Shown: positions 1 through 64,000 of the stretch, piece after piece
How the letters are laid out: each line of letters opens with the position of its first letter
Position numbering within the stretch: position 1 is the first letter of the stretch
Origin: Chthonomonas sp.
Lineage (GTDB): Bacteria; Armatimonadota; Fimbriimonadia; Fimbriimonadales; Fimbriimonadaceae
Assembly: GCA_016788425.1 (NCBI GenBank)
Contig: JAEURQ010000002.1
Span: 806,001 to 870,000, forward strand
DNA: 64,000 bases
Reading direction: 5' to 3'
Translations under genes and position numbers: made by a program
The notes under the pieces: model-generated
Seen by the model: the letters and a program-made list of their open reading frames with translations, nothing else
The model's database searches: none
What the model was told of the DNA's origin: nothing

Positions 1-462
1 ATCAAGACCGTTCGCGGCCGATCGCTGGTGGTGCAATGGGACGAGCAATTGCCACGCCCCTACAACCGCCTGAACCTGGTGCAGGGAACCAAGGGCATTT
101 GGGGCGGATTTCCCAACCGCTGCGTGATCGAAGGCGAAACGCCCTCGACCGAAAGCTGGGTTCAAGGCGCTGAGCTCGATAAGCTGATGAAGAAGTACGA
201 GCACCCACTATGGGGGCGCATGGGCGAGGTCGCGAAGAAAGCCGGCGGCCACGGCGGCATGGACTTTATCATGCTGTGGCGCATCATCTACTGCCTACGC
301 AATGGGCTACCGATGGATCAAGACGTGTACGATGGCGCGGCGTGGTCGGTGGTTGGCCCGCTCAGCGAATGGTCGGTCAAGAACCGCTCGCAGAGCATTG
401 ATGTGCCCGACTTTACGCGCGGCGAATGGCGCTCGATGAAGCCCCTCGACGTGATCCGTTAA
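1..462 (+). CDS. Gfo/Idh/MocA oxidoreductase, GH109-like (C-terminal part)
   Basis: The reading frame is already open at base 1, so the N-terminal Rossmann domain lies outside the window; about 153 C-terminal residues remain. The segments YNRLNLVQGTKG, GGHGGMDFIM, DQDVYDGAAWS and PLSEWSV match the C-terminal catalytic region of the GH109 (alpha-N-acetylgalactosaminidase-like) branch of the family. These enzymes use a tightly bound NAD cofactor for transient oxidation of the sugar, often as Tat-exported proteins. The family call is firm. Substrate and export cannot be judged from the fragment. The stop is followed by 42 bases and a sugar-ABC ATPase gene on the same strand. Confidence 0.85.
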   Translation: MKTVRGRSLVVQWDEQLPRPYNRLNLVQGTKGIWGGFPNRCVIEGETPSTESWVQGAELDKLMKKYEHPLWGRMGEVAKKAGGHGGMDFIMLWRIIYCLRNGLPMDQDVYDGAAWSVVGPLSEWSVKNRSQSIDVPDFTRGEWRSMKPLDVIR

Positions 463-471
463 GGTTAGGGC

Positions 472-477
472 TATACT
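472..477 (+). promoter_or_regulatory. -10 box TATACT upstream of the ABC ATPase gene
   Basis: TATACT lies 27 bases before the TTG start at 505, leaving room for an SD-containing leader (GGAG at 493-496). No clear -35 element is visible. Confidence 0.5.
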
Positions 478-504
478 GAGAATTCGTATTTTGGAGACGA
501 CGGA

Positions 505-1644
505 TTGGCTGGCGTAACTTATCGAAACATCACTAAGGTCTTTGGCAAAGATGTCAAGGCCGTTGACAACCTGAACCTCGACATTCGCGACGGCGAGTTT
601 ATGGTGTTGGTCGGCCCTTCGGGTTGCGGAAAGACCACCGCGCTGCGCATGATCGCAGGGCTCGAAGAGTCCACAAGCGGTGATCTGCTGATCGGCTCCG
701 ACCGCGTGAATGACACGCCGCCCAAGGATCGCGACATCGCGATGGTGTTCCAAAACTACGCGCTCTACCCGCACATGACGGTGTACGACAACATCGCGTT
801 TGGCCTGCGTCTGCGCGAGCTCAAGGGCTTCTTCTGGCAGCTTTCGCACCGCGCCGAAGCCAAGCGCATTAGCGCAGACATTGACGCCCGGGTGCAGGAA
901 GCAGCCAAAATGCTCGACATTGGGCACTTGCTCCAACGCCGCCCGAAGGAACTCTCCGGCGGTCAACGCCAGCGTGTCGCCCTGGCGCGCGCGATCGTCC
1001 GCAAACCCAAGGTCTTCTTGATGGACGAGCCACTCTCCAATCTCGACGCCAAGCTCCGGATCCAAACCCGCGCCGAACTGATTCGCCTTCACCGCCAGCT
1101 CGGCATCACCACCATCTACGTGACTCACGACCAAGTCGAAGCGATGACCATGGGTCAGCGCATCTCGGTCATGAAGGACGGGCTGCTACAGCAGTGCGAT
1201 ACCAGCGAGATGGTCTACAACCAGCCGGCCAACAAGTTTGTGGCTGGGTTTATCGGCGCGCCGCCCATGAATTTCCTCGATGCCACGGTCACCGATGACG
1301 CGCACGTGGACACCGGGCAGTTTCGTTTGGCCTTGCCGAAGAACCACCCCGCCATCAGCATGGTGGGCAAGAAGGTCACGCTTGGCATTCGCCCGGAAAG
1401 CATCTACGACGCGACGATGACGAATCCGATTCCGACCACGCCGGACAACACGATTGAGGCCACGGTTGATGTCATCGAGCCGCACGGCCACCAGTACGTT
1501 GCGTTCCTTAAGATGGGCGACAAGGTGTTCCAGGCGTCGGTGGATTCTTCCTCGAAGATTCAGGAGCAAACCGCGGCGAAGTTCTCGATTAACCTCGACG
1601 CGTTGCACATCTTTGATGCCGAAACCGAGCAAGCGATTCGCTAA
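505..1644 (+). CDS. ugpC: Sugar ABC transporter ATP-binding protein (MalK/UgpC/MsmK type)
   Basis: A 379-residue cytoplasmic ATPase that would energise import of sugars or glycerol-phosphate. Visible motifs: Walker A GPSGCGKT (37-44), Q-loop Q83, signature LSGGQ (150-154), Walker B FLMDEP (161-166) and switch His198. A C-terminal TOBE-like regulatory region runs from about 240 to the end, as in MalK/UgpC/MsmK. An insertion of about 25 residues (LKGFFWQL and following, near 106-130) sits between Q-loop and signature. The TTG start is chosen because GGAG lies 8 bases upstream and the protein begins at the usual point. No permease or binding-protein gene adjoins it, so it is probably a shared ATPase serving several importers. 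Confidence 0.9.
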   Translation: MAGVTYRNITKVFGKDVKAVDNLNLDIRDGEFMVLVGPSGCGKTTALRMIAGLEESTSGDLLIGSDRVNDTPPKDRDIAMVFQNYALYPHMTVYDNIAFGLRLRELKGFFWQLSHRAEAKRISADIDARVQEAAKMLDIGHLLQRRPKELSGGQRQRVALARAIVRKPKVFLMDEPLSNLDAKLRIQTRAELIRLHRQLGITTIYVTHDQVEAMTMGQRISVMKDGLLQQCDTSEMVYNQPANKFVAGFIGAPPMNFLDATVTDDAHVDTGQFRLALPKNHPAISMVGKKVTLGIRPESIYDATMTNPIPTTPDNTIEATVDVIEPHGHQYVAFLKMGDKVFQASVDSSSKIQEQTAAKFSINLDALHIFDAETEQAIR

Positions 1645-1684
1645 AGGCGGAGTTTTCCCCGCCCGCAAATCGTCTGTTCCTTAG

Positions 1685-2428
1685 TTGAAGCCGCAGATTC
1701 CCGAAGCTAGCGTGACCTCGTTGGGGGTCGTCGCTCCGCCGCCCATTCAGGTGGAGTGCGATGCGTTTTCGGGTTCGCTGGCCACGCTTTTTGAGATGGT
1801 GCGCCGGCACAAGGTGGACCTGCTCGGCGTGCCGCTCGCGCCCATCTGCATGGCGTACATCCACTACCTGGTGGAGTTGCACCCCGAGGAACTCGACCAA
1901 GCCGCCGCCGCCACCGTTGCCTTGGCTTACCTGGTGGAGCAAAAGTCTTGGGCGATCATCCCCAACTTTGAAGACAAAGCTGAGGAATCGCCGGAACTTG
2001 AGTTCGTGGATCCGACGATCGGCGAATACGGCGAAGTGATCGAGGCATTTATGCGGCTGGAAGAAAGTCGCGACCAGATTTACTTCCGTGGCAGCGCGGC
2101 GGGTGACGCGTACGAGATTCCGTTTTCGCTGGGGCAGGTCACCAGCGGCGACCTTTCGCGGGCGTTTGAACGGCTGCTGCGAAAGGCAATTCCCGATCCG
2201 CCCGAGATTCTCAACAAGCCGCGCCGATCACTCTCGCAGATGATGGAGACGGTGTGGGATTCGCTCACCGACGAGTTCACGAGCCTGGTGGACCTCGTGC
2301 CGGCGCCGTTTACGCGTTCGGAGGCGGTGTGGTGGTTCCTGTCGCTGCTGGAGCTCATCCGCCACGGTCGGGCTGAGTTGATGCTCGGCGACGACGATGT
2401 GCTGTTCGCCCGGGGGTATCCGGCATGA
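1685..2428 (+). CDS. scpA: Segregation and condensation protein A
   Basis: A 247-residue kleisin subunit that bridges SMC heads and works with ScpB in chromosome compaction. The N-terminal region contains the typical VDLLGVPLAPICMAYIHYL helix (about 49-67), and a winged-helix C-terminus (about 170-240) fits the kleisin fold. The start is TTG at 1685; the region before it has no good SD, so this start is the least certain part. Its last four bases overlap scpB (ATGA), the classic scpAB arrangement, which strongly supports both calls. SMC itself is not in the window. Confidence 0.88.
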   Translation: MKPQIPEASVTSLGVVAPPPIQVECDAFSGSLATLFEMVRRHKVDLLGVPLAPICMAYIHYLVELHPEELDQAAAATVALAYLVEQKSWAIIPNFEDKAEESPELEFVDPTIGEYGEVIEAFMRLEESRDQIYFRGSAAGDAYEIPFSLGQVTSGDLSRAFERLLRKAIPDPPEILNKPRRSLSQMMETVWDSLTDEFTSLVDLVPAPFTRSEAVWWFLSLLELIRHGRAELMLGDDDVLFARGYPA

Positions 2429-3006
2429 GCCGCATTTTCGAGGTCGAGGCGCTGCTTTTTGTCGCGGACCAACCAGCCAGCGCCCAGTCCATTGCCGACG
2501 CGCTGCAGTGCGAACGGATCGAGGTCGAGGAAGCACTGCGCGAACTGGCCGAGATTCTCAGCCGCGGCTCGGCGGTGCAACTCGTGAATATCGCCGGTGG
2601 CTATCAGTTGGCCACCAAGCCGCAGTACGCCGAGCAGATCACGCGGTTCTTGCGCCCGCAGAAGCAACGGCTCAGTAAAGGGCTTATGGAGACCCTCGCC
2701 GTGATTGCCTATCAGCAACCCATGACGCTTGCCGAACTTGAGGCGGTGCGCGGGGTGCAGTGCGACTACTCAGTCCGCGTGCTGTTGGAGCGTCGCCTCA
2801 TCCGCGATGTCGGGCGGCGTCACACGCCGGGGCGTCCGGTGCTGTACGGCACCACCCAGCAGTTCTTGCACTACTTCAACTTGCGCGACCTGCAAGAGTT
2901 GCCGGCCTTGGCGGTGCCGGTAGCACAGCCGGCCCTAGATTTTGAAGGGCCCGCCGAACTACCCGCACCCGTCGCCGAGGCCCTAGGCCCGCTTGCGACG
3001 AACTAG
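2425..3006 (+). CDS. scpB: Segregation and condensation protein B
   Basis: A 193-residue partner of ScpA in the SMC complex. It has two predicted winged-helix domains: the first about 1-85 (FEVEALLFVADQPASAQ), the second about 90-165 (LMETLAVIAYQQPMTLAELE, RLIRDVGRRHTPGRPVLYGT), which is the diagnostic ScpB pattern. The ATG overlaps the scpA stop by four bases, so translation is probably coupled. The 3' end overlaps the convergent hpf gene by 24 bases. The C-terminal tail after about 165 is Pro/Ala-rich and not conserved in the family. Confidence 0.93.
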   Translation: MSRIFEVEALLFVADQPASAQSIADALQCERIEVEEALRELAEILSRGSAVQLVNIAGGYQLATKPQYAEQITRFLRPQKQRLSKGLMETLAVIAYQQPMTLAELEAVRGVQCDYSVRVLLERRLIRDVGRRHTPGRPVLYGTTQQFLHYFNLRDLQELPALAVPVAQPALDFEGPAELPAPVAEALGPLATN

Positions 3007-3279
3007 CTTGTCTTTGGCGCGCCGCATCTGATTCATGAGCTTTTCGCTGGCGTTGTCAATCGCCGCGCGCATGTTCAGATTGTGTTCAACCGAACGAATG
3101 GTTTTGCCATCGGCAAACACCGTGACTTCCACGATGTGTTCGTGATTTTCTTCGCGATGGACAACCTCAGCGCGTGAGGCGGAGTTCAGGAAGCGGTCCA
3201 GGAATCCAAACTTCTTCACCGCGTAAGCGCGGTCGCGGGAGCTTAGTTCTCCATGGGCATTTCTAAAAGTAACTTCCAT
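2983..3279 (-). CDS. hpf: Ribosome hibernation promoting factor, short form
   Basis: A 98-residue HPF/RaiA-family protein that binds the 30S decoding centre in slow growth. Evidence is the small alpha/beta domain with VTFRNAHGELSSRDRAYAVK at the start, EVTVFADGKT in the third strand and a basic C-terminal helix ending KLVRRKRA. I chose the ATG at 3279 because AGAGGA sits just upstream and the HPF domain begins there; an open frame continues 18 codons further but adds non-conserved sequence. It is the short form, lacking the C-terminal dimerisation domain of long HPF. The leader upstream is about 60 bases and contains a small TATCC/GGATA hairpin. Confidence 0.88.
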   Translation of the reverse strand: MEVTFRNAHGELSSRDRAYAVKKFGFLDRFLNSASRAEVVHREENHEHIVEVTVFADGKTIRSVEHNLNMRAAIDNASEKLMNQMRRAKDKLVRRKRA

Positions 3280-3382
3280 AAGGTTCCTCTGAGCCCGTGG
3301 GCTAGATATCCATCGGATACCACGAGCCCTCACTTATTCATACAGCAATTTCTTGGGAATGGCCGCAAATTCGACATAAAAA

Positions 3383-3414
3383 TTTGGCCCCCAGCGTAGA
3401 TGCTGGGGGCCAAA
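3383..3414 (-). terminator. Intrinsic terminator of the large lipoprotein gene
   Basis: A 13-bp perfect stem (TTTGGCCCCCAGC with GCTGGGGGCCAAA), 6-base loop, lies just past the stop of the minus-strand lipoprotein gene. On that strand it runs into a T-rich stretch ending TTTTTATG. Confidence 0.88.
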
Positions 3415-3417
3415 CTC

Positions 3418-5610
3418 CTAGTTGTCCGGGAGGTACGCCTCAACGACGTGGCTCATCGAGTTGTAGATGACCAGGCGAGGTGCGATGTTGGCATCCAGAC
3501 TCGCTCTCGCCGCCGCTTGTGTCGAGTGTCCGCCGACGAGTCCATCCCAACCGGATTTCAGCATGACCTTGATGTAACCGGCCGCCGGTGCCGTGAGGTA
3601 CTCGGAATAGGATGCGGCGCCAAGCACATCGTTCGGAATTGGCGTGTAGCGCCCATATTGATAGTTGTAGCCGCTGGCTGTTGCTCCGGTGCCTGTGAAC
3701 CGGTAGTAGAACGCTAAGTCGGTCTTCGGCACCAGGGCATAGATGGCATAGTCTCCGCTGTAACGACCGACCCAGGCACTACTCAGTTCATAGGTCCGAG
3801 ATTCCACTTGCACCACGTAGTTCGCCGTGCTCACGTTGGTTGCTTCGGGATCGAAGACCACGTTCACGCTGTCGGCGTCGGCGACCTTGCGGCGACTGCC
3901 GTCCACGCGCCAGACTTCGCAATCCACGGTGGCCGTGCCTTTCGTGGTGATGAAGCTGTTCGCCTCGACCACGTCGTCGCCGGTGATGAGGATGCCGCCG
4001 ACCGCGTCATCCGTGCCATCAAGGTCGCGGTCGTCGAGCCAATAGTTGTTGTTCGGCGAGACGCGCCAGCGGTACTCGTACGTGCCGGCCGGGTCCTTAT
4101 CTTGGATAATCGCACGCACCGTGGTCTTTTGCGTCGGGCGCAGTGGGGTGCGACCCACTTGCAACGTCACCTTACCAGGCGTCGAAATCACCTCGAATCG
4201 GTCGATTTTGTTGGAGCGCGCGACGTCGGCGAACAGAATCACCAAATCGGCGATGGTGAACCCGATGTCAATCTTGCCCATCTTGTCCAGCAGACCCTTG
4301 AATCCGTTAAAGATTTGGTCGTAGGTCGCATCGGAGAGGTTGGCGTTTTGATCAATGAAATCGAGCGTCAGCTGCGCCAAGAACGGGAGAATCGTGTTGC
4401 TGGTGTAAGCCGAGTTCACCAGCGCCTTCAGCGCATCCATGTACTGGCCCTGGCCAAGAAGTTCGCCTAGCTGCGGCACGTTCGTTTTGAGGTTGCCGAT
4501 CAGGTCGGTGACCGCCGCGTTGGCGCCCACGAACTTGAGGTAGCCGTCAATCTCATCGCCGCCCACCGGGATCGCCACGTTGGCGATAAACACCAGGAAC
4601 GCGTCGAGGAATAGCGCCTTCAACTCGACAATGCCTTGCGCATTTTTAATGTCGGCGGGAGCGGCCGAGAAGTCCCCTAAGTGGCCGCCCGGGCCGAGCG
4701 CATACACCTCATATTGGGTTTGCTTGGCCGTCGCCGGATAGCGCGGAATCAGGAAAGCCGGCGTGTTCGATTGCGGCGAGTAAGCAACGTCACCCTTGAG
4801 GAATCCATCCAACGTACCCGTGACACCGCCGTAACGGGCCACGAGCGGAATGTCCTGCACCATGTACTCGTTGTTTTCGTCCACCTGGTTGCCCGCGGCG
4901 TCCTTGTAGCCGGTGCGACGGAAGTACAGTTGGACGCGACGCAAGTAGGTGTTTTGCACGGTGAGCGCGCTATCCACGCTCGTATCAACGGCCAGACCAC
5001 TGCGGTTCGTCGGCTCGACAATGACGCCGCGTCCGCGGTTGTAGGCCGAGGTGGTCATGGTCTCCAGCGCAGCCTTAATCGCCGCATCGTCCACGTCAAG
5101 ATAGCCAAGCGCGTTGTGTTGCGCGAGGATCGCCGCTTCTAAGTCGCTGTACCCCGAGATCGTGTTGACCTCCTCCAGCAACTTGATGCGGCCCTCGCGC
5201 TTGAGGCCCGGGCCAGCAAGCACAAGATAAGCAAGCGAACGGGCGGTTGTCGCAACGGTAAAGTCGGGTGCCGTGGCGCTTACGTAGTTCGAGAACACGG
5301 TGCGCCCTTCGGCATCCACGACTTCGGCAAACTGGGGCCCGCCGTTGTAGATCATCGTCGAACCCTCTCCGGTCGCGCTAACCTCCGACGTGGCCACCGA
5401 TGTCCGAATCTTCAGCGTGGCGTAGGCCAACTCTCGCGAGCGGCTCGAAACAATGTGCGACGACACGCCACCCGCCTTGAGGAGCGCGGTTCCTGCGACG
5501 GCGGAGGAGCCTCCGCCAAAGATTCCGGCGCACCCAGCCAAGAACTGCAGCACGAGAATGCTGAGGAGCAGGGCAGGAGCGATGCGACGAGCTTGCTTGA
5601 GTGTGAGCAT
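3418..5610 (-). CDS. Large lipoprotein of unknown function
   Basis: A 730-residue protein with a lipoprotein signal: basic N-terminus, hydrophobic core and lipobox LAGC with the acylated Cys at 27. It should therefore be membrane-anchored outside the cytoplasm. I recognise no catalytic domain. The middle contains long helical stretches (about 270-430). Around residue 510-540 a DRDLDGTDD segment resembles calcium-binding Asp repeats, next to a possible Ig-like beta domain (KVTLQVGRTPLRPTQKTTV). It has its own -10 box (TATACT at 5625-5630) and a strong terminator, so it is a single-gene unit. Function is unknown; a surface or envelope role is inference from the signal only. Confidence 0.8.
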   Translation of the reverse strand: MLTLKQARRIAPALLLSILVLQFLAGCAGIFGGGSSAVAGTALLKAGGVSSHIVSSRSRELAYATLKIRTSVATSEVSATGEGSTMIYNGGPQFAEVVDAEGRTVFSNYVSATAPDFTVATTARSLAYLVLAGPGLKREGRIKLLEEVNTISGYSDLEAAILAQHNALGYLDVDDAAIKAALETMTTSAYNRGRGVIVEPTNRSGLAVDTSVDSALTVQNTYLRRVQLYFRRTGYKDAAGNQVDENNEYMVQDIPLVARYGGVTGTLDGFLKGDVAYSPQSNTPAFLIPRYPATAKQTQYEVYALGPGGHLGDFSAAPADIKNAQGIVELKALFLDAFLVFIANVAIPVGGDEIDGYLKFVGANAAVTDLIGNLKTNVPQLGELLGQGQYMDALKALVNSAYTSNTILPFLAQLTLDFIDQNANLSDATYDQIFNGFKGLLDKMGKIDIGFTIADLVILFADVARSNKIDRFEVISTPGKVTLQVGRTPLRPTQKTTVRAIIQDKDPAGTYEYRWRVSPNNNYWLDDRDLDGTDDAVGGILITGDDVVEANSFITTKGTATVDCEVWRVDGSRRKVADADSVNVVFDPEATNVSTANYVVQVESRTYELSSAWVGRYSGDYAIYALVPKTDLAFYYRFTGTGATASGYNYQYGRYTPIPNDVLGAASYSEYLTAPAAGYIKVMLKSGWDGLVGGHSTQAAARASLDANIAPRLVIYNSMSHVVEAYLPDN

Positions 5611-5624
5611 GGCCTTATCGCCCT

Positions 5625-5630
5625 AGTATA
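5625..5630 (-). promoter_or_regulatory. -10 box TATACT of the lipoprotein gene
   Basis: TATACT on the minus strand, 14 bases before the ATG at 5610; a weak AAGG lies between. Confidence 0.5.
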
Positions 5631-5631
5631 A

Positions 5632-5665
5632 GAGAAGACACCGCCGAAATTAGCGGTGTTTTCTC
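5632..5665 (-). terminator. Terminator hairpin after the beta-propeller gene
   Basis: Arms 5632-5644 and 5653-5665 pair over 13 positions with one G-T wobble and an 8-base loop. On the minus strand the downstream arm is U-rich (TCTTCTCTTATA). It lies between the beta-propeller gene and the lipoprotein gene. Confidence 0.65.
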
Positions 5666-5697
5666 TAACTAATGCCTAACTAATGGCTAACTAATGC
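5665..5697 (+). repeat. Three tandem 11-bp repeats
   Basis: CTAACTAATGC, CTAACTAATGG and CTAACTAATGC follow each other without gaps, just after the stop codon of the minus-strand beta-propeller gene and touching its terminator hairpin. On the minus strand each unit carries a TAG; because 11 is not a multiple of 3, the three units place stop codons in all three frames. Confidence 0.9.
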
Positions 5698-5700
5698 AGA

Positions 5701-8274
5701 TTATTTGGTTTGGTGGATGTTGCCGGAGACATCTTCCACCCGAACCGTCGTTGCTTGCTCCACGTCGCCAACCTTCAGCACCACCCGAAGTTCTCGGGTT
5801 CCGGCCCCCAAGTTGCGGACAGGGAAGCGCACACTTTGCAGACCGGCTTTCGCTTCACCTTCCAGAGAACTGATGCTCTGACCACCGGCGGTTTGCAGAC
5901 TCACGGTCGGCTTGGTGTTCGGTGCCTTCTTCATGTGGAAGAAAACCGTGACGTTCGGTTGACTGTTCGGCAAGCGCCAGTGAGTGGTTTCGTGACCATC
6001 GCCGCGCGCTCGACCGAGCGTGTAGGCCGGCGCCGGCGGGCAAAGGAAGATCGAGCGATCCAAGTTGGCCGGCGTCAGGCTTTCCAGCGCCGAGACGTTG
6101 ATCGTCCAGATACTGCGCCCGTGGGTGCCGACGACCAGATCAAGATCGCGCGGATGCACCGCCACGTCGTGAACGGAGACGGCGGGGAAGTTGCTCTTGA
6201 ACTTGCTCCATGTCGCGCCGCGGTCGAGACTGAAGTACAGCCCCATTTCGGTGCCGAGATACAGCAGGCTCTCGTTCTGAACGCCTTCCTTAATGACGTA
6301 GGTGGATTCAATATCCGGAATTCCGGCGTCAATGCGCTTCCAATTCTTGCCGAAGTCTTCGGTCACGAAAACATACGGCTTGAAATCGCCAAAGCGGTGA
6401 TTGTCAAATGTGGCGTAAGCGCGGCCAAGGACGTACTTGCTAGCCGTGACCCGCGAAACCCAGGTGCCCTTCGGAAGGCCAGTGTCCACACCGGGCGTCA
6501 CGTTGGTCCACGTCGCGCCATCGTCTTGGGTGACTTGCACGTTGCCGTCGTCGGTGCCTACCCAGATGATGCCTTGCTTGTTGGCACTCTCGGAGATGGT
6601 GATAATCGTGCAGTGCAGTTCGGCCGAGGTGCTTTCCGGGCTTACGCTGCCCGCACCGACCTTCATCTTCGACGCGTCATTGGTAGTGAGGTCGGGACTA
6701 ATCGCGGTGTAGGTGACACCGTTGTTCGTGCTGCGGTGGAGTCGGTGCGACCCCACATAGACGACTTCGGGATTCCAAGAAGAAAGAATGATGGGCGTGG
6801 ACCAGTTGAAGCGCAGACCTGCGCCGGCCGGGCGCGCCGAGCCTCCTTGGCCGGTTTCCTGGTTGGTGCGTTGCACCGCGCCGCCCTGCGATTCGCTGAA
6901 TACCCAGCGGTAGTCGTCGGGGTTCACTTGCACGTGGAATCCGTCGCCGCCGCTGAGGCTCACGGCGTCCCACGGGCCGAGGAATCCGCGCTCGGTTTGG
7001 GTCGGAATCGCCCAACTTCCGTTATCTTGCAGGCCGCCATACACCCAGTAGGGCTTGCGCATGTCGAACGCGATGCCATAGAACTGACCGATGTTCATGC
7101 GGTCGTGCATCTCCCAAGTGGTGCCTTTGTCGCGACTGACATAAACGCCGCCGTCAACACCGGCGATCAGGTGATTCGGGTCGGCGGGATTTACCCACAG
7201 CGCATGCCAGTCGGCGTGAACGTCAACGTTCGTGGTGCGGATGGTGCGTCCGCCGTCTTTGCTGATGTGGAGTTCGACACCCGGGATATAGATGCGGTCC
7301 TTGTCCCTGGTGTCGAATCGCGGAATGCTGAAATAGAACGCGCGCGGGTTGATGAGGCTCGTGCGAGTCCACGATTCGCCGCCGTCGCTACTGCGGAAAA
7401 TGCCGCCAGAAGTCTCGCCTTGCGAATTCGCCTTGAGGTCACCGGTGACCGGTCGCTCTAGCGTAAGCACCATCTCCTTGGGGTTAGCCATGAAGTAGTC
7501 CATCCCAATGCGACCCCACGGTCCGGGCGGAAGGCCCTTCGTAATCTTGCGCCACGTGTTGCCGTGGTCGGTGCTCTTCCAAAGGGCAGATCCGGGGCCT
7601 CCGCTCAGAAAGTTGTACGGCATGCGGCGTCGCTGAAGCGTGGCGGCAAACAGTTCCCGGTTGTTCTTCGGGTTCTGAATGATCTCGATGATGCCGGTGT
7701 CGGCATCGGTCTTCAATGTGTTTACCCACGTCTTGCCGCCATCGGTGGTCTTAAAGAGGCCCCTTTCGCCACCGGTCGCCCAAAGGTTGCCGAGCGCACC
7801 CACGAAAACCGTGTCCGGATACTTCGGATCAACCACGACCGAACCGATGTGGCGGCTGGTCTTGAGGCCCATGTTAGTCCACGATTCGCCGCCGTCGGTC
7901 GACTTGTAAATGCCGTCACCCCAGGCGGTCGAGTTGCGGCTGTTGGCCTCGCCGGTGCCCACCCACACGATGTCGGAGTTGGTGGCACTCACGCCAATCG
8001 CGCCGATGCTCATCGAGCTTTCTTGCTGAAACAGCGGCTCATAGCTCATGCCCGCGTTGGTGGTTTTGAACACGCCGCCGCTCGCCGTCGCCACATAGAA
8101 GATGCGCGGGTCCTGTTCGAACACGGCGAGGTCGGCGATGCGCCCCCCCATGTTCATGGGGCCTACTTCGCGACCGGTGAGGGCGTCAAAGAACGCGCTG
8201 TTAACTTGAGCCGAGCTGGAGGTGCCTAAGGCGAGTACCGCCAAAACGAAAAGCGAAGGAAAACGAGCCCTCAT
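5701..8274 (-). CDS. Secreted Asp-box (BNR) beta-propeller protein, sortilin-like
   Basis: An 857-residue protein with a signal peptide (about 1-23, cleaved after SSA-Q). Many Asp-box motifs of the S/T-x-D-x-G-x-T/S-W type follow: KTTNAGMSY, KSTDGGESW, KTTDGGKTW, KSTDHGNTW, RSSDGGESW, SRDKGTTW, TQDDGATW, TEDFGKNW and SLDRGATW. This is the pattern of sortilin/VPS10-type or BNR glycosyl-hydrolase-like double propellers. The last 130 residues form a separate beta-rich domain. Family members are annotated as exo-acting glycosidases or exported binding proteins; no catalytic residue can be assigned here. The start is ATG with a -10-like TAAGAA six bases upstream, so the mRNA may be leaderless. Confidence 0.88.
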   Translation of the reverse strand: MRARFPSLFVLAVLALGTSSSAQVNSAFFDALTGREVGPMNMGGRIADLAVFEQDPRIFYVATASGGVFKTTNAGMSYEPLFQQESSMSIGAIGVSATNSDIVWVGTGEANSRNSTAWGDGIYKSTDGGESWTNMGLKTSRHIGSVVVDPKYPDTVFVGALGNLWATGGERGLFKTTDGGKTWVNTLKTDADTGIIEIIQNPKNNRELFAATLQRRRMPYNFLSGGPGSALWKSTDHGNTWRKITKGLPPGPWGRIGMDYFMANPKEMVLTLERPVTGDLKANSQGETSGGIFRSSDGGESWTRTSLINPRAFYFSIPRFDTRDKDRIYIPGVELHISKDGGRTIRTTNVDVHADWHALWVNPADPNHLIAGVDGGVYVSRDKGTTWEMHDRMNIGQFYGIAFDMRKPYWVYGGLQDNGSWAIPTQTERGFLGPWDAVSLSGGDGFHVQVNPDDYRWVFSESQGGAVQRTNQETGQGGSARPAGAGLRFNWSTPIILSSWNPEVVYVGSHRLHRSTNNGVTYTAISPDLTTNDASKMKVGAGSVSPESTSAELHCTIITISESANKQGIIWVGTDDGNVQVTQDDGATWTNVTPGVDTGLPKGTWVSRVTASKYVLGRAYATFDNHRFGDFKPYVFVTEDFGKNWKRIDAGIPDIESTYVIKEGVQNESLLYLGTEMGLYFSLDRGATWSKFKSNFPAVSVHDVAVHPRDLDLVVGTHGRSIWTINVSALESLTPANLDRSIFLCPPAPAYTLGRARGDGHETTHWRLPNSQPNVTVFFHMKKAPNTKPTVSLQTAGGQSISSLEGEAKAGLQSVRFPVRNLGAGTRELRVVLKVGDVEQATTVRVEDVSGNIHQTK

Positions 8275-8280
8275 GCTTCA

Positions 8281-8286
8281 TTCTTA
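8281..8286 (-). promoter_or_regulatory. -10-like box TAAGAA, 6 bases before the beta-propeller start
   Basis: On the minus strand TAAGAA is followed by TGAAGC and the ATG at 8274; no SD is present. It fits the leaderless pattern but is a weaker match. Confidence 0.4.
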
Positions 8287-8346
8287 CCCGAGTGCGGGGT
8301 GCGCACGTGGCCCCGATTCGTGGGACAATAAGCCTGACCAAGGTTC

Positions 8347-8988
8347 ATGGCTAAGCAACTCGGATTTCAAAGAGTGTTGGTGCTCGCTCCTCACACCGAC
8401 GACGCCGAATTGGGCGCAGGCGCGACCCTCGCAAGGCTCCAGCAGGAAGGCGCGGCGATCACCTCGGTCGCATTTTCCGATTGCCGCGAATCGGTGCCGG
8501 CGGGCTTCGATCCTCTGGTCCTCCGACAAGAGATTGTCGCCGCGCACACCCAACTAGGCATCAAAGATGTACGGGTGCTGGATTTCAATGTTCGCTACTT
8601 CCCACGCGACCGACAGGAAATCCTCGAGGCAATGGTCGCCCTGGTCAAGGAGTTGCAGCCCGATCTCGTCCTTTGTCCGATGCGCAGCGACATCCACCAG
8701 GATCATCAAGTCATCGCGCAGGAGGCAATTCGGGCGGGCAAAAAGAGCACCATCTGGGGCTTCGAACTGCCTTGGAACAATCTGACCCTTGACAACCCGC
8801 TGTTTGTGGAGGTGAGCGAGGATCAGCTGATGGCGAAGGTGCGGGCACTCGCCGCCTACGAGTCGCAAGGATTCCGCAGTTATTCCAACGAGGCCACGCT
8901 GCGCAGCCTCGCGCATGTGCGCGGTATTCAGTCGGGCTATGCCCTCGCCGAAAGCTTCGAAGTCATCCGCTGGAAGGTGAGTTTGTGA
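8347..8988 (+). CDS. PIG-L/LmbE family deacetylase
   Basis: A 213-residue zinc-dependent N-deacetylase of the PIG-L family, which removes acetyl from N-acetylglucosamine-type sugars or sugar conjugates. The metal site motif near the N-terminus is APHTDDAELG (about 16-25, an HxDD variant of PHPDDE). The second motif DIHQDHQ (about 117-123) supplies the other His ligand. There is no signal peptide, so it is cytoplasmic. Its stop overlaps the GTG start of lpxD by four bases, so the two are co-translated. That context makes a UDP-acylglucosamine or related precursor a plausible substrate, though BshB-like roles cannot be excluded. Confidence 0.88.
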   Translation: MAKQLGFQRVLVLAPHTDDAELGAGATLARLQQEGAAITSVAFSDCRESVPAGFDPLVLRQEIVAAHTQLGIKDVRVLDFNVRYFPRDRQEILEAMVALVKELQPDLVLCPMRSDIHQDHQVIAQEAIRAGKKSTIWGFELPWNNLTLDNPLFVEVSEDQLMAKVRALAAYESQGFRSYSNEATLRSLAHVRGIQSGYALAESFEVIRWKVSL

Positions 8989-9866
8989 TCTCCGTTGCCG
9001 AACTGGCGGCGGCGATCGGGGCGCAAGTCATCGGCCCAACCGACGGCCAGATCGCCAACGCAGTCGTGTTGGGCGCCAACGAGGATCCGACCGTGCTCGC
9101 CTGGTGCAACGCCAAGTCGATCGGCAAACTCGCCGACTTCCGCGCCGGGGCCGTCATCGTGCCCAGCATAGAGGGCGTCGAGCTAATCCCGGGTGTCACC
9201 TATCTCGTCGTGGACGAACCACGCCGAGCATTTCAAACCGCGCTGGAGCGCTTCTTCGCGCCGACCCGCCCCGTGGGCACCCACCCATCGGCGGTGCTCG
9301 AAAGTCCGGTGGGGCACAACTGTTTTATCGGGGCGAACGTCGTGATCGAGCCCAACTGCCAGATCGGCGATGAAGTAGTGATTGACGCCAACACTGTCGT
9401 AAAAGCCGGAACCCGCATCGGCCACCGGGTCACCATCGGCGCTAACTCCACCATCGGCGGAGCAGGATTTGGCTACGAGCGCGACATTGACGGCCAATAC
9501 GTGATGATTCCGCACCTCGGCGTGGTGGTCCTGGAGGATGGGGTCGAAATCGGCAACAACACCGCCATTGATCGCGCCGTGCTCGGCGAAACCCGCTTGC
9601 GGCGGAACGTGAAGGTTGACAACCTTGTGCACATTGCGCACGGCTGCGACATTGGCGAGAATTCGCTTGTGATTGCGCACGCCATGATCGCCGGCAGCAC
9701 CAAGATCGGGGCGAATGTGTGGGTCGCGCCATGCGCGGCGGTGATTAACAAAACCACCGTCGGCGACAACGCCGTGGTCGGCATGGGCGCGGTGGTCACC
9801 AAGCCAGTTGAGGCGGGCGACGTCGTCGTCGGCAGCCCGGCCCGCTCGATCAAAAAGCGAGATTAA
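8985..9866 (+). CDS. lpxD: UDP-3-O-acylglucosamine N-acyltransferase
   Basis: A 293-residue left-handed beta-helix acyltransferase, third step of lipid A synthesis. The N-terminal LpxD-type domain covers about 1-95, followed by hexapeptide repeats (about 100-285). Diagnostic segments are [10 protein letters not shown], a [14 protein letters not shown] block and [11 protein letters not shown], whose His219 matches the catalytic His of E. coli LpxD. It lacks the long C-terminal helices of the 340-residue E. coli enzyme. The GTG start overlaps the deacetylase stop. Presence of lpxD implies an outer membrane with lipid A, or a related acyl-sugar. Confidence 0.9.
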
Positions 9867-10729
9867 CCGAAGCGACCGGTGATGTAGTCTTCCGTGAGTT
9901 TTTCGGTCGGGCTCGTAAAGAGTTCCGCCGTTTCCTGGCACTCGATGAGTTTGCCGAGGTGGAAAAATGCCGTGCGGTCACTCGCGCGCTGAGCCTGCTG
10001 CATGTTGTGCGTCACGATCACGATCGTGTACTCCTTGCGGAGTTCTTGCATCAAGTCTTCGATGCGGCGCGTGGCGATCGGGTCGAGCGCCGAACACGGC
10101 TCGTCCATGAGGATGACCTCGGGGTCCACGGCGATGGTGCGCGCGATGCAGAGCCGCTGCTGTTGACCGCCGGAGAGCGCGTTGCCGTTCTCCTTCAGCT
10201 TGTCCTTGACCTCGTTCCAAAGGAACGCGCTGGTCAGGCTGCGCTCGACAATCTCGTCAAGCTTTGAGCGGTCGCTCACGCCGTGAATGCGGGGGCCGTA
10301 GGCGACGTTGTCGTAGATGGACATCGGGAACGGGTTTGGCTTTTGAAACACCATGCCGACGACCTTGCGCAGGGCGACGGGGTCAACTTCTTGGCTGTAG
10401 ATATCCACGCCATCCAGCAGCACGCGCCCATCAATGCGGGTGTTGTCAATCAGGTCGTTCATGCGGTTAAGGCAGCGCAAGAAGGTGGACTTTCCGCAGC
10501 CGCTCGGGCCGATCAACGCCGTGATTTGGCGCGGCGGAATGAGGATGCTAACGTCGTGAAGGGCCTGGAACTGACCGTAAAAAAAGTTGACGTTCGTGGC
10601 TTGGACTTTGGGCTCAACCGGAGTCATAGATGGCGATGGCTCGGCAACAGGGTCCAACGGAAACATTTGCCCGGTTTGTACGGGGGCTTCTTGGGTCGTC
10701 GCGTCCACGTCTGTCATTCTAGCCGACAT
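9863..10729 (-). CDS. pstB: Phosphate ABC transporter ATP-binding protein
   Basis: A 288-residue ATPase of the Pst high-affinity phosphate importer. Walker A GPSGCGKS is at 74-81, followed by the PstB-specific [17 protein letters not shown] is at 185-189 and Walker B ILMDE at 206-210. The first 40 residues are a non-conserved Pro-rich extension; an alternative ATG (Met5) is possible and neither start has a good SD. It is last in an apparent operon redoxin-aroC-pstB, 15 bases after aroC. No pstS, pstC, pstA or phoU lies nearby, which is unusual. Its 3' end interlocks with lpxD over four bases (TTAA). Confidence 0.93.
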
Positions 10730-10744
10730 AAGATTAAGAAATTG

Positions 10745-11833
10745 TTAAGCCGTCCCAGTTGAAGAACGCGCTTTTTGTTGAAGAGCAGCATCCACCAAAA
10801 CGAGCGCCATCATCGCCTCGACCATCGGCACCGCGCGCGGCAATACGCACGGGTCGTGACGGCCGCGACCGGTGAGTTCGGTGTTCTCACCAGCGGTCGT
10901 CACCGTGGGTTGCGGACGCAAAACGGTCGCCGTTGGCTTAAACGCAGCTTGGATGAGAATCGGCATTCCGTTGCTGATGCCGCCTTGAATTCCGCCCGAG
11001 TTGTTGCTGCTGGTCGTCACGTGTCCGTTGTCCGCCACAAAGTGGTCGTTATGCTCCAAGCCGGTTTGCCAGGTGCCCGCGAACCCGGAGCCCGATTCGA
11101 ACCCCTTGCAGGCGGGAAGACTCATCACGGCCCGGGCGAGCTCGGCCTCGAGCTTGCCAAACACGGGTTCACCCCAGCCCGCGGGAACCCCATGAGCGAC
11201 CCCCTGAATCACGCCGCCGACGCTGTTGCCGGCCTTGCGGATTTCTTCGATGTGCGCGATCATGCTCGCCGCCATTTGCGGGTCGGGGCAGCGAACCGGC
11301 GTGGCCTCAATCTGCTCAAGCGTGACGCTTAGCGGGTCAATCGCGGTCTCTAGGGAGTGGATGCGCTGCACATACGCCAGCACTTCCACCCCAAACCATT
11401 GGCGCAAGACGAGCTTGGCCACCGCCGCCGCGGCAACGCGACCGATGGTCTCGCGCGCCGATGATCGCCCACCACCAGCCACCGCGCGAATGCCGTACTT
11501 TTGATCGTAGGCAAAGTCGGCGTGGCTCGGGCGGTACTTCGTCGCCATCTCGTCGTAATCGCCGCTTCGGTGGTCCGTGTTCCGCACGAGCATGGCGATC
11601 GGTGTGCCGAGGGTTTTGCCGTCGAGCACGCCGCTGAGCACCTCGACTTGATCCGACTCCTTGCGCTGCGTGACGATATGCGACTGGCCGGGTCGGCGAC
11701 GATCCAGGTCGCGCTGCACGGCCTCAACATCTAAGGCGATCTGGGCCGGGCATCCATCGATGACCACGCCGACGCCACCACCATGGGATTCGCCGAACGT
11801 CGTGGCGCGGAACAAATGACCGAAGGTGTTCAT
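10745..11833 (-). CDS. aroC: Chorismate synthase
   Basis: A 362-residue FMN-dependent enzyme converting EPSP to chorismate, the last step of the shikimate pathway. The N-terminal signature [20 protein letters not shown], the [15 protein letters not shown] segment and [18 protein letters not shown] are all present and full length. The ATG overlaps the stop of the upstream redoxin gene by four bases, so these two are probably translationally coupled. No other aromatic-pathway gene is in the window. Confidence 0.96.
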
Positions 11834-12480
11834 TCGGGGAAAAACTCGCAGCCAGCGGTCTCGATCTTCGGCGCGGAATCAAAGGTCATCGGCGCGACCC
11901 GCTCGGTCGCGTACTTGGCGCACCACTCGCCGATCTGGTTGGCCACGGTCTTCGAGTAGCCCGGGAAGATTTTGGCGATCTTGCCATCCGGCGTAATCAG
12001 GGCGTTGTAAACCGACCGCTTAACGCCGTAAGCCTTGGCCCAGGCGCCGGTTTCGTCGGCCACCACGGGGAACGCGCAAGACGTTTCGTTGAAGAAGCGC
12101 CGAGCTTCCTTCTGCGTGCCCTTGACAACGCCCACAAACGTTACGTACCGCTGGTTTGTGATGTAGAGCGTGTTGAACGTCTCTTGCGCCTCGATGCTAC
12201 ACGGGCAGTCGTGGAGGATAAAAAGGACCACGGCGGGTTTGCCGTTGCGAAACTCGGTGAGTTGAATCTTGTCGCCAAAGGCATCAGTGCCACTTATCTC
12301 GGGCGCAACCTGCATGAGCTTGGCCGACTCTTTCTTTCGCAGGTCTTCGCTCACGGGATGGCGGGAAGGAAACTCGCCCGGACGGCGCTCGGAGTTGACC
12401 TTGAGGAAAAGGATGCCGCCCAACCCCGCAATGAGGGCGCTAAGCGGAAGCGTGATCCAAAATCCTTTGGGCAGTCTCAC
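11830..12480 (-). CDS. Membrane-anchored thioredoxin-fold redoxin
   Basis: A 216-residue protein with one N-terminal membrane helix (about 8-26, [19 protein letters not shown]) and a thioredoxin-fold domain outside. The active-site region reads FILHDCPCS, a CPC arrangement rather than CxxC. Later segments [15 protein letters not shown] and [16 protein letters not shown] match the AhpC/TSA-Redoxin superfamily. A third Cys sits in [10 protein letters not shown] and one near the C-terminus (ETAGCEFF). I infer a thiol oxidoreductase on the membrane; partner unknown. The start is GTG with CATAAT six bases upstream and no SD, a leaderless-type start. Confidence 0.75.
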
Positions 12481-12486
12481 GCTTCC

Positions 12487-12492
12487 ATTATG
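12487..12492 (-). promoter_or_regulatory. -10 box CATAAT, 6 bases before the redoxin GTG
   Basis: Minus strand CATAAT, spacer GGAAGC, then the start at 12480. This spacing would place the transcription start at or next to the start codon; GGAAGC is too close to serve as an SD. Confidence 0.55.
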
Positions 12493-12504
12493 AATGAATC
12501 GCCC

Positions 12505-13563
12505 TTACAGCGAGTAGGAGTAGTCGCCGTTGTGGGCGTCTTCGATGTACGCGGCGAGGATGTCGATGCTCGCCTGCACATCGTCGCGGTGAACAGTCTC
12601 ATTCACGGTGTGCACGTAGCGGGTCGGGATGCTGAGAGTGAACGCCGGGATCCCGCCGTTTTGTCGCTGCACGCCACCTGCGTCGGTGCCGCCTCCACTC
12701 AAGATTTCGAACTGGTGCTTGATCTTGTTCTTCTCGGCGAGCTTGGTGAAGTGATCCACCATTTTCGGGTGGCAAATCAGCGAGCTGTCCATGATTTTGA
12801 TCGCGGTGCCTTCGCCCAGGCGGGTCACGGCGTCCGAATCCGGAACGCCCGGAATATCGTTGGCCAGCGTAATGTCAATCGCTACGCAGAGATCAGGCTG
12901 CAGGCCCGAGCCCGCGGCGGTCGCCCCGCGAAGGCCAATTTCTTCCTGGACAGTCGCCACTGCGTAAAGGTCCACACCGTGCTTCGCGGCCTTCTTCACC
13001 GCCTCAATCATCACAAAAACGGCCACGCGGTCGTCCATGGTTTTGCAGGTGATGAGGCTGCCCATTTCCTGCAGCTGACGATTCATCGTAACCATCGTGC
13101 CGAGCTTGATCTTGGCCTTGGCTTCTTCGGCGGAAAGGCCGCAATCCACAAAAAACGTCTCAATGTTCGGCGACTTGCTCGCTTCTTCCGGCGAAAGTTG
13201 GTGCTTGGGCTTGCCGCTCGCCATGAGGGTGCCGTTGAGCGGGCCGGCCTCGGCGTGCACAAACACGCGCTGACTGGCCATTTGCCGGGCGTCCCAACCG
13301 CCCAGCGTTTGCAGTTTCAAAAATCCCTTTTCGTCGATGTACTTCACCACGAAACCGATTTCGTCCATGTGCGCCGCGAGCATCAGCTTCTTCGGGTTCT
13401 TGGTAGCCACCGTCGCTTTGCGCTCGCAAATAAGGTTGCCCATCCAGTCCACGCGGACATCGCAAATCGGGCTGAGTTCCCGGTGGACGATCTTGCGGAT
13501 GGCGTCTTCTTGGCCGGGAACGCCATGGGCTTCGCAAAGTTCTTTGAGCAGGTCAATGTTCAT
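12505..13563 (-). CDS. M42 family metallopeptidase
   Basis: A 352-residue cytoplasmic aminopeptidase of the M42 (FrvX/glutamyl aminopeptidase/tetrahedral aminopeptidase) family. Metal and catalytic motifs in order: AAHMDEIGFVV (about 63-73), an Asp-containing MDDRVAVFVM (about 179-188), VQEEIGLRGA (about 209-218) with the catalytic Glu pair, CVAIDIT (about 230) and SGGGTDAGGVQ (about 287-297). Length and motif order are normal. These enzymes remove N-terminal residues from short peptides; older databases call them endoglucanase, which is not supported. It has a minus-strand -10-like TAACCT six bases before ATG and no SD. Confidence 0.93.
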   Translation of the reverse strand: MNIDLLKELCEAHGVPGQEDAIRKIVHRELSPICDVRVDWMGNLICERKATVATKNPKKLMLAAHMDEIGFVVKYIDEKGFLKLQTLGGWDARQMASQRVFVHAEAGPLNGTLMASGKPKHQLSPEEASKSPNIETFFVDCGLSAEEAKAKIKLGTMVTMNRQLQEMGSLITCKTMDDRVAVFVMIEAVKKAAKHGVDLYAVATVQEEIGLRGATAAGSGLQPDLCVAIDITLANDIPGVPDSDAVTRLGEGTAIKIMDSSLICHPKMVDHFTKLAEKNKIKHQFEILSGGGTDAGGVQRQNGGIPAFTLSIPTRYVHTVNETVHRDDVQASIDILAAYIEDAHNGDYSYSL

Positions 13564-13569
13564 TGGGCT

Positions 13570-13575
13570 AGGTTA
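13570..13575 (-). promoter_or_regulatory. -10-like TAACCT, 6 bases before the M42 start
   Basis: Minus strand TAACCT, spacer AGCCCA, ATG at 13563; no SD between. Confidence 0.5.
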
Positions 13576-13624
13576 CCGGTTGACCGCTCGGTTCGTTCCC
13601 CAGGGCTAGGTTCGTACAAGCCTG

Positions 13625-13630
13625 TATACT
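13625..13630 (+). promoter_or_regulatory. -10 box TATACT (TGTATACT), 8 bases before DinB-like start
   Basis: TATACT then GGCGCATC and ATG at 13639, no SD. The spacing predicts a leader of zero to two bases. Confidence 0.6.
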
Positions 13631-13638
13631 GGCGCATC

Positions 13639-14049
13639 ATGAGCGACACAACGTTGAAGCTTGCCCTCGACGACACCGGCCACCAGATTCGCCAGGCAGT
13701 GGCGGGGCTCGACCTCGATGCCAAACCGATTGAAGCGATGATGTCGGGCCGGATGACTCTAGCTCACCTTTACGAGTGTTACATCGCTTGCCGCGCCGAG
13801 CTGAACGGCGAGAAGCACAAATGGGGCGAGTACGTCGTGCCGCAAGAGGTGGTGGACGATCCGATGGCGCACGTTTTTGCCCTGCGCGACGAGGTGATCG
13901 GCGAGATCCACTCCGCCGGAACTCCAGAAGCGACCTCCAACGCGCTCAGCTACATTGCCCTGCACGATGCCTATCACGTGGGGCAGCTTTGCTCGCTGCG
14001 GCTGACGCTCGATCCCGAGTGGAACGCCTACTCGATCTATAACCACTAG
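13639..14049 (+). CDS. DinB-like superfamily protein
   Basis: A 136-residue four-helix-bundle protein of the DinB/YfiT-like superfamily. The clearest signs are the first helix LALDDTGHQIRQAV and the C-terminal ALHDAYHVGQLCSLR, which carries the His pair of the family metal site. Members are often metal-dependent thiol transferases (for example using bacillithiol or mycothiol) but the substrate is unknown. The ATG at 13639 is chosen because a TATACT box lies 8 bases upstream; an in-frame open stretch further upstream is antisense to real genes. One base separates its stop from the GTG of aat, so aat is probably translated by coupling. Confidence 0.75.
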   Translation: MSDTTLKLALDDTGHQIRQAVAGLDLDAKPIEAMMSGRMTLAHLYECYIACRAELNGEKHKWGEYVVPQEVVDDPMAHVFALRDEVIGEIHSAGTPEATSNALSYIALHDAYHVGQLCSLRLTLDPEWNAYSIYNH

Positions 14050-14050
14050 G

Positions 14051-14626
14051 GTGTCGCCAGCCGAACTCCTCAACGTCTATCGGGCGGGCTACTTTCCGAT
14101 GGGCGAAGAGGGGTCCGACGAAGTGGGTCTCTACGGAACCCGCACCCGCGCGCTCATGCCGATCGAGGGATTGCGGGTCTCGCGAAGCTTCGCCAAGTTT
14201 CTGAGAAGCCACCCCTACCGAGTGAGCTTCGACGAGAACTTCGCGGGCGTGATTCGGGGCTGTCGTCGGCCCGAGGATAACTGGATCACGCCGCCGATCA
14301 TTGAGATGTTCACCGAGGCGCACCGAGCCGGGATCGCGCACAGCTGCGAAGTCTGGGATGGCAACGAACTCGTCGGCGGAACCTATGGCTTGGCGGTCGG
14401 CGGAATCTTCTCCGCGGAATCCATGTTTCACCGCCGCACCAACTGCTCCAAACTCGCGCTGCACAGCCTCATCGAACACTGTCGGTGCCTGGGTTTTGCA
14501 GTGATGGACGCGCAGATTATGAACCCGCACCTGGCCTCGTTGGGTGCCATCGAGGTGTCGCACGTCACGTTCCGGCGCTTACTCGACCAGCACCGAGCCG
14601 ATGTGATTTGGCGCAATTTTTGTTAA
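14051..14626 (+). CDS. aat: Leucyl/phenylalanyl-tRNA--protein transferase
   Basis: A 191-residue enzyme that adds Leu or Phe from tRNA to proteins with N-terminal Lys/Arg, making them substrates of ClpS-ClpAP. Motifs: YRAGYFPMGEE (about 9-19), the SRSFAKFLRS region, NWITPPIIEMFTEAHRAGIAHS (split here for length at 78-99) and GGTYGLAVGGIFSAESMFHR near 114-133, where SAESMF replaces the usual GESMF. It is shorter than most (about 210-240 residues) but complete. GTG start directly behind the DinB-like gene. clpS of the same N-degron pathway lies at 41496-41780. Confidence 0.92.
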   Translation: MSPAELLNVYRAGYFPMGEEGSDEVGLYGTRTRALMPIEGLRVSRSFAKFLRSHPYRVSFDENFAGVIRGCRRPEDNWITPPIIEMFTEAHRAGIAHSCEVWDGNELVGGTYGLAVGGIFSAESMFHRRTNCSKLALHSLIEHCRCLGFAVMDAQIMNPHLASLGAIEVSHVTFRRLLDQHRADVIWRNFC

Positions 14627-14706
14627 GCGGGCCGCAAGATGGAACAGAATTTGCGCGCTGATCGAATACAATAGGGAGTCCGCATTTTTGCGGGAGGATT
14701 GTGATT

Positions 14707-14961
14707 ATGGACATTATTGGAAAGGCTAAAGAAGCCATGGAAAACGTAGCGGAAAAGGCGGGCGACATTAAGGACGCCGTGGTCGAAAAGGTTGGCGATG
14801 CCAAGGAAGCCATTGACGAAAAGGTCGAAGGCAACGAAACCCTGAGCAACATCAAGGACAAGATCGCCGACGGTCTCGACAGCGTCAAGGACAAGGCCGA
14901 AGAAGTGCTGAAGCGCGACCTCGATGGCGACGGTATGATCGGCGACACCCCCAAGGCATAA
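14707..14961 (+). CDS. Small amphipathic-helix protein with EF-hand-like tail
   Basis: An 84-residue protein of alternating charged heptads (AKEAMENVAEKAGDIKDA, then similar repeats to about residue 66), like LEA/YtxH-type stress proteins. It ends DLDGDGMIGD, which matches positions 1-10 of a calcium-binding EF-hand loop. The ATG at 14707 is preferred over the GTG six bases earlier because GGAGG at 14693-14697 gives correct spacing. A strong terminator follows, so it is a single-gene unit and probably highly expressed. Function unknown; membrane-, stress- or calcium-related roles are guesses from composition. Confidence 0.75.
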   Translation: MDIIGKAKEAMENVAEKAGDIKDAVVEKVGDAKEAIDEKVEGNETLSNIKDKIADGLDSVKDKAEEVLKRDLDGDGMIGDTPKA

Positions 14962-14985
14962 GCCTCTTCGCACGACACACAAGCA

Positions 14986-15018
14986 GCGGGCGACCCCACA
15001 GGTCGCCCGCTTTGTTTT
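14986..15018 (+). terminator. Strong intrinsic terminator after the small helical gene
   Basis: A perfect 10-bp GC stem, GCGGGCGACC (14986-14995) with GGTCGCCCGC (15001-15010), 5-base loop, followed by TTTGTTTT. The -10 box of mazG begins at the last T of this tail. Confidence 0.93.
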
Positions 15019-15023
15019 ATGAT
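15018..15023 (+). promoter_or_regulatory. -10 box TATGAT, 6 bases before mazG ATG
   Basis: TATGAT, spacer GAAGCC, ATG at 15030; no SD. Any -35 element would lie inside the preceding terminator hairpin, so the promoter seems to rely on its -10. Confidence 0.6.
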
Positions 15024-15029
15024 GAAGCC

Positions 15030-15806
15030 ATGAATTCGGAATTCGGCGATCGGCAGGGGTGGGAGCTACTGGTCTACGTGGTGGACCGGCTGCTCGGGCC
15101 GGGTGGCTGCCCTTGGGATCAGGAACAGACCCACGAGAGCCTCAAAAAGTACCTGCTGGAGGAGAGCTACGAGCTCATGGACGCCATCGACTCGGGTGAC
15201 AACGCCAAGCTAAAAGAAGAGCTTGGTGATGTCCTCTTGCAGCCGATCATGCACGCGCAGATGCAGAAGCGCGACGGCGGCTGGGATATTGAGGACGTGG
15301 CGCAGGGCATTGCCGACAAGCTAATCCACCGCCACCCGCATGTCTTTGGCGATGCCTCCGCCGCCGACTCGGCGGAAGTCCTGCGCAATTGGGACAGGAT
15401 TAAGCAAGCCGAAAAGGGTGCCCCGGAAAGCATTCTCGACGGCATTCCGCGGGCCATGCCGGCTCTCGCCCGGGCCATGACCATGAGCAAGCGCGCCGCT
15501 CGCGCGGGGTTTGAATGGACCGATGTTGACGGGGTATGGGCCAAGCTGGACGAGGAACTCGCCGAGTTTCGGGCGGCGACGACGGCCGAGGAGCAGGCCG
15601 ACGAAATGGGCGACGTGCTGTTCACGATGGTCAACATCGCGCGCTGGCACAAGCTCGACGCGGAGGCCTCGCTGGCGCGGATGCTAGATCGGTTCGCGGC
15701 GCGATTTAAGGCGATGGAGGCGGCGTCGGATCGCCCGCTCGCCGACCTCGACCCAGAAGCGTGGGAAGAGTTGTGGCAACGCGCGAAAGAGCAGGCGCAC
15801 ACGTAG
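15030..15806 (+). CDS. mazG: Nucleoside triphosphate pyrophosphohydrolase
   Basis: A 258-residue MazG with two tandem domains. It hydrolyses (d)NTPs to monophosphates and PPi, removing damaged nucleotides and lowering ppGpp. Domain 1 shows GGCPWDQEQTHESLKKYLLEE (residues 27-47, split motif), EELGDVLLQ and the DKLIHRHPHVFGD segment; domain 2 carries KLDEELAEF and DEMGDVLFTMVN metal motifs. The ATG at 15030 is used because a TATGAT box lies six bases upstream and MazG homology starts here; a TTG 18 bases earlier is also in frame. Transcription probably starts at or next to the ATG. Confidence 0.94.
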   Translation: MNSEFGDRQGWELLVYVVDRLLGPGGCPWDQEQTHESLKKYLLEESYELMDAIDSGDNAKLKEELGDVLLQPIMHAQMQKRDGGWDIEDVAQGIADKLIHRHPHVFGDASAADSAEVLRNWDRIKQAEKGAPESILDGIPRAMPALARAMTMSKRAARAGFEWTDVDGVWAKLDEELAEFRAATTAEEQADEMGDVLFTMVNIARWHKLDAEASLARMLDRFAARFKAMEAASDRPLADLDPEAWEELWQRAKEQAHT

Positions 15807-15819
15807 GTTCCGGTTAGGC

Positions 15820-15825
15820 TAAACT
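15820..15825 (+). promoter_or_regulatory. -10 box TAAACT, 6 bases before DUF1080 gene start
   Basis: TAAACT, spacer GCAAAA, ATG at 15832; no SD. Confidence 0.6.
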
Positions 15826-15831
15826 GCAAAA

Positions 15832-16494
15832 ATGCTGACTCTCTTGGTCGCCTCCGCAACTCTCATTTCACCCATCAACACCCTCACTCTCGCCGAACAG
15901 AAGGCCGGATGGCAGTCCATGTTCGACGGCAAGTCGTTCGCGGGCTGGCATAATTACCGGGCCAAGGGCGTTCGCGATGGCTGGACGATTAAGGACGGCG
16001 TCCTGCGATGCAACAACCCCGCCGAAGCCGGCGACCTTATCTCCGAAGGCAGCTACAAGTGGTTCGAGCTTGATCTGGAGTTCAACATGGACAAGGACCA
16101 AAACAGCGGCGTCATGTTCCACGTCGACGAGAGCGAGCAGTACCCGTGGATGACCGGGCCAGAGGTTCAGATTTACGATCACAAACTGCAAGAGGGCGTC
16201 GAATCCACCGGCTGCCTCTACCAGTTCTATCGGCCGAGCAAGGACACTGCCAAGCCTGCGGGCCAGTGGAACCGCATGCAGGTGCGCATCGCCGAAAAGG
16301 GTTGTTGGGTCAAGCTCAACGGCACGAAGGCCTATGACTTTAAGCTGGGTAGCGAGGACTGGAACACGCGCCTGGCCAAAACCAAGTTCGCCGCATTTAA
16401 GAACTTCGGCAAACTCGGGCAGGGAAGCATCGCGATTCAAGGCGACCACGGGGTCGTCTCGTTCCGCAACATCAAAATCAAGGAGCTGAAGTAG
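15832..16494 (+). CDS. DUF1080 (3-keto-disaccharide hydrolase-type) secreted protein
   Basis: A 220-residue protein with a short hydrophobic N-terminus (about 1-20), suggesting export, and one concanavalin-like beta-sandwich domain. Family marks: MFDGKSFAGWHNY (about 30-42), the NSGVMFHVDE strand, GPEVQIYDHK and the C-terminal QGDHGVVSFRNIKIKEL. The Pfam family now carries the name 3-keto-disaccharide hydrolase because characterised members cleave 3-keto-glycosides. It is three bases upstream of a Gfo/Idh/MocA oxidoreductase gene, which fits a pair in which one protein oxidises the sugar C3 and the other cleaves the product. Substrate unknown. Confidence 0.88.
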   Translation: MLTLLVASATLISPINTLTLAEQKAGWQSMFDGKSFAGWHNYRAKGVRDGWTIKDGVLRCNNPAEAGDLISEGSYKWFELDLEFNMDKDQNSGVMFHVDESEQYPWMTGPEVQIYDHKLQEGVESTGCLYQFYRPSKDTAKPAGQWNRMQVRIAEKGCWVKLNGTKAYDFKLGSEDWNTRLAKTKFAAFKNFGKLGQGSIAIQGDHGVVSFRNIKIKELK

Positions 16495-16497
16495 ATC

Positions 16498-17799
16498 ATG
16501 AGCCACGAAATTTCGAGAAGAACAGCATTGAAGGGCGCGGCTCTCGCCGCGGCAATGGGTGGAGCGCTCACCGCGAACGCCGCCCAAGACCCACCCCGCA
16601 AGCGCCTGCGCGTGGGCGTGATCGGTGCGGGCGGTAAGGGATGGAGCGGAATGCAAGACGCGGCCCAATTCGGCGATATCGTCGCGATTGCCGACGTGGA
16701 CAGCGCGGCCCGGGCGAAGGCCATGGCGGAGCACCCACGCGCCAACACCTTTGAAGACTTTCGCCTGATGTTCGAGGCGATGCGCCGCCAAATGGATGCC
16801 GTGATCATCAGCACGCCCGACCACACGCACGCGGTCGCCGCGGCCATGGCCCTGCGCCACCGCTTGCACACCTATTGCGAGAAGCCTTTGTGCCGCACCA
16901 TCAGCGAAGTCCGTCAGCTTATGCGGCTCGCCAAGGAGGCGGGCGTCGCCACGCAAATGGGCAATCAGAGCACGGCCAGCACGACCATGCGTCAGGTGGC
17001 GGCCCTCATTAAGAGTGGCCACTTCGGCGCCGTTAAGCAGGTTCACCTGTGGACCGACCGCGCCGGCGGCTGGTGGAAGCAAGGCATCGATCGCCCGGCT
17101 CCGGCGAAAGCCCCCAAAAACCTCAACTTCGACCTTTGGCTCGGCCCGCGACCCGAGCGCGAGTTTGGCGAGGGCTACCACCCGTTCCACTGGCGCGGAT
17201 TCTGGGATTTCGGCACCGGCTCACTCGGCGACATGGGCTGCCACATCTTCAACACGCCGTTCATGGCGCTCGATCTGCGCGATCCCATTTCGGTGCAAGC
17301 GACGACTAGCGGCCATAACCGCGAGTCGTTCCCGGCGTGGGCTGAGGTGCACTATGAGTTCGGCAAGCGTGGCGATCGTGGCCCGCTCGACCTCTTTTGG
17401 TACGACGGGGGACGACGTCCGCCGGCCGGTTTAGTGCCGGACAAAACCTACGAAGGCAACGGCGTGATCATCATCTGCGAAAAGGGCACGATCTACAGCC
17501 CCAACGAGATGAATCGCGAGTTCAGCATCAGCGGCGGCGGCAGCATCCCGGATGTTGAGGTCGATGTTTCGCCGGGTCACATGGCCGAGTTCTTCCGCGC
17601 CGCCACCGGTGGACCGCGGGCCAAGTCGGATATCGTCGCCTACTCCGGGCCGCTCACCGAAACCGTGCTGCTGGGCAACCTCGCGATCTGGGCCGATGGA
17701 CCCCGTCTGGAGTGGGATGCCAAGGCGATGGCGGTGAAGGGCAAGCCCGAATACGACGCTCTGCTCCGCCCGACCTTCCGAAAAGGTTACAAACTCTAA
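16498..17799 (+). CDS. Tat-exported Gfo/Idh/MocA family oxidoreductase
   Basis: A 433-residue NAD(P)-dependent sugar oxidoreductase. The N-terminus holds a twin-arginine signal (SRRTALKGAALAAAMGG, about 6-22), so it is probably exported folded with its cofactor. The Rossmann motif VGVIGAGGKGW (about 38-48), the catalytic Lys motif CEKPL (about 128-132) and the GTGSLGDMGCHIFN segment (about 240-253) define the family. It follows the DUF1080 gene by three bases, with AGGAG 12 bases before the ATG. Together they form a likely extracytoplasmic 3-keto-sugar processing operon. Confidence 0.9.
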   Translation: MSHEISRRTALKGAALAAAMGGALTANAAQDPPRKRLRVGVIGAGGKGWSGMQDAAQFGDIVAIADVDSAARAKAMAEHPRANTFEDFRLMFEAMRRQMDAVIISTPDHTHAVAAAMALRHRLHTYCEKPLCRTISEVRQLMRLAKEAGVATQMGNQSTASTTMRQVAALIKSGHFGAVKQVHLWTDRAGGWWKQGIDRPAPAKAPKNLNFDLWLGPRPEREFGEGYHPFHWRGFWDFGTGSLGDMGCHIFNTPFMALDLRDPISVQATTSGHNRESFPAWAEVHYEFGKRGDRGPLDLFWYDGGRRPPAGLVPDKTYEGNGVIIICEKGTIYSPNEMNREFSISGGGSIPDVEVDVSPGHMAEFFRAATGGPRAKSDIVAYSGPLTETVLLGNLAIWADGPRLEWDAKAMAVKGKPEYDALLRPTFRKGYKL

Positions 17800-17808
17800 G
17801 GGCAAAAT

Positions 17809-17834
17809 GGCGGTGATGCATCTGCTTCACCGCC
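17809..17834 (+). terminator. Probable terminator after the sugar operon
   Basis: GGCGGTGA pairs with TCACCGCC across a 10-base loop, ten bases past the stop. The tail is only moderately T-rich. Confidence 0.5.
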
Positions 17835-17927
17835 TTCGCGTATCTTTCGATCCCTGTATCCCTGGGAAGTCGAGACGCAGATTAAAAAGAACTTATGTCT
17901 AAATGTTGAATGGCCCAGCGAGCCTAG

Positions 17928-18515
17928 TTATGATCTCCATTCATATGCCATTCGACCATCCACAAGCACATTCAACCAACCCCGCTTCTTACATTTCTCA
18001 AAAATGTCGTGATGAATCAAATGTTGCACGTTATTCGGAACGATGTTAGTACGAATGCATTGATAAACGGTTCCCATGTTCCACTCCTGATAGGAATTCG
18101 ATATAGATAGCAGCTCCCAGTTCTCAGGGATCCTATAAGCCGGAATGCTCCCGTCCTCCCTCTGAGCCCCATTTGCTCCAATCCAATCATCAAGGTACAA
18201 AGCGTAGATGGCGAGCGCTTCAATAGGCGTTGTAATCTCATCATCATTCAGTTGCAGGTGCGGAACATTTCCTCCCACAACCCATCCGCTCACCTGGTTC
18301 ATTCCGGGGGTAAACACTCCAGAGAATCGGAACACATGGTAGAAGGCAATCAGCAACTCAGATTTCAGTACAACCCGCTCCAAACCGTGCGACTCTAAGA
18401 AGCTCTGTGCCCTGATCCGATCGAGTTCCTCACCGAGGGGCAATACGCTTTTTATTGCCGGTGAATCCACATGATAATAGAGCACTTTCCTTGGTACCTC
18501 CTCCAACCCAGCCAC
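17928..18515 (-). CDS. Orphan hypothetical protein in an A+T-richer patch
   Basis: About 195 residues, no recognised family, no signal peptide and no membrane segment. The sequence is rich in Trp, Tyr and Asn and looks like a globular cytosolic protein (LNDDEITTPIEALAIYALYL, LDDWIGANGAQREDG). Base composition and codons (ATA, TTA, AGG are used) are visibly less GC-rich than in all neighbours, which suggests recent acquisition. The GTG start at 18515 is uncertain; a GTG about 11 codons further in, behind AAGGAA, is an alternative. Flanked by the sugar operon terminator and a gene-free stretch. Confidence 0.55.
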   Translation of the reverse strand: MAGLEEVPRKVLYYHVDSPAIKSVLPLGEELDRIRAQSFLESHGLERVVLKSELLIAFYHVFRFSGVFTPGMNQVSGWVVGGNVPHLQLNDDEITTPIEALAIYALYLDDWIGANGAQREDGSIPAYRIPENWELLSISNSYQEWNMGTVYQCIRTNIVPNNVQHLIHHDIFEKCKKRGWLNVLVDGRMAYEWRS

Positions 18516-19009
18516 TCAATCTTTGAGCCCGCCGTCATCCTTCGGCCCTCATCGTGAGGCGACGGCACGATGCTGTCTACCTTGTCCTCAATTCGCATCC
18601 GTCCTTAGGGCGTCAAGCAGAAAAATGTGGGCCGCAGATGCACTTGTCTCTAGTGTAATGCAAAACACTGCCAGGGCAGAGTCTTGGGGAGCGGAATGTG
18701 TCCGAGCGCTGACCAAGGCCACTTGGCAAAGCCTGTCCCAGAAGAATGGCCGAGCGATTCCACACGCCTCACACCAACACGGGGATCTGCCAAGAAACCC
18801 CTGTAGCTTGGGGCGGCCAGCACTGCCTTGATCCCGCGGAATCTGGGGCCGACGTTGCTCGGCCGTGCGATTCTCAAACCAACGTTCGAGAATCACTAGG
18901 AGGAGGCCGGCCCACCGGCCCCGGGGTCCCTGCTTCAAGATTTCGCGCCCGAAAGAAAAAATCTATGTCGAATTACCGGTTTTCCCGCACAACACCCGTG
19001 AACTCGGTG
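18516..19009. other. Stretch without a recognisable gene
   Basis: About 500 bases with no supportable coding sequence. Short open frames exist on both strands but have no start signal, no recognisable product and inconsistent codon use. No tRNA-like, repeat or inverted-terminal structure was found. It may be decayed sequence linked to the A+T-richer orphan gene beside it. Confidence 0.5.
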
Positions 19010-19015
19010 TAGCAT
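19010..19015 (+). promoter_or_regulatory. -10-like TAGCAT, 6 bases before DinB-like start
   Basis: TAGCAT, spacer AGAAGC, ATG at 19022; no SD. Confidence 0.45.
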
Positions 19016-19021
19016 AGAAGC

Positions 19022-19492
19022 ATGGAGAAGAGAATGATCTACTCTCTGAGCTTCGCGCCGAAAATTGTGGAGCGACTACTCCGAGTTTTCCCGACTGACC
19101 GCCTTGACGAGCGCATTATGGCCGACCGGTTTACTGCGCGCGAAGTCATTGCGCACCTCGCGGAATACGAACAAGTAGTCCTCGACCGTATTCGCGCGGC
19201 GAATGCCTCACCGGGCCGAGAAGTGCCTGCTTACGACCCGGACCAAGCCGCCGAGGCCCATCATTACGCGGACAAGGACGTGTTCCACGAAGCCGAGGTT
19301 TTCGAATCGCGGCGGGACATGACCACCGAGTATCTGGAAGGACTCGCCGACGCCGATTGGGACAAGACCTTTAAGGTCAATGGGTCGGAAACGAGCATCA
19401 AGGATTACATGGCCAAAATCATGGCCCATGACCTTGAGCACATGCACCAACTGTCCCTCTACCTCGCGACTGAAGTCGCGACGATCCACTAA
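19022..19492 (+). CDS. DinB-like superfamily protein
   Basis: A 156-residue helical-bundle protein of the DinB/YfiT-like group. The ordered cues are FTAREVIAHLAEYEQVVLDR (about 37-56, first metal His), EYLEGLADADWDKTF and the C-terminal KIMAHDLEHMHQLSLYL with the His cluster HDLEHMHQ. Function is probably a metal-dependent thiol or stress enzyme, substrate unknown. Second DinB-like gene of the window (other at 13639). No partner gene is apparent; the ECF sigma operon begins 71 bases downstream on the same strand. Confidence 0.78.
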   Translation: MEKRMIYSLSFAPKIVERLLRVFPTDRLDERIMADRFTAREVIAHLAEYEQVVLDRIRAANASPGREVPAYDPDQAAEAHHYADKDVFHEAEVFESRRDMTTEYLEGLADADWDKTFKVNGSETSIKDYMAKIMAHDLEHMHQLSLYLATEVATIH

Positions 19493-19563
19493 GGATCACC
19501 GCCTAGCGAACTTGCGTTCCCCGGACATCGTCCTAAGGGAGCGCAAGCCGCTAGACCTACAGC

Positions 19564-20262
19564 ATGCCAGACGAGCGTAACGAGCCAAGGATTGGGGCGT
19601 CAGTGTATTCGGACTTCGAACAACCGGAGGATGAACAAGGAATGGAACTTGGACTGACGATGCCTGGCACAACTTTTGGAGCAAGCGTTGATCGCGATGC
19701 TGACCAAGAGCTGGTTCGTCGGGCCAAAGCGGGCGACTACTCCGCCTTCGAACAACTGTTTGTTCGCCACCGCCAACTGGTTTACCGATTTGCCTACCAA
19801 ATGGCACCCCGTCAAGACGATGCCGAAGACATCGTGCAAGAAGTCTTTGTGCGGGCCTACCAAAACCTGAGTCGCTACCGCGACGAGGCCAAGTTCACCA
19901 CGTGGCTCCTCCGCATCGCCACCAACCTCGCCACCGACAAGGCTCGCATGACGCAGCGCCGCTCGAACCTGGAACAAAAAGAAGCAAAAGGCGCGCTGGA
20001 ATGGATGACCGTCGGGAACACCGAAGACGCCAACGATAACCTCGAAGGCGAATATCAGGTGCAAGCCTTGCGCAAGGCGCTCGCCGCCCTGCCCGTTCAC
20101 CACCGCTCCGTGATCGTTTTGCGCGACCTCGAAGGACGCGAATACAGCGAAATCGCCGAGATGCTGGGTTGCAGCATCGGTGGCGCCAAGCTTCGTGTGC
20201 TGCGCGCTCGCCGCGCTCTAAAGGAGCGCATGATTCCCCTGATGGAGGGTTTTGTCAATTGA
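19564..20262 (+). CDS. ECF RNA polymerase sigma factor
   Basis: A 232-residue group 4 sigma factor. Region 2 covers about 50-125 (AFEQLFVRHRQLVYRFAY, DDAEDIVQEVFVRAYQ, TTWLLRIATNLATDKAR) and region 4 about 165-225 (LAALPVHHRSVIVLRDLEG, YSEIAEMLGCSIGGAKLRV). It is RpoE-like. The first 45 residues are non-conserved; the ATG at 19564 has a weak TAGACC six bases upstream, while an internal ATG at 19642 is possible. Its stop overlaps the TTG start of the next gene, a membrane protein that is probably its anti-sigma factor. Confidence 0.93.
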   Translation: MPDERNEPRIGASVYSDFEQPEDEQGMELGLTMPGTTFGASVDRDADQELVRRAKAGDYSAFEQLFVRHRQLVYRFAYQMAPRQDDAEDIVQEVFVRAYQNLSRYRDEAKFTTWLLRIATNLATDKARMTQRRSNLEQKEAKGALEWMTVGNTEDANDNLEGEYQVQALRKALAALPVHHRSVIVLRDLEGREYSEIAEMLGCSIGGAKLRVLRARRALKERMIPLMEGFVN

Positions 20263-21023
20263 AAGAAAAGGATGTGGATCAGCTGATTGCCGCCGCGTTC
20301 GGTGAGCTTTCCGCGCAAGAAACCGCGCGACTTGAATCCGGTCTGGATGCCGAAGGTCAAGCGACGATGGTCGCGTTCGCCAAGATGCGCGCCGCCATGG
20401 GTCAACTGCCCGATCCCGGCCCTTGCCAAGTTTCGCCCGAAATGCTGCGCGACCGGATCCTCAACGCGGGCGTGCAAACGCGATCGCCGTGGGCCTTATG
20501 GCTTCCACGAGTCGGTCTCGGCGGACTGGCGGCCGTGCTCGGATTCGTCGTCATGAATTCCTTGACCAAGCCCAACGAATCGCCGGTGAACACAACCACG
20601 CCAGTGCAAGTCGCGACGAGCAAGCCCGCACCGAAGCCCATCGTGGTGGACACCACACCCGAGCTTGAACCGGCCCCGCTGAGCACGGGCGCAATTCTTG
20701 GTCCGGATCGCCCCATCGGCGAAGCCGATGTGCGAGACGAGCCGCGCCGTGTGGTACGCAAGGTGCGCCGGGCCGAAACTCCGGTCGTCAAAGAACAATC
20801 CAAAGCCGTCGCTGAAGCCAAGTTAGACGGCGTGGGTTCCGATACTGCCCGCGGTGCCGCGTTTGGTGGCTCCGCCCCGACCGCGCCCATGATCGCCGCC
20901 GAAGCCGCTCCGCTAATGAGCGAGCCGACGGTCGTGATTGTGGATGCCGAGGAAGGCGAAGTAGGCGCACCCGTGGCCATTGAAGTGAGTGCAGCAACCG
21001 AAGATGTGGGCATTAAAGGTTAG
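20259..21023 (+). CDS. Probable anti-sigma factor, single membrane helix
   Basis: A 254-residue bitopic protein. Residues 1-75 are a cytoplasmic helical domain (KEKDVDQLIAAAFGELSAQE) of anti-sigma type but without the HxxxCxxC zinc motif. One membrane helix lies at about 80-102 (WLPRVGLGGLAAVLGFVVM). The outer part is Pro/Thr/Ala-rich and low complexity, with no recognised domain. The TTG start at 20259 overlaps the sigma stop by four bases and has GGAGGG nine bases upstream, so it was chosen over longer frames. Position and topology support anti-sigma function; sequence alone does not prove it. Confidence 0.72.
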   Translation: MKEKDVDQLIAAAFGELSAQETARLESGLDAEGQATMVAFAKMRAAMGQLPDPGPCQVSPEMLRDRILNAGVQTRSPWALWLPRVGLGGLAAVLGFVVMNSLTKPNESPVNTTTPVQVATSKPAPKPIVVDTTPELEPAPLSTGAILGPDRPIGEADVRDEPRRVVRKVRRAETPVVKEQSKAVAEAKLDGVGSDTARGAAFGGSAPTAPMIAAEAAPLMSEPTVVIVDAEEGEVGAPVAIEVSAATEDVGIKG

Positions 21024-21999
21024 TCTCATCGCCCTCGCGGCGATGGGTGGCGAGCAAGACAAAACCCTGGACGGGGTTTGGCAGAAGGCTCAAGCGCTCG
21101 CGGTGATGCTCCAGGAAAACGGCCAGGCCAAAGGTTTCGCCATGCTCGTGGATCAGCGTGGCTACTTTGTCGCGCACCAATCGGCGCTGCCCAAGGGCAT
21201 CATCACCGGCACCTCGCAAGGGAAGTTCTTTGACTTTCGAGTGATCTCCAGCGACCCTCGAAGTCAGCTGGTACTGCTCGGCGCGAGCAATTGGTCGAGC
21301 GATGCGAAGCCGTTGCGGATTGCCGCGTCCAACCCCAAGAAGGGAAGTCGTCTCATCGCCGTGACGCTAGAGGGCCCGTTCTCCGCCGAACTCGCCGCCG
21401 ACGACCTCACCGGCTTACAAAACCAAACCGGCCGCTACGTACCCTTCAACGAGATTCGAATTGAAACCCCGAGCCGCCGCCTGGGCGGAGCCTGGATCCT
21501 CAATAACGACGGCGAAATCGTCGGCATTATTGGGGCGGCCCTGCAAAGCACGACCAACAATTCGCAGCGGGCGCCTTCCAACTCGGGCATGATGCAGGCG
21601 AAGGCCGACTACGGTCCCGGCGACCTGCTGGTGACGTACAGCCTGCCGGTGGACGTGCTAACGCGGGTGGTGGATGGCTTCCTCAGCGCGAAGCATCAAC
21701 CGACCCACCCGGAACTGGGTATCGAGTTTGTGGACGCCAAGGGCACCTCTGGAGCAATGGTGCGATCCATTGTGGTGGGCGGCGCGGCGCATCAGGGCGG
21801 CGTTCAAATGGGCGACATCATTACGGCCGTGAACGGCAAACCGACCGCTCGCGCCACGCAATTGGCCGCACAGCTGTTCCGGTTAGAACCCGGCTCAAAG
21901 GTGAAGCTGAGCGTGAATCGCAACGGCGAAGCGAAAGAACTCACCGTCAAAGTCGGCGAAGTCGTCGGCCTTAAGCTGGCAAGACTGCCTCAGTCTTAA
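21004..21999 (+). CDS. HtrA-like PDZ protein with degenerate protease domain
   Basis: About 331 residues: a signal peptide (about 1-15), a trypsin-like barrel of the HtrA type (about 25-215) and one PDZ domain (about 235-320, GIEFVDAKGTSGAMV, VQMGDIITAVNGKPT). His58 in VDQRGYFVAHQS may match the HtrA His. The GNSGG serine site is replaced by SRRLGGAW (157-164), so the nucleophile appears lost and it should not be a protease. The ATG at 21004 gives a proper signal peptide; a GTG 15 bases upstream is also in frame. It is third in the ECF operon, overlapping the anti-sigma gene by 20 bases, so an envelope-sensing role is likely. Confidence 0.75.
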   Translation: MWALKVSLIALAAMGGEQDKTLDGVWQKAQALAVMLQENGQAKGFAMLVDQRGYFVAHQSALPKGIITGTSQGKFFDFRVISSDPRSQLVLLGASNWSSDAKPLRIAASNPKKGSRLIAVTLEGPFSAELAADDLTGLQNQTGRYVPFNEIRIETPSRRLGGAWILNNDGEIVGIIGAALQSTTNNSQRAPSNSGMMQAKADYGPGDLLVTYSLPVDVLTRVVDGFLSAKHQPTHPELGIEFVDAKGTSGAMVRSIVVGGAAHQGGVQMGDIITAVNGKPTARATQLAAQLFRLEPGSKVKLSVNRNGEAKELTVKVGEVVGLKLARLPQS

Positions 22000-23686
22000 T
22001 CTCAATCGAGCGGCGACCCTGCCATTCGTTGATGCCGGGCTTACCCACAAACTGAACATTGCCCTCGGGCAAAGGCGTCTCCGCGCCGTAGTTCCACACC
22101 TTCACGGCCATTGGCTTGCTGTTGCCCTGCCGCACCTTCATGATCAGGTGCTGGCCCTCTTTGCCCATGTACCGAGCGTCCATTACCGAGGCATGCCGAA
22201 CTAAGAACGATGGCTCGGGGTTGGCCTGTCCAAACGGCGCGAGCATGTCGAGTTCCTCGACCAGGGCCATGTTGAACTCGGCGAGTTCGGCTTCGGCATC
22301 GGCGACGTAAGTGCGCGTGAGTTGCTCAGCCGACATGGTGTTGCTGACGTACTCGTGGATGGCAAGCGAGAACTTGTCGAGATTCTCTTCGGCGATGTTA
22401 ATCCCGGCCGCGGCCGCGTGGCCGCCTCCGCCGAGTCCGCACTCGTCGCGTAGAGCCTGAATCGCCTGAAAAAGGTTAAAGCCCTCGATGCTACGGGCCG
22501 ACCCTTTGAGGCCGTGCTCGGCCTTCGTGAGCACAAACGTCGGGCGATAAAACACGTCCACGAGTTTGCCGGCGATGAGCCCGATGAGTCCCGGATGCCA
22601 TTCGGGATTGTAGACCACAATCGCGTTGCGGTCGCTCTCGCCCCGTGCCTCCACCATTTCGACCGCGACCTCCACGGCGATATCTTGTTCTTGGCGGCGA
22701 CGAAGGTTGACTTCTTCCACGTAAGTGGCGAGCTTTTGGGCTTCCTCGTCATCGCGGGTCAGCAGCAATCGCAGGCTGGTCGCCGCGTCTTCCATACGGC
22801 CCGAGGCGTTGAGCCGAGGCCCGAATCCGAATCCAATATCTCGCGCCACCAGCGGGCGCGTCGCGCCGCGCAGCACATACTCGCGCAGAGCCGCCAAGCC
22901 ATGCTTCTTGCTGCGCCCAAGCTCCTGCAACCCAAAGTGCGTGATCACGCGATTCTCATCCAGCAGCGGCATCATGTCGCTGACCGTGCCGAGGGCAGCC
23001 AAGTCGAGGAAGTTGCGATAAAACGCGCCGACCGGATGCCCGAGTTCGCGGGCCAAACCCGCGCAAAATTTGAGCACAACGCCGGCACCGCAAAGCTGAT
23101 CGAAGGGATAGCGCGAAGTCGCAAGGTGCGGGTTGAGGATCGCGTGAGCGGGCGGCAATTCAGTATCCGGCTCATGGTGGTCCGTAATTACGACCTTCAT
23201 GCCGAGCTCGCGCGCCTGGCGCACAGGTTCGTTGGCGGTAATGCCGCAGTCGCAGGTCAGAAAGATCTCGGCCTTCTCGTCCACGGCGCGTTGCACCGCC
23301 GAATCGTGAAGCCCATAGCCCTCGTTGATCCGGTGCGGCACGTGGACGTGGTAGTTCGCGCCCACCGCGTCGAAGAAGCGGCTGAAAATCGCTGCGCTCG
23401 TCACGCCGTCAACGTCGTAGTCGCCGTGCAGATAAATGCGGCGCTTGTTCTTGATGGCATCCAGCAGAATATCCGCTCCCTCGCGATAGCCGGGCAAAAG
23501 CTCCGGATCGTGCAGCTGATCCAGCGAGGGACGAAGAAAGGCGTGTACTTTTTCCGCCGTATCGTAGCCGCGCGCGACCAGAATTCCCGCGGTCAGACGC
23601 TGCAGACCAAGCTCATTGGCAAGCGCATCCTCGCGCTCAATGTCGCGAGGATGCGCCTTCAGAATCGGTGACGTGGCGACGGGCAA
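21971..23686 (-). CDS. recJ: Single-stranded-DNA-specific exonuclease RecJ
   Basis: A 571-residue 5'-3' exonuclease of the DHH superfamily used in recombination and mismatch repair. Motifs: YLHGDYDVDGVTSAAIF (about 78-94), LTCDCGITANEPV, VVITDHHEPDTELP (about 160-173), LAALGTVSDMMPL (about 220-232), and in DHHA1 the GGGGHAAAAGINI segment. The TTG start directly abuts the nusG stop (TAA-TTG), so it is transcribed with secE-nusG. No internal ATG gives a better start. Its 3' end overlaps the convergent HtrA-like gene by 29 bases. Confidence 0.94.
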   Translation of the reverse strand: MPVATSPILKAHPRDIEREDALANELGLQRLTAGILVARGYDTAEKVHAFLRPSLDQLHDPELLPGYREGADILLDAIKNKRRIYLHGDYDVDGVTSAAIFSRFFDAVGANYHVHVPHRINEGYGLHDSAVQRAVDEKAEIFLTCDCGITANEPVRQARELGMKVVITDHHEPDTELPPAHAILNPHLATSRYPFDQLCGAGVVLKFCAGLARELGHPVGAFYRNFLDLAALGTVSDMMPLLDENRVITHFGLQELGRSKKHGLAALREYVLRGATRPLVARDIGFGFGPRLNASGRMEDAATSLRLLLTRDDEEAQKLATYVEEVNLRRRQEQDIAVEVAVEMVEARGESDRNAIVVYNPEWHPGLIGLIAGKLVDVFYRPTFVLTKAEHGLKGSARSIEGFNLFQAIQALRDECGLGGGGHAAAAGINIAEENLDKFSLAIHEYVSNTMSAEQLTRTYVADAEAELAEFNMALVEELDMLAPFGQANPEPSFLVRHASVMDARYMGKEGQHLIMKVRQGNSKPMAVKVWNYGAETPLPEGNVQFVGKPGINEWQGRRSIEIKTEAVLPA

Positions 23687-24214
23687 TTACATCTTCTCGA
23701 CTTGCTCGAAGTCGAGTTCTACCGGGGTTTCACGGCCAAAGATGTTGATCATGACCTTGAGCTTTTCGCGTTCGAACAGCACTTCGTCGATCTTGCCAGT
23801 GTATTCGCTGAACGGCCCTTCGACCACGCGAATGACGTCGTTCTTGGCGTAGGCCACCTTCGGAGCTTCCTTGCTCGATTCGATGTTCGTCATGATGCGA
23901 CGAACTTCGTAGTCTTCGAGCGGCACCGGCTTGTTGCCGGATTGGATGAAGCCAGTCACACCGCTCGTTGATTTGACGATGCGGTAGGTGTCGTCGGTCA
24001 TCGCCATGCGGACCAAAATGTAGCCCGGGAAGACCTTCTTGTCCATCACCACGCGCTTGCCGTTGCGAGTGGCCATTTCCTGTTCCACCGGAATCAGGAC
24101 TTCAAAAATGTCAAGACCCCAGAGCCCTTCGACCGACGCGCGGCGCGTGAGCAGTTCGCGGACCTTGTTCTCGTGGCCCGAAATCGTGTGGACGGCGTAC
24201 CAGGCGCGAGCCAT
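23687..24214 (-). CDS. nusG: Transcription termination/antitermination protein NusG
   Basis: A 175-residue NusG. The NGN domain covers about 1-110 (RAWYAVHTISGHENKV, KKVFPGYILVRMAM, TSGVTGFIQSGNKPVPL). The KOW domain covers about 122-175 (VIRVVEGPFSEYTGKIDEV). It binds RNA polymerase and couples it to the ribosome or Rho. Its ATG overlaps the secE stop by one base (TAATG). The usual downstream rplK-rplA genes are absent here; recJ follows instead. Confidence 0.96.
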   Translation of the reverse strand: MARAWYAVHTISGHENKVRELLTRRASVEGLWGLDIFEVLIPVEQEMATRNGKRVVMDKKVFPGYILVRMAMTDDTYRIVKSTSGVTGFIQSGNKPVPLEDYEVRRIMTNIESSKEAPKVAYAKNDVIRVVEGPFSEYTGKIDEVLFEREKLKVMINIFGRETPVELDFEQVEKM

Positions 24215-24468
24215 TAGCGGGACCCCGTGATGATTTTAAAGACTTGTTCGAACACGACGGAGAGCACGAACAGGAAGATGATGATGCTGAAGCAGACGGC
24301 GAAGACGACGCCAGTGAGACGCGTGGTCTCCTTCTTGGTCGGCCAGTTGACCTTCTTCATTTCGGCCATTGCTTCCCGCATGAACGTGCCGACGCCCTTT
24401 TTCATCTTGGGCACCGGAACAGAGCCGGCCTTCACTTGTTGCCCAGATCCTTCGGTAATGTTGCTCAT
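24214..24468 (-). CDS. secE: Protein translocase subunit SecE
   Basis: An 84-residue single-span SecE of the SecYEG channel. The amphipathic segment FMREAMAEMKKVNWPTKKET (about 29-48) and the following membrane helix (VVFAVCFSIIIFLFVLSVVF, about 54-73) are diagnostic. It starts with ATG preceded by GGAAGGA about 9 bases upstream. Operon order secE-nusG-recJ. No elongation factor Tu or tRNA-Trp gene precedes it, unlike many bacteria. Confidence 0.94.
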   Translation of the reverse strand: MSNITEGSGQQVKAGSVPVPKMKKGVGTFMREAMAEMKKVNWPTKKETTRLTGVVFAVCFSIIIFLFVLSVVFEQVFKIITGSR

Positions 24469-24540
24469 CAGAGTGTCCTTCCTTCGGATACGCTTTACTA
24501 AGGCCTATCCTTCGTGGGGAATTTCAAGTGTACCACGGAT

Positions 24541-24589
24541 TCAAATGCAAAGGAGCCAGTTGCGCGTGGCAACTGGCTCCTTCATTTGA
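24541..24589 (-). terminator. Long hairpin terminator after pdhB
   Basis: AGGAGCCAGTTGC (24551-24563) pairs perfectly with GCAACTGGCTCCT (24569-24581), and an outer TCAAATG/CATTTGA stem flanks it with a small bulge. It separates pdhAB from secE, both on the minus strand. Confidence 0.85.
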
Positions 24590-24603
24590 GTGATCTTGCT
24601 CCG

Positions 24604-25584
24604 TCAGCCAATCTTGTGAACGCAGGCGATGACATCGTCTTCGTTCGGGATGCACTGAAGCTCGAGGACGCGAGCGTAGGGCATGGGCACGTTCAGACCG
24701 CCGACCCGACCCACCGGAGCGTCGAGATCGTCGAAGCAGTCTTCGTTGATGCGCGAGGCAATCTCAGCGCCGAAACCACCGCTCTTCCAGTCTTCGTAAA
24801 CCACTACCGCGCGGTGCGTCTTGCGGACCGAGTTGTAGATCGTTTCCGTGTCAAGCGGCTTAAGCGAGCGCACGTCCACCACTTCCACGTCGAAGCCATC
24901 TTTCTCCAGCTTTTCGGCGGCGGCGAGGCACACATGCACCATGCGGCTGTAGGCAATCAGCGTCAAATCCTTGCCTTCCTTCACCACCTTGGCCTTGCCG
25001 AAGGGGATCGTGAAGTCAATGTCATCAATGTCGATGTCGGCCTTGATCCCGTAAACGCCCGGGTTTTCGGTGAAGATAACCGGGTTGTCATCGCGGATTG
25101 AAGTGCGGAGCAGACCTACAGCATCCTCGGGGAACGCTGGGGCAACGACCTTGAGGCCAGGAGTGTGGGCGTACCAGCCTTCCATGCTGTGGCTGTGTTG
25201 AGCCGACAGCTGATTGGCCGCGCCACCGGGACCGCGCACCACGATGGGTACCGTGGCTTGACCACCGGTCATGTAGTGAATCTTTGCAGCGTGGTTGATG
25301 ATCTGGTCGAGCGCGAGAATCGAGAACGACATGGTCATCATTTCGACCACCGGTCGCAGACCGACCATGGCCGCGCCGGTCGCCATCCCGACAATCCCGG
25401 GTTCGCTAATCGGCGTGTCGAGCACGCGCTTTTCCTTGAAGCGCTCAAAGAGACCTTGGGTCACGCGGAACGTGCCCTGGTAACGGCCAATGTCTTCGCC
25501 CATGAGGAAGACCATCGGATCGCGCTCAATTTCGGCGATCAGAGTTTCGCGGATTGCCTCGCGGTAAGTAAGTGTCTTGGCCAT
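24604..25584 (-). CDS. pdhB: 2-oxo acid dehydrogenase E1 component, beta subunit (pyruvate type)
   Basis: A 326-residue E1-beta subunit. Typical segments: TYREAIRETLIAEIERD, FLMGEDIGRYQGTFRVTQGL (about 28-47, with the Glu that activates thiamine diphosphate), DTPISEPGIVGMATGAA and GGAANQLSAQHSHSMEGWY. It pairs with the alpha subunit encoded just upstream (TAATG one-base overlap). The heterotetramer decarboxylates pyruvate or a branched-chain 2-oxo acid and passes the acyl group to E2. No E2 or E3 gene lies in the window, so pyruvate rather than acetoin or branched-chain substrates is a family-based guess. Confidence 0.9.
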   Translation of the reverse strand: MAKTLTYREAIRETLIAEIERDPMVFLMGEDIGRYQGTFRVTQGLFERFKEKRVLDTPISEPGIVGMATGAAMVGLRPVVEMMTMSFSILALDQIINHAAKIHYMTGGQATVPIVVRGPGGAANQLSAQHSHSMEGWYAHTPGLKVVAPAFPEDAVGLLRTSIRDDNPVIFTENPGVYGIKADIDIDDIDFTIPFGKAKVVKEGKDLTLIAYSRMVHVCLAAAEKLEKDGFDVEVVDVRSLKPLDTETIYNSVRKTHRAVVVYEDWKSGGFGAEIASRINEDCFDDLDAPVGRVGGLNVPMPYARVLELQCIPNEDDVIACVHKIG

Positions 25585-26600
25585 TAGTGTCCCTTCTCCG
25601 GCATCATGTCGCTGTACACGTGCGTGTACACGTCTTCGATCGGCGGGAACGGGCTGGCGTCCGCGGCCTCATAGATTCGTTCGACTTCGTTTTCGTACTC
25701 CTCGTTGATCGCTTCCATCTTTTCTTGCGTCATGATGTTGCGTTCGAGCAGTACGGCTTCCAGCAGCTTAATCGGGTCGCGTTCCTTCGCCTTTGCCACC
25801 TCTTCCGGGGTGCGGTACAGGCTCTGATCGTTGTCCGCCGCGCCGTGACCGGAGAAGCGGTAGTTCATGATTTCGATGAGGGCCGGGCGCTGCTCCTTGC
25901 GGACTTGATCCACGATGCGTCGCGCATCGCTGAGCACTTGCAGCAGGTCCATGCCGTCCACTCGCTCGCTGATCATGCCGAACGGCACGCCGCGCTTCCA
26001 AAGCTCGGTGTCGGCGGCGTGGTACTCAAGACGAGTGCCCATCGCAAACTCGTTGTTTTCGATGATGAAGATCACGGGCAAGTCCCAAAGGGCGGCCATG
26101 TTCATGGTTTCGAAGAACACGCCCGCGTTGGCCGCGCCGTCCCCAAGGAAGCACAGGGTCACACGATCTTCGCCTTTGTACTTGCTCCCCAGGGCAAGTC
26201 CGCCGCCGAGCGCGGTGTGCCCGCCGACGATGCCCCAGCCGCCAAAGAAGCCGCGTTCGATATCGTACAGGTGCATCGAGCCGCCCTTGCCAAAGCTGTA
26301 GCCGTCCTTGCGGCCCATGATCTCGGCCATCAGCTTAATTGGGTCCGAACCCAGAATCAGCGGTTGGGCGTGATCGCGGTAAGCGGTAATGATGTAGTCC
26401 CAACCCTGCTTAATCGCATGGAGCCAACCAACTGCGGTGGCCTCCATTCCGATGTAGACGTGCAGGTAACCGCCGGCTTTACCCGTGCGGTAGATCTGGT
26501 TACATTTTTCTTCAAAATGGCGGATAAAGACCATCTCGCGATAGTAGGTCTCCAGCATCGCCGGGGTTTCGGTGGGTTCAATATCGGCTGGTTTTGCCAC
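25584..26600 (-). CDS. pdhA: 2-oxo acid dehydrogenase E1 component, alpha subunit (pyruvate type)
   Basis: A 338-residue E1-alpha subunit. The thiamine diphosphate motif is present as LGDGAANAGVFFETMN with the closing IIENNEFAMGT (about 150-185). The phosphorylation-loop-like region YRFSGHGAADNDQSLYR (about 255-271) and the HLYDIERGFFGGWGIVG loop support a PdhA type. Start GTG at 26600 with GGAG nine bases upstream. A nearly perfect palindrome, CCTACCTAGGCAGG, at 26628-26641 lies in the promoter region and could be an operator. Confidence 0.9.
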   Translation of the reverse strand: MAKPADIEPTETPAMLETYYREMVFIRHFEEKCNQIYRTGKAGGYLHVYIGMEATAVGWLHAIKQGWDYIITAYRDHAQPLILGSDPIKLMAEIMGRKDGYSFGKGGSMHLYDIERGFFGGWGIVGGHTALGGGLALGSKYKGEDRVTLCFLGDGAANAGVFFETMNMAALWDLPVIFIIENNEFAMGTRLEYHAADTELWKRGVPFGMISERVDGMDLLQVLSDARRIVDQVRKEQRPALIEIMNYRFSGHGAADNDQSLYRTPEEVAKAKERDPIKLLEAVLLERNIMTQEKMEAINEEYENEVERIYEAADASPFPPIEDVYTHVYSDMMPEKGH

Positions 26601-26716
26601 GTAGAGGTACTCCTGGTTTCTGATGAGCCTACCTAGGCAGGACAGAGCAGTTCTACGGTGACTTAACGCGGCTGCGCCATTGAAGCGCGATTAGTCGCCG
26701 GAGAGAGTTTACCAAG

Positions 26717-26722
26717 TACAAT
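26717..26722 (+). promoter_or_regulatory. -10 box TACAAT upstream of pyrH
   Basis: TACAAT ends 11 bases before the ATG at 26734, giving a predicted leader of only about five bases with no proper SD. Confidence 0.5.
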
Positions 26723-26733
26723 CACTCTTTGGA

Positions 26734-27453
26734 ATGAGTACTCCCCGATTCAAACGCGTTCTCCTCAAAATTAGCGGCGAGGCCCTCGCCGGAAACCAAG
26801 GCTTTGGCCTCGACGGCGACACGATTAGCTTTATTGCTCAGGAAGTCGTCAAGGTCGCCGAGAAAGGCGTTCAAGTCGGCATCGTCGTAGGGGGCGGCAA
26901 CTTCATTCGGGGCGAACAGTTCTCCAAGGGCGGCTACGACCGCAGCGTGGCCGACCAAATGGGCATGCTCGGCACGGTCATGAACTCGCTCGCGCTGCAA
27001 AACGCCATTGAGCAGAGCGGCCTTCAGACCCGCGTGCAAAGCGCGATCACCGTAAGCCAAGTGGCCGAACCCTTTATCGTGCGCCGCGCCATTCGCCACT
27101 TGGAAAAAGGCCGTGCGGTGATCTTTGCGGCCGGCACCGGCAACCCCTACTTTACGACCGACACCGCGGGCGTGCTCCGCGCGCTGGAGATTCATGCCGA
27201 CGTGATCATGAAAGCGACCAAGGTAGATGGCGTCTACGACAAAGACCCCAAGAAGCACACCGACGCCGTGAAGTACGACAGCCTGAGCTTTGACACCGCC
27301 ATTGAGAACCGCCTCGGCGTGATGGATCAGACCGCATTTACGATGTGCCGGGAGCATGATCTGCCCATCATCGTGTTAGACTTAAGTGAACGAGACGCAA
27401 TGGTGCGGGCCGCAATGGGCGAATCCGTCGGCACCCTTGTCGGAGGAAAGTAA
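26734..27453 (+). CDS. pyrH: UMP kinase
   Basis: A 239-residue hexameric amino acid kinase family enzyme making UDP from UMP. Motifs: RVLLKISGEALAG (about 7-19), VGIVVGGGNFIRG (about 49-61), FAAGTGNPYFTTDTAG (about 131-146) and KATKVDGVYDKDPKK (about 160-174). First gene of the widely conserved pyrH-frr-uppS cluster; frr starts two bases after its stop. The usual rpsB-tsf genes are not upstream; pdhA lies there in the opposite direction. Confidence 0.97.
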   Translation: MSTPRFKRVLLKISGEALAGNQGFGLDGDTISFIAQEVVKVAEKGVQVGIVVGGGNFIRGEQFSKGGYDRSVADQMGMLGTVMNSLALQNAIEQSGLQTRVQSAITVSQVAEPFIVRRAIRHLEKGRAVIFAAGTGNPYFTTDTAGVLRALEIHADVIMKATKVDGVYDKDPKKHTDAVKYDSLSFDTAIENRLGVMDQTAFTMCREHDLPIIVLDLSERDAMVRAAMGESVGTLVGGK

Positions 27454-27455
27454 CA

Positions 27456-28010
27456 ATGGACGAATTACTGAAAGATGCCGAACACCGCATGGAGCAAGCC
27501 ATCGACGCGATGGTGCACGACTTTTCCACCATCCGAACGGGCCGCGCGAATCCCAGCGTGCTCGAGCGGGTGCACGTGGACTACTACGGCACGGAAACCC
27601 CGATTAGCCAAATCGCCAACGTCTCGGTTCCCGAGCCGCGACAACTGCTGATTGCGCCCTACGAAAAGAGCATGATCCCGGTGATCGAGCGCGCGATTCT
27701 TAAGAGCGACCTCGGCATCACGCCGAGCAGTGACAGCGCTGGCATTCGCCTGAACTTCCCGCAAATGACCGAAGAGCGCCGCAAGGAGATGGTTAAGCAG
27801 GTTCATGCTCGCGCCGAGCAAGCGTGCATCGCCATCCGCAACGTGCGCCGCGACGCCAACGATCACGGCAAGGCCAAACAAAAAGCCAAGGAAATTAGCG
27901 AAGACGATTTGAAGGGCTTTGAAGTGAAGGTTCAAAAGATCACCGACCGCCACGTCGATCGGGCCCACGAGCTCCAAGCGAAGAAAGACGCCGAGCTCAT
28001 GGAAATCTAA
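27456..28010 (+). CDS. frr: Ribosome recycling factor
   Basis: A 184-residue RRF that splits post-termination ribosomes with EF-G. Conserved parts: HDFSTIRTGRANPSVLERV (about 22-40), NVSVPEPRQLLIAPYEKSM (about 58-76), the LTEERRK-like MTEERRKEMVKQVHARAE and the C-terminal helix EDDLKGFEVKVQKITDRHV. Full length. GGAGG within the end of pyrH provides the ribosome binding site. Eight bases separate it from uppS. Confidence 0.97.
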   Translation: MDELLKDAEHRMEQAIDAMVHDFSTIRTGRANPSVLERVHVDYYGTETPISQIANVSVPEPRQLLIAPYEKSMIPVIERAILKSDLGITPSSDSAGIRLNFPQMTEERRKEMVKQVHARAEQACIAIRNVRRDANDHGKAKQKAKEISEDDLKGFEVKVQKITDRHVDRAHELQAKKDAELMEI

Positions 28011-28018
28011 GCGCCGGC

Positions 28019-28747
28019 ATGCCCACGCTCTTGCAGGCGGCCCAGCGCGCCGGCCTCGACCTTGATCAGTTGCCCCAGCACGTCGCCATCATCATGGATG
28101 GCAACGGTCGCTGGGCAACGGGCAAAGGTTTGGGACGCCTGCTTGGCCACCGCGAGGGCTACAAAACTCTCAAGAGCGTGGTGGAAGCCGCCGGCGAACT
28201 CGGTGTCAAGTTCCTTACCGTGTATGCATTCAGCGCCGAAAACTGGCGACGCCCCCAAAGCGAAGTTGCGGGCCTGATGAAGCTCATCGAAGGCGCGATG
28301 CGAGAGCAAACTCAGCACCTCGTGAACAAAAATGTGCGCGTCGCGATCACGGGCCGCATGCACGAGCTTCCGGTTTCGCTTCGCGAAGCTCTTGAAGAGG
28401 GCATCGCCGCGACCCGGCACTGCACCGGCATGACCTTTTGCCTCGCGATCAACTACGGCGGTCGGGCGGAGATTGTGGACGCGGTGCGGTCCGTTACGGC
28501 CAGTGGCGCGGAGGTCACCGAGGAGGCAATTTCAGCCCATCTTTATCACCCCGAGCATCCCGAACCCGATCTGATGATCCGCACGGCGGGCGAAATGCGG
28601 TGGAGCAATTTTCTGATTTGGCAAGCCGCCTACGCCGAGCTTGTCGTCACCAAAGTGAGCTGGCCGGAGTTCACCGGCAAGTCGCTAATTGACGCGCTAG
28701 TGGAGTACCAAAAGCGCACGCGCAAGTTCGGCGGCCTCGTTTCGTAG
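28019..28747 (+). CDS. uppS: Isoprenyl (undecaprenyl) diphosphate synthase
   Basis: A 242-residue cis-prenyltransferase that makes the C55 lipid carrier for peptidoglycan and surface glycans. Motifs: HVAIIMDGNGRWATGKG (about 21-37, catalytic Asp), GHREGYKTLKSVVEA, LTVYAFSAENWRRP (about 66-79), and DLMIRTAGEMRWSNFLIWQ near 182-200, where GEMR replaces the usual GE.R. An N-terminal extension of about 15 residues is not conserved. Third gene of pyrH-frr-uppS; cdsA and dxr, common next neighbours, are absent. Confidence 0.95.
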   Translation: MPTLLQAAQRAGLDLDQLPQHVAIIMDGNGRWATGKGLGRLLGHREGYKTLKSVVEAAGELGVKFLTVYAFSAENWRRPQSEVAGLMKLIEGAMREQTQHLVNKNVRVAITGRMHELPVSLREALEEGIAATRHCTGMTFCLAINYGGRAEIVDAVRSVTASGAEVTEEAISAHLYHPEHPEPDLMIRTAGEMRWSNFLIWQAAYAELVVTKVSWPEFTGKSLIDALVEYQKRTRKFGGLVS

Positions 28748-28807
28748 GCGTTCCTCGCAACGTTGCCGGGTTGCCGTCCGTCCCCAGTCTGGTAAAAGTC
28801 GCAGGGC

Positions 28808-30262
28808 ATGAAGATTCTTTACGTTTCAGTTGAAGTGGCGCCATACGCCAAGGTGGGCGGTTTGGCCGATGTGGCCGAAGGCCTCCCCAAGGCATTGGTG
28901 GAAGCCGGTCACGACGTGCGCGTGGCGTGTCCCGCGTACGGAATGGCGATTGCCGATCCGGCGCTGCACATGCGGCACCGACACTCGCTGGAGGTCCAGA
29001 TGAACCCGATTTGGGAAGAAACGGTGGACCACTACGAGGGCGTGAACAGCGGTGTGCGCACTTGGCTGCTGGGCAACGAGAAGAACTTCGCCTGGGTGCA
29101 TCGCAGCGAAGACCTCTATTCTCACGGTCGGGACAGCTACCTGCTCTTCGCCCGCGCCATCATGGCCGCATGCGAAGCCGAAGGCTGGATCCCCGACGTG
29201 ATTAGCTGCAACGACTGGCAAACCGCGTTTCTGCCTGTGTTTGTGCGTGAGTTAGGCGGCGACAAGTGGGCCAATGTCGCGTGCACCTACACGATCCACA
29301 ACCTGGCTTATCAGGGCGAATTCGGGGCCGACACCTTGCCCAGCGCCGGCCTTTCTCCCGAGCTCTTCACCGGCGAAAAGCTGGAGTTTTTCGGGCGGGT
29401 CAACTTCCTGAAGTCGGCTTGCATGTTCGCGGACATTGTCAACACGGTGAGCCCTAAGTACGCGGAGGAGATTCAAACCGAGCGCTACGGGTGCGGGCTC
29501 TGGGGCGTCATGCAGTCGCTCTCCAGCACCGGTCGGTTGCGCGGAATCCTCAACGGCATTGATCTCGATCGCTTCGATCCGGAACACGATGAGGAACTCG
29601 AAGCCAAGTACACCGCCGCCAATTGGCGCGATAAGGTGCAGAACAAGCGCGAACTCCAAGGCGAACTGGATTGGGCCGTGGACGACGACATGCCGCTCCT
29701 GGCAATCGTCAGCCGCTTGAGCGACCAAAAAGGGTTTGACTTGCTCGTCAAGGCGATGCCCGGCATTCTCAACCTGCCCTCTCAACTGGTGATTCTCGCG
29801 GTGGGTGATCCGCACGCGGCCAGTCAATTGCGCCAACTTCAAGCCGAGTGGCCTGATCGTCTGCGATTGGTGGAGCGGTTCGACGCGCCTCTCGCGCAGC
29901 GCATTTATGGCGCCGCAGACATCTTCTTGATGCCGAGCCACTTTGAGCCGTGTGGCCTGGGGCAGCTGATCGCGATGCGCTACGGCTCGGTGCCGGTCGC
30001 CCGAATGACGGGTGGTCTCGCGAACACCGTGTTCGAAGGCAAGAACGGATTTGCTTACGACGAGGCCGCCGTTCGCCCGATGCTCGAAGCGATCTCACGC
30101 GCTGTAGAGACCTACAAATCGGACGCAAAAACCTGGGCCAAGTTGGTCGAAGCGGGCATGGCAGGCGATTACGGCTGGCGCGCTCCGGCGGAGGAATACG
30201 TCAAGATGTATGCCGATGCCATCGCAGCCCGAGCCAAGTCCGCAGCTCAAGCTCCTCGCTGA
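28808..30262 (+). CDS. glgA: Glycogen synthase
   Basis: A 484-residue GT5 enzyme that extends alpha-1,4-glucan from ADP-glucose. The N-terminal KILYVSVEVAPYAKVGGLAD contains the KVGGL ADP-glucose motif (about 15-19). TYTIHNLAYQGEFG, LNGIDLDRFDPEHDEEL, AIVSRLSDQKGFDLL and SHFEPCGLGQLIAMRYGSVP (about 378-397, with the catalytic Glu) follow in the expected order. No other glycogen gene is adjacent. Its last 53 bases overlap the start of the UDG gene, or fewer if a later UDG start is used. Confidence 0.95.
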   Translation: MKILYVSVEVAPYAKVGGLADVAEGLPKALVEAGHDVRVACPAYGMAIADPALHMRHRHSLEVQMNPIWEETVDHYEGVNSGVRTWLLGNEKNFAWVHRSEDLYSHGRDSYLLFARAIMAACEAEGWIPDVISCNDWQTAFLPVFVRELGGDKWANVACTYTIHNLAYQGEFGADTLPSAGLSPELFTGEKLEFFGRVNFLKSACMFADIVNTVSPKYAEEIQTERYGCGLWGVMQSLSSTGRLRGILNGIDLDRFDPEHDEELEAKYTAANWRDKVQNKRELQGELDWAVDDDMPLLAIVSRLSDQKGFDLLVKAMPGILNLPSQLVILAVGDPHAASQLRQLQAEWPDRLRLVERFDAPLAQRIYGAADIFLMPSHFEPCGLGQLIAMRYGSVPVARMTGGLANTVFEGKNGFAYDEAAVRPMLEAISRAVETYKSDAKTWAKLVEAGMAGDYGWRAPAEEYVKMYADAIAARAKSAAQAPR

Positions 30263-30830
30263 TCAGGCGAGCCGTTGTGTGGCGTGTGGGCTCGCCGCGC
30301 GCCGCACCAATGTGGTGTTTGGCGAGGGAGACTCCCGCTCGCCGCTGGTGCTCGTGGGCGAGGGGCCGGGCGACCATGAAGATCGTTCCGGTCGGCCATT
30401 CGTCGGGCGCGCGGGCCAACTTTTGGATCGCGCGTTGGTCGCGGCTGAGCTTTCCCGCGAGCAGGTTTACATCTGCAACACCGTCAAGTGCCGCGCGTGC
30501 GATTGGCGAGAAGGGAAGGCCCACAACCGCCCGCCCACGCCCGAGGAAGTGGCGGCCTGTCGCCAATGGCTATTGCCGCAACTCGCCATCATTCAGCCGC
30601 GGGTGATTCTTTGCATCGGCGCGCCCAGCGCCAAAAACCTGATTCGGAGCAACTTCAAAATCACCAAGGAACGTGGGGTGGCGTTCAGTTCGGAGCTCGC
30701 GCCGGTGGTCATGGCGACGCTACATCCGGCGTACATCATCCGGCAATCGTCGGCCACCAGCGACGGCGGGTTTGGGCTGTTGGTTGACGACATCCGAAGC
30801 GCCTGGGCCGCCGCGCATGACGCACAATAG
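30210..30830 (+). CDS. Uracil-DNA glycosylase, family 4/5 type (Fe-S)
   Basis: A 206-residue uracil-DNA glycosylase. LVGEGPGDHEDRSGRPFVG (about 48-66) and VMATLHPAYIIR (about 168-179) are motifs 1 and 2 of family 4. Probable 4Fe-4S ligands are Cys23, Cys26, Cys94 and Cys117. The gap between the last two carries an insertion, ACDWREGKAH, longer than the usual 14-17 residues, and brings an extra Cys97. The first ATG overlaps the end of glgA; a second ATG two codons later is equally possible. The 3' end overlaps the NanE-ROK gene by 14 bases. Confidence 0.9.
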   Translation: MPMPSQPEPSPQLKLLADQASRCVACGLAARRTNVVFGEGDSRSPLVLVGEGPGDHEDRSGRPFVGRAGQLLDRALVAAELSREQVYICNTVKCRACDWREGKAHNRPPTPEEVAACRQWLLPQLAIIQPRVILCIGAPSAKNLIRSNFKITKERGVAFSSELAPVVMATLHPAYIIRQSSATSDGGFGLLVDDIRSAWAAAHDAQ

Positions 30831-32229
30831 GGAAGTGATTCCGCCCCTTTCGCCGCTCGTGGTGAGCGTGCAATCGAGTTCCGACACCCTGCACGACCCC
30901 GCCATCTTGTTGCCGCTGGCGCAGGCGAGTCTGGAATCGGGTGCAGAGTGGCTCCGGCTGGAGGGCGTGGCGACGGTCTCGCTGATCCGAGGGGCAACCG
31001 GCGCGCCGACCATCGGCCTGATCAAGCGCGCTTACGAAGGCTCGACCATCTACATTACGGCCACCGCCAAGGAAGTCCAGGAACTCATTGACACCGGCTG
31101 CGAGGTCATTGCGCTGGACGGCACCGCCCGCCTTCGCCCAGCCGAAGACCTGAAAAGCCTGATCGCACTCATTCACAAAGCAGGGCGGTTGGCAATGGCC
31201 GACTGTGACAGCCTGGATTCCATTCAATACTCGCTGGCGGCGGGCGCAGATTGGGTGAGCACAACGCTGAGCGGCTACACCGAGGAAACCCAGCCGTCTC
31301 GCCCGGGGCCGAATCTCGACGTCGTACGCGCCGCCCGCAGGCTCACAACCAAGCCCTTGCTAGCCGAGGGTCGCTATGCGGAGGCTTGGCAAGTGCAAGC
31401 CGCGCGGCTTGCGGGCGCGAATTCGGTGGTCATTGGCGGCGCGATCAACGACCCGGTCAAGATGACCCGCGTCTTTGCCCAGGCCACGCAAACCAGCACA
31501 AATGAACCGGTGCTGGCGGTGGACATCGGCGGAACCTGGATGCGGTTCGCTACTTGGGACGGCGAGACCTTGCGCCATCTGGAGCGCGTGCCGACCCCGC
31601 GCCGCCCCGACGAGCGGGTCAACCTGATCGCCAGCTATGCCGTGCGCGGCGAGGCGACTCGGGTGGGCATCAGCACGGGCGGAACCGTGGACCCCGCTTC
31701 CGGCGAGATTTGGGAAGCCAAAGAGGAAATTATCCCTGGCCATCAAGGGCTCAACTTTCGGCTTGCGCACCCGCACCTGCACATTACCACGCTCAACGAT
31801 GGCCTAGCGACAGCTTGGGCGCATGCCTGCCTGCCGGAGTTCGCCGGGAAGCGCGTCGTGACGCTCGCGTTGGGTACGGGCGTAGGGTGTGGCATTGTCG
31901 ATCGCGGGCGCATTCTAATGGGCGCTCGCGGAGAATATCCGCGGCTCAACGACCTCCATCCGGCGGGCGGCGAAACCTTCGAAGACCTGCTCGGCGGCGT
32001 CAATCTCTCTCGCGAACCGACCGCCGAGGCAAAAGCCAAGGCGCAACGCGCCGCCAACGAAGCCATCGCCATGGTTCGCGGCCTCCTGCACCCCGACGCG
32101 ATCGTCATTTGCGGTGGAGTCGGGCTTGCCGATTGGCTGCAGGTGGACGCCGTGCGGTCGCCGTTTGGGCCCGATGCCGGCCTGATGGGCGCGGCCCAAC
32201 TTGTGAGTTGTCCACCGAGCACTTTGTAG
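30817..32229 (+). CDS. nanEK: Bifunctional N-acetylmannosamine-6-P epimerase / ROK kinase
   Basis: A 470-residue fusion. Residues about 10-214 are a NanE TIM barrel (SVQSSSDTLHDP, GAPTIGLIKR with the likely catalytic Lys70, LLAEGRY with Glu184, ANSVVIGGAI). Residues 221-470 are a ROK sugar kinase (LAVDIGGTWMRFA at 223-235, LNDGLATAWAHA with the catalytic Asp, ALGTGVGCGIVDRG). The ROK zinc motif CxCGxxGCxE is absent. Together the two halves would turn ManNAc to ManNAc-6-P and then GlcNAc-6-P in sialic acid or ManNAc use. No NanA, NanT or NagA/B gene is nearby. The ATG overlaps the UDG stop; GTG at 30835 is an alternative start. Confidence 0.9.
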   Translation: MTHNREVIPPLSPLVVSVQSSSDTLHDPAILLPLAQASLESGAEWLRLEGVATVSLIRGATGAPTIGLIKRAYEGSTIYITATAKEVQELIDTGCEVIALDGTARLRPAEDLKSLIALIHKAGRLAMADCDSLDSIQYSLAAGADWVSTTLSGYTEETQPSRPGPNLDVVRAARRLTTKPLLAEGRYAEAWQVQAARLAGANSVVIGGAINDPVKMTRVFAQATQTSTNEPVLAVDIGGTWMRFATWDGETLRHLERVPTPRRPDERVNLIASYAVRGEATRVGISTGGTVDPASGEIWEAKEEIIPGHQGLNFRLAHPHLHITTLNDGLATAWAHACLPEFAGKRVVTLALGTGVGCGIVDRGRILMGARGEYPRLNDLHPAGGETFEDLLGGVNLSREPTAEAKAKAQRAANEAIAMVRGLLHPDAIVICGGVGLADWLQVDAVRSPFGPDAGLMGAAQLVSCPPSTL

Positions 32230-32240
32230 GGCCGGTCTCG

Positions 32241-32246
32241 TACAAT
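32241..32246 (+). promoter_or_regulatory. -10 box TACAAT upstream of the acyl-CoA dehydrogenase gene
   Basis: TACAAT is 11 bases before ATG at 32258; an overlapping TACAGT (32246-32251) would be six bases before it. No SD. Confidence 0.5.
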
Positions 32247-32257
32247 ACAGTACCGAT

Positions 32258-33388
32258 ATGATTTTTCAACTGTGCCCCGAAGAAGCGGCATTTCTCGATC
32301 GTGTTCGTAAGTTCGTCGCCGAAGAAGTGCTTCCGAACACCCGCAAATGGGAAGCCGACAAGGTATTCCCGGATGCGATTTGGCCCCGCCTCGGCGAACT
32401 CGGCCTGTTGCGAATGACGCTGGCCAAGGACCAAGGCGGCGTTAGCTGCTCGGCCTACGTGGAAGCCTGCCGCGAAATCGCCAAGGGCGACCCGGCCCTC
32501 AGCATGAACGTGGCCGCTGTCAACGCTCTTTGCGTGGGTCACGTGGACTTGTTCGGCACGCCCGAGCAAAAGGAAAAGTACATGGCGGGCATGACCGCGG
32601 GCACCGTAAAGCTGGCCTGGGGGCTCACCGAGCCGGATGCTGGTTCGGACGCGCGCCGCGTGCAAACCAAAGCCGAAGCAATCGCCGATCGCCCGGGTTA
32701 CTTCTCGCTGAACGGTCGCAAGATGTTCATCACCAACGCGGGCAAGGCTGACCTCATTATCATGGTTTCGAACGTGGACACCAGCGTTTCCGCCGATGGC
32801 AAGAGCGCCTTCTTGGTCGAAACCGCGCAGGATGGCTTCCGCGATCCGTATCGCATCGACACGGTCGGCGTTTCGGCCTCGTACACCACCGGTTTTGACC
32901 TCGTCAACGCGGTTGGTTGGCACACGCCTTGCACCTTCACCGAGGCCATTGGCCTGCTTTATCGGGGCCGATTGGCGATCGCCGCCATGGCACTTGGCAT
33001 CGCCGAAAAGGCGCACGAACTGAGCGCCGAGTACAGCACCCAGCGCGAGCAATTCAACCGCCGCCTTTGCGATATGCAGTCGGTGCAAAACTTTATCGCC
33101 GACAACGAGATGGAAATCGAAGCCGCTCGCCTGCTTTTGCACAAGGGCGCCTCGATGTACGATCGCGGCGAGGACGTGGTGAAAATCAGCTCGATGGCTA
33201 AGCTCTACGCCAGCGAAGTCTCGAACCGCGCGACGAATCGCGCGATTCAGATTCACGGTGGCCGCGGCATGACGCAGGAATTCTTGGTCGAAAAGCTGTG
33301 GCGCGACGCCAAGCTCACCGAGATCGGCGAAGGTTGCAGCGAAATCCAGCGCATGGTCATCGCCAAGCAGGTTCTGAAAGCGTTATAA
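32258..33388 (+). CDS. Acyl-CoA dehydrogenase
   Basis: A 376-residue FAD enzyme that makes trans-2-enoyl-CoA. Conserved parts: LAKDQGGVSCSAYVEACREI, AWGLTEPDAGSDARRV (about 124-139, flavin contact), FITNAGKADLIIM, the RLAIAAMALGIAEKAHELS helix, IQIHGGRGMTQEF (about 330-342) and the catalytic base in EIGEGCSEIQRM (about 359-370). No transferase, enoyl-CoA hydratase or ETF gene adjoins it, so substrate chain length cannot be inferred. tRNA-Val follows on the same strand with its own promoter. Confidence 0.93.
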   Translation: MIFQLCPEEAAFLDRVRKFVAEEVLPNTRKWEADKVFPDAIWPRLGELGLLRMTLAKDQGGVSCSAYVEACREIAKGDPALSMNVAAVNALCVGHVDLFGTPEQKEKYMAGMTAGTVKLAWGLTEPDAGSDARRVQTKAEAIADRPGYFSLNGRKMFITNAGKADLIIMVSNVDTSVSADGKSAFLVETAQDGFRDPYRIDTVGVSASYTTGFDLVNAVGWHTPCTFTEAIGLLYRGRLAIAAMALGIAEKAHELSAEYSTQREQFNRRLCDMQSVQNFIADNEMEIEAARLLLHKGASMYDRGEDVVKISSMAKLYASEVSNRATNRAIQIHGGRGMTQEFLVEKLWRDAKLTEIGEGCSEIQRMVIAKQVLKAL

Positions 33389-33389
33389 T
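33384..33389 (+). promoter_or_regulatory. -10 box TATAAT of tRNA-Val
   Basis: TATAAT overlaps the stop codon of the acyl-CoA dehydrogenase gene and ends 12 bases before the tRNA 5' end, as expected for a tRNA with a short leader. Confidence 0.7.
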
Positions 33390-33401
33390 GTTGGTTCGCA
33401 A

Positions 33402-33477
33402 GGGCGGTTAGCTCAGTTGGTAGAGCGCCTCGCTTACACCGAGGATGTCGGGGGTTCGAGCCCCTCACCGCCCACCA
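33402..33477 (+). tRNA. tRNA-Val (anticodon UAC)
   Basis: A 76-base cloverleaf: acceptor GGGCGGT pairs with ACCGCCC, anticodon stem CCTCG/CGAGG with loop CTTACAC (anticodon TAC), T arm GGGGTTCGAGCCCC, and encoded CCA end. Decodes GUA and probably other Val codons. Confidence 0.97.
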
Positions 33478-33739
33478 GAATTCTTTTTGCAAGGAATTTT
33501 GCGACCCTTGTTTTCGCCTCTGACGTAGCTCATATTGACGCACAAGAAACGCAGAAGAAACCAAAGTGGACAATGCTTTCAAGTGTTGATGAACGGCGAA
33601 AGCCGATCGGCGCACGTGCGTTTGCTTTCCGTGAGGAAAGCTCGTTGCCGCAACGGCAACCTTAAGACAGCGCGAAATCGTCGAGGAACTTTGCTTCGAA
33701 GCATGCCCTCGGCGACCGCGCTAGGTATTTCTTAGGCCC

Positions 33740-34375
33740 TTACTTCTTTACACGCCGGATCATGAGGGCTCCAATGGCCAGGGCCATGAGCGAGCCTGGT
33801 TCGGGAACCGCGGTAACGCGAGCGTTGTCCACAAACGAAAACACTTCGTTCGCATTGAAGAAGGATTCAAACCGCAAAGTGCAAGTCGTGTCTTGGGCTG
33901 TGAACGGCATGCTAAACGTGGTCCACACCAGGGGCACCTGATTGTTTGTCACCGAGAACGCCATGCTGGTGGTTGTGGAATTCGACGTATCCACCGATGC
34001 GCTGATCGGCCCGAAGCCATTGCGCCCGGCGTAAGTGCTCGTCGAGAGATCGAACTTCAATTCGTATTGCTGGCCGATGACCGTGGCAAAGGATTGCTTA
34101 ATGTCGCCGTAGCTATTGGTCAGGTTTGCAAGGTCCACACACGCTAACTGATCCGACGCGGTTGAGTTCAACACGCCGCCGTAAACGGTGGCTGGCTTGA
34201 ACCACTCATAACCCGTGCCCATGCCGACCCAGCCTGCGACAGTCGAGTCTCCGTTGCCGCCGGCATAGTAGTCGCCGGAGGGGCCAACCTCAAAGCTACC
34301 GTTGACCAAAAGATTAGCTTGCGCCGCACTGACTACCGCCAGAGCGACCACGCTGAGCGTAAGTCGTCTTTTCAT
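33740..34375 (-). CDS. PEP-CTERM sorted exported protein
   Basis: A 211-residue protein with signal peptide (about 1-20, cut after AQA) and a C-terminal sorting tag: VPEPGSLMALAIGALM followed by RRVKK, the PEP-CTERM plan of motif, hydrophobic helix and basic end. The body is a beta-sandwich that begins NLLVNGSFEVGPSGDY, as in DUF642/choice-of-anchor proteins that bind or decorate extracellular carbohydrate. An exosortase elsewhere in the genome is expected to process it. A GAAAGGAA sequence gives an SD for the ATG at 34375. Single-gene unit. Confidence 0.9.
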   Translation of the reverse strand: MKRRLTLSVVALAVVSAAQANLLVNGSFEVGPSGDYYAGGNGDSTVAGWVGMGTGYEWFKPATVYGGVLNSTASDQLACVDLANLTNSYGDIKQSFATVIGQQYELKFDLSTSTYAGRNGFGPISASVDTSNSTTTSMAFSVTNNQVPLVWTTFSMPFTAQDTTCTLRFESFFNANEVFSFVDNARVTAVPEPGSLMALAIGALMIRRVKK

Positions 34376-34486
34376 TTTTCGTTCCTTTCAAAAATGGGTC
34401 ACAGTTGACCCGACCGCTTCATTATAGGATGCGCATAGTTTCCAAGCACGCAGCGGGTGAGCAAAACCAGTAAACCTACTGGGCTG

Positions 34487-34492
34487 TAAACT
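34487..34492 (+). promoter_or_regulatory. -10 box TAAACT (TGTAAACT), 6 bases before mutM start
   Basis: TGTAAACT, spacer TATGGC, ATG at 34499; no SD. Confidence 0.6.
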
Positions 34493-34498
34493 TATGGC

Positions 34499-35338
34499 AT
34501 GCCCGAACTCCCCGAAGTCGAAACCGTGCGCTGCATCATGGAGCGCGTGTTGGTCGGGCGCAGGATCGCCGAGGCTGAGGTGGTCGAAGACGACATCGTG
34601 CTCAAAAAGGTGCCCGCCGAGGTGGTGCGCCAAGCGATCGAAGGAAGGGAAGTGCACAGCATCGGCCGCAAGGGGAAGTACTGGTGGATTCAGGCCGGCG
34701 AAACTTACCTTTATGGGCACCTGGGCATGGCCGGCTGGATCCGCGAATTGGGCGCGCACACCATTCGCATCCGCGAGCACGGCAACGCTCCGCTGGACGA
34801 CGAAAACGGACGGCCCAGATTCCTAAAACTGCTTCTCACCACGGAGGAAGGAGGGAAGATTGCCTTCACCGACGGGCGTCGGCTCGGGCGATTGTGGCTA
34901 GGGGAAGAGCCCAGCGTTGACGCCAAACTCGCCGAAATCGGGCGCGATATGTGGCTTGATCCCTGGCCGCCGAAGGAACTCCACGCGATTCTCAGCCGCC
35001 GCGCGGCGCCCATCAAGGCGCTCCTGCTCGATCAAAAACTGTTTTGTGGAGTGGGGAATTGGATCGCCGATGAAGTTCTCTACCAGGCTCACATCCGGCC
35101 CGATCGTCTGGCCAAGACCCTGACCAAACCTCAAGTGGGTCGGCTGGTGGATGCGCTCCATCTCGTGCTCGAGAAGGCCATCGAGGTCGCCGCCGACAAG
35201 GACCAGCTGCCGGCGGATTGGCTGTTCCATCGCCGTTGGGGAGATTCGAAGTTCGACCACACGCTCGACGGCCTCCCTATTCAACGGATCGAAGTAGGAG
35301 GCCGGACAACGGCGTTTGTGCCGAAGATTCAGAAGTAG
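34499..35338 (+). CDS. mutM: Formamidopyrimidine-DNA glycosylase, zincless-finger type
   Basis: A 279-residue Fpg/Nei enzyme removing oxidised purines. MPELPEVETV gives the catalytic Pro2 and Glu3; LYGHLGMAGWI and the H2TH segment LLDQKLFCGVGNWIADEVLY (about 177-196) are present. The C-terminal region reads DGLPIQRIEVGGRTTAFVP: the hairpin and conserved Arg of the Fpg zinc finger are kept but none of the four Cys is. Reading frames beside it encode no Cys-rich finger, so this is not a frameshift. It is a zincless finger, as known in NEIL1 and plant Fpg. Confidence 0.93.
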   Translation: MPELPEVETVRCIMERVLVGRRIAEAEVVEDDIVLKKVPAEVVRQAIEGREVHSIGRKGKYWWIQAGETYLYGHLGMAGWIRELGAHTIRIREHGNAPLDDENGRPRFLKLLLTTEEGGKIAFTDGRRLGRLWLGEEPSVDAKLAEIGRDMWLDPWPPKELHAILSRRAAPIKALLLDQKLFCGVGNWIADEVLYQAHIRPDRLAKTLTKPQVGRLVDALHLVLEKAIEVAADKDQLPADWLFHRRWGDSKFDHTLDGLPIQRIEVGGRTTAFVPKIQK

Positions 35339-35343
35339 AGCGC

Positions 35344-35790
35344 TTAGCCGCCCATGGCCTGCATGGCCGCCGCCATCTCCTCGGGCGACACGTCCTTGAT
35401 CTTTTGACCCATGGACCACTTGTACCCAAATGGGCACATGAAGCTACCGTAGCGGTCGCCCCAGAACATGTCCTCTAGGGGTTGGCAAACTGTCGCACCG
35501 GCATCAATGGCACGCTGAAACTCGGCATCGATGTTGTGGCTGGTGATATGGATCGTGCACGGCATGTTTTCGCCGGCCTTCGGCGCGAACACGCCCCAGT
35601 CCGGAAACTCGTCGTTGAGCATGAGCATGGAATCGCCGACGCGCATCTGAGCGTTCATCACTTGCTCGGTATTCGGCACGTACGCAACGTTGACAACCTC
35701 GGCGCCCAGCGCCTTGGTGTAGAAGGCAAGAGCTTCTTTTGCGTTACCGACGACGATGTACGGAGTGAGAGTAGGAAAGGCCTGTTCCAT
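35344..35790 (-). CDS. VOC superfamily protein, PhnB-like
   Basis: About 148 residues with the two beta-alpha-beta-beta-beta modules of the vicinal-oxygen-chelate fold: TPYIVVGNAKEALAFYTKAL at the start, AQMRVGDSMLMLNDEFPDWG in the middle and MFWGDRYGSFMCPFGYKWSM near the end, the PhnB/YdcJ-like pattern. Function unknown; members bind a metal and act on small substrates or antibiotics. The ATG at 35790 is preferred to a start 16 codons earlier because TATACT lies six bases upstream and homology begins here. Confidence 0.82.
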   Translation of the reverse strand: MEQAFPTLTPYIVVGNAKEALAFYTKALGAEVVNVAYVPNTEQVMNAQMRVGDSMLMLNDEFPDWGVFAPKAGENMPCTIHITSHNIDAEFQRAIDAGATVCQPLEDMFWGDRYGSFMCPFGYKWSMGQKIKDVSPEEMAAAMQAMGG

Positions 35791-35796
35791 GCGGCC

Positions 35797-35802
35797 AGTA
35801 TA
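35797..35802 (-). promoter_or_regulatory. -10 box TATACT, 6 bases before VOC protein start
   Basis: Minus strand TATACT, spacer GGCCGC, ATG at 35790; no SD. Confidence 0.6.
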
Positions 35803-35933
35803 GCCAAGACTGCTCATTGATAGATTTCCGATAATCAATATTATGACTATTTACGATTCCACAAATAGGCCATCAACCGCATTCTGCTTCTCCACCCATA
35901 AAGAGGAGTTTCGGAAGGCGGTTCGCCCGGTTC

Positions 35934-36407
35934 TTACAGAGATTGAAGCGTTTCGACGACGGCGGCGAAATTCGGCAGGTCGCCCAGGGCCGCAGTTTCT
36001 TCGCTGTATCGAATCACGCCTTGGGCGTCAATGACAAACGCCGCGCGCTTGCTGGCCTTGCCAAGGCCGACCAAATCTTGCAACACGACATCGTAAAGCT
36101 CGCAGACTTTCTTGTCGTAGTCGCTGAGCAACGTGATGCTGATGCTATTTTGCTTGGCCCAGGCCTCATGCGCAAACGCCGAGTCGCAGCTGATGGCCCA
36201 CACTTCCGCGTTGAGCTTCTGGTAATCGCCGATTCCGGCGGTCATATCGCACAATTCGTCAGTGCAAACGCCAGTAAAGGCGGCCGGGAAAAAGAGCAGG
36301 ACGAGGTTCTTACCCGCGAGGTCTTTGGTGGAACGCGGCGAGAGGCCCTCCGCCGTTTTCGTCAAGAGTGTAAATTCGGGGGCAGGGGTTCCAACAGGCA
36401 GCGCCAT
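35934..36407 (-). CDS. Peroxiredoxin (AhpE/PrxQ-like)
   Basis: A 157-residue thiol peroxidase. FFPAAFTGVCTDELCDM (about 39-55) holds the peroxidatic Cys and a second Cys five residues on, which could resolve the sulfenic acid. FVIDAQGVIRYS near the end is typical of the AhpC/TSA fold. It is nine bases downstream of a Gfo/Idh gene in the trxB operon, and thioredoxin reductase two genes up could supply electrons. It also has its own -10 box six bases before ATG, so it can probably be transcribed separately. Confidence 0.9.
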   Translation of the reverse strand: MALPVGTPAPEFTLLTKTAEGLSPRSTKDLAGKNLVLLFFPAAFTGVCTDELCDMTAGIGDYQKLNAEVWAISCDSAFAHEAWAKQNSISITLLSDYDKKVCELYDVVLQDLVGLGKASKRAAFVIDAQGVIRYSEETAALGDLPNFAAVVETLQSL

Positions 36408-36413
36408 GCTGTC

Positions 36414-36419
36414 AGTTTA
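36414..36419 (-). promoter_or_regulatory. -10 box TAAACT, 6 bases before peroxiredoxin start
   Basis: Minus strand TAAACT, spacer GACAGC, ATG at 36407. The box overlaps the end of the upstream Gfo/Idh gene. Confidence 0.6.
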
Positions 36420-37505
36420 CCGCTCGACCGCGTCCAGCACCCGTTGCACGGCCAGACCATCATGAAAGTTTGGTGAAGTTGGCCGCCCCTCGTGGAACGC
36501 CATAACAGCGTCGGCGACCCAATTGACAAAGCTGTGCTCGTAGCCGAGGCCATGTCCCACCGGCCAAAACTGACCCGCGTAGGGATGACTTCCCTCCGTT
36601 GCCTGAATCACGCGGAACCCCTGACTTCCCTCTTCGTCGCTGCCGTCATAAAATTCCAGCTCGTTCAGTCGCTCAAGATTGAACGCAAGCGACCCGCGGG
36701 TGCCGTTGATCTCAAATCGGTTGTGGTTTTTTCGGCCCAGGGCGCAGCGCGAAACTTCAAACGAGCCGATTGCGCCATTCGCGAAGTCCACCATCCACAT
36801 CGCCGCGTCGGGCACGTCCACTTCCCCTCTCTCGCCGCCCGGGCCCACCGTTCGCTCGGTGACAAACGTCTTCGTGCGGCCCGTCACATTTGAAATTTCT
36901 CCCACGAGATACCGGGCCAAATCAATGCTGTGACTCCCCAAATCGGCCAGCGCGCCCGAGCCCGCTGTGCTGCGTTGCATACGCCAGTTGAAGCTAGCCG
37001 CCGGGTCGCTCAGCCAATCTTGCAGATACACCGACCGCCAATGCCGAATCTCACCGAGGCGTCCCTGTTCGATCAAGCGTTTCGCCAGGGCAACCGCCGG
37101 CAGCTTGCGGTAGTTATGAAACAGCCCGTGGTGGACGCCCGCCTGATCCACGGCTTGGACCATTTGCTCGGCCTCGGCCAAGGTGTTGGCCAGGGCCTTT
37201 TCGCACCAAACGCCTTTACCCGCGCGTGCCGCGGCAATCGAAATTTCGGCGTGTAGGTCGCCGGGGGCGGCGACGTCAATGACGTCAATTTCGGGGTCTT
37301 CCAGCAAGTCTTGCCAGCGAGTCACACCGGTTTCCCAGCCAAGCTGAACGCGGGCGGCTTCCACATGGACGGCATCAATGCCGCAAATCGTCTTCATGCG
37401 AACCTGACGCGGAAGATCAAAAAACCGGTTGACCTGGCGGTAGGCGTTGCTGTGCGCTCGGCCCATAAATCCGGCACCGACGAGTCCGAGGGTCAGAGTT
37501 TGCAT
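36417..37505 (-). CDS. Gfo/Idh/MocA family oxidoreductase, cytoplasmic
   Basis: A 362-residue NAD(P)-dependent oxidoreductase without signal peptide. Rossmann motif [12 protein letters not shown] (about 7-18), [13 protein letters not shown], catalytic Lys motif CEKAL (about 100-104, Ala for the usual Pro), and the [19 protein letters not shown] segment (about 182-200). These enzymes oxidise or reduce inositols and (keto-)sugars. Its ATG overlaps the stop of the upstream metallopeptidase-like gene by one base, and peroxiredoxin follows. Substrate cannot be inferred. Confidence 0.9.
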
Positions 37506-38599
37506 TACTTGTTCTTGGGCGCGGGGTTCACCGCGGTAACTATTTGCTGCTGCGGAATGACCTTGGTGAATATATTCATGCGCTCAAGGACTTTAGCCCC
37601 TTTCACGGTCGCCTTGCCGGTGGGAATCCAAGTTGCCTTGCCCTGGCGACTGGCCAAATTGAACTGCCAGCCTGAGGTCTCATTGATCGCCTGCTTCAAG
37701 CCTTCCAGGTAACCCATCGCCGTGCGTTTGGGCGCGAAAAGAAAGCTATTGACGAACGTGCTGCGCGGCAGCAGACCCTCGGCGGTGAGCATGAGGCCAA
37801 GAAACTCGTTCATGCTTTCGGCGCTCGTCCCGGCCAGCACCTTCATATCGAGCCCGCGGTCCATGATGCGTTGGACAAACTTGCCCACATTGTTGCGCAA
37901 GTAGCTGCCCAACTCCGGCAAGGGCACGCCCAGCAAGTCGTTGTCGCCGATGTTATTGGCCAACCGGTTGCCAAGCATCCAGTGCATGTAGAGGCGTTCG
38001 CCCATGTGACCGTTCGCCCACTGCTCCGGAGCCTTAAAGCCGCCGAACGGAGGCAGTGCCGCGTGGCCATATTCGTGACTAAGTACGCGCATGAGCTCAA
38101 GATTCGAACCCAAATCCTTGTAGTCGTAAACGTACATAACGTTCACGTTGCGAGTGCCGCCCGGAAAATCCTCGGTCCCGAAAAACTGTTCACCACCCGC
38201 CTTGCCTTTGTTGGTCAGGTAGACGTCCACAATCCCGCTGTACCGCTCGGCGTGGTCGAGCTGAAGCTCAAGCACGTTCAGGTTCCACAGCAGAATCAGG
38301 TAGCGCGCGATCTGCTCGCCCTTGGAGCCGGCCACAAACGGGTCTTCCGAGTAGATGCGGAACTTCAAGTTGTACTGCGGCTGCCCTTTGTAGGAGCCGT
38401 AGCAGGCGGCGAGGTAGGGATATTTGTAGCCGGTCTTCGGACCGACCTTGATCTCAGGCATCGGCTGCTCGCCGAAGTTGATCATCAGCGAATCGCGGTT
38501 CAGAAACTGAACCCGCACCTTTTGGTTTTGATCCGTCGGAAACGGCTGGGCCGCCGCGACGAGCGGCGTTAGGGCGAACAGCAGGGCGAGTCGTTTCAT
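37505..38599 (-). CDS. Exported protein with HEYGH zinc-protease motif
   Basis: A 364-residue protein with a signal peptide (about 1-17). [19 protein letters not shown] contains HExxH (His165, Glu166, His169); Glu or His in [12 protein letters not shown] (about 187-198) could be the third ligand. I do not recognise the family. The motif and position suggest a zinc metallopeptidase outside the cytoplasm or on the surface. The ATG overlaps the trxB stop by four bases, so it is expressed with thioredoxin reductase. Protease activity is inference from the motif. Confidence 0.68.
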
Positions 38600-39525
38600 T
38601 CGTGCTCAGTGAGATAGCGTTCGGCATCGATGGCGGCCATACAACCGCTACCGGCGGCGGAAACAGCTTGTCGGTAGACGGCATCAGCCACGTCTCCCGC
38701 AACAAAGACGCCAGGGATCCGCGTTTTGGTCGATCTCGGTTCCGGAATCAAGTAGCCCGCGTCATCCATGTCCAACATTCCGACGAACAAATCCGAGTTC
38801 GGTTTGTGCCCAATCGCGATAAAAACGCCGTCCATCGGCATCTCACGCTTCTCGCCGGTTTCGGTGTTCACCAGGCGAACGGCGGTGACTTTCTTGGGGA
38901 GGTCTTGGCCAAGAATCTCCTCGATGGCACTGTTCCAAATCACTTCGATCTTGGGGTTGCTCAGCACGCGGTCTTGCATAATCTTGCTTGCGCGGAACGA
39001 GTCGCGGCGGTGCACCACGTACACCTTGCTGGCGTGGCGGGTGAGGTAATGCGCTTCCTCCATGGCGGTATCTCCGCCGCCGACCACCATCACCTCTTTG
39101 CCCCGGAAAAAGAAACCGTCGCACGTGGCGCAGGCGCTCACGCCGTGGCCACCGTATGTCACTTCCGATTCCAGGCCTAGCCATTTGGCGCTCGCGCCGG
39201 TGCTGACAATCACCGTTTTGGCTTGGTACTCGGTGCTGTCCACCCACACCGATTTCACCGGACCGTCCAGTTGCACCTTGGTGACGTGCTCGTCCCGCAC
39301 ATCCGAGCCAAACCGAATGGCCTGCTTGCGGAAGAGGTCCATCATTTCGGGGCCCATCACACCGTCCGGAAATCCGGGGTAGTTCTCCACGTCGGTGGTG
39401 ATCATCAGCTGACCTCCGGGTTGGAATCCGGCCAGCACCAGTGGCTTAAGATCCGCGCGAGCGGCGTAGAGAGCGGCGGTGTAGCCGGCGGGGCCAGACC
39501 CAATAATCAGGACGTCGTGTACCAT
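38596..39525 (-). CDS. trxB: Thioredoxin reductase
   Basis: A 309-residue low-molecular-weight flavoprotein that reduces thioredoxin with NADPH. FAD motif LIIGSGPAGYTAALYAARA (about 6-24), redox-active CATC in GVSACATCDGFFF (about 131-143), NADPH motif VVGGGDTAMEEA (about 150-161) and the closing GVFVAGDVAD (about 272-281). First gene of a minus-strand operon trxB, HEYGH protein, Gfo/Idh, then peroxiredoxin. The start is ATG; a TAAATT lies 13 bases upstream. Confidence 0.95.
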   Translation of the reverse strand: MVHDVLIIGSGPAGYTAALYAARADLKPLVLAGFQPGGQLMITTDVENYPGFPDGVMGPEMMDLFRKQAIRFGSDVRDEHVTKVQLDGPVKSVWVDSTEYQAKTVIVSTGASAKWLGLESEVTYGGHGVSACATCDGFFFRGKEVMVVGGGDTAMEEAHYLTRHASKVYVVHRRDSFRASKIMQDRVLSNPKIEVIWNSAIEEILGQDLPKKVTAVRLVNTETGEKREMPMDGVFIAIGHKPNSDLFVGMLDMDDAGYLIPEPRSTKTRIPGVFVAGDVADAVYRQAVSAAGSGCMAAIDAERYLTEHE

Positions 39526-39702
39526 AGGCGGGACTTGTAATTTACCCCGGCGCGGCTTCCCCGTAAATCCCCGGGAATACCAGCTAGTAACTCCACGGAG
39601 TTTTTTGCAAGTTCACGTATTCCTACGGTGAGACCCCGGTATTTCTTACTCCCAAGCACCTCAATGGTGGGGAAAAGGAAGGGTGTACCCAGTGGGGATA
39701 GG

Positions 39703-41499
39703 ATGAATTTGAATACCAATTACTCTTGGCTCGGGATGATGAGCGGTTCCACTTCCCAGCGAAAAACCTTTGATGTAGAGTCGCTTGTCAAGGCGTCCTT
39801 GCAACGAGATCAGAAGCCGATCTCGAAGCTGCAGGCTCGCTCGACCGAACTTCAAGGCAAGCTCGACATGATGTCGCAGCTCAAGGGCGTGGCGCAAGGC
39901 CTGCTGAGCTCGACTCAGAAGTTGAACTTCTCGTACACCGGCACCGGGTTGACGAAGGTCAACAACCTGGACCCGTCGATCAACGTGCGCGGCACTCTGA
40001 ATGAGGGTCGGTATGAGTTCAGTGTCAAGAAGCTCGCGACGCACCATACAGTGGCGTCCACCGAAACAAATGAGAAGATCGAACTCTCGAAAAAGGGCAA
40101 CATCGAGATCAATGGCCGAACCGTTTCCTTGAATCAGGGCGACACCATCGCCGATGTGGCCACGGCGATTAACAAAGCCGAGGCTGGCGTCACCGCGAGA
40201 GTCGTAGAAAATGGCGGTCGGTACTCGCTTCAACTGCGCATGAACCAGAGCGGAGAGGCCAATAAGATCAAGCTCACCGATAACGATGGTCTTGCGGCCG
40301 AACTCGGACTCGTTGCGCCGACGGTTTCGGGTGGCCAAGCCCAGGCTGTGGCAACGCCTCAACTCACCGCCGATACTCGGCTTAGCACCATTTTCCGCGG
40401 CAGCACAACCGTCCTCAGTTTGCTGAATGTCGATGCGCCAGAAACTCTCGGCGAACTGTCTAAGAAACTTGATGACGCGTTCAAGAGAACACCGCTTGTT
40501 ACGGCCAAGGTGGGGCTTGCCGAAGTTTACACGGGTTTCAGCGATGCAAGGTCTATGCTGAAGGCGGTCATCAAAGACCAAACCGGCATTGACTACGACA
40601 TTTCTGGCAACACAACCCATCCGACTTTTACCGCATCGGCTCCGACCGGTAACACGGGTGCAACGACGGAAGCTCCTGAAGTCGAAACCGGTGACTTCCT
40701 CAATGTGATCTCCGAAGCTCAGGACGCCGAGATCGCGTACGACTCGCGGGTACTCACGAGTTCGAATAACAACTTTAGCTTCGCAGGTGGTCAAATTCAG
40801 GTTACTCGCCACGGAAGCTACACCATGGATGTGGTCAAAGACCCCTTCGAAGTAAGCGGCTCGGTCAGTGGGGTCAGCGACTTCGCCAGCAGCTATAACG
40901 CCCTGGTGGACATGGTCAACAAGAACTCGAAGTTCGACTCGAAAAGCTTCGATAGCGGCTCCCTTTTCGGCGAGCAGCAAGTCAGCCAGTTGGTCGGCTC
41001 GATTCGCAAGGCCATTGAAGACGGCACCGGCTCGTCCCTCGCCAAACTCGGCGTTTCGTTTGATGGCGAAGGCAAGATGTCCGTGGACCAGGTGAAGCTT
41101 AAGGCCGCCCTCGATGGCGACGACATTAGCCTCGCCGCCGCGTTCGGCAACGCCGCCAATAGCGGCGCCACCAAGCTCGAAAAGGTTCTGGAAGGAGCGA
41201 CCACCTACGGCACCGGCACCCTCAGCGCGATGCAAGAGGCGACGAAGCGCGAGCTGGATTCGGTGAACAGCGATCTGGCCGACACCAAGGCCCGCGTCGC
41301 CAAAAAGGAGACCATGCTCCGCAATCGCTACAAGGCGATGGAAGAGATCATGAAGACCGCCGACACGCAGACCGAGCAGCTGAGCAGCTTCATGGGGAAC
41401 CTGGCCGCGCTACGACCGAATATCGCGGCGAAAGTGGATGCCTTCGACAACAAGAAGGACGATAAGAATTCGAACTCGAACTTCTCGCTCTGGGGCTAA
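39703..41499 (+). CDS. fliD: Flagellar hook-associated protein 2 (filament cap) FliD
   Basis: About 598 residues. The N-terminal D0 segment FDVESLVKASLQRDQKPISK (about 24-43) and the coiled part up to about 80 match FliD_N. The C-terminal FliD_C is seen in VSDFASSYNALVDMVNKNS, SLFGEQQVSQLVGSIRKAI and SLAKLGVSFDGEGKMSVDQ (about 385-480), ending in a coiled coil (about 505-575). The central part carries the flagellin_IN-type unit VSLNQGDTIADVATAINKAEA. The ATG at 39703 fits best; an in-frame ATG at 39664 is possible. No other flagellar gene is nearby. Stop interlocks with clpS (CTAA). Confidence 0.85.
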   Translation: MNLNTNYSWLGMMSGSTSQRKTFDVESLVKASLQRDQKPISKLQARSTELQGKLDMMSQLKGVAQGLLSSTQKLNFSYTGTGLTKVNNLDPSINVRGTLNEGRYEFSVKKLATHHTVASTETNEKIELSKKGNIEINGRTVSLNQGDTIADVATAINKAEAGVTARVVENGGRYSLQLRMNQSGEANKIKLTDNDGLAAELGLVAPTVSGGQAQAVATPQLTADTRLSTIFRGSTTVLSLLNVDAPETLGELSKKLDDAFKRTPLVTAKVGLAEVYTGFSDARSMLKAVIKDQTGIDYDISGNTTHPTFTASAPTGNTGATTEAPEVETGDFLNVISEAQDAEIAYDSRVLTSSNNNFSFAGGQIQVTRHGSYTMDVVKDPFEVSGSVSGVSDFASSYNALVDMVNKNSKFDSKSFDSGSLFGEQQVSQLVGSIRKAIEDGTGSSLAKLGVSFDGEGKMSVDQVKLKAALDGDDISLAAAFGNAANSGATKLEKVLEGATTYGTGTLSAMQEATKRELDSVNSDLADTKARVAKKETMLRNRYKAMEEIMKTADTQTEQLSSFMGNLAALRPNIAAKVDAFDNKKDDKNSNSNFSLWG

Positions 41500-41780
41500 T
41501 CCGTCCACTCAAGCTCAACCGTCGTTTGCACGCCAGCGGCGAGCATGATGGTTTGGGCGAGCACACACTCCGATTCACTCGCAAAGTGGATCGGAGCTTT
41601 TCCGTAATGGTGGGCTTCCCACGCCTCAATCGAGGCCTCGGTGTGATCGCAGCGCGTGGCGGCCTGAATAGCCCTAATCACCACGTCGAACGACGTGTGA
41701 TCGTTGTTATAGATCACGGCCATGTAACGCCCCGTTCCGACCGCACTCCCGGTCGCTGACCGTTCGGTATAAACGCTCAT
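41496..41780 (-). CDS. clpS: ATP-dependent Clp protease adaptor ClpS
   Basis: A 94-residue N-recognin that brings proteins with Leu, Phe, Tyr or Trp at the N-terminus to ClpAP. Evidence: VIYNNDHTSFDVVIRAI (about 23-39), matching the ND-x-T/H binding motif, the TEASIEAWEAHHYGKA helix and the LAQTIMLAAGVQTTVELE strand. The ATG overlaps the stop of the upstream membrane protein gene by four bases. ClpA/ClpC is not in the window, but aat of the same pathway is at 14051. Confidence 0.85.
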   Translation of the reverse strand: MSVYTERSATGSAVGTGRYMAVIYNNDHTSFDVVIRAIQAATRCDHTEASIEAWEAHHYGKAPIHFASESECVLAQTIMLAAGVQTTVELEWTD

Positions 41781-43870
41781 GATTTGACCTTACCCGGCCC
41801 GCGTGCGAGAAAACTAGCCAGTAGGATCGCCAGCATTCCGCCGCACGCCAATTGGAATCCTTTGTCCATGCCTGGCGCACGATAAGTGAACACAACTTGG
41901 TCGCGGCTCGCGGCGTTCGGGGCCGTGAGCCAGGTTCCGGGCGGCAGTTCAGTGGGCGTCCCATTGACTGTGAGGCTCCAGCCGGGCAGGTTGCGCTCCC
42001 GCACCGTCATCGGCCCGGTCGCGCGAAGTTCCCACCTTCCCGCGGTTGTTCGAAGCACCTCGCCGCCGGTTACGATGCCGGGTCCGGGAATGCGAATATG
42101 CTCGCCCTTGCCGTCGGGATTCGCACGGAAAACGTGCGTCACACCCAAGTCGGCGAGAGATTCAGGCAGGGCGGTAGACCGCGTCAGCAGCAAGTTGCCA
42201 TTCTCCGGCGGCGGCTCGGCTACACCCTTGAGCAAAGCAACCGTGTCGGCCGACATCAGGCTATCGTATCCGGCGATGTCGCGGATGCCGTAGAGCGAGC
42301 TGAGGTTGCCGGGCATGGTCGCCTTGGGCGTCACGTACAGGTTCCACTTATCGTTGATCCAAGCGACCCGTTCCAACGGCGCAACGTCGGGTGCGGTTGA
42401 TAAACTTCGAGGCAGGGTGACCGAGGTCATCCGATCGAACATGAAAAGGACCACCGCGGCGTTAAGCAACCGAAGCGGAAGCCAGCCACCATTCAACATG
42501 AAGTGCCACATCCCGAAGCCCCATGCGAGCGGTGCGATGATGAACAACGGATGCCAGCCGAGTTCGCGCATGAAGACAAAGTGGCAAAGCGTCGCCAGTC
42601 CGCAGAGCCCCCAGAAGATCGAACTCCGCTTGTGCAGACCCCGCCCCGTCGCGGTGGTCGCCACAATCACCCCGCCGATGAGAAACAGCACTCCCGCCCG
42701 CCCTGGCGAACCTGTGGAGGACCAGCCGGGCACGGCAAAGTACATCAGCCGCTGCAAGAACGTGGGCGCCATCAAGAGCAGCGACAACAGCATGAGGCCA
42801 AAGCCAAATCGCACCGCGAGCCGGGATCGTTGTCGCAACGCGACGACGCCGGCCAACACCACAAATGTGAGTCCAAAGGCGCTTTCGGCGAAGTTCCCGC
42901 CTCGCTTAAGAAACGGCAACCAGGTCGCCCCAACCTTCTCGGGCAAGCCCTCAAAGGCGATTTTCACGCCGGGCCGGCCCAATACGCGCGGCTCCAGCAG
43001 CGCGGGTAACTCGCGCGCGGTGATGGAGGAAGCCTTGTACGCCTCGTAGCCCTGCTCAGAAGCCGCTCCCGCGCGGTGGCTGATCTTACTAAACTCGAGC
43101 GCTGGCAGCACTTGCGGCATGGCGAGCAATCCGCCGCCGACCGCCGCCAAAACGACCCACGCGGCCCGAATCCGCGCAACCCTCAGGTGCGTCAACCCGA
43201 AGCAAAGGACGGCGAGCAAGCCGTAGCTCGCAAACTGCAGGTGCCCTGAAAGCAGCATCATGCCGATGCCAAGTCCGACCCAAGCGGGCGAGCCGCGACC
43301 CCGGCACGCCTGCCTCACCCAAAACAGCGTCATCGGAATCCACGCGACGGTGTAGACCACGCTGGGCAGAGGGCTCCAAGCGGTGAGGAAAGGCGACGCC
43401 GCGAACGCGAGACTGAAGATTTCGGCGTAAACCAAACGCGCTCGCATGCTCAAGGCCAGCGCGCGCATCCCTAAGTAACACAAAAACAGATGGAGCGCCA
43501 GCAAAATGCGCATCGCCAAATCCCATGGCACATGCAGGACGCCAAGCAACACGTGCGGCGGATAGAGTCCCGCCGATTGAGAATTCGCGAGCAGCGGCGT
43601 GCCGGCGAGCTGATAGGGGTTCCACTGCGGAATCTCGCCGTGGGCCCACGATTCTAGGACGAGCTTGCGCCAAGGTTGAAACTGCAACACGCCATCGGCT
43701 TCCAGCACGTTCCAGGGTCGCTTTTGGTCGGGTTCCACACCGCTGTTCACGACCATCGGCATGATCTTGTCGGTCGGCCCGTAGTGAAACGACGGCGTGA
43801 TGAGGACGATGATGTACAGGATCGCCAAGGCGATCGCGAGAGTTGGGACAAGCTGGTTCTGTCTAGTCAC
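41777..43870 (-). CDS. YfhO-like polytopic membrane protein
   Basis: About 697 residues with roughly 12 hydrophobic helices and a C-terminal non-membrane beta domain (about 520-680). The loop after the first helix (FQPWRKLVLESWAHGEIPQW, then NPYQLAGTPLLANSQSAG) is typical of YfhO/GT-C-like membrane proteins, some of which glycosylate teichoic acids or lipids. Glycosyltransferase function is plausible but unproven. The GTG at 43870 is chosen because it overlaps the TPR gene stop (GTGACTAG) and starts just before the first helix. Confidence 0.78.
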   Translation of the reverse strand: MTRQNQLVPTLAIALAILYIIVLITPSFHYGPTDKIMPMVVNSGVEPDQKRPWNVLEADGVLQFQPWRKLVLESWAHGEIPQWNPYQLAGTPLLANSQSAGLYPPHVLLGVLHVPWDLAMRILLALHLFLCYLGMRALALSMRARLVYAEIFSLAFAASPFLTAWSPLPSVVYTVAWIPMTLFWVRQACRGRGSPAWVGLGIGMMLLSGHLQFASYGLLAVLCFGLTHLRVARIRAAWVVLAAVGGGLLAMPQVLPALEFSKISHRAGAASEQGYEAYKASSITARELPALLEPRVLGRPGVKIAFEGLPEKVGATWLPFLKRGGNFAESAFGLTFVVLAGVVALRQRSRLAVRFGFGLMLLSLLLMAPTFLQRLMYFAVPGWSSTGSPGRAGVLFLIGGVIVATTATGRGLHKRSSIFWGLCGLATLCHFVFMRELGWHPLFIIAPLAWGFGMWHFMLNGGWLPLRLLNAAVVLFMFDRMTSVTLPRSLSTAPDVAPLERVAWINDKWNLYVTPKATMPGNLSSLYGIRDIAGYDSLMSADTVALLKGVAEPPPENGNLLLTRSTALPESLADLGVTHVFRANPDGKGEHIRIPGPGIVTGGEVLRTTAGRWELRATGPMTVRERNLPGWSLTVNGTPTELPPGTWLTAPNAASRDQVVFTYRAPGMDKGFQLACGGMLAILLASFLARGPGKVKS

Positions 43871-44213
43871 AGTAAATGGCTTGCTGTTGCGCCTTTTCGT
43901 GCCCTGGGTTTTGCCGCAGAATCTCGCGCATTTCAGCGCACGCCTCATCCATCATGCCGAGCATCATGTAGGTCATCCCGAGGTCGTAGCGGGCGTCTAG
44001 GTGGTTGGGGTTGATGACCACCACCTTCTTCAGCGTCTCGGCGGAACCATCAAAGTCGCCGTCGCCAAACTGCTGCACGAGGCCAAGCTGCCACAGCGCA
44101 TCTGCGTGATTGGGGTTGCCAGCCAGCACCTGGCCAAGCAACTGCCGCGCCGTTTCGTAGTCACCGTTATACCGAGCATCAAATGCTCGCTGATAGATTT
44201 CGTCCGCACTCAT
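43863..44213 (-). CDS. TPR repeat protein
   Basis: About 116 residues made of three TPR units: ADEIYQRAFDARYNGDYETA, ANPNHADALWQLGLVQQFGD-type and INPNHLDARYDLGMTYMMLG. A scaffold or partner-binding role, target unknown. ATG at 44213 chosen because the first TPR begins directly there. It is in one unit with the YfhO-like gene and clpS. A TATAAT at 44246-44251 upstream could be its -10 box. Confidence 0.75.
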   Translation of the reverse strand: MSADEIYQRAFDARYNGDYETARQLLGQVLAGNPNHADALWQLGLVQQFGDGDFDGSAETLKKVVVINPNHLDARYDLGMTYMMLGMMDEACAEMREILRQNPGHEKAQQQAIYCD

Positions 44214-44263
44214 GGAGGAAGCCCAACATCCTTTGCGCTGGCATGGGATTATACACACAGACA

Positions 44264-44296
44264 AAGAAATTCCGTGGGGATTCCACGGAATTTCTT
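44264..44296 (-). terminator. Terminator after ftsH
   Basis: A perfect 14-bp stem, arms 44264-44277 and 44283-44296, with a 5-base loop. On the minus strand it is followed by TTTGTCTG. It isolates ftsH from the TPR gene. Confidence 0.88.
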
Positions 44297-44300
44297 AGGG

Positions 44301-46253
44301 TCAGCCAATCGTTCCCGGGTTCAATTTCGGGGGTGGCGAAGGCTGTGCGGAAGATTCAGTTCCATCCGGGCTTGCGGCTTCGCCTTCGGCGGGAGCGGTT
44401 GAAACCAGTGGTTCCGGCGGCGGCAGGGTTTCGCCTGCCATGACCTTGAGGAACTGCTCGCGGTCGAGCGTTTCGTGCTCGAGCAATGCTTCGGTGAGCG
44501 CGTCAACTTTCGCCCGATTCGCCGTAAGAATCCGCGTCGCGACGTCGTGGCAGTTGTCCACAATCGCCTTGATTTCTTCGTCAATCTGGCGGGCAACTTC
44601 TTCCGAATAATCGCGCTCTTGGTAGACGTCGCGGCCAAGGAACGGATTGCTTGAGTTGCGGCCAATCGCCAGCGTGCCCAGCTTTTGGCTCATCCCGAAC
44701 TGGGTGACCATTGCCCGAGCGATTGCGGTGACGCGCTTGAGGTCCGAAGTCGCGCCTGTCCAGCGCTCGCCAAAGACCACTTCTTCGGCCACGAGTCCGC
44801 CAAGCGACATCGAAATGTCGTCCAGCAGTTCGCTCTTGCTTTCCGAATATTTTTCAAGTTCGGGCAAGCTCCACGTAATCCCGAGCGCGTGACCGCGCGG
44901 CAAGATTGTGACCTTGTGAATCGGGTCGCAGTGCTCCAGGAGTTCCCCGACCACCGCGTGGCCGGCTTCGTGCACGGCCGTAAGCTTGCGATCCTTCTCG
45001 ACCATCTTACGGGAAAGGCGAGCCGGGCCCACCATCACGCGGTCGAGAGCCTCCTCAATCTCGCTGGGCGAAATCTTGGTCTTGTTGCGTCGGGCGGCCA
45101 GCAACGCACTCTCGTTGAGCGCGTTGGCGAGGTCGGCGCCAGTGAAGCCCGGCGTTCGCTTGGCGACCGTCGCGAAGTTAACTTCGGCGGTAAACGGCTT
45201 GCCCTTGGCGTGGACTTGCAAAATCGCTTCGCGGCCCTGCGCGTCGGGTGCATCCACCACCAGTTGGCGGTCGAAGCGGCCCGGACGAAGGAGCGCCGGA
45301 TCGAGCACGTCGGGTCGGTTAGTGGCGGCCACCATGATGACGCCGCTGTTGGCGTCGAAGCCATCCATTTCGACCAGAAGCTGGTTCAGCGTCTGTTCGC
45401 GTTCGTCGTGACCGCCGCCGAGACCTGCGCCTCGCTGGCGACCCACGGCATCAATTTCGTCGATAAAGATCAGACAAGGACGGTGCGCCTTCGCCGTTTC
45501 GAAGAGGTCGCGAACCCGTGCGGCACCCACCCCGACGAACATTTCGACGAAGTCGGAACCGGAGATGTGGAAGAACGGGACCCCTGCTTCGCCGGCAATG
45601 GCGCGAGCAAGGTGGGTCTTCCCGACGCCGGGAGGGCCCGTCAGCAGAATGCCCTTGGGAATGCGCGCGCCGAGCGCAACATACTTCTTCGTATTCTTGA
45701 GGAAGTCAACCACTTCAGCCAGTTCTTGTTTGGCTTCTTCGATCCCAGCAACGTCATCAAAGGTGATCTTGGGACCGTTCTCGCCGACGCGTCGGGCGCG
45801 GCTGCGACCAAAGTTCATTGCCTGGTTGCCGCCATTTTGGGCGGGCCGGATGAAGAAGAAATAGATAAGCGCCAGGATGACCAGCGGCACGAGCACCGTG
45901 CTGAGGATCACGCCGATGACTTGCGGGCCTTGCGAGGGAGTCTTGTAGTCCGGTTCGACGCCGGCCGCTTCCAGCTTGGCGGCAATCGCTTGGCCACGAG
46001 CCGAATCCGAAGCAACCGCGGTCGTTTCGTAGGACTCGCCGCTCATCAGCTCGCCGGTGATTTTGCTCCCTTCCCAGGTCGCCGTCTTGATTTCCTTCTT
46101 TTCGACGGCGGTCGTGAATTCGCTGGTTTTGAGTTCGCGAGTCTTGCTACTGCTAAAGCCCAGACCGTTGCCGCTGCCAAGCGCGTTCATCAAAATGATC
46201 GCGGTCAGCACAACCAGCAGGGACACAATAAATGTTCGTGGTGCCTTGTTCAA
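44301..46253 (-). CDS. ftsH: ATP-dependent zinc metalloprotease FtsH
   Basis: About 650 residues. It is a hexameric membrane AAA+ protease that degrades membrane and regulatory proteins. Two membrane helices (about 8-24 and 115-135) flank a periplasmic domain. Walker [10 protein letters not shown], Walker [13 protein letters not shown], the SRH region [19 protein letters not shown] and the zinc site HEAGHA follow. The C-terminus is Pro/Ser-rich. The TTG start at 46253 has GGAG five bases upstream and gives a normal N-terminus; an open frame continues 20 codons more. Preceded by tilS on the same strand, a widespread neighbourhood. Confidence 0.95.
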
Positions 46254-46312
46254 TCTAACTCCAGGGGAAACCCACTTCGTAATACGCGTGTGGGGTACGG
46301 CGTGTTCTTGCA

Positions 46313-46318
46313 ATTATG
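46313..46318 (-). promoter_or_regulatory. -10 box CATAAT of ftsH
   Basis: Minus strand CATAAT in the tilS-ftsH gap, giving a leader of about 50 bases that contains the SD GGAG. Confidence 0.5.
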
Positions 46319-46383
46319 ACCGCTCGCACCATTACCAGGTTCACCTAGCCTAGTTTTCGGCGGAAATTGGCCGCTTCCTCACG

Positions 46384-47766
46384 CTAATCTAGCGGGGAAA
46401 ACCGGACCAAAAGACCCTTTTGCGAGGTGGGCGTCACCTTCACTCGGTCGGCCATCACCACTCCCGGCACCCAAATCGGCCCGACTAAGTCACAGAGAAT
46501 CGGGAGCCGGGCCCGCGCGTGGGTGCTCAGCTTCGCCTCGCCGAGAGCATCGCTCAGCAGCCGTTGGCCGCTCATGCCCAGCGGGACAATCTTATCGCCG
46601 GACTCTTGCGAGCGGAAGTAAAGGTTGCCTTTGATCGCCGCGGCATTAAGCACGATTTCCATCGAGCCCCGCTCGCGTTGGTGGTCCGTAGGGTCGCTCG
46701 GCAACGCCGTAAACTTCCAACCGAACTCGTCGCTTTCGGTTTCGCCCGGCACGGTCAACGGGAACCGGAACGGCGATTCGCGTTGGCAAAGTTCAACCAG
46801 CAACCGCTCATCGTCCACGATAAAGCTGAGCAAGCCGTCCTCCGTTGTCACGCTGCCACGTTGACCCTGGGCGAGCAACTGTTCGACCGCCATTACTTGT
46901 TCGTAGCTGGCGTTCGCGCCGAAGAACTCGGCGAGCAACCGCACGGCGCGGCGCATCAACACAGCGGGGTTTGCCCGCAGCACCTCGACTTTCATCGCGA
47001 CTTCACAATCCTGGGTCAGAAACCCGAGCCGCCCATTAAGAGGGATCTCCGCCGCGACCAGCAGACGCGCCGCGAGCCCATTGAGGAACTCGTCCTCCTC
47101 GGCGACCAACTCGCTCAGCCGCACTAAAGCCAGGTCCGCGCCGGGGTGCACGAGCCGAAGCTCCGGCACCACCCTTTCGCGCACCCGAACCCTCGCCATG
47201 TCAATGTCGGCGTTGGCCGGATCATCGTGAAACCACAGCCCGCGCGATTCGCAGAACTCGCGCGTCTCGGCTCGAGAAAACCCGCGCAACGGCCTCACCA
47301 AGTGATCGCGAGTCCACGGAATCCCGGTCAAACCCTTCATGCCGCTACCCCGCGCCATGCGAAACAGCATGGTTTCAATATGGTCGTCTTGCGTGTGTCC
47401 GGTGGCAACGGTACTGACGCCAAGTCGAGCGCAGGTTTGTCTTAAGAACTCCTGGCGGGCGAGTCGCCCGGCTTCTTCCAAGCCGATCTTGCGGGCCGCG
47501 GCCATGCCTGGAACATCGGCGCGGCCGCTTACAAAAGGCACCCCAAGCTCGGTCGCATAAGCCTCGGCCAGCGCCAGCTCGCGGTCGGCCTCGGCCCGCA
47601 TCCCGTGATGCAAGTGGGCGGCTACGCAGGAGACGCCAGATTCAACGAGTAGCGTCAGCAGGGCCGTGGAATCCGCCCCTCCGCTGTAGGCCACCACCAC
47701 TTCTCGCGCGGGGTCGAGCTGGCCCCACCGCTCAAAGTCGGCGCGAAAGGAGTCCAGGGTCAGCAT
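46384..47766 (-). CDS. tilS: tRNA(Ile)-lysidine synthase
   Basis: About 460 residues. It modifies C34 of tRNA-Ile(CAU) to lysidine so the tRNA reads AUA. PP-loop motif VVAYSGGADSTALL (about 23-36), the VATGHTQDDHIETMLFRMAR segment (about 120-139) and the RPLRGFSRAETREFC loop are diagnostic. A TilS substrate-binding and C-terminal domain follow (to 460). The ATG at 47766 is preferred over a start 17 codons upstream because TAAACT lies seven bases before it and the PP-loop spacing becomes normal. Confidence 0.92.
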   Translation of the reverse strand: MLTLDSFRADFERWGQLDPAREVVVAYSGGADSTALLTLLVESGVSCVAAHLHHGMRAEADRELALAEAYATELGVPFVSGRADVPGMAAARKIGLEEAGRLARQEFLRQTCARLGVSTVATGHTQDDHIETMLFRMARGSGMKGLTGIPWTRDHLVRPLRGFSRAETREFCESRGLWFHDDPANADIDMARVRVRERVVPELRLVHPGADLALVRLSELVAEEDEFLNGLAARLLVAAEIPLNGRLGFLTQDCEVAMKVEVLRANPAVLMRRAVRLLAEFFGANASYEQVMAVEQLLAQGQRGSVTTEDGLLSFIVDDERLLVELCQRESPFRFPLTVPGETESDEFGWKFTALPSDPTDHQRERGSMEIVLNAAAIKGNLYFRSQESGDKIVPLGMSGQRLLSDALGEAKLSTHARARLPILCDLVGPIWVPGVVMADRVKVTPTSQKGLLVRFSPLD

Positions 47767-47773
47767 CGGGCTT

Positions 47774-47779
47774 AGTTTA
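47774..47779 (-). promoter_or_regulatory. -10 box TAAACT, 7 bases before tilS start
   Basis: Minus strand TAAACT, spacer AAGCCCG, ATG at 47766; no SD. Confidence 0.6.
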
Positions 47780-47822
47780 CTTTCTGGCGGTAACTGGCAC
47801 GGCCAGCGGACGTCCATGGAAT

Positions 47823-49391
47823 ATGGGCTTCTTACCAGCTGTCGTTCTTTCGTCGTTCCTCGCGCCCGCCGCGGACATCGTTAAGCCGGAGATCACCTCG
47901 GTCTCGATGTTCAAAAATGGCTACGCATTCCTCACTCGCAAGATCGCGGTGAAGAATGGCGAAGCGAACATTATCGAAGTGCCGCAAGCCTCGCTAGGTA
48001 CGCTTTGGTTTTGGTCGCCGGAAGGACAAATCGACTCAATCGTCACGAGCGAAGACGTCACCTCCAAGGAAACCGACACTCCGCACGAAAGCCTCGCCTC
48101 GATTCTTGAGGCCAACAAGGGCCGCATGGCAAACGTCAGCTACATGGCCTCGGGCAAAGCCGAAATGGCCGCGGGCCAAGTACTCAGCTGCTCCAATACG
48201 ATTCTTGTGATGAAGGCCGGTGAAGGCACGCTAGCGATCCCGGTGAGCATGATCTCGCAGGTCTCAAGCCCCGATGCCAGCTTCGCGTGGTCGCGCAAAA
48301 TCAAGCAGGAATCCACTCGCAAGTTCTACAAGATCATGGCGAGCAAAACCACCAAAACGGTGATGATGATGTCGCTGGAGCGCGGCCTCACTTGGGCGCC
48401 CGGCTATGCGCTCGACATCAGCAAAGAAGACAAGATGACGGTGGCGAGCAAGGCCACAATTCTCAACGAACTGGCCGACATGGATAAGGTCGGCGCGCGC
48501 TTGATCACCGGTTTCCCGAATCTTGAATTCAAGGATATTCTCGACCCGTTCTCGGCGGGAATGAACCCCGACCAGTGGCTCGGGAGTCTCTCTGGTGGCC
48601 AGCCCGGCGGTGGGTTCGGCGGCGGCCGCGGAGGTCGCGCGGCGGAGATGATGACTCAAAACGCCTACGCGCCTAAGATGGATGCCGACGTGAACTGGGG
48701 CGGCTCGTCCGATAACACGGCGGGCGGCGAGCAAATCGGCGACCTGTTCTTCTACGACCTCGACAACTTCTCCAGCAAGCGGGGCTCGCGGCACTACCAA
48801 AACCTGTTCCGCTTCGACACCGACTACAAGCACGTCTACACCTGGGAAATTCCGGACATGGTGGACGCGGGCGGCAACTATCGCGGTATTCAGCCGAACG
48901 AAGTGAGCGAGGTTTGGCACAACCTGCGCTTCAAGAACGCCTCGAAGCGACCGCTGACCACGGGTGTCGCCACGATCTTTAGCAAGGGCGAACTGCTCGG
49001 CCAAAGCATGCTGCAGTACTGCATCTCGGATGGGGACTGTGAGGTGCGCATCAACAAGGCATTGGCCGTGCGCGCCGAAGCAACCGAAGAGGAAGTCGAG
49101 CGCGTTCGCGGGGCCATCAAGGATCGCTACGAAAACCCCCGCTACGACCTCGTGACGGTCAAGGGCGTCTTGCTCGCCAAGAACGGCCTCAAGGAAGATA
49201 TCGCCCTGGAAGTCAGCAAGAGCCTGACCGGCGAAATCGTGTCCAACTCGCCCGACGGCAAGGTCACCAAGACCACCAAGGGCCTGCGCCAGGTGAATTC
49301 GACTTCGGTCATCAAGTGGGCGCCAAAGCTCAAGCCAGGCGGTTCGCTGCAACTGGAATACACGTACAAGTTGTACGTCCCCGCGAGCTAG
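47823..49391 (+). CDS. Exported protein of unknown function with DUF4139-like features
   Basis: A 522-residue protein with a signal peptide (about 1-16, cut near APA). The N-terminal beta-rich part (VSMFKNGYAFLTRKIAVKNG, VPQASLGTLWFWSPEGQID) and the C-terminal part ending in WAPKLKPGGSLQLEYTYKLY resemble the DUF4139/mucoidy-inhibitor-like group, but I am not certain. A Gly-rich linker (GGQPGGGFGGGRGGR) sits near residue 256-272. Function unknown. The ATG at 47823 has no clear SD. The D-aminoacylase-like gene follows with its own promoter. Confidence 0.65.
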   Translation: MGFLPAVVLSSFLAPAADIVKPEITSVSMFKNGYAFLTRKIAVKNGEANIIEVPQASLGTLWFWSPEGQIDSIVTSEDVTSKETDTPHESLASILEANKGRMANVSYMASGKAEMAAGQVLSCSNTILVMKAGEGTLAIPVSMISQVSSPDASFAWSRKIKQESTRKFYKIMASKTTKTVMMMSLERGLTWAPGYALDISKEDKMTVASKATILNELADMDKVGARLITGFPNLEFKDILDPFSAGMNPDQWLGSLSGGQPGGGFGGGRGGRAAEMMTQNAYAPKMDADVNWGGSSDNTAGGEQIGDLFFYDLDNFSSKRGSRHYQNLFRFDTDYKHVYTWEIPDMVDAGGNYRGIQPNEVSEVWHNLRFKNASKRPLTTGVATIFSKGELLGQSMLQYCISDGDCEVRINKALAVRAEATEEEVERVRGAIKDRYENPRYDLVTVKGVLLAKNGLKEDIALEVSKSLTGEIVSNSPDGKVTKTTKGLRQVNSTSVIKWAPKLKPGGSLQLEYTYKLYVPAS

Positions 49392-49403
49392 TCGCCCGCC
49401 AAG

Positions 49404-49409
49404 TAAACT
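49404..49409 (+). promoter_or_regulatory. -10 box TAAACT, 6 bases before amidohydrolase start
   Basis: TAAACT, spacer CCGGTC, ATG at 49416; no SD. Confidence 0.6.
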
Positions 49410-49415
49410 CCGGTC

Positions 49416-50870
49416 ATGCTTTTGCTGGCCGGAGTTTTTCTTGCTAAATCCACCCTCATCATCAACGCCACGGTGATCGACGGCACCGGCTCGAAACCCA
49501 AATCGGCCAGCGTGCGGCTGCTCGACGGCAAGATCAATGCGGTCGGCAATCTCAAGCCCATCGAAGGCGAAACCGTCGTGGACGCAAAGGGCCTCGTGGT
49601 CGCTCCCGGATTCATTGATGCGCACAGTCACGCGCTTGGCGGCATCGCCGACGAACCAACCTCCCTCTCGCAACTCACGCAAGGAATCACCACCGCGGTG
49701 GTCGGTCAAGATGGCGGCTGGAGCAAACCGGTAGCCGAAGAAATGGCCGACCTGGACGGCATCAAACCGAGCCTCAACTTCGCATTTTTCAGCGGACACG
49801 GCGGCTTGCGGCGTCGCGTCATGGGCGAGGACTACAAGCGCGTGGCCAACCCGATGGAGCAAGGCATCATGCGCTCGCTGCTGGCCGACGACATGCACGC
49901 GGGCGCGCTTGGGCTGTCGAGCGGGCTCGAATACGACCCCGGCTACTACTCCGACACGGCAGAACTTGTGAGCCTCGCGCGGGTCGCGGGCGAGGCAGGC
50001 GGCATTTATATCAGCCACATCCGCGATGAAGCCGACAAGTCGTTCGAAGCGTTTGCCGAAGTTGCCCAGATTCGCGACCAGGCCAACGTGCGCACCCAGA
50101 TTTCGCACATCAAACTGGGCACCCAAAAAGTGTGGGGCCGAGCCCGCGACGTGGACGCTTTTCTCAACCAGGAAGGCGTCACCGCCGATGTCTATCCGTA
50201 CCTCTATTGGCACAGCACCATCGCCGCGCTGTCGCCCAGCCGCGATTGGGCCAATGCCGCCATTTGGGTCCAAGGTCTGGCCGATGTCGGCGGCCCGCAG
50301 AATGTCCGGCTGGTGGGCTACACCCACGAGCCCACGTGGGTCGGCAAGAACCTCGCCGAGATCAGCGCCCTGACCGGGAAGTCCGCCCCCGCCCTGATTC
50401 AAGAGATTCTCGAGAAAACCGAGGGGCCGACCGGCTCGGGCTCGCAGCATGTGGTGGTCACGGCCATGACCGAACCCGATCTGGAGCACTTCATCCAGCA
50501 TCCCAAAATCATGTTCTGCAGCGATGGCGCGATCGGCGGACGTCACCCGCGAGGCGCGGGCAGCTTCCCTAGGATTCTCGGACGCTACGTCCGCGAGCGC
50601 AAAACCATAAGCCTGAGCGAGGCGATTCGCAAGATGACTTCCCTGCCCGCCCGCACCTTTTTGCTCAAGCGGCGTGGCGAACTTAAACCCGGTTTCGCGG
50701 CGGATGTCGTGCTGTTCGATCCGAACACGATTAACGACCGCGCTACTCCGGAGAACCCCACCGAACTCAGCGTCGGCGTGAATTCGGTGTGGGTCAACGG
50801 CGAGCGGGTGCTGGCCGACGGTAAGTCAACCGGCACCCGCTCGGGTGTTGTCATTCGCCGCGCGAACTAG
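49416..50870 (+). CDS. N-acyl-D-amino-acid deacylase family amidohydrolase
   Basis: A 484-residue metal-dependent hydrolase. The N-terminal beta domain has INATVIDGTGSKP; the barrel carries VAPGFIDAHSHA (about 63-74, metal His pair), GALGLSSGLEYDPG, YISHIRDEAD, TQISHIKLG and FCSDGAIGGRHPRGAGSFPR near 368-387. The latter and the closing KMTSLPARTFLLKRRGELKP are typical of D-aminoacylase/DAN enzymes. A hydrophobic start (MLLLAGVFLAKS) may be a weak signal peptide. Substrate would be an N-acyl-D-amino acid, perhaps from peptidoglycan; inferred from family. Stop interlocks with ugd (CTAG). Confidence 0.87.
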   Translation: MLLLAGVFLAKSTLIINATVIDGTGSKPKSASVRLLDGKINAVGNLKPIEGETVVDAKGLVVAPGFIDAHSHALGGIADEPTSLSQLTQGITTAVVGQDGGWSKPVAEEMADLDGIKPSLNFAFFSGHGGLRRRVMGEDYKRVANPMEQGIMRSLLADDMHAGALGLSSGLEYDPGYYSDTAELVSLARVAGEAGGIYISHIRDEADKSFEAFAEVAQIRDQANVRTQISHIKLGTQKVWGRARDVDAFLNQEGVTADVYPYLYWHSTIAALSPSRDWANAAIWVQGLADVGGPQNVRLVGYTHEPTWVGKNLAEISALTGKSAPALIQEILEKTEGPTGSGSQHVVVTAMTEPDLEHFIQHPKIMFCSDGAIGGRHPRGAGSFPRILGRYVRERKTISLSEAIRKMTSLPARTFLLKRRGELKPGFAADVVLFDPNTINDRATPENPTELSVGVNSVWVNGERVLADGKSTGTRSGVVIRRAN

Positions 50871-52162
50871 TCCGAAATTCCGATCGTGTGATATTCGAGC
50901 CCCGAGCGCTCCACGAACTCCGGCCGATACATGCGGCGGCCATCGAACAAAATCGGCTGCTTCATGGAAGCCTTGATCCGAGCAAAGTCGAGTTGCTTAA
51001 ACTCGTTCCACTCCGTCACCAGCATCAAGGCGTCGGCGCCCTTCGCCACTTCGTAGGCGTTCGTGCCGTAGTCGATGTCAGGCCGAATCTTCTGCACGTT
51101 CTCCATCGCGACGGGGTCATAGCCGACCACGGTCCCGCCGCGCGACACCACATGATCAATGATCACGAGCGAGCGCGCATCGCGGATGTCGTCGGTATTC
51201 GCCTTAAACGCGAGGCCGAGCAACCCAATGCGCTTGCCGGCAAAACCGCCCAGCCGCTTTTCGAGCCGATCCAGGAAGTGCGGGGTCTGCGTATCGTTGA
51301 TATTGACCACCCACTTCAGCAATTGGAAATCGTAACCGTGCGCCTCGGCCACCGTGATCAGGCCCGCGACGTCCTTGGGGAAACAGCTTCCACCCCAGCC
51401 GAGTCCGGCCTGCAAAAACTGGTTCCCAATGCGCTCGTCGCTGCCCATGCCCTTGGCGACATCACCGACGTTAGCCCCGGCGGCTTCGCAGATGCGACTC
51501 ATTGCGTTGATAAAGCTAATCTTCATGGCGAGGAAGCTGTTGCTGGCGTACTTAATCAGCTCGGCGCTCTGCCAGTCGGTGATGTACATCGGGCGTTCCA
51601 GCGGGGCATAGAGCTCCACCAGGCGCGCGGCCGCCTCTCGCTTGCGAGCGCCAATGACAATGCGATCCGGATACAGCGTGTCGTGAATCGCGGTGCCCTC
51701 CCGCAGGAATTCAGGGTTGCTCACCACGTCGAACATGGACTCATCAATCCCGTGACCCATCAAAATTTCGGTCACCAGTTTGCCGGTGCCCACCGGCACG
51801 GTGGACTTGTTCACGATGACCTTGTAGCCGTTGATGCCCGCCGGAATCGCGTGCGCAACCTCCTTGACGTAGCGAAGATCGGGCCCATCCGGTCCCGGCG
51901 GCGTGCCGACGGCGATGAACACGATGTCGCTTTGGCGAGTCGCTTCCACCACGTCGGTGGTGAAGGTTAGCTTGCCCTCGTTGCTGCCGCGAGCCAGCAG
52001 TTCTTCAATGCCTGGCTCATAAATCGGCGGAATCCCTTGCTTGAGGTTCTCCACCTTTTCGGCGTCATTGTCCACGCAGATCACTTGGTTCCCCAAGTCC
52101 GCGAGCACCACGCCTGTCACAAGGCCAACGTAGCCCGTCCCCACAACCGCGACCTTAATCAC
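50867..52162 (-). CDS. ugd: UDP-glucose 6-dehydrogenase
   Basis: A 431-residue NAD-dependent enzyme giving UDP-glucuronate for surface polysaccharide. VAVVGTGYVGLVTGVVLADL is the Rossmann motif (about 4-23), then KSTVPVGTG, NPEFLREGTA, and the catalytic Cys in GWGGSCFPKD (about 253-262). GLAFKANTDDIRDARS in the third domain is also normal. Start GTG with TACTTT six bases upstream and no SD. The glycosyltransferase gene lies 39 bases upstream on the same strand, which fits a glycan role. Confidence 0.95.
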   Translation of the reverse strand: MIKVAVVGTGYVGLVTGVVLADLGNQVICVDNDAEKVENLKQGIPPIYEPGIEELLARGSNEGKLTFTTDVVEATRQSDIVFIAVGTPPGPDGPDLRYVKEVAHAIPAGINGYKVIVNKSTVPVGTGKLVTEILMGHGIDESMFDVVSNPEFLREGTAIHDTLYPDRIVIGARKREAAARLVELYAPLERPMYITDWQSAELIKYASNSFLAMKISFINAMSRICEAAGANVGDVAKGMGSDERIGNQFLQAGLGWGGSCFPKDVAGLITVAEAHGYDFQLLKWVVNINDTQTPHFLDRLEKRLGGFAGKRIGLLGLAFKANTDDIRDARSLVIIDHVVSRGGTVVGYDPVAMENVQKIRPDIDYGTNAYEVAKGADALMLVTEWNEFKQLDFARIKASMKQPILFDGRRMYRPEFVERSGLEYHTIGISD

Positions 52163-52168
52163 GTTGTA

Positions 52169-52174
52169 AAAGTA
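52169..52174 (-). promoter_or_regulatory. -10-like TACTTT, 6 bases before ugd GTG
   Basis: Minus strand TACTTT, spacer TACAAC, GTG at 52162; no SD. Confidence 0.5.
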
Positions 52175-52201
52175 CCATGTTCTAGGTTCAGTCGGCCCCG
52201 T

Positions 52202-53050
52202 CTATTTGCTGGGTCGGCGGTTCTTAAGCGACCTTAGCAGTGATCCCCAGAAGTACTTGTTCTGAATCGGCAAGCCCGCTTTGATGGCGTGACTCAGAGC
52301 CTCCGGCCAAGCCGATTGCCGCAGCGCAATGAGGTGCGCCATGCTGCGAATCGTCCGGCGATCGTTGGGTGTGGCGAACGGCCATTCGGCCAGCATGTTG
52401 TCCAAGTTTTCATCCAGCCGAGCGAGGCTCCGGCTCACCGAATTCTGCACCTGCAGGTAGTGCGTCAACTCCTCGCCCATCGTAAATGCAGGGCCAAGTT
52501 TCGCCGCGACCCGCACCCAAAAGTCCACGTCCTGGAACCGGATTAACTTCTCGTTAAATCCGCCGACGGCCCAATAGTTTTCGGCGCGCACCGAGAACCC
52601 CGACCCGCTGGGCCACGCGCGGTGAGAAAGAAACACGCGCCAATCCGCCGGGCCCCGCTCGGCGCGACCTCCCGTCCAACCGGCCAACGAACCGTCCTCA
52701 AACGTCGCGATCGTGCGATCCAGCACGCAACTGGCGGCCGGCATTTCCTCCCACGCAGCCAAGTGACGCTCAATCTTGTTGGGTGCCCACCAGTCGTCGG
52801 CATCGAGAAAGAAAAAGATGTCGCCGCTCGCGGCCTTCGCCGCCGCATTGCGGGCGATCGCCCCGTTCCCCTTGGGGAGTTCCAAGGCAGTTGCGCCGAG
52901 CGACCGGGCGACGGTTGCCGTTTGGTCGGTGGATCCATCCACGCCGACCACGATTTCGTCGGGGCGAACCGTCTGCGCCCACGCACTCTCGATGCCTTTG
53001 GCGATATAGCTCTCGGCGTTGTGCGCAGGAATAATGACCGAAATTCGCAT
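52202..53050 (-). CDS. Family 2 glycosyltransferase
   Basis: A 282-residue GT-A enzyme. SVIIPAHNAESYIAKGIESA (about 4-23), EIVVGVDGSTDQT (about 33-45) and the metal/nucleotide motif FFFLDADDWW (about 75-84) define GT2. The RFQDVDFWVRVAA segment near 170 is the acceptor-side ED-like motif. No membrane helix; it acts on the cytoplasmic face. Next to ugd, so a role in a glucuronate-containing surface glycan is plausible. Donor and acceptor are unknown. Confidence 0.92.
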   Translation of the reverse strand: MRISVIIPAHNAESYIAKGIESAWAQTVRPDEIVVGVDGSTDQTATVARSLGATALELPKGNGAIARNAAAKAASGDIFFFLDADDWWAPNKIERHLAAWEEMPAASCVLDRTIATFEDGSLAGWTGGRAERGPADWRVFLSHRAWPSGSGFSVRAENYWAVGGFNEKLIRFQDVDFWVRVAAKLGPAFTMGEELTHYLQVQNSVSRSLARLDENLDNMLAEWPFATPNDRRTIRSMAHLIALRQSAWPEALSHAIKAGLPIQNKYFWGSLLRSLKNRRPSK

Positions 53051-53080
53051 AGGAGGCTTTGGCTACGGTTGTACCCGCTC

Positions 53081-53086
53081 TATACT
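53081..53086 (+). promoter_or_regulatory. -10 box TATACT of the sigma-like/STAND operon
   Basis: TATACT, 17 bases before the ATG at 53104; AAGGAG lies between and serves as SD. A TTGGCT about 16 bases upstream of the -10 could be the -35. Confidence 0.6.
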
Positions 53087-53103
53087 GAATGTCAAGGAGA
53101 GGC

Positions 53104-54159
53104 ATGCAGAGCGACGAACGATTCGAAAAACGTTGGCATGCCTCGATTCCGATCTTCGAGCGCTATCTGACCAAGTTGGGTCAGGCACCCGATTCGATTC
53201 CCGACGTCCTGCAGACCGCGTTCACTAAGATTTGGCCGCGCCGCCACGAGCTCAGCTTTGAGGATGACGGGCGGTGGCTTGCCTATCTCAAGTGCGTGTT
53301 CGACTCGGTTCGGCATGACCACGGTGCGAAGGATGGCCGCGAAACGCCCGTTCAACCAGACAAGGTGTTAGTTGCCGATACGACGTTCACCGAGGCGATT
53401 CAGGCGCGGCTCGACGAGCGCGAGGCCACCGAAGCCTCCCAAGACCTGTGGCTGGGCGAGGCGCCCGACGAACTGCCAACCAAAACCCTGGCCGCGATGC
53501 TGCTGCTTCTGGACGGGCGTCGCCCGAGTGAACTTGCTCAGATATCACAGTTTTCTCGCCAGAGTTTCAGCTTGCGGGCGGCGGTTTCGGTGCCTCGCGT
53601 GCAGCGGCAAGTCATGTACGAAGTGCTCAAGCCGCCTCACGACCAAGTGGCCTGCGCCGTGCTGGGGCTGCCGGTTGACCATCTTGCCGAAGCCGTGACC
53701 AGCAGCGCGGCGGGCCGAGATCATTGCTCCGAAACCGGCAAGTGGCGGGCGACGGAAACGCATATCGCGATTCGACATTGCCTCGAATATGAACCGGCCA
53801 GCATCATTTCTCGATCCATTCCCGAGATGCAACTGAACGACATCGCAAAGGTAATTGTTAGAATCCAAACCTTGCTGCCGTTTTCTAGTGCGGTGCAAAC
53901 AATTTTGCAAGGCATGGCGCGATACCGTCTGGACCACAAAAGTCTAGGCGAAAGCGGCTTGTGGAAGCTCGTGGCCTTTCAGTACACGCTGGAAAGTCAG
54001 ACTCACCAGGACCTGCTGGCCTGGATGAGTGGACCCGCCCACCAATGTGGATTCAGCCTCGGTCCGATGCAAGTGCACGGGTGGATCAGCAATAAGCGTC
54101 TTCTGCGCGAATTGCAAGCCAACATCGAAGAACGGAGGCGACGCGATTGGCCCAGCTAG
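53104..54159 (+). CDS. Sigma-70-like regulator with novel C-terminal domain
   Basis: A 351-residue protein. Residues about 14-75 resemble ECF region 2 (IPDVLQTAFTKIWPRRHEL, then GRWLAYLKCVFDSVRHDH, like the VQETFLRAW and WLLTIARN segments). About 122-165 resemble region 4 (LPTKTLAAMLLLLDGRRPSE, LAQISQFSRQSFSLRAAVSV). Residues 170-351 match nothing I know; they include a Cys/His-containing stretch (RDHCSETGKWRATETH, IAIRHC). The sigma match is weak, so it may be a DNA-binding regulator rather than a true sigma factor. AAGGAG precedes the ATG. Its last 13 bases overlap a STAND ATPase gene. Confidence 0.68.
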   Translation: MQSDERFEKRWHASIPIFERYLTKLGQAPDSIPDVLQTAFTKIWPRRHELSFEDDGRWLAYLKCVFDSVRHDHGAKDGRETPVQPDKVLVADTTFTEAIQARLDEREATEASQDLWLGEAPDELPTKTLAAMLLLLDGRRPSELAQISQFSRQSFSLRAAVSVPRVQRQVMYEVLKPPHDQVACAVLGLPVDHLAEAVTSSAAGRDHCSETGKWRATETHIAIRHCLEYEPASIISRSIPEMQLNDIAKVIVRIQTLLPFSSAVQTILQGMARYRLDHKSLGESGLWKLVAFQYTLESQTHQDLLAWMSGPAHQCGFSLGPMQVHGWISNKRLLRELQANIEERRRRDWPS

Positions 54160-56105
54160 ATTGGACCGAAGAGCTTTTCCTCTCTTGCCTAGAGCCGGAA
54201 GTTTCGGTTCTGTTGCGTTCGCCCGAAGATCGCCGCCGGTGGCTTGCGCGCATGCTGGCTCAGCGCACCGTCGGCCGTATTCCGACTGACAACTTGCCCT
54301 GCTTTGGCCGCGCTAAGCCGATCGCGCAGGCGGTTGACCTTCTGCGTGGCGGCGCAAGTGTCGTTACCTTGGTCGGCGAAGGCGGCGCGGGAAAATCGCG
54401 AGTCGCTCGCGATGTTGCCCGGCAACTGGATCGCGAAGGCTGGCCCGTGTTTTGGGTGGACGCAACCTGGGCCTTGGATTTTCGCGACTTGCAAGCGAGC
54501 ATCCTCGCGACCGTGGGCGCGGCTGATAACGGGATCATCCTGCTTGATGACGTAAAACCCTCGGACAGCCCTGGCCTCGCTGCCCTGCTGAACACAATGC
54601 CTGGCATGCAACTTCTGTGCACCGCGAAAGCCAAGCTCGGAATCGGCGAACGCGAGATTCGCGTAGGCTCACTGACTCAAGCCGCCAGCCGCGAACTGTT
54701 TGCGCGCATGAACCCCGGGGTACGGCTGCCATCGCGCGTAGCTCGGGTTCCCTTGGCGCTATTGCTGTTGGCCGCCGCGGGAGCGAGCTCGGCCAGCCTG
54801 ACCTTGCCGCCCGCGACCAGCGCGGCCCCCATCTCCAAGGAGCAAATCATCATGAGTTCAATCAGCCTGCTCGACCAACCCAACTTCCTGAAACTTCTGT
54901 CCCTCTGCACCCTCGCCGGGCCATTCAATGAGGCCATCGGGCGCGAGGTGGTGCAAGCCAGCGGCACGAGCGACACCAATATCCAGCCGCTGGTGGACCT
55001 CGCGTTCCTGCAAGTCCGCGATGCTAACGCGTATATCATTCACGACGACGTGAAGGAGCAGGTGTGGCAGGCCGCTCGCGACCGCCGACTGGACGCTGCT
55101 GTTGAGCAAGCCCGCGACGGCCACGCCACCGTGTTTGTCAATCGCGCCCGTTCGATTGGCGACGCATTGCGCACCGGCGCTTGGGTTGAGGCGATGCAGA
55201 ACATGCTAGCCGACCGCATCAACTGCCGCGAAGCCCTCCGCCACACGTGGGTATCGCGCCAGTTTGATGCTGTCAAGACCGTCGCGCAATCGCTTTCGCG
55301 ACCGCTCTTTGAGGCGGGATATCTCGCCGACTTCCGGGAGTTCGCCAGTCATGGACTCGAAGCGAGTATGGCGACCGCCGACACACCCGCCGAACTTGAG
55401 ATGCTTGGCCTGCAGGGCGCCCTTGCCGGTCGGGAAGCCGATGAAGAAACCGCCACCAACCTCTGGACACGACGCTTGAGCCTGGCGCGAGAACAAGGCG
55501 ACTGGGTGACCGCGATGGACGCGCTCGGCGACCTCGCGCACCAAGCCTTCGGCCAAAACGACGACCCGGCGGCTCTTGAGTTTGCGAACCAAGGCCTCGA
55601 GTTGGTCAGCCGAACACCGCATGCTTCCCACGAAGCCACGCTAAGGTCAATCCGTTGCCGCATCTTTGCGCGCCAAAACCAAACGGACGACCTGAGCGCG
55701 GAACTGTCCCAGATGCAAGACCTCTTGCCGACGGTGACCGAGCGGGCGCTTCGACCGTTTGTGCTGTACTCCATGGCCCTGCTCTACATCGAGCTCGCTC
55801 AACCTCAGCCGGCGGAGGCACTGATCCGCGCGCTCATCGGAGAGGCGAGCGAAGGACAGCGGGTCATCGGTCTCGGCTGGGCGCTGCGCAACCTTGGCCA
55901 ACTGAGCGAAGCCGACGGCAACTTGGCGCTGGCTACGCGCTGTTTTGTCGCGGCGAGCAAAGTGTTCAACGAGTACGAAACCGCGCACAAAAAAGTAGCC
56001 CGCGCCGCCCTCCAAGGGTTCGAAGATCGGCACGGGCTCAACGTCGCGGACGAGATTCTGGCGGCCTCCGAGTTGGATTGGCCAGAGCTCATCGCCACGA
56101 TTTAG
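54147..56105 (+). CDS. AfsR-type STAND ATPase with TPR-like repeats
   Basis: A 652-residue signal-transduction ATPase. CFGRAKPIAQAVDLLRGG then VTLVGEGGAGKSRVARDVA contains Walker A GEGGAGKS (77-84). Walker B is GIILLDDV (129-136), and QLLCTAKAKLG a sensor-like strand. This is the order found in AfsR/NB-ARC regulators. From about 330 on, helical TPR-like repeats occur (EFANQGLELVSRT, AEALIRALIGEASEG). No output enzyme domain is visible; output may pass to the sigma-like partner. Start TTG at 54147 with GGAGG eight bases upstream, inside the partner gene. Stop interlocks with the convergent gene (TTAG). Confidence 0.8.
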   Translation: MAQLDWTEELFLSCLEPEVSVLLRSPEDRRRWLARMLAQRTVGRIPTDNLPCFGRAKPIAQAVDLLRGGASVVTLVGEGGAGKSRVARDVARQLDREGWPVFWVDATWALDFRDLQASILATVGAADNGIILLDDVKPSDSPGLAALLNTMPGMQLLCTAKAKLGIGEREIRVGSLTQAASRELFARMNPGVRLPSRVARVPLALLLLAAAGASSASLTLPPATSAAPISKEQIIMSSISLLDQPNFLKLLSLCTLAGPFNEAIGREVVQASGTSDTNIQPLVDLAFLQVRDANAYIIHDDVKEQVWQAARDRRLDAAVEQARDGHATVFVNRARSIGDALRTGAWVEAMQNMLADRINCREALRHTWVSRQFDAVKTVAQSLSRPLFEAGYLADFREFASHGLEASMATADTPAELEMLGLQGALAGREADEETATNLWTRRLSLAREQGDWVTAMDALGDLAHQAFGQNDDPAALEFANQGLELVSRTPHASHEATLRSIRCRIFARQNQTDDLSAELSQMQDLLPTVTERALRPFVLYSMALLYIELAQPQPAEALIRALIGEASEGQRVIGLGWALRNLGQLSEADGNLALATRCFVAASKVFNEYETAHKKVARAALQGFEDRHGLNVADEILAASELDWPELIATI

Positions 56106-56896
56106 GGGTTCGGTGGTTCAGGTACCTCTTCGACGCAATACGCTTTGAGGAAAATGAGGTCAAGTTCGGCCACGGTGAGCGCCGGAGTCGAACTGATGAT
56201 CGGTCCTTCCGCGCCCTCGCAAGCCACGAGGTTGGGAAACTCGTCCGGGCAGAGTCCGCCCGAAAGGTTTTCAAAGAACATCCGCACGTCGCGCATGCCG
56301 CCGCCGCCCGTGGTCCCCCGCGGATTGATGCGCAGGCTCGACATGGGCAGCATCGTGATGTCGCCATCTTTAGCGATCTCACGGAGTTCTCGCGGGACGA
56401 CCCCGCTCGTGTCTTGCAGCCAGTTGAGGAAGCCCACCTGATCCTGCGCGACCGCCGACATCATCATGGCCAAGAAGCCGCGATCGGGATTGATTTGCAA
56501 GTGAACAAACACCGAGTTTGTCTCCCGAAGAATGAAGAATTCGATGTTGGGGAACTCAAGATGCGTCGCCAGAGCGGCATCGAGGTTCTCCCAGAAAGTA
56601 GCGAGGTTCGTGGCTGTCATACCCACACCCGGCCCGAACGTCGGAATCGCGTCATCGTGCCCGGTAACAATCACCAGGGCGGTGCCGCTCATTCCCTTGA
56701 CGACGAGTCCGCCTTCCGACGGGGTGGACGTACTGAATTCGATAAAGTAGTGGCCGCTCATCGAGGGTTCCGCCTCGGGCGCGTTATCTTCAATCCACGT
56801 GCCGGGATCATCCAAAAGCTCAGCCAGCGCGCCGCTTTCGGTCTTGACAATCCACAGTTCCTCGTCCTCCGCCATGGGAATGTATCGGGTGCTCAT
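56102..56896 (-). CDS. Hypothetical cytosolic protein
   Basis: About 264 residues; no family recognised, no signal peptide or membrane helix. It is acidic, with segments GTALVIVTGHDDAIPTFGPG and MLPMSSLRINPRGTTGGGG, and a Pro-rich end (EEVPEPPNP). ATG at 56896 chosen over a TTG two codons earlier; AGGA lies ten bases upstream. Convergent with the STAND gene, sharing four bases of stop codons. Whether it belongs with that pair is unknown. Confidence 0.65.
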   Translation of the reverse strand: MSTRYIPMAEDEELWIVKTESGALAELLDDPGTWIEDNAPEAEPSMSGHYFIEFSTSTPSEGGLVVKGMSGTALVIVTGHDDAIPTFGPGVGMTATNLATFWENLDAALATHLEFPNIEFFILRETNSVFVHLQINPDRGFLAMMMSAVAQDQVGFLNWLQDTSGVVPRELREIAKDGDITMLPMSSLRINPRGTTGGGGMRDVRMFFENLSGGLCPDEFPNLVACEGAEGPIISSTPALTVAELDLIFLKAYCVEEVPEPPNP

Positions 56897-57132
56897 CTGC
56901 AATGTTTCCTGAAGGAAAAAATCCTTCTCATCACAAACCCGTTTGAACGGCGGAATCTAACGTGGCCGCATGAAAATTGCAAGAATTTTTGCGGGCGCTG
57001 TTCGATTCTGCGCCCAGAGGCGGTTGTTCACTATGCCTTGCATTGCCCCATGTTGAGGCGCGGGCGGGGGGCACGATGCCCCTCGTCCCGCTTTCAAAGC
57101 ATGAGAACCCCGCCGAGCGGCAGGCAAAAAAA

Positions 57133-57207
57133 TGGAGCCGATGACCGGACTTGAACCGGTGACCTGCTGTTTACGAAACAGCTGCTCTACCACTGAGCTA
57201 CATCGGC
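57133..57207 (-). tRNA. tRNA-Thr (anticodon CGU)
   Basis: A 75-base cloverleaf on the minus strand: acceptor GCCGATG/CATCGGC, anticodon stem GCTGT/ACAGC with loop TTCGTAA (anticodon CGT), T arm CCGGTTCAAGTCCGG, encoded CCA. Decodes ACG. Confidence 0.96.
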
Positions 57208-57218
57208 AACCGACAACA

Positions 57219-57224
57219 ATTATG
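57219..57224 (-). promoter_or_regulatory. -10 box CATAAT of tRNA-Thr
   Basis: Minus strand CATAAT ends 11 bases before the tRNA 5' end, nearly the same spacing as TATAAT at tRNA-Val. Confidence 0.6.
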
Positions 57225-57265
57225 GCACCCGAGACCGGTTTTCGCAGGGGGGAGGGGCGATCAGC

Positions 57266-57271
57266 TAAAAT
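57266..57271 (+). promoter_or_regulatory. -10 box TAAAAT, 8 bases before metH start
   Basis: TAAAAT, spacer GTTGGTTC, ATG at 57280; no SD. A GGAGG at 57251-57255 is too far from the start to act as one. Confidence 0.55.
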
Positions 57272-57279
57272 GTTGGTTC

Positions 57280-58941
57280 ATGCCCGGCGAAGAGTTGACC
57301 TGCACCTACGATCCACTCATTGAGCTGATGGCCAAGTTCGAGAATGTCAAAATCTCGGACACCAGCGAAGATGCCTTTGCTGGACTCGGCCCCGAAGATC
57401 GCCTCAAGAAGCACATTATCCAGGGCATCAAAAAGAACCTGGACCAGCACCTGCAGGACGCGCTGGAAACCTACCCGCCTCTCGCCATCATCAACGAGAT
57501 TCTGCTGGATGGCATGAAGACCGTCGGTGAACTGTTCGGCGCGGGCAAAATGCAACTCCCATTCGTGCTGCAAAGCGCGGAGGTGATGAAGGCCGCCGTC
57601 GCCCAGCTAGAACCCCTCATGGAAAAAGTCGAGGGCAGCGAGAAGGGCTCGATCCTGCTAGCCACGGTGCAAGGCGACGTCCACGACATTGGCAAAAACC
57701 TCGTGGACATCATCCTCAGTAACAACGGGTACCGCGTGGTGAACATCGGCATCAAGCAGCCGATCAACAGCATTCTCGACGCCGCCGTCACCCACAAGGT
57801 GGATGCCATCGGCATGAGCGGGCTGCTCGTGAAAAGCACCGTCATCATGCGCGAGAACCTCATCGAAATGAACGCCCGTGGCCTCGCCCACTATCCGGTG
57901 ATCCTGGGCGGAGCGGCGCTCACCCGCGGGTTTGTCGAGCAAGATTGCCGCGCGGCGTTCGATGGCAGCGTCTACTACGCTCAAGACGCCTTCGAGGGGC
58001 TGCGTCTTATGGAAGTCATCAAGGCGGGCGGCGATGCCCCCGTCGCCGAGGAAGCACCGCCCACCCGCGTGGCGAGCCACCGCCTGCCGGATACCGACGA
58101 GAGCCTCTACGTCTTCGACGGCACCAAGAGCGACGTTCAGCCGGTCGCGCCCCCCAAGTTGCCCTTCTACGGCGCGCGCAAGTGGACCAAGTTCGACATT
58201 TTTGAGATTTACAAGTACATCAATCCCATCGCGCTGATTCGTGGCCAATGGCAGTTCCGCCGCGAAGAGGGCCAGAGCCAAGCCGAGTTCAATAGCTATC
58301 TGGAACGCGAGGCGGGGCCGCACTTCGAGCGCCTCAAGCGCGAACTTGCCCGACGCATGGAGCCCAAGGTCACGTGGGGCTACTTCCCTTGCAACAGCGA
58401 GGGCAACGACCTGATCATCTACGCCGAAGACGAAAAGACCGAGCGGCACCGATTCCGATTCCCGCGCCAACGCGACCAAAAGCGCCAGTGCTTGGCCGAC
58501 TTTTTCCAACCCGTCGAAAGTGGTGTTCGCGACGTGGTTGGGTTCCACATCGTCACCGTCGGCCACGCCATAAGTGAGTACGAGCGCTCCCTCTTTGCCG
58601 GTGGCGATTTTCAGGAGTACCTTTTCGTCCATGGCATGGGCGTGGAAACCGCCGAGGCGCTCGCCGAATATTGGCACCTTCAGATTCGTCGCGAAATGGG
58701 CATCGATGACCAAGAGCCGGAGAGCACCAAACTGCTGTTCAGCGCGAAGTACCATGGCGCGCGCTACTCGTTTGGCTACCCTGCATGCCCGAATCTCGAA
58801 GACCAAGTTGCGCTCATGGATCTACTCGATCCCGCCGGCATCGGCATCGAACTCAGCCCCGAGTTCATGCTCGTTCCGGAGCAAAGCACGTCGGCGATTA
58901 TCGTTCACCACTCCGAAGCGAAGTACTTCAATATCCGTTAA
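57280..58941 (+). CDS. metH: Methionine synthase, cobalamin-binding and reactivation half
   Basis: A 553-residue protein that equals the C-terminal half of MetH. Cap domain about 30-110 (ALETYPPLAIINEILLDGMK), B12-binding domain about 120-250 with GDVHDIGKN (132-140; His135 the lower Co ligand) and VILGGAALTRGF, then the SAM-dependent reactivation domain about 300-553 (RGQWQFRREEGQ, LADFFQP, YLFVHGMGVETAEALAEYW, RYSFGYPACPN). Homocysteine- and folate-binding domains are absent, and no gene for them lies nearby, so the partner must be encoded elsewhere. ATG with TAAAAT eight bases upstream. Confidence 0.92.
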   Translation: MPGEELTCTYDPLIELMAKFENVKISDTSEDAFAGLGPEDRLKKHIIQGIKKNLDQHLQDALETYPPLAIINEILLDGMKTVGELFGAGKMQLPFVLQSAEVMKAAVAQLEPLMEKVEGSEKGSILLATVQGDVHDIGKNLVDIILSNNGYRVVNIGIKQPINSILDAAVTHKVDAIGMSGLLVKSTVIMRENLIEMNARGLAHYPVILGGAALTRGFVEQDCRAAFDGSVYYAQDAFEGLRLMEVIKAGGDAPVAEEAPPTRVASHRLPDTDESLYVFDGTKSDVQPVAPPKLPFYGARKWTKFDIFEIYKYINPIALIRGQWQFRREEGQSQAEFNSYLEREAGPHFERLKRELARRMEPKVTWGYFPCNSEGNDLIIYAEDEKTERHRFRFPRQRDQKRQCLADFFQPVESGVRDVVGFHIVTVGHAISEYERSLFAGGDFQEYLFVHGMGVETAEALAEYWHLQIRREMGIDDQEPESTKLLFSAKYHGARYSFGYPACPNLEDQVALMDLLDPAGIGIELSPEFMLVPEQSTSAIIVHHSEAKYFNIR

Positions 58942-58970
58942 TCGAAACTCGCCTTCCTCGACATACGTCC

Positions 58971-58976
58971 CATAAT
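58971..58976 (+). promoter_or_regulatory. -10 box CATAAT, 7 bases before lipoprotein ATG
   Basis: CATAAT, seven bases, ATG at 58984; no SD. Confidence 0.5.
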
Positions 58977-58983
58977 CATAGTG

Positions 58984-59973
58984 ATGAGAGTTCGCGCATT
59001 AGTCGGTTTGGTGGGGATTGCCCTGGTGGGTTGTGGCGGCAGCGATTCGCCGAACCCGTTTAACGGGACCTCGATCAACAATGCCGCGGGCGAACGGGAT
59101 GCTGGCCGCGCCTCGGGCGAAGCCGCCACGCCGGTGCCGGTGTTCCTCACCGTTGACCCCGCGAAGACCTCCTCCTCGGCCGTGCTCACGCTCAAAAAGG
59201 TTTCCTTGGCTCGCAGCGGCGATTCCGACACCCTGACCGAGTCGGCCAACATCAGTTTCTGGGCGCGCGGTCTGATCGCCGAAAAGGAAGGCAAGGTGGT
59301 CGCGCGCAAGTTCATTTATCTGGGGAATGCGCCGCGGAACCGTGGTTACATTCGCGCCTCCATCACGCTCGCGCCAGAGTTCTATGCCACTGCGCTTGGC
59401 GAAACCGCGGCCAAGCAGCAAACTCTTTCCACTCCCAATCTCAGCGTCAATCTCGAAGCGACCAAGATGATCGCGGACGCGCTCGTGCTCGAACTCAGCG
59501 TGGATGAGACGGCCAAAACCGCCGCGCTCGCGATCGGCAAGGCCGACGGAGTCAACGAGCCGCAGAACATGCAGCCCGGCTTTATCCTCGCCCGGATGAC
59601 CCCGGTCAAAGGCGAGGGCGACGCGATTCGCCTGAGCAGCAGCACGTTGGGCGTGGTCGCCATCGAAAAAGACCGCTGGCTCGGAACTCCGCTCGCCGGA
59701 GCCGCGGCGCAAATGACCTGGCTCGGCGGGGTCTACAACCCAGCCACCAAGCGTTTTGAATCGGCTGTCGCCGGCAGTGTCCCGCAAAAGGTTCTCGCCA
59801 GTCCCGATCGCGTGGTCGGCACCGACCCGACGCTGCTCGGCCCGAATGCCAAGGCCGACGACAATTGGACGGCGCTCACACGCGGGGCAGACAAGCTCCT
59901 CAAGGTGCTGAAGAGCGTCCCGGCGAAAGTCGACGCGGCCAAGACCGAAGCCGCGAAGGCCGAAAAAAAGTAA
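58984..59973 (+). CDS. Lipoprotein of unknown function
   Basis: About 329 residues; lipobox LVGC with Cys at 16 or 17, then a short Gly/Ser linker (GGSDSPNPF). The body (about 45-290) is predicted beta-rich, no recognised domain; the last 25 residues are a Lys/Ala-rich helix (KTEAAKAEKK). ATG at 58984 is favoured over the GTG three bases earlier by the CATAAT spacing. The terminator of the convergent gene on the other strand reaches into its last codons. Confidence 0.78.
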   Translation: MRVRALVGLVGIALVGCGGSDSPNPFNGTSINNAAGERDAGRASGEAATPVPVFLTVDPAKTSSSAVLTLKKVSLARSGDSDTLTESANISFWARGLIAEKEGKVVARKFIYLGNAPRNRGYIRASITLAPEFYATALGETAAKQQTLSTPNLSVNLEATKMIADALVLELSVDETAKTAALAIGKADGVNEPQNMQPGFILARMTPVKGEGDAIRLSSSTLGVVAIEKDRWLGTPLAGAAAQMTWLGGVYNPATKRFESAVAGSVPQKVLASPDRVVGTDPTLLGPNAKADDNWTALTRGADKLLKVLKSVPAKVDAAKTEAAKAEKK

Positions 59974-60000
59974 GCCCCAGACCGCTTCGGTCCAGGGCTT
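59972..60000. terminator. Shared hairpin between convergent lipoprotein genes
   Basis: Stems AAGCCC/GGGCTT and GACC/GGTC with a 5-base loop and a small internal mismatch. On the minus strand it is followed by ACTTTTTTT, so it fits best as the terminator of the 61428-60010 gene; it may also stop plus-strand transcripts. Confidence 0.8.
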
Positions 60001-60009
60001 GTTCACGCC

Positions 60010-61428
60010 TTAGTTACGCGAGATCAACTTGAGGCGACGAGCCACAAAACCACTCTCGCCCATGCGACCGTAAACCTTCACTTGAAGGTTTCCCGTGAGG
60101 GCGCCGAAGAACGTCGCGCGGCTCACCGACTCGCCCATTTGGTCTTCGAAGTGAGCGCCTTCGCCCAGGCTCACCGTCACGGAGCGGCCTCCGGACCAAC
60201 TGAAACCTTCCCATTCGTTTGGCGTCAACGTAAAGGTGAACGCGGTCGAGTTGACGTTGGTGAACGTGCCACGCGCTTCTTGCTCGCCGATGCCGCCGCC
60301 GTCATCGCCGCCTTCGTGATGGCGCTTCACCTTGGTGGCCGTCAGCACGCCGGTTTCACGATTGTAAGCACCCTCAACCTCGATCTCAGGATTCGAGATT
60401 CCGACCAAGCTCGCGAAGAAGACATCCCGCGACACAACCGCGCCGCCTCCGCCCCGGAACATCGTGGTCGAGGTCGTGGCGACCGTGATCATGGTGCGGT
60501 TGGGCGCGACGCCCGACGCGCGGCCGATCACCATCTGCATGGAACCGGCGGTCGCATCGAATTCGCTGACGTGACCGTACAGTTCGGGCTGGTTCTCACC
60601 AGATTCGTCTTCCACCTTGATTGAGGTCGCCGAGATCGTGCGGGAGGTGGGGTCAAACGTGCCCAGGATCTCCACCCGATTGCCGTTCGCCAGCGACGGG
60701 CTCGCGGTCGCGTCCTCGCGGAAGATCGTGGTGCTCGCCGAAGTGTTGACGGTGACCGTACCGCCCCCGCGAAGAGTGATGGTAAAGCTTTGCGTCGGCG
60801 CCGTTCCCGTGAGCGCCGAGATCAGACCATGAAAGTCGTCGGCTTCGTGACGCGCCGGATCGTCGAGCGACGAACCGCTCCCTTCGATTACTACCGGGGC
60901 CACCCCGGAAGGATTATCGTCCCATTGACTGAGATCGAAGTCGAGAACCACGTTGGAACTCGTGGTGCCAAAGGTTTTCGCCGACGCAAAGGTGAGTGTC
61001 ATGACCGTTTTGCCCGCCGGATCACCTGCGTTGACCGCGAAATTCTTGTCGTCGCCAGTGGCGCTGCCGCCCGCGAACAGGGTTACCGCGCGGGCCACCG
61101 TTACCTTGGCCGCAGTGTAAGTTCCAGCGGGAACGTTCAGCTTGCTGAGAAGTTGATACCGAGCACCGGTACCATCGCGCAGGCTGCGAAGGTCGATCGT
61201 TTCGCCGGTTGAATTGTCATAGACCGTCACCAACGCCCCCGTAGATGAGACCAAATCGATCTTGAACAACGTGACCCAAACGTGGTCGTGCGAACTCAAG
61301 TTATCGGTGGCAAACAGCGTGATCGGCGCGGTCGCGGCGGCCCCACCCGACGATGAGCCGCCCCCGCATCCGGCGATGACGAGGCTACCGAGGCCGAGCA
61401 GCAATGCAAGTTTTGAGCAAAGTTTCAT
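60010..61428 (-). CDS. Lipoprotein with DUF4382-like and DUF5666-like domains
   Basis: A 472-residue lipoprotein (lipobox IAGC, Cys21, followed by a Gly/Ser linker). Residues about 35-185 are DUF4382-like (ITLFATDNLSSHDHVWVTLF, KIDLVSS, LLSKLNVPAGTYTAAKVTV). About 195-470 hold three DUF5666-like units, each a small barrel with phrases such as GNRVEILGTFDPTSRTISAT and EIEVEGAYNRETGVLTATKV. These domains occur in exported proteins of unknown role. AGGA about nine bases before the ATG gives a normal leader. Confidence 0.8.
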   Translation of the reverse strand: MKLCSKLALLLGLGSLVIAGCGGGSSSGGAAATAPITLFATDNLSSHDHVWVTLFKIDLVSSTGALVTVYDNSTGETIDLRSLRDGTGARYQLLSKLNVPAGTYTAAKVTVARAVTLFAGGSATGDDKNFAVNAGDPAGKTVMTLTFASAKTFGTTSSNVVLDFDLSQWDDNPSGVAPVVIEGSGSSLDDPARHEADDFHGLISALTGTAPTQSFTITLRGGGTVTVNTSASTTIFREDATASPSLANGNRVEILGTFDPTSRTISATSIKVEDESGENQPELYGHVSEFDATAGSMQMVIGRASGVAPNRTMITVATTSTTMFRGGGGAVVSRDVFFASLVGISNPEIEVEGAYNRETGVLTATKVKRHHEGGDDGGGIGEQEARGTFTNVNSTAFTFTLTPNEWEGFSWSGGRSVTVSLGEGAHFEDQMGESVSRATFFGALTGNLQVKVYGRMGESGFVARRLKLISRN

Positions 61429-61504
61429 TTAGTTGTTTCCTCAAACAAAGTGTCCGCCAAGAAACACCAGAATCGTTGGGGATTCCGCAAGTTCCCTTAT
61501 AAAT

Positions 61505-62566
61505 TTACTGTGACACGCCGTAAACCGCGTCATAAAACGCGGGACGAACCGCCTGGATTTTCAGGTTGTCGCGCGTGGGATGCACCCGATTCGAAAGCAA
61601 GACGCCGAACAGCTTGGCCTCGGGATCGATCCACAGCGAGCAGCCTGTGAAGCCGAGGTGCCCATACGAGAGCGGCCCAAACCGCTGACCACAGCTTGGA
61701 TCCACCGGCGACTTCGTATCCCAACCCATCGCGCGGGTCGAGGTTTCGTCTTCCCGCATCGTCCACATGTGAATGTGGCCCTCGTCAAAAATCTCGTCGC
61801 CGCCGCGAAGCATGCACTGCGCGAACTTGGCAACGTCGCTGGCGCTGCTAAACAACCCGGCGTTGCCCGAAACTCCTCCCAAAAAGTAGGCGTTCTCGTC
61901 GTGAACCGTGCCCTGGATTTCGCCCTCGCGGAAATGGCCCGCCGGGTGCACTTCGGTCGGCGGGATCTTGCGCCGCGTAAACGGTCCCGGGCGAAACGTC
62001 GTGTGGCCCATGTTGAGGCGGCAGAAAATGCTGAGCTCGGTGAACACCTCAAGCTCCTTAAACGACTTGACCTTCTGCCCGCCATTCATCACCTTTTCCA
62101 GGAGCATCGCCAGTACGATGAACCCCACGCAGGAATACTCGGTGCGCGTGCCGGGCTCGTACACCAGCGGCTCCTGCAGGATGCCGGCGAAAGCGGCTTC
62201 CGGAGAATCGTACAGCTTCCAATATTCGCGGTGAGCCGGAAGCCCGCTGCGATGCGTCAGCAAATCCAGCACGCGGATTTCGTTGCGGCCTTCGCCCGCG
62301 AACTCGGGGAGATATTCGGCCACCGGGCGCTCCACATCAAGCTGGTCAATCTGCGAAAGCAGCATCGCGGCCGAGGTGGTCGCGACCACCTTGGTCAGGC
62401 TCGCCACGTCGTATATCGTTTCGTGATCCACGGCGGGGCTGGCGTCGTCGTAGCGGAAGTGTCCGGCCGATCCGACCTCCAGATCGTCGAGCGTGCCGTA
62501 AGCCCAGGCCGCGCCGGGAAAGGCACCGTCGGCAATCGCACGCTCCACAACTTCACGCGGGGTCAT
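61505..62566 (-). CDS. Serine hydrolase, class C beta-lactamase/esterase family
   Basis: A 353-residue penicillin-binding-fold hydrolase. Catalytic SLTK at 56-59 (VASLTKVVATTSAAML), a Tyr motif YSC at 144-146 where YxN is usual, and HLG at 302-304 instead of KTG. GVSGNAGLFSSASDVAKFAQ (about 241-260) is typical of EstB-like members. No signal peptide, so cytoplasmic; an esterase or D-peptidase is more likely than a resistance enzyme. The substrate is unknown. ATG with GATAAT seven bases upstream. Confidence 0.88.
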   Translation of the reverse strand: MTPREVVERAIADGAFPGAAWAYGTLDDLEVGSAGHFRYDDASPAVDHETIYDVASLTKVVATTSAAMLLSQIDQLDVERPVAEYLPEFAGEGRNEIRVLDLLTHRSGLPAHREYWKLYDSPEAAFAGILQEPLVYEPGTRTEYSCVGFIVLAMLLEKVMNGGQKVKSFKELEVFTELSIFCRLNMGHTTFRPGPFTRRKIPPTEVHPAGHFREGEIQGTVHDENAYFLGGVSGNAGLFSSASDVAKFAQCMLRGGDEIFDEGHIHMWTMREDETSTRAMGWDTKSPVDPSCGQRFGPLSYGHLGFTGCSLWIDPEAKLFGVLLSNRVHPTRDNLKIQAVRPAFYDAVYGVSQ

Positions 62567-62573
62567 TGGTTCT

Positions 62574-62579
62574 ATTATC
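62574..62579 (-). promoter_or_regulatory. -10 box GATAAT, 7 bases before serine hydrolase start
   Basis: Minus strand GATAAT, spacer AGAACCA, ATG at 62566; no SD. Confidence 0.5.
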
Positions 62580-62613
62580 GGACATTCAACCCGAGCTTTA
62601 CCGAGCCGCCTGT

Positions 62614-62619
62614 CATAAT
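62614..62619 (+). promoter_or_regulatory. -10 box CATAAT, 8 bases before ppa start
   Basis: CATAAT, spacer AGGCTCAG, ATG at 62628; no usable SD. Confidence 0.55.
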
Positions 62620-62627
62620 AGGCTCAG

Positions 62628-63137
62628 ATGTCCATTCTCAACGCCAAAATTGGCTCCAACGCGCCGCATACGTTCAACACCATCATCGAGATTCCTCGGT
62701 ACAGCACCAACAAGTACGAAGTTGACCAAGAGACGGGCATCGTCAAGCTGGACCGAGTCTTGTTCTCGCCCCTGTTTTATCCGTTCGACTACGGCTACAT
62801 TCCGCAAACCCACTACCTCGACGGCGACCCTCTGGACGTGCTGGTTATGCTGAGCCACCCGACCGTGCCGGGCTGCATGGTCGAGGCGCATGCGATTGGC
62901 GTTTTGGAAATGGCCGACGAAAAGGGCTCGGACGAAAAGATTTTGTGCGTGGCCACCAAGGACCCTCGCTTCCGTAATCGTAAGCACATCAACGACCTCA
63001 ACCCGCACACGCTGGCCGAGATCAGCCACTTTTTTGAGGTCTACAAGCAGCTCGAAGAAAAGGACGTCGAGATTGTCGGATGGCACGGGCCGGAGCTCGC
63101 CAACGAGCTGATCGACAAGTATCGCACCGACCGCTAA
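62628..63137 (+). CDS. ppa: Inorganic pyrophosphatase, family I
   Basis: A 169-residue soluble pyrophosphatase that keeps biosynthesis irreversible. EIPRYSTNKYEVDQETGIVK (about 22-41), VLFSPLFYPFDYGYIPQTHY, the Mg-binding signature DGDPLDVLV (about 65-73) and the IVGWHGPELANELI end are typical. Divergent from the serine hydrolase gene; both seem leaderless. The TIM-barrel gene follows after 15 bases. Confidence 0.97.
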   Translation: MSILNAKIGSNAPHTFNTIIEIPRYSTNKYEVDQETGIVKLDRVLFSPLFYPFDYGYIPQTHYLDGDPLDVLVMLSHPTVPGCMVEAHAIGVLEMADEKGSDEKILCVATKDPRFRNRKHINDLNPHTLAEISHFFEVYKQLEEKDVEIVGWHGPELANELIDKYRTDR

Positions 63138-63139
63138 GG

Positions 63140-63145
63140 TAACTT
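63140..63145 (+). promoter_or_regulatory. -10-like TAACTT, 7 bases before TIM-barrel gene
   Basis: TAACTT, spacer AAGATTC, ATG at 63153; begins right after the ppa stop; no SD. Confidence 0.45.
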
Positions 63146-63152
63146 AAGATTC

Positions 63153-63923
63153 ATGCAGACCATCGGCCTCCAACTCTACAGTGTTCGCGACGACCTCGGC
63201 AAAGATTTTGCCGGGACCATGGAGCGCCTGTTTGAGTTTGGTTACCGTAGCTTCGAGACCGCCGGCGCGTTCGGCAAGGGACCGCAATGGTTTGCCGACC
63301 TCCTGAAGTCGCATGGCGCGAGCGTGTGCAGCATGCACATCGGTCTTCCTAAGAAAGAGGACATCGCCGGGATCGCCGAAACGGCGGCCATTTTGGGCAC
63401 CAAGCAGTGCGTGGTGCCGTGGATGAACCCGGCACTGTTCCGCACGTCGAGCCAGATTCAAAAAGCCGCCGACGACCTCATCGGCGCGCGCGACATGCTG
63501 GCCGAGGCCGGACTGAAGCTCGCCTACCATAACCACGATTTCGAATGGCGCAAAAACGAGGACGGCAAGATTCCGCACGAGACCTTGCAGAGCCTCATGC
63601 CCAAGGACTTCATCTGGGAAATCGACGCCTACTGGGTGTTCGCCGCCGGCGGAAACCCATTTGACGTCGCCAAAAAGCTCGGCGCGAAGGCCGAGTTCTG
63701 GCACATCAAGGATGGGTTTGGCACCGGCGCGATGGTCGCGGTGGGCAAGGGCAAGATTCCGTACAAAGAGAACTTCGCCAAGCTCAAGGCCGCCAAGCAC
63801 CTCATCGTCGAACTCGACGAATCGCGCGGCGTGATGATGGACGATGTCCGCGATTCGTACAAGTTCCTGCGCGGACTCTTCGATCAGGCAAAGTTCGACG
63901 CCGCGCCGATCGGTGGACCCTAG
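63153..63923 (+). CDS. Sugar phosphate isomerase/epimerase, xylose isomerase-like TIM barrel
   Basis: A 256-residue AP-endonuclease-2/xylose-isomerase-like barrel. IGLQLYSVRDDLGKDFAGTM (about 3-22), YNHDFEW-type YHNHDFEWRK (about 127-136), WEIDAYWVFAAGGNP (about 154-168) and ELDESRG near 221 supply the probable metal ligands Glu, Asp, His and Glu. Members act on inositols, tagatose-type sugars or 3-keto-glycosides. No signal peptide. Could work with Gfo/Idh enzymes in the window, but none adjoins it. Confidence 0.87.
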   Translation: MQTIGLQLYSVRDDLGKDFAGTMERLFEFGYRSFETAGAFGKGPQWFADLLKSHGASVCSMHIGLPKKEDIAGIAETAAILGTKQCVVPWMNPALFRTSSQIQKAADDLIGARDMLAEAGLKLAYHNHDFEWRKNEDGKIPHETLQSLMPKDFIWEIDAYWVFAAGGNPFDVAKKLGAKAEFWHIKDGFGTGAMVAVGKGKIPYKENFAKLKAAKHLIVELDESRGVMMDDVRDSYKFLRGLFDQAKFDAAPIGGP

Positions 63924-64000
63924 GCCGCAACCTGGTAAACTAGGGTATCAGTTCGTCCCGCCCCTTGCCCCCCATTCGCATGTGCATTTGCTGCCGGGGT

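Follow-up and report, generated by a model that had tools for sequence, protein, structure and literature searches.

An overlapping sigma factor–STAND ATPase gene pair from Armatimonadota: a putative protease-free form of a three-gene module

We describe an overlapping gene pair from an Armatimonadota genome that joins a predicted ECF-like sigma protein to a STAND ATPase and which, judging from related loci, appears to be a contracted two-gene form of a module that elsewhere carries a protease. The pair lies in a window of 64,000 nucleotides, the whole stretch of DNA analysed (Chthonomonas sp., GenBank assembly GCA_016788425.1, contig JAEURQ010000002.1, positions 806,001 to 870,000; coordinates below are counted from its first letter), and probably couples a sensed signal to altered gene expression. 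Under the best explanation overall, to which we give a probability of about 50%, the STAND-TPR protein of this contracted module would hold the sigma-like protein and release it on activation, a switch derived from one resembling Craspase.

Gene overlap and locus layout

Both genes are on the forward strand. The first, SIG (351 amino acids (aa); 53104–54159), begins at an ATG at 53104 with a GGAG 4 nt 5′ of it and stops at 54159; the second, encoding a STAND ATPase with TPR-like repeats (652 aa; 54147–56105), begins at a TTG at 54147 and stops at 56105. The first-pass annotation, made from the sequence of this locus, had reported a 13-base overlap and a strong internal Shine–Dalgarno sequence, and both are exact: the genes share 54147–54159, and a GGAGG ribosome-binding site of the STAND gene sits within the SIG gene at 54134–54138, 8 nt ahead of the TTG. 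The tight coupling that it proposed extends to the relatives, where the SIG gene overlaps its downstream gene by 4–35 nt in 19 of 19 loci measured; the overlap is therefore a family trait and not a product of chance.

Upstream of SIG, a possible housekeeping-type promoter (TTGGCT-16-TATACT; 53059–53086, forward strand) was picked up by a consensus scan, which is weak evidence, the scan giving 2 sites in the region against 0.8 expected from shuffles, and counts of shared promoter motifs upstream of the SIG genes were not above those of shuffles. A search of the same genome for further copies of the pair, as the annotation had suggested, found no paralogue, either as a second SIG or as a second STAND gene.

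The sigma-like protein

Taken alone, the window SIG sequence has no Pfam match and gives sub-threshold NCBIfam sigma matches only. At the family level, one homologue matches Pfam Sigma70_r2 at 5e-11, and against an ECF region 2 profile the N-terminal part of the SIG family profile scores 97.7% (E 2e-12); through region 2 the SIG profile retrieves ordinary ECF sigma factors in nearly every genome searched, and its matches in the PDB are sigma factors only. An AlphaFold2 model of SIG is confident and all-helical (pLDDT 81), and its residues 1–79 (53104–53340, forward strand) superpose on Mtb SigH with a VIA-align Z of 11.2 (rmsd 2.1 Å, 77 residues), a score in a range (below about 13) that can mean little for helical models and with which the sequence profiles agree independently. 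Ranked by Z, the top 15 matches are ECF sigma chains, lower rows falling to about 4–6, and the best Foldseek match is SigH (E 0.22, probability 0.97). Family profiles and predicted fold together identify a real ECF-type sigma region 2, bearing out the region 2 signature first noticed; structure prediction of 53104–54159, which had been named as a possible refutation, recovers the region 2 fold.

Region 4 is weakly detectable. Module A (residues 105–200; 53416–53703, forward strand) is a putative, diverged region-4-like helix-turn-helix at the place expected of region 4; it is collinear with ECF region 4 at 15% probability, in a part of the protein that the fold search barely covered. Any region 4 here is diverged in sequence, and promoter recognition by SIG is not certain because of this divergence. 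Module C (residues 270–351; 53911–54156, forward strand) is a duplicate of module A (profile–profile 90.7%, E 1e-6, score 36, against 0.2% for the reversed control and a score of 23.6 for the next-best real shuffle; one further shuffled control scored 131.7 over 7 columns and was judged a numerical artefact of hhalign). Compared directly with a classical region 4, module C stays at noise level; it duplicates module A instead. The 180-residue domain that could not be placed at first therefore consists at least partly of a duplicated region-4-like helix-turn-helix, the module and its copy both falling in this part of the protein.

The STAND protein

The STAND protein carries a Walker A motif (GEGGAGKS; 54375–54398, forward strand) together with Walker B, GxP and MHD-like motifs, the set that marks an NB-ARC-type ATPase; its sensor motif is degenerate, reading TAK in place of TSR. 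By itself the window protein gives Pfam matches under the curated cut-offs, whereas close relatives exceed the NB-ARC cut-off, and its comparison with solved structures returned nothing significant. No output domain was found in it, and the earlier description of a STAND core with TPR-like repeats and no output domain is upheld. The AfsR-type label is not. AfsR/SARP-type STAND regulators have an NB-ARC-like ATPase followed by TPR-like repeats, an arrangement that is shared here, but neither the window protein nor its relatives match a SARP/BTAD DNA-binding region, and the nearest relatives carry an N-terminal CHAT protease at that place.

Two-gene and three-gene forms

Of the 113 genomes of the order, 15 have a SIG homologue, and other families of the phylum have homologues too; the named records among the relatives are all Armatimonadota (Armatimonadetes) MAGs. 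By our own count from neighbourhood listings, a STAND gene adjoins SIG in 25 of the 27 loci that no contig end truncates (L035 and L036 are the exceptions; in L037 and L039 it is adjacent on the opposite strand), so that the pair, whose absence from related genomes had been put forward as a possible refutation, is conserved.

Most loci hold a three-gene form composed of SIG, a middle protein of about 370 aa (MID) and a CHAT protease/STAND/TPR protein of about 1000–1060 aa. The CHAT domain of these relatives is recognized by Pfam at 1.3e-29 and conserves its His–Cys dyad; no such protease lies beside the sigma gene in the window. The three-gene form is present in families f1, f13 and f19, and the two-gene form (the window, L023, L024, L025, L029, L031 and L033) was seen in f1 only. 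In a SIG tree with weak deep branching and an arbitrarily drawn root, the window groups with L023, L024 and L031 in a clade with 98/98 support, and two changes are needed to account for the two-gene label. This distribution favours an ancestral three-gene form, and the gene content of the loci indicates that the window pair is a contracted two-gene form of the Armatimonadota module from which the protease is missing.

MID and the anti-sigma link

MID consists of an anti-sigma-like N-terminus that lacks the zinc ligands and a C-terminal part without a known family. Compared with a zf-HC2 anti-sigma profile, the N-terminus reaches 88.7% (score 35.5, where 60 shuffles gave at most 13.6 and SIG segments no more than 15.5), the profile having been built from the same order with an alignment that includes two stray rows (L109 and L118). 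The MID profile gave nothing significant against solved structures and has no DUF1822 match in Pfam. In four sister two-gene forms the N-terminus of the STAND protein scores 96.6% against MID (E 5e-10) and 39% against the anti-sigma profile (score 26; shuffle maximum 12), which points to a MID anti-sigma-like segment fused to the STAND protein. In the window STAND protein, the N-terminal 46 aa that precede the ATPase do not detectably resemble either MID or anti-sigma proteins, scoring 0.1–3% when compared alone.

This last result bears on the sign of the regulation. The STAND protein could be a positive partner that, once activated and oligomerised, brings SIG to promoters or RNA polymerase, by presenting or recruiting it, in the manner of an AfsR- or MalT-type activator with its DNA-binding part on another chain. 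We regard this as rather doubtful: the absence of a recognisable anti-sigma segment from the window protein suits it, as do cyanobacterial proteins that have sigma and NB-ARC parts on one chain (PMC11119718), an arrangement that would fit joint action, but the parent three-gene form has an anti-sigma-like protein and the sister two-gene forms retain the corresponding segment on their STAND proteins.

Proposed mechanism

We prefer the reading in which the STAND protein restrains SIG. In the three-gene form, a trigger sensed by the TPR/STAND part would lead to nucleotide exchange and oligomerisation, the oligomer would activate the CHAT protease, and cleavage of MID would then free SIG. The window form has lost CHAT and, it seems, most or all of MID. 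With the protease gone, its STAND protein would have to control SIG without cleavage, as an inhibitor (preferred) or as a co-activator. In the former case the STAND-TPR protein would itself serve as the anti-sigma factor, its N-terminus binding SIG in an ADP-bound resting state, and a trigger at the TPR region would cause SIG to be released or handed to RNA polymerase. Since this N-terminus has no similarity to MID or anti-sigma proteins, the model is weakest at the very step on which the window form depends most. The specific version, in which a STAND ATPase is an anti-sigma factor whose NLR-like, nucleotide-driven opening directly frees the sigma protein, having evolved from a protease switch by loss of CHAT and most of MID, is offered as a tentative possibility. 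We infer that SIG and the STAND protein bind each other, and likewise whether control is negative or positive, what triggers it, which promoters are served, that MID is cleaved, and the role of the convergent gene described below; the same holds for ligand sensing by the ATPase and its direct control of SIG, as the first-pass annotation had envisaged.

Relation to known systems

In Craspase, a TPR-CHAT protease cuts an inhibitor bound to an ECF sigma factor (PMC10028731), and by analogy this is the closest tested logic for the module. The likeness lies with the three-gene form, in which a CHAT protease, a putative sigma inhibitor and an ECF sigma protein are encoded together, as are Csx29 (TPR-CHAT), Csx30 and CASP-sigma in the output of type III-E CRISPR systems (PMC10028731). 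Here, in contrast, the protease incorporates a STAND ATPase, SIG bears additional duplicated modules, and the window form is without the protease; no Cas7-11 was seen in the module loci.

Other parts of the arrangement have precedents of their own. ECF54 sigma factors are encoded near genes for CHAT, subtilase or carboxypeptidase proteins and are reported to lack an anti-sigma factor (PMC8999054); they resemble the module in placing an ECF sigma gene beside a CHAT gene and differ from it in that MID is anti-sigma-like and the CHAT protein has STAND and TPR parts. Neighbourhoods of ECF sigma, DUF1822 and caspase genes have also been noted (PMC8195603), where an ECF sigma gene likewise stands next to a caspase-superfamily gene with a middle protein, although MID is without the DUF1822 match and the EACC2 part was not seen here. 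Cyanobacterial sigma factors fused to NB-ARC or TPR_MalT (PMC11119718) combine sigma and STAND/TPR parts within one regulator, whereas the window has two overlapping genes in place of one chain, belongs to another phylum and encodes duplicated C-terminal modules. No paper returned by our literature search, which left out most subscription journals, describes a SIG/MID/CHAT-STAND-TPR module. ECF sigma genes near CHAT or caspase-like proteases and sigma–NB-ARC fusions are already known.

Immune sensing and the regulation of transcription are both known roles of NLR-like STAND ATPases. The module would unite such an ATPase with CHAT-operated cutting of a sigma inhibitor outside CRISPR, in versions with and without the protease, and the two versions offer a natural experiment in how an allosteric sigma switch might arise from a proteolytic one. 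A previously unannotated gene family also gains partners, among them a linked third protein that is a candidate target or regulator.

The convergent gene and the genomic setting

This third gene, CONV (56102–56902, reverse strand), encodes up to 266 aa, the likelier ATG start (MSTRYIP) being at 56896. It is single-copy in this genome, and its predicted model is poor (pLDDT 46). A genome-wide profile search across the order's 113 genomes found CONV in 11, every one of which belongs to the 15 that carry SIG (hypergeometric chance about 2e-12 by hand calculation, ignoring shared ancestry), and this co-occurrence links CONV to the unit of SIG and STAND. In genome G042, several CONV-like matches (L160, L169, L173, L174 and L175) lie mostly away from the SIG locus.

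The congener G044 keeps SIG, STAND and CONV intact in the same order and orientation at another genomic place, the orthologues of the window's flanking genes being 74–77% identical and on other contigs. SIG and STAND are 30–32% identical between the two. Taken together, this makes the unit patchy in occurrence, and it is either mobile or diverging quickly. Codon-position differences in SIG and STAND fall in the order 3 > 1 > 2, consistent with coding constraint. Aligned with window positions 53104–56902, congener locus L181 shows CONV (60–61%) to be about twice as conserved as SIG and STAND.

The same comparison speaks to whether the two-gene form is a decaying, functionless relic of the three-gene module. 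The loss of CHAT and MID, the shortened N-terminus and the TAK sensor would fit decay, but both reading frames are intact with their overlap kept, the Walker A and MHD-like motifs are retained, and the three genes persist intact and in order in a congener whose SIG and STAND have diverged so far under an apparent coding constraint; we consider a relic very improbable. It is also unlikely, if less so, that SIG is no longer a sigma factor and has become an adaptor or DNA-binding protein, with the region 2 fold retained, within a conflict (defence-like) system, with CONV or another protein as effector. The diverged region 4, the patchy occurrence (15 of 113 genomes), the differing genomic places in two congeners and the fast divergence would all suit such a role, and predicted conflict systems do include ECF-like helix-turn-helix domains (PMC8195603); against it, region 2 is well conserved across the family, and no window protein matches a known defence model, CHAT and one weak ATPase match being found in a relative only.

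A tRNA-Thr (CGT) at 57133–57207 (reverse strand) adjoins the end of the unit. The congener orthologue of the gene beyond it has neither tRNA nor unit nearby, and the idea that the tRNA is a shared integration site was not supported, the three congener contigs that were examined having no tRNA. A gene that by eye resembles a REP-associated (Y1-type) transposase immediately precedes the congener's unit (L023:2702–3232, forward strand).

Some related loci carry additional genes. Two tandem CHAT-STAND-TPR genes follow one SIG–MID pair in L040 (2517–5711 and 5915–9094, forward strand). Outside the order, the CHAT-STAND-TPR gene is followed, at the position of CONV, by a gene for a protein of about 420–475 aa with no significant Pfam match and, in several loci, a signal-peptide-like start (L084:2730–4145 (−), L085:5193–6617 (+), L086:1440–2780 (−), L088:2867–4135 (−) and L091:2773–4098 (−)). 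Several families of the phylum have, upstream of their SIG gene, a divergent gene (L082:10095–10688, L083:1445–2044, L084:10098–10571, L086:8050–8526 and L093:723–1199, all on the forward strand) whose products, of about 157–199 aa, have similar sequences (W..LVKGL.E.W).
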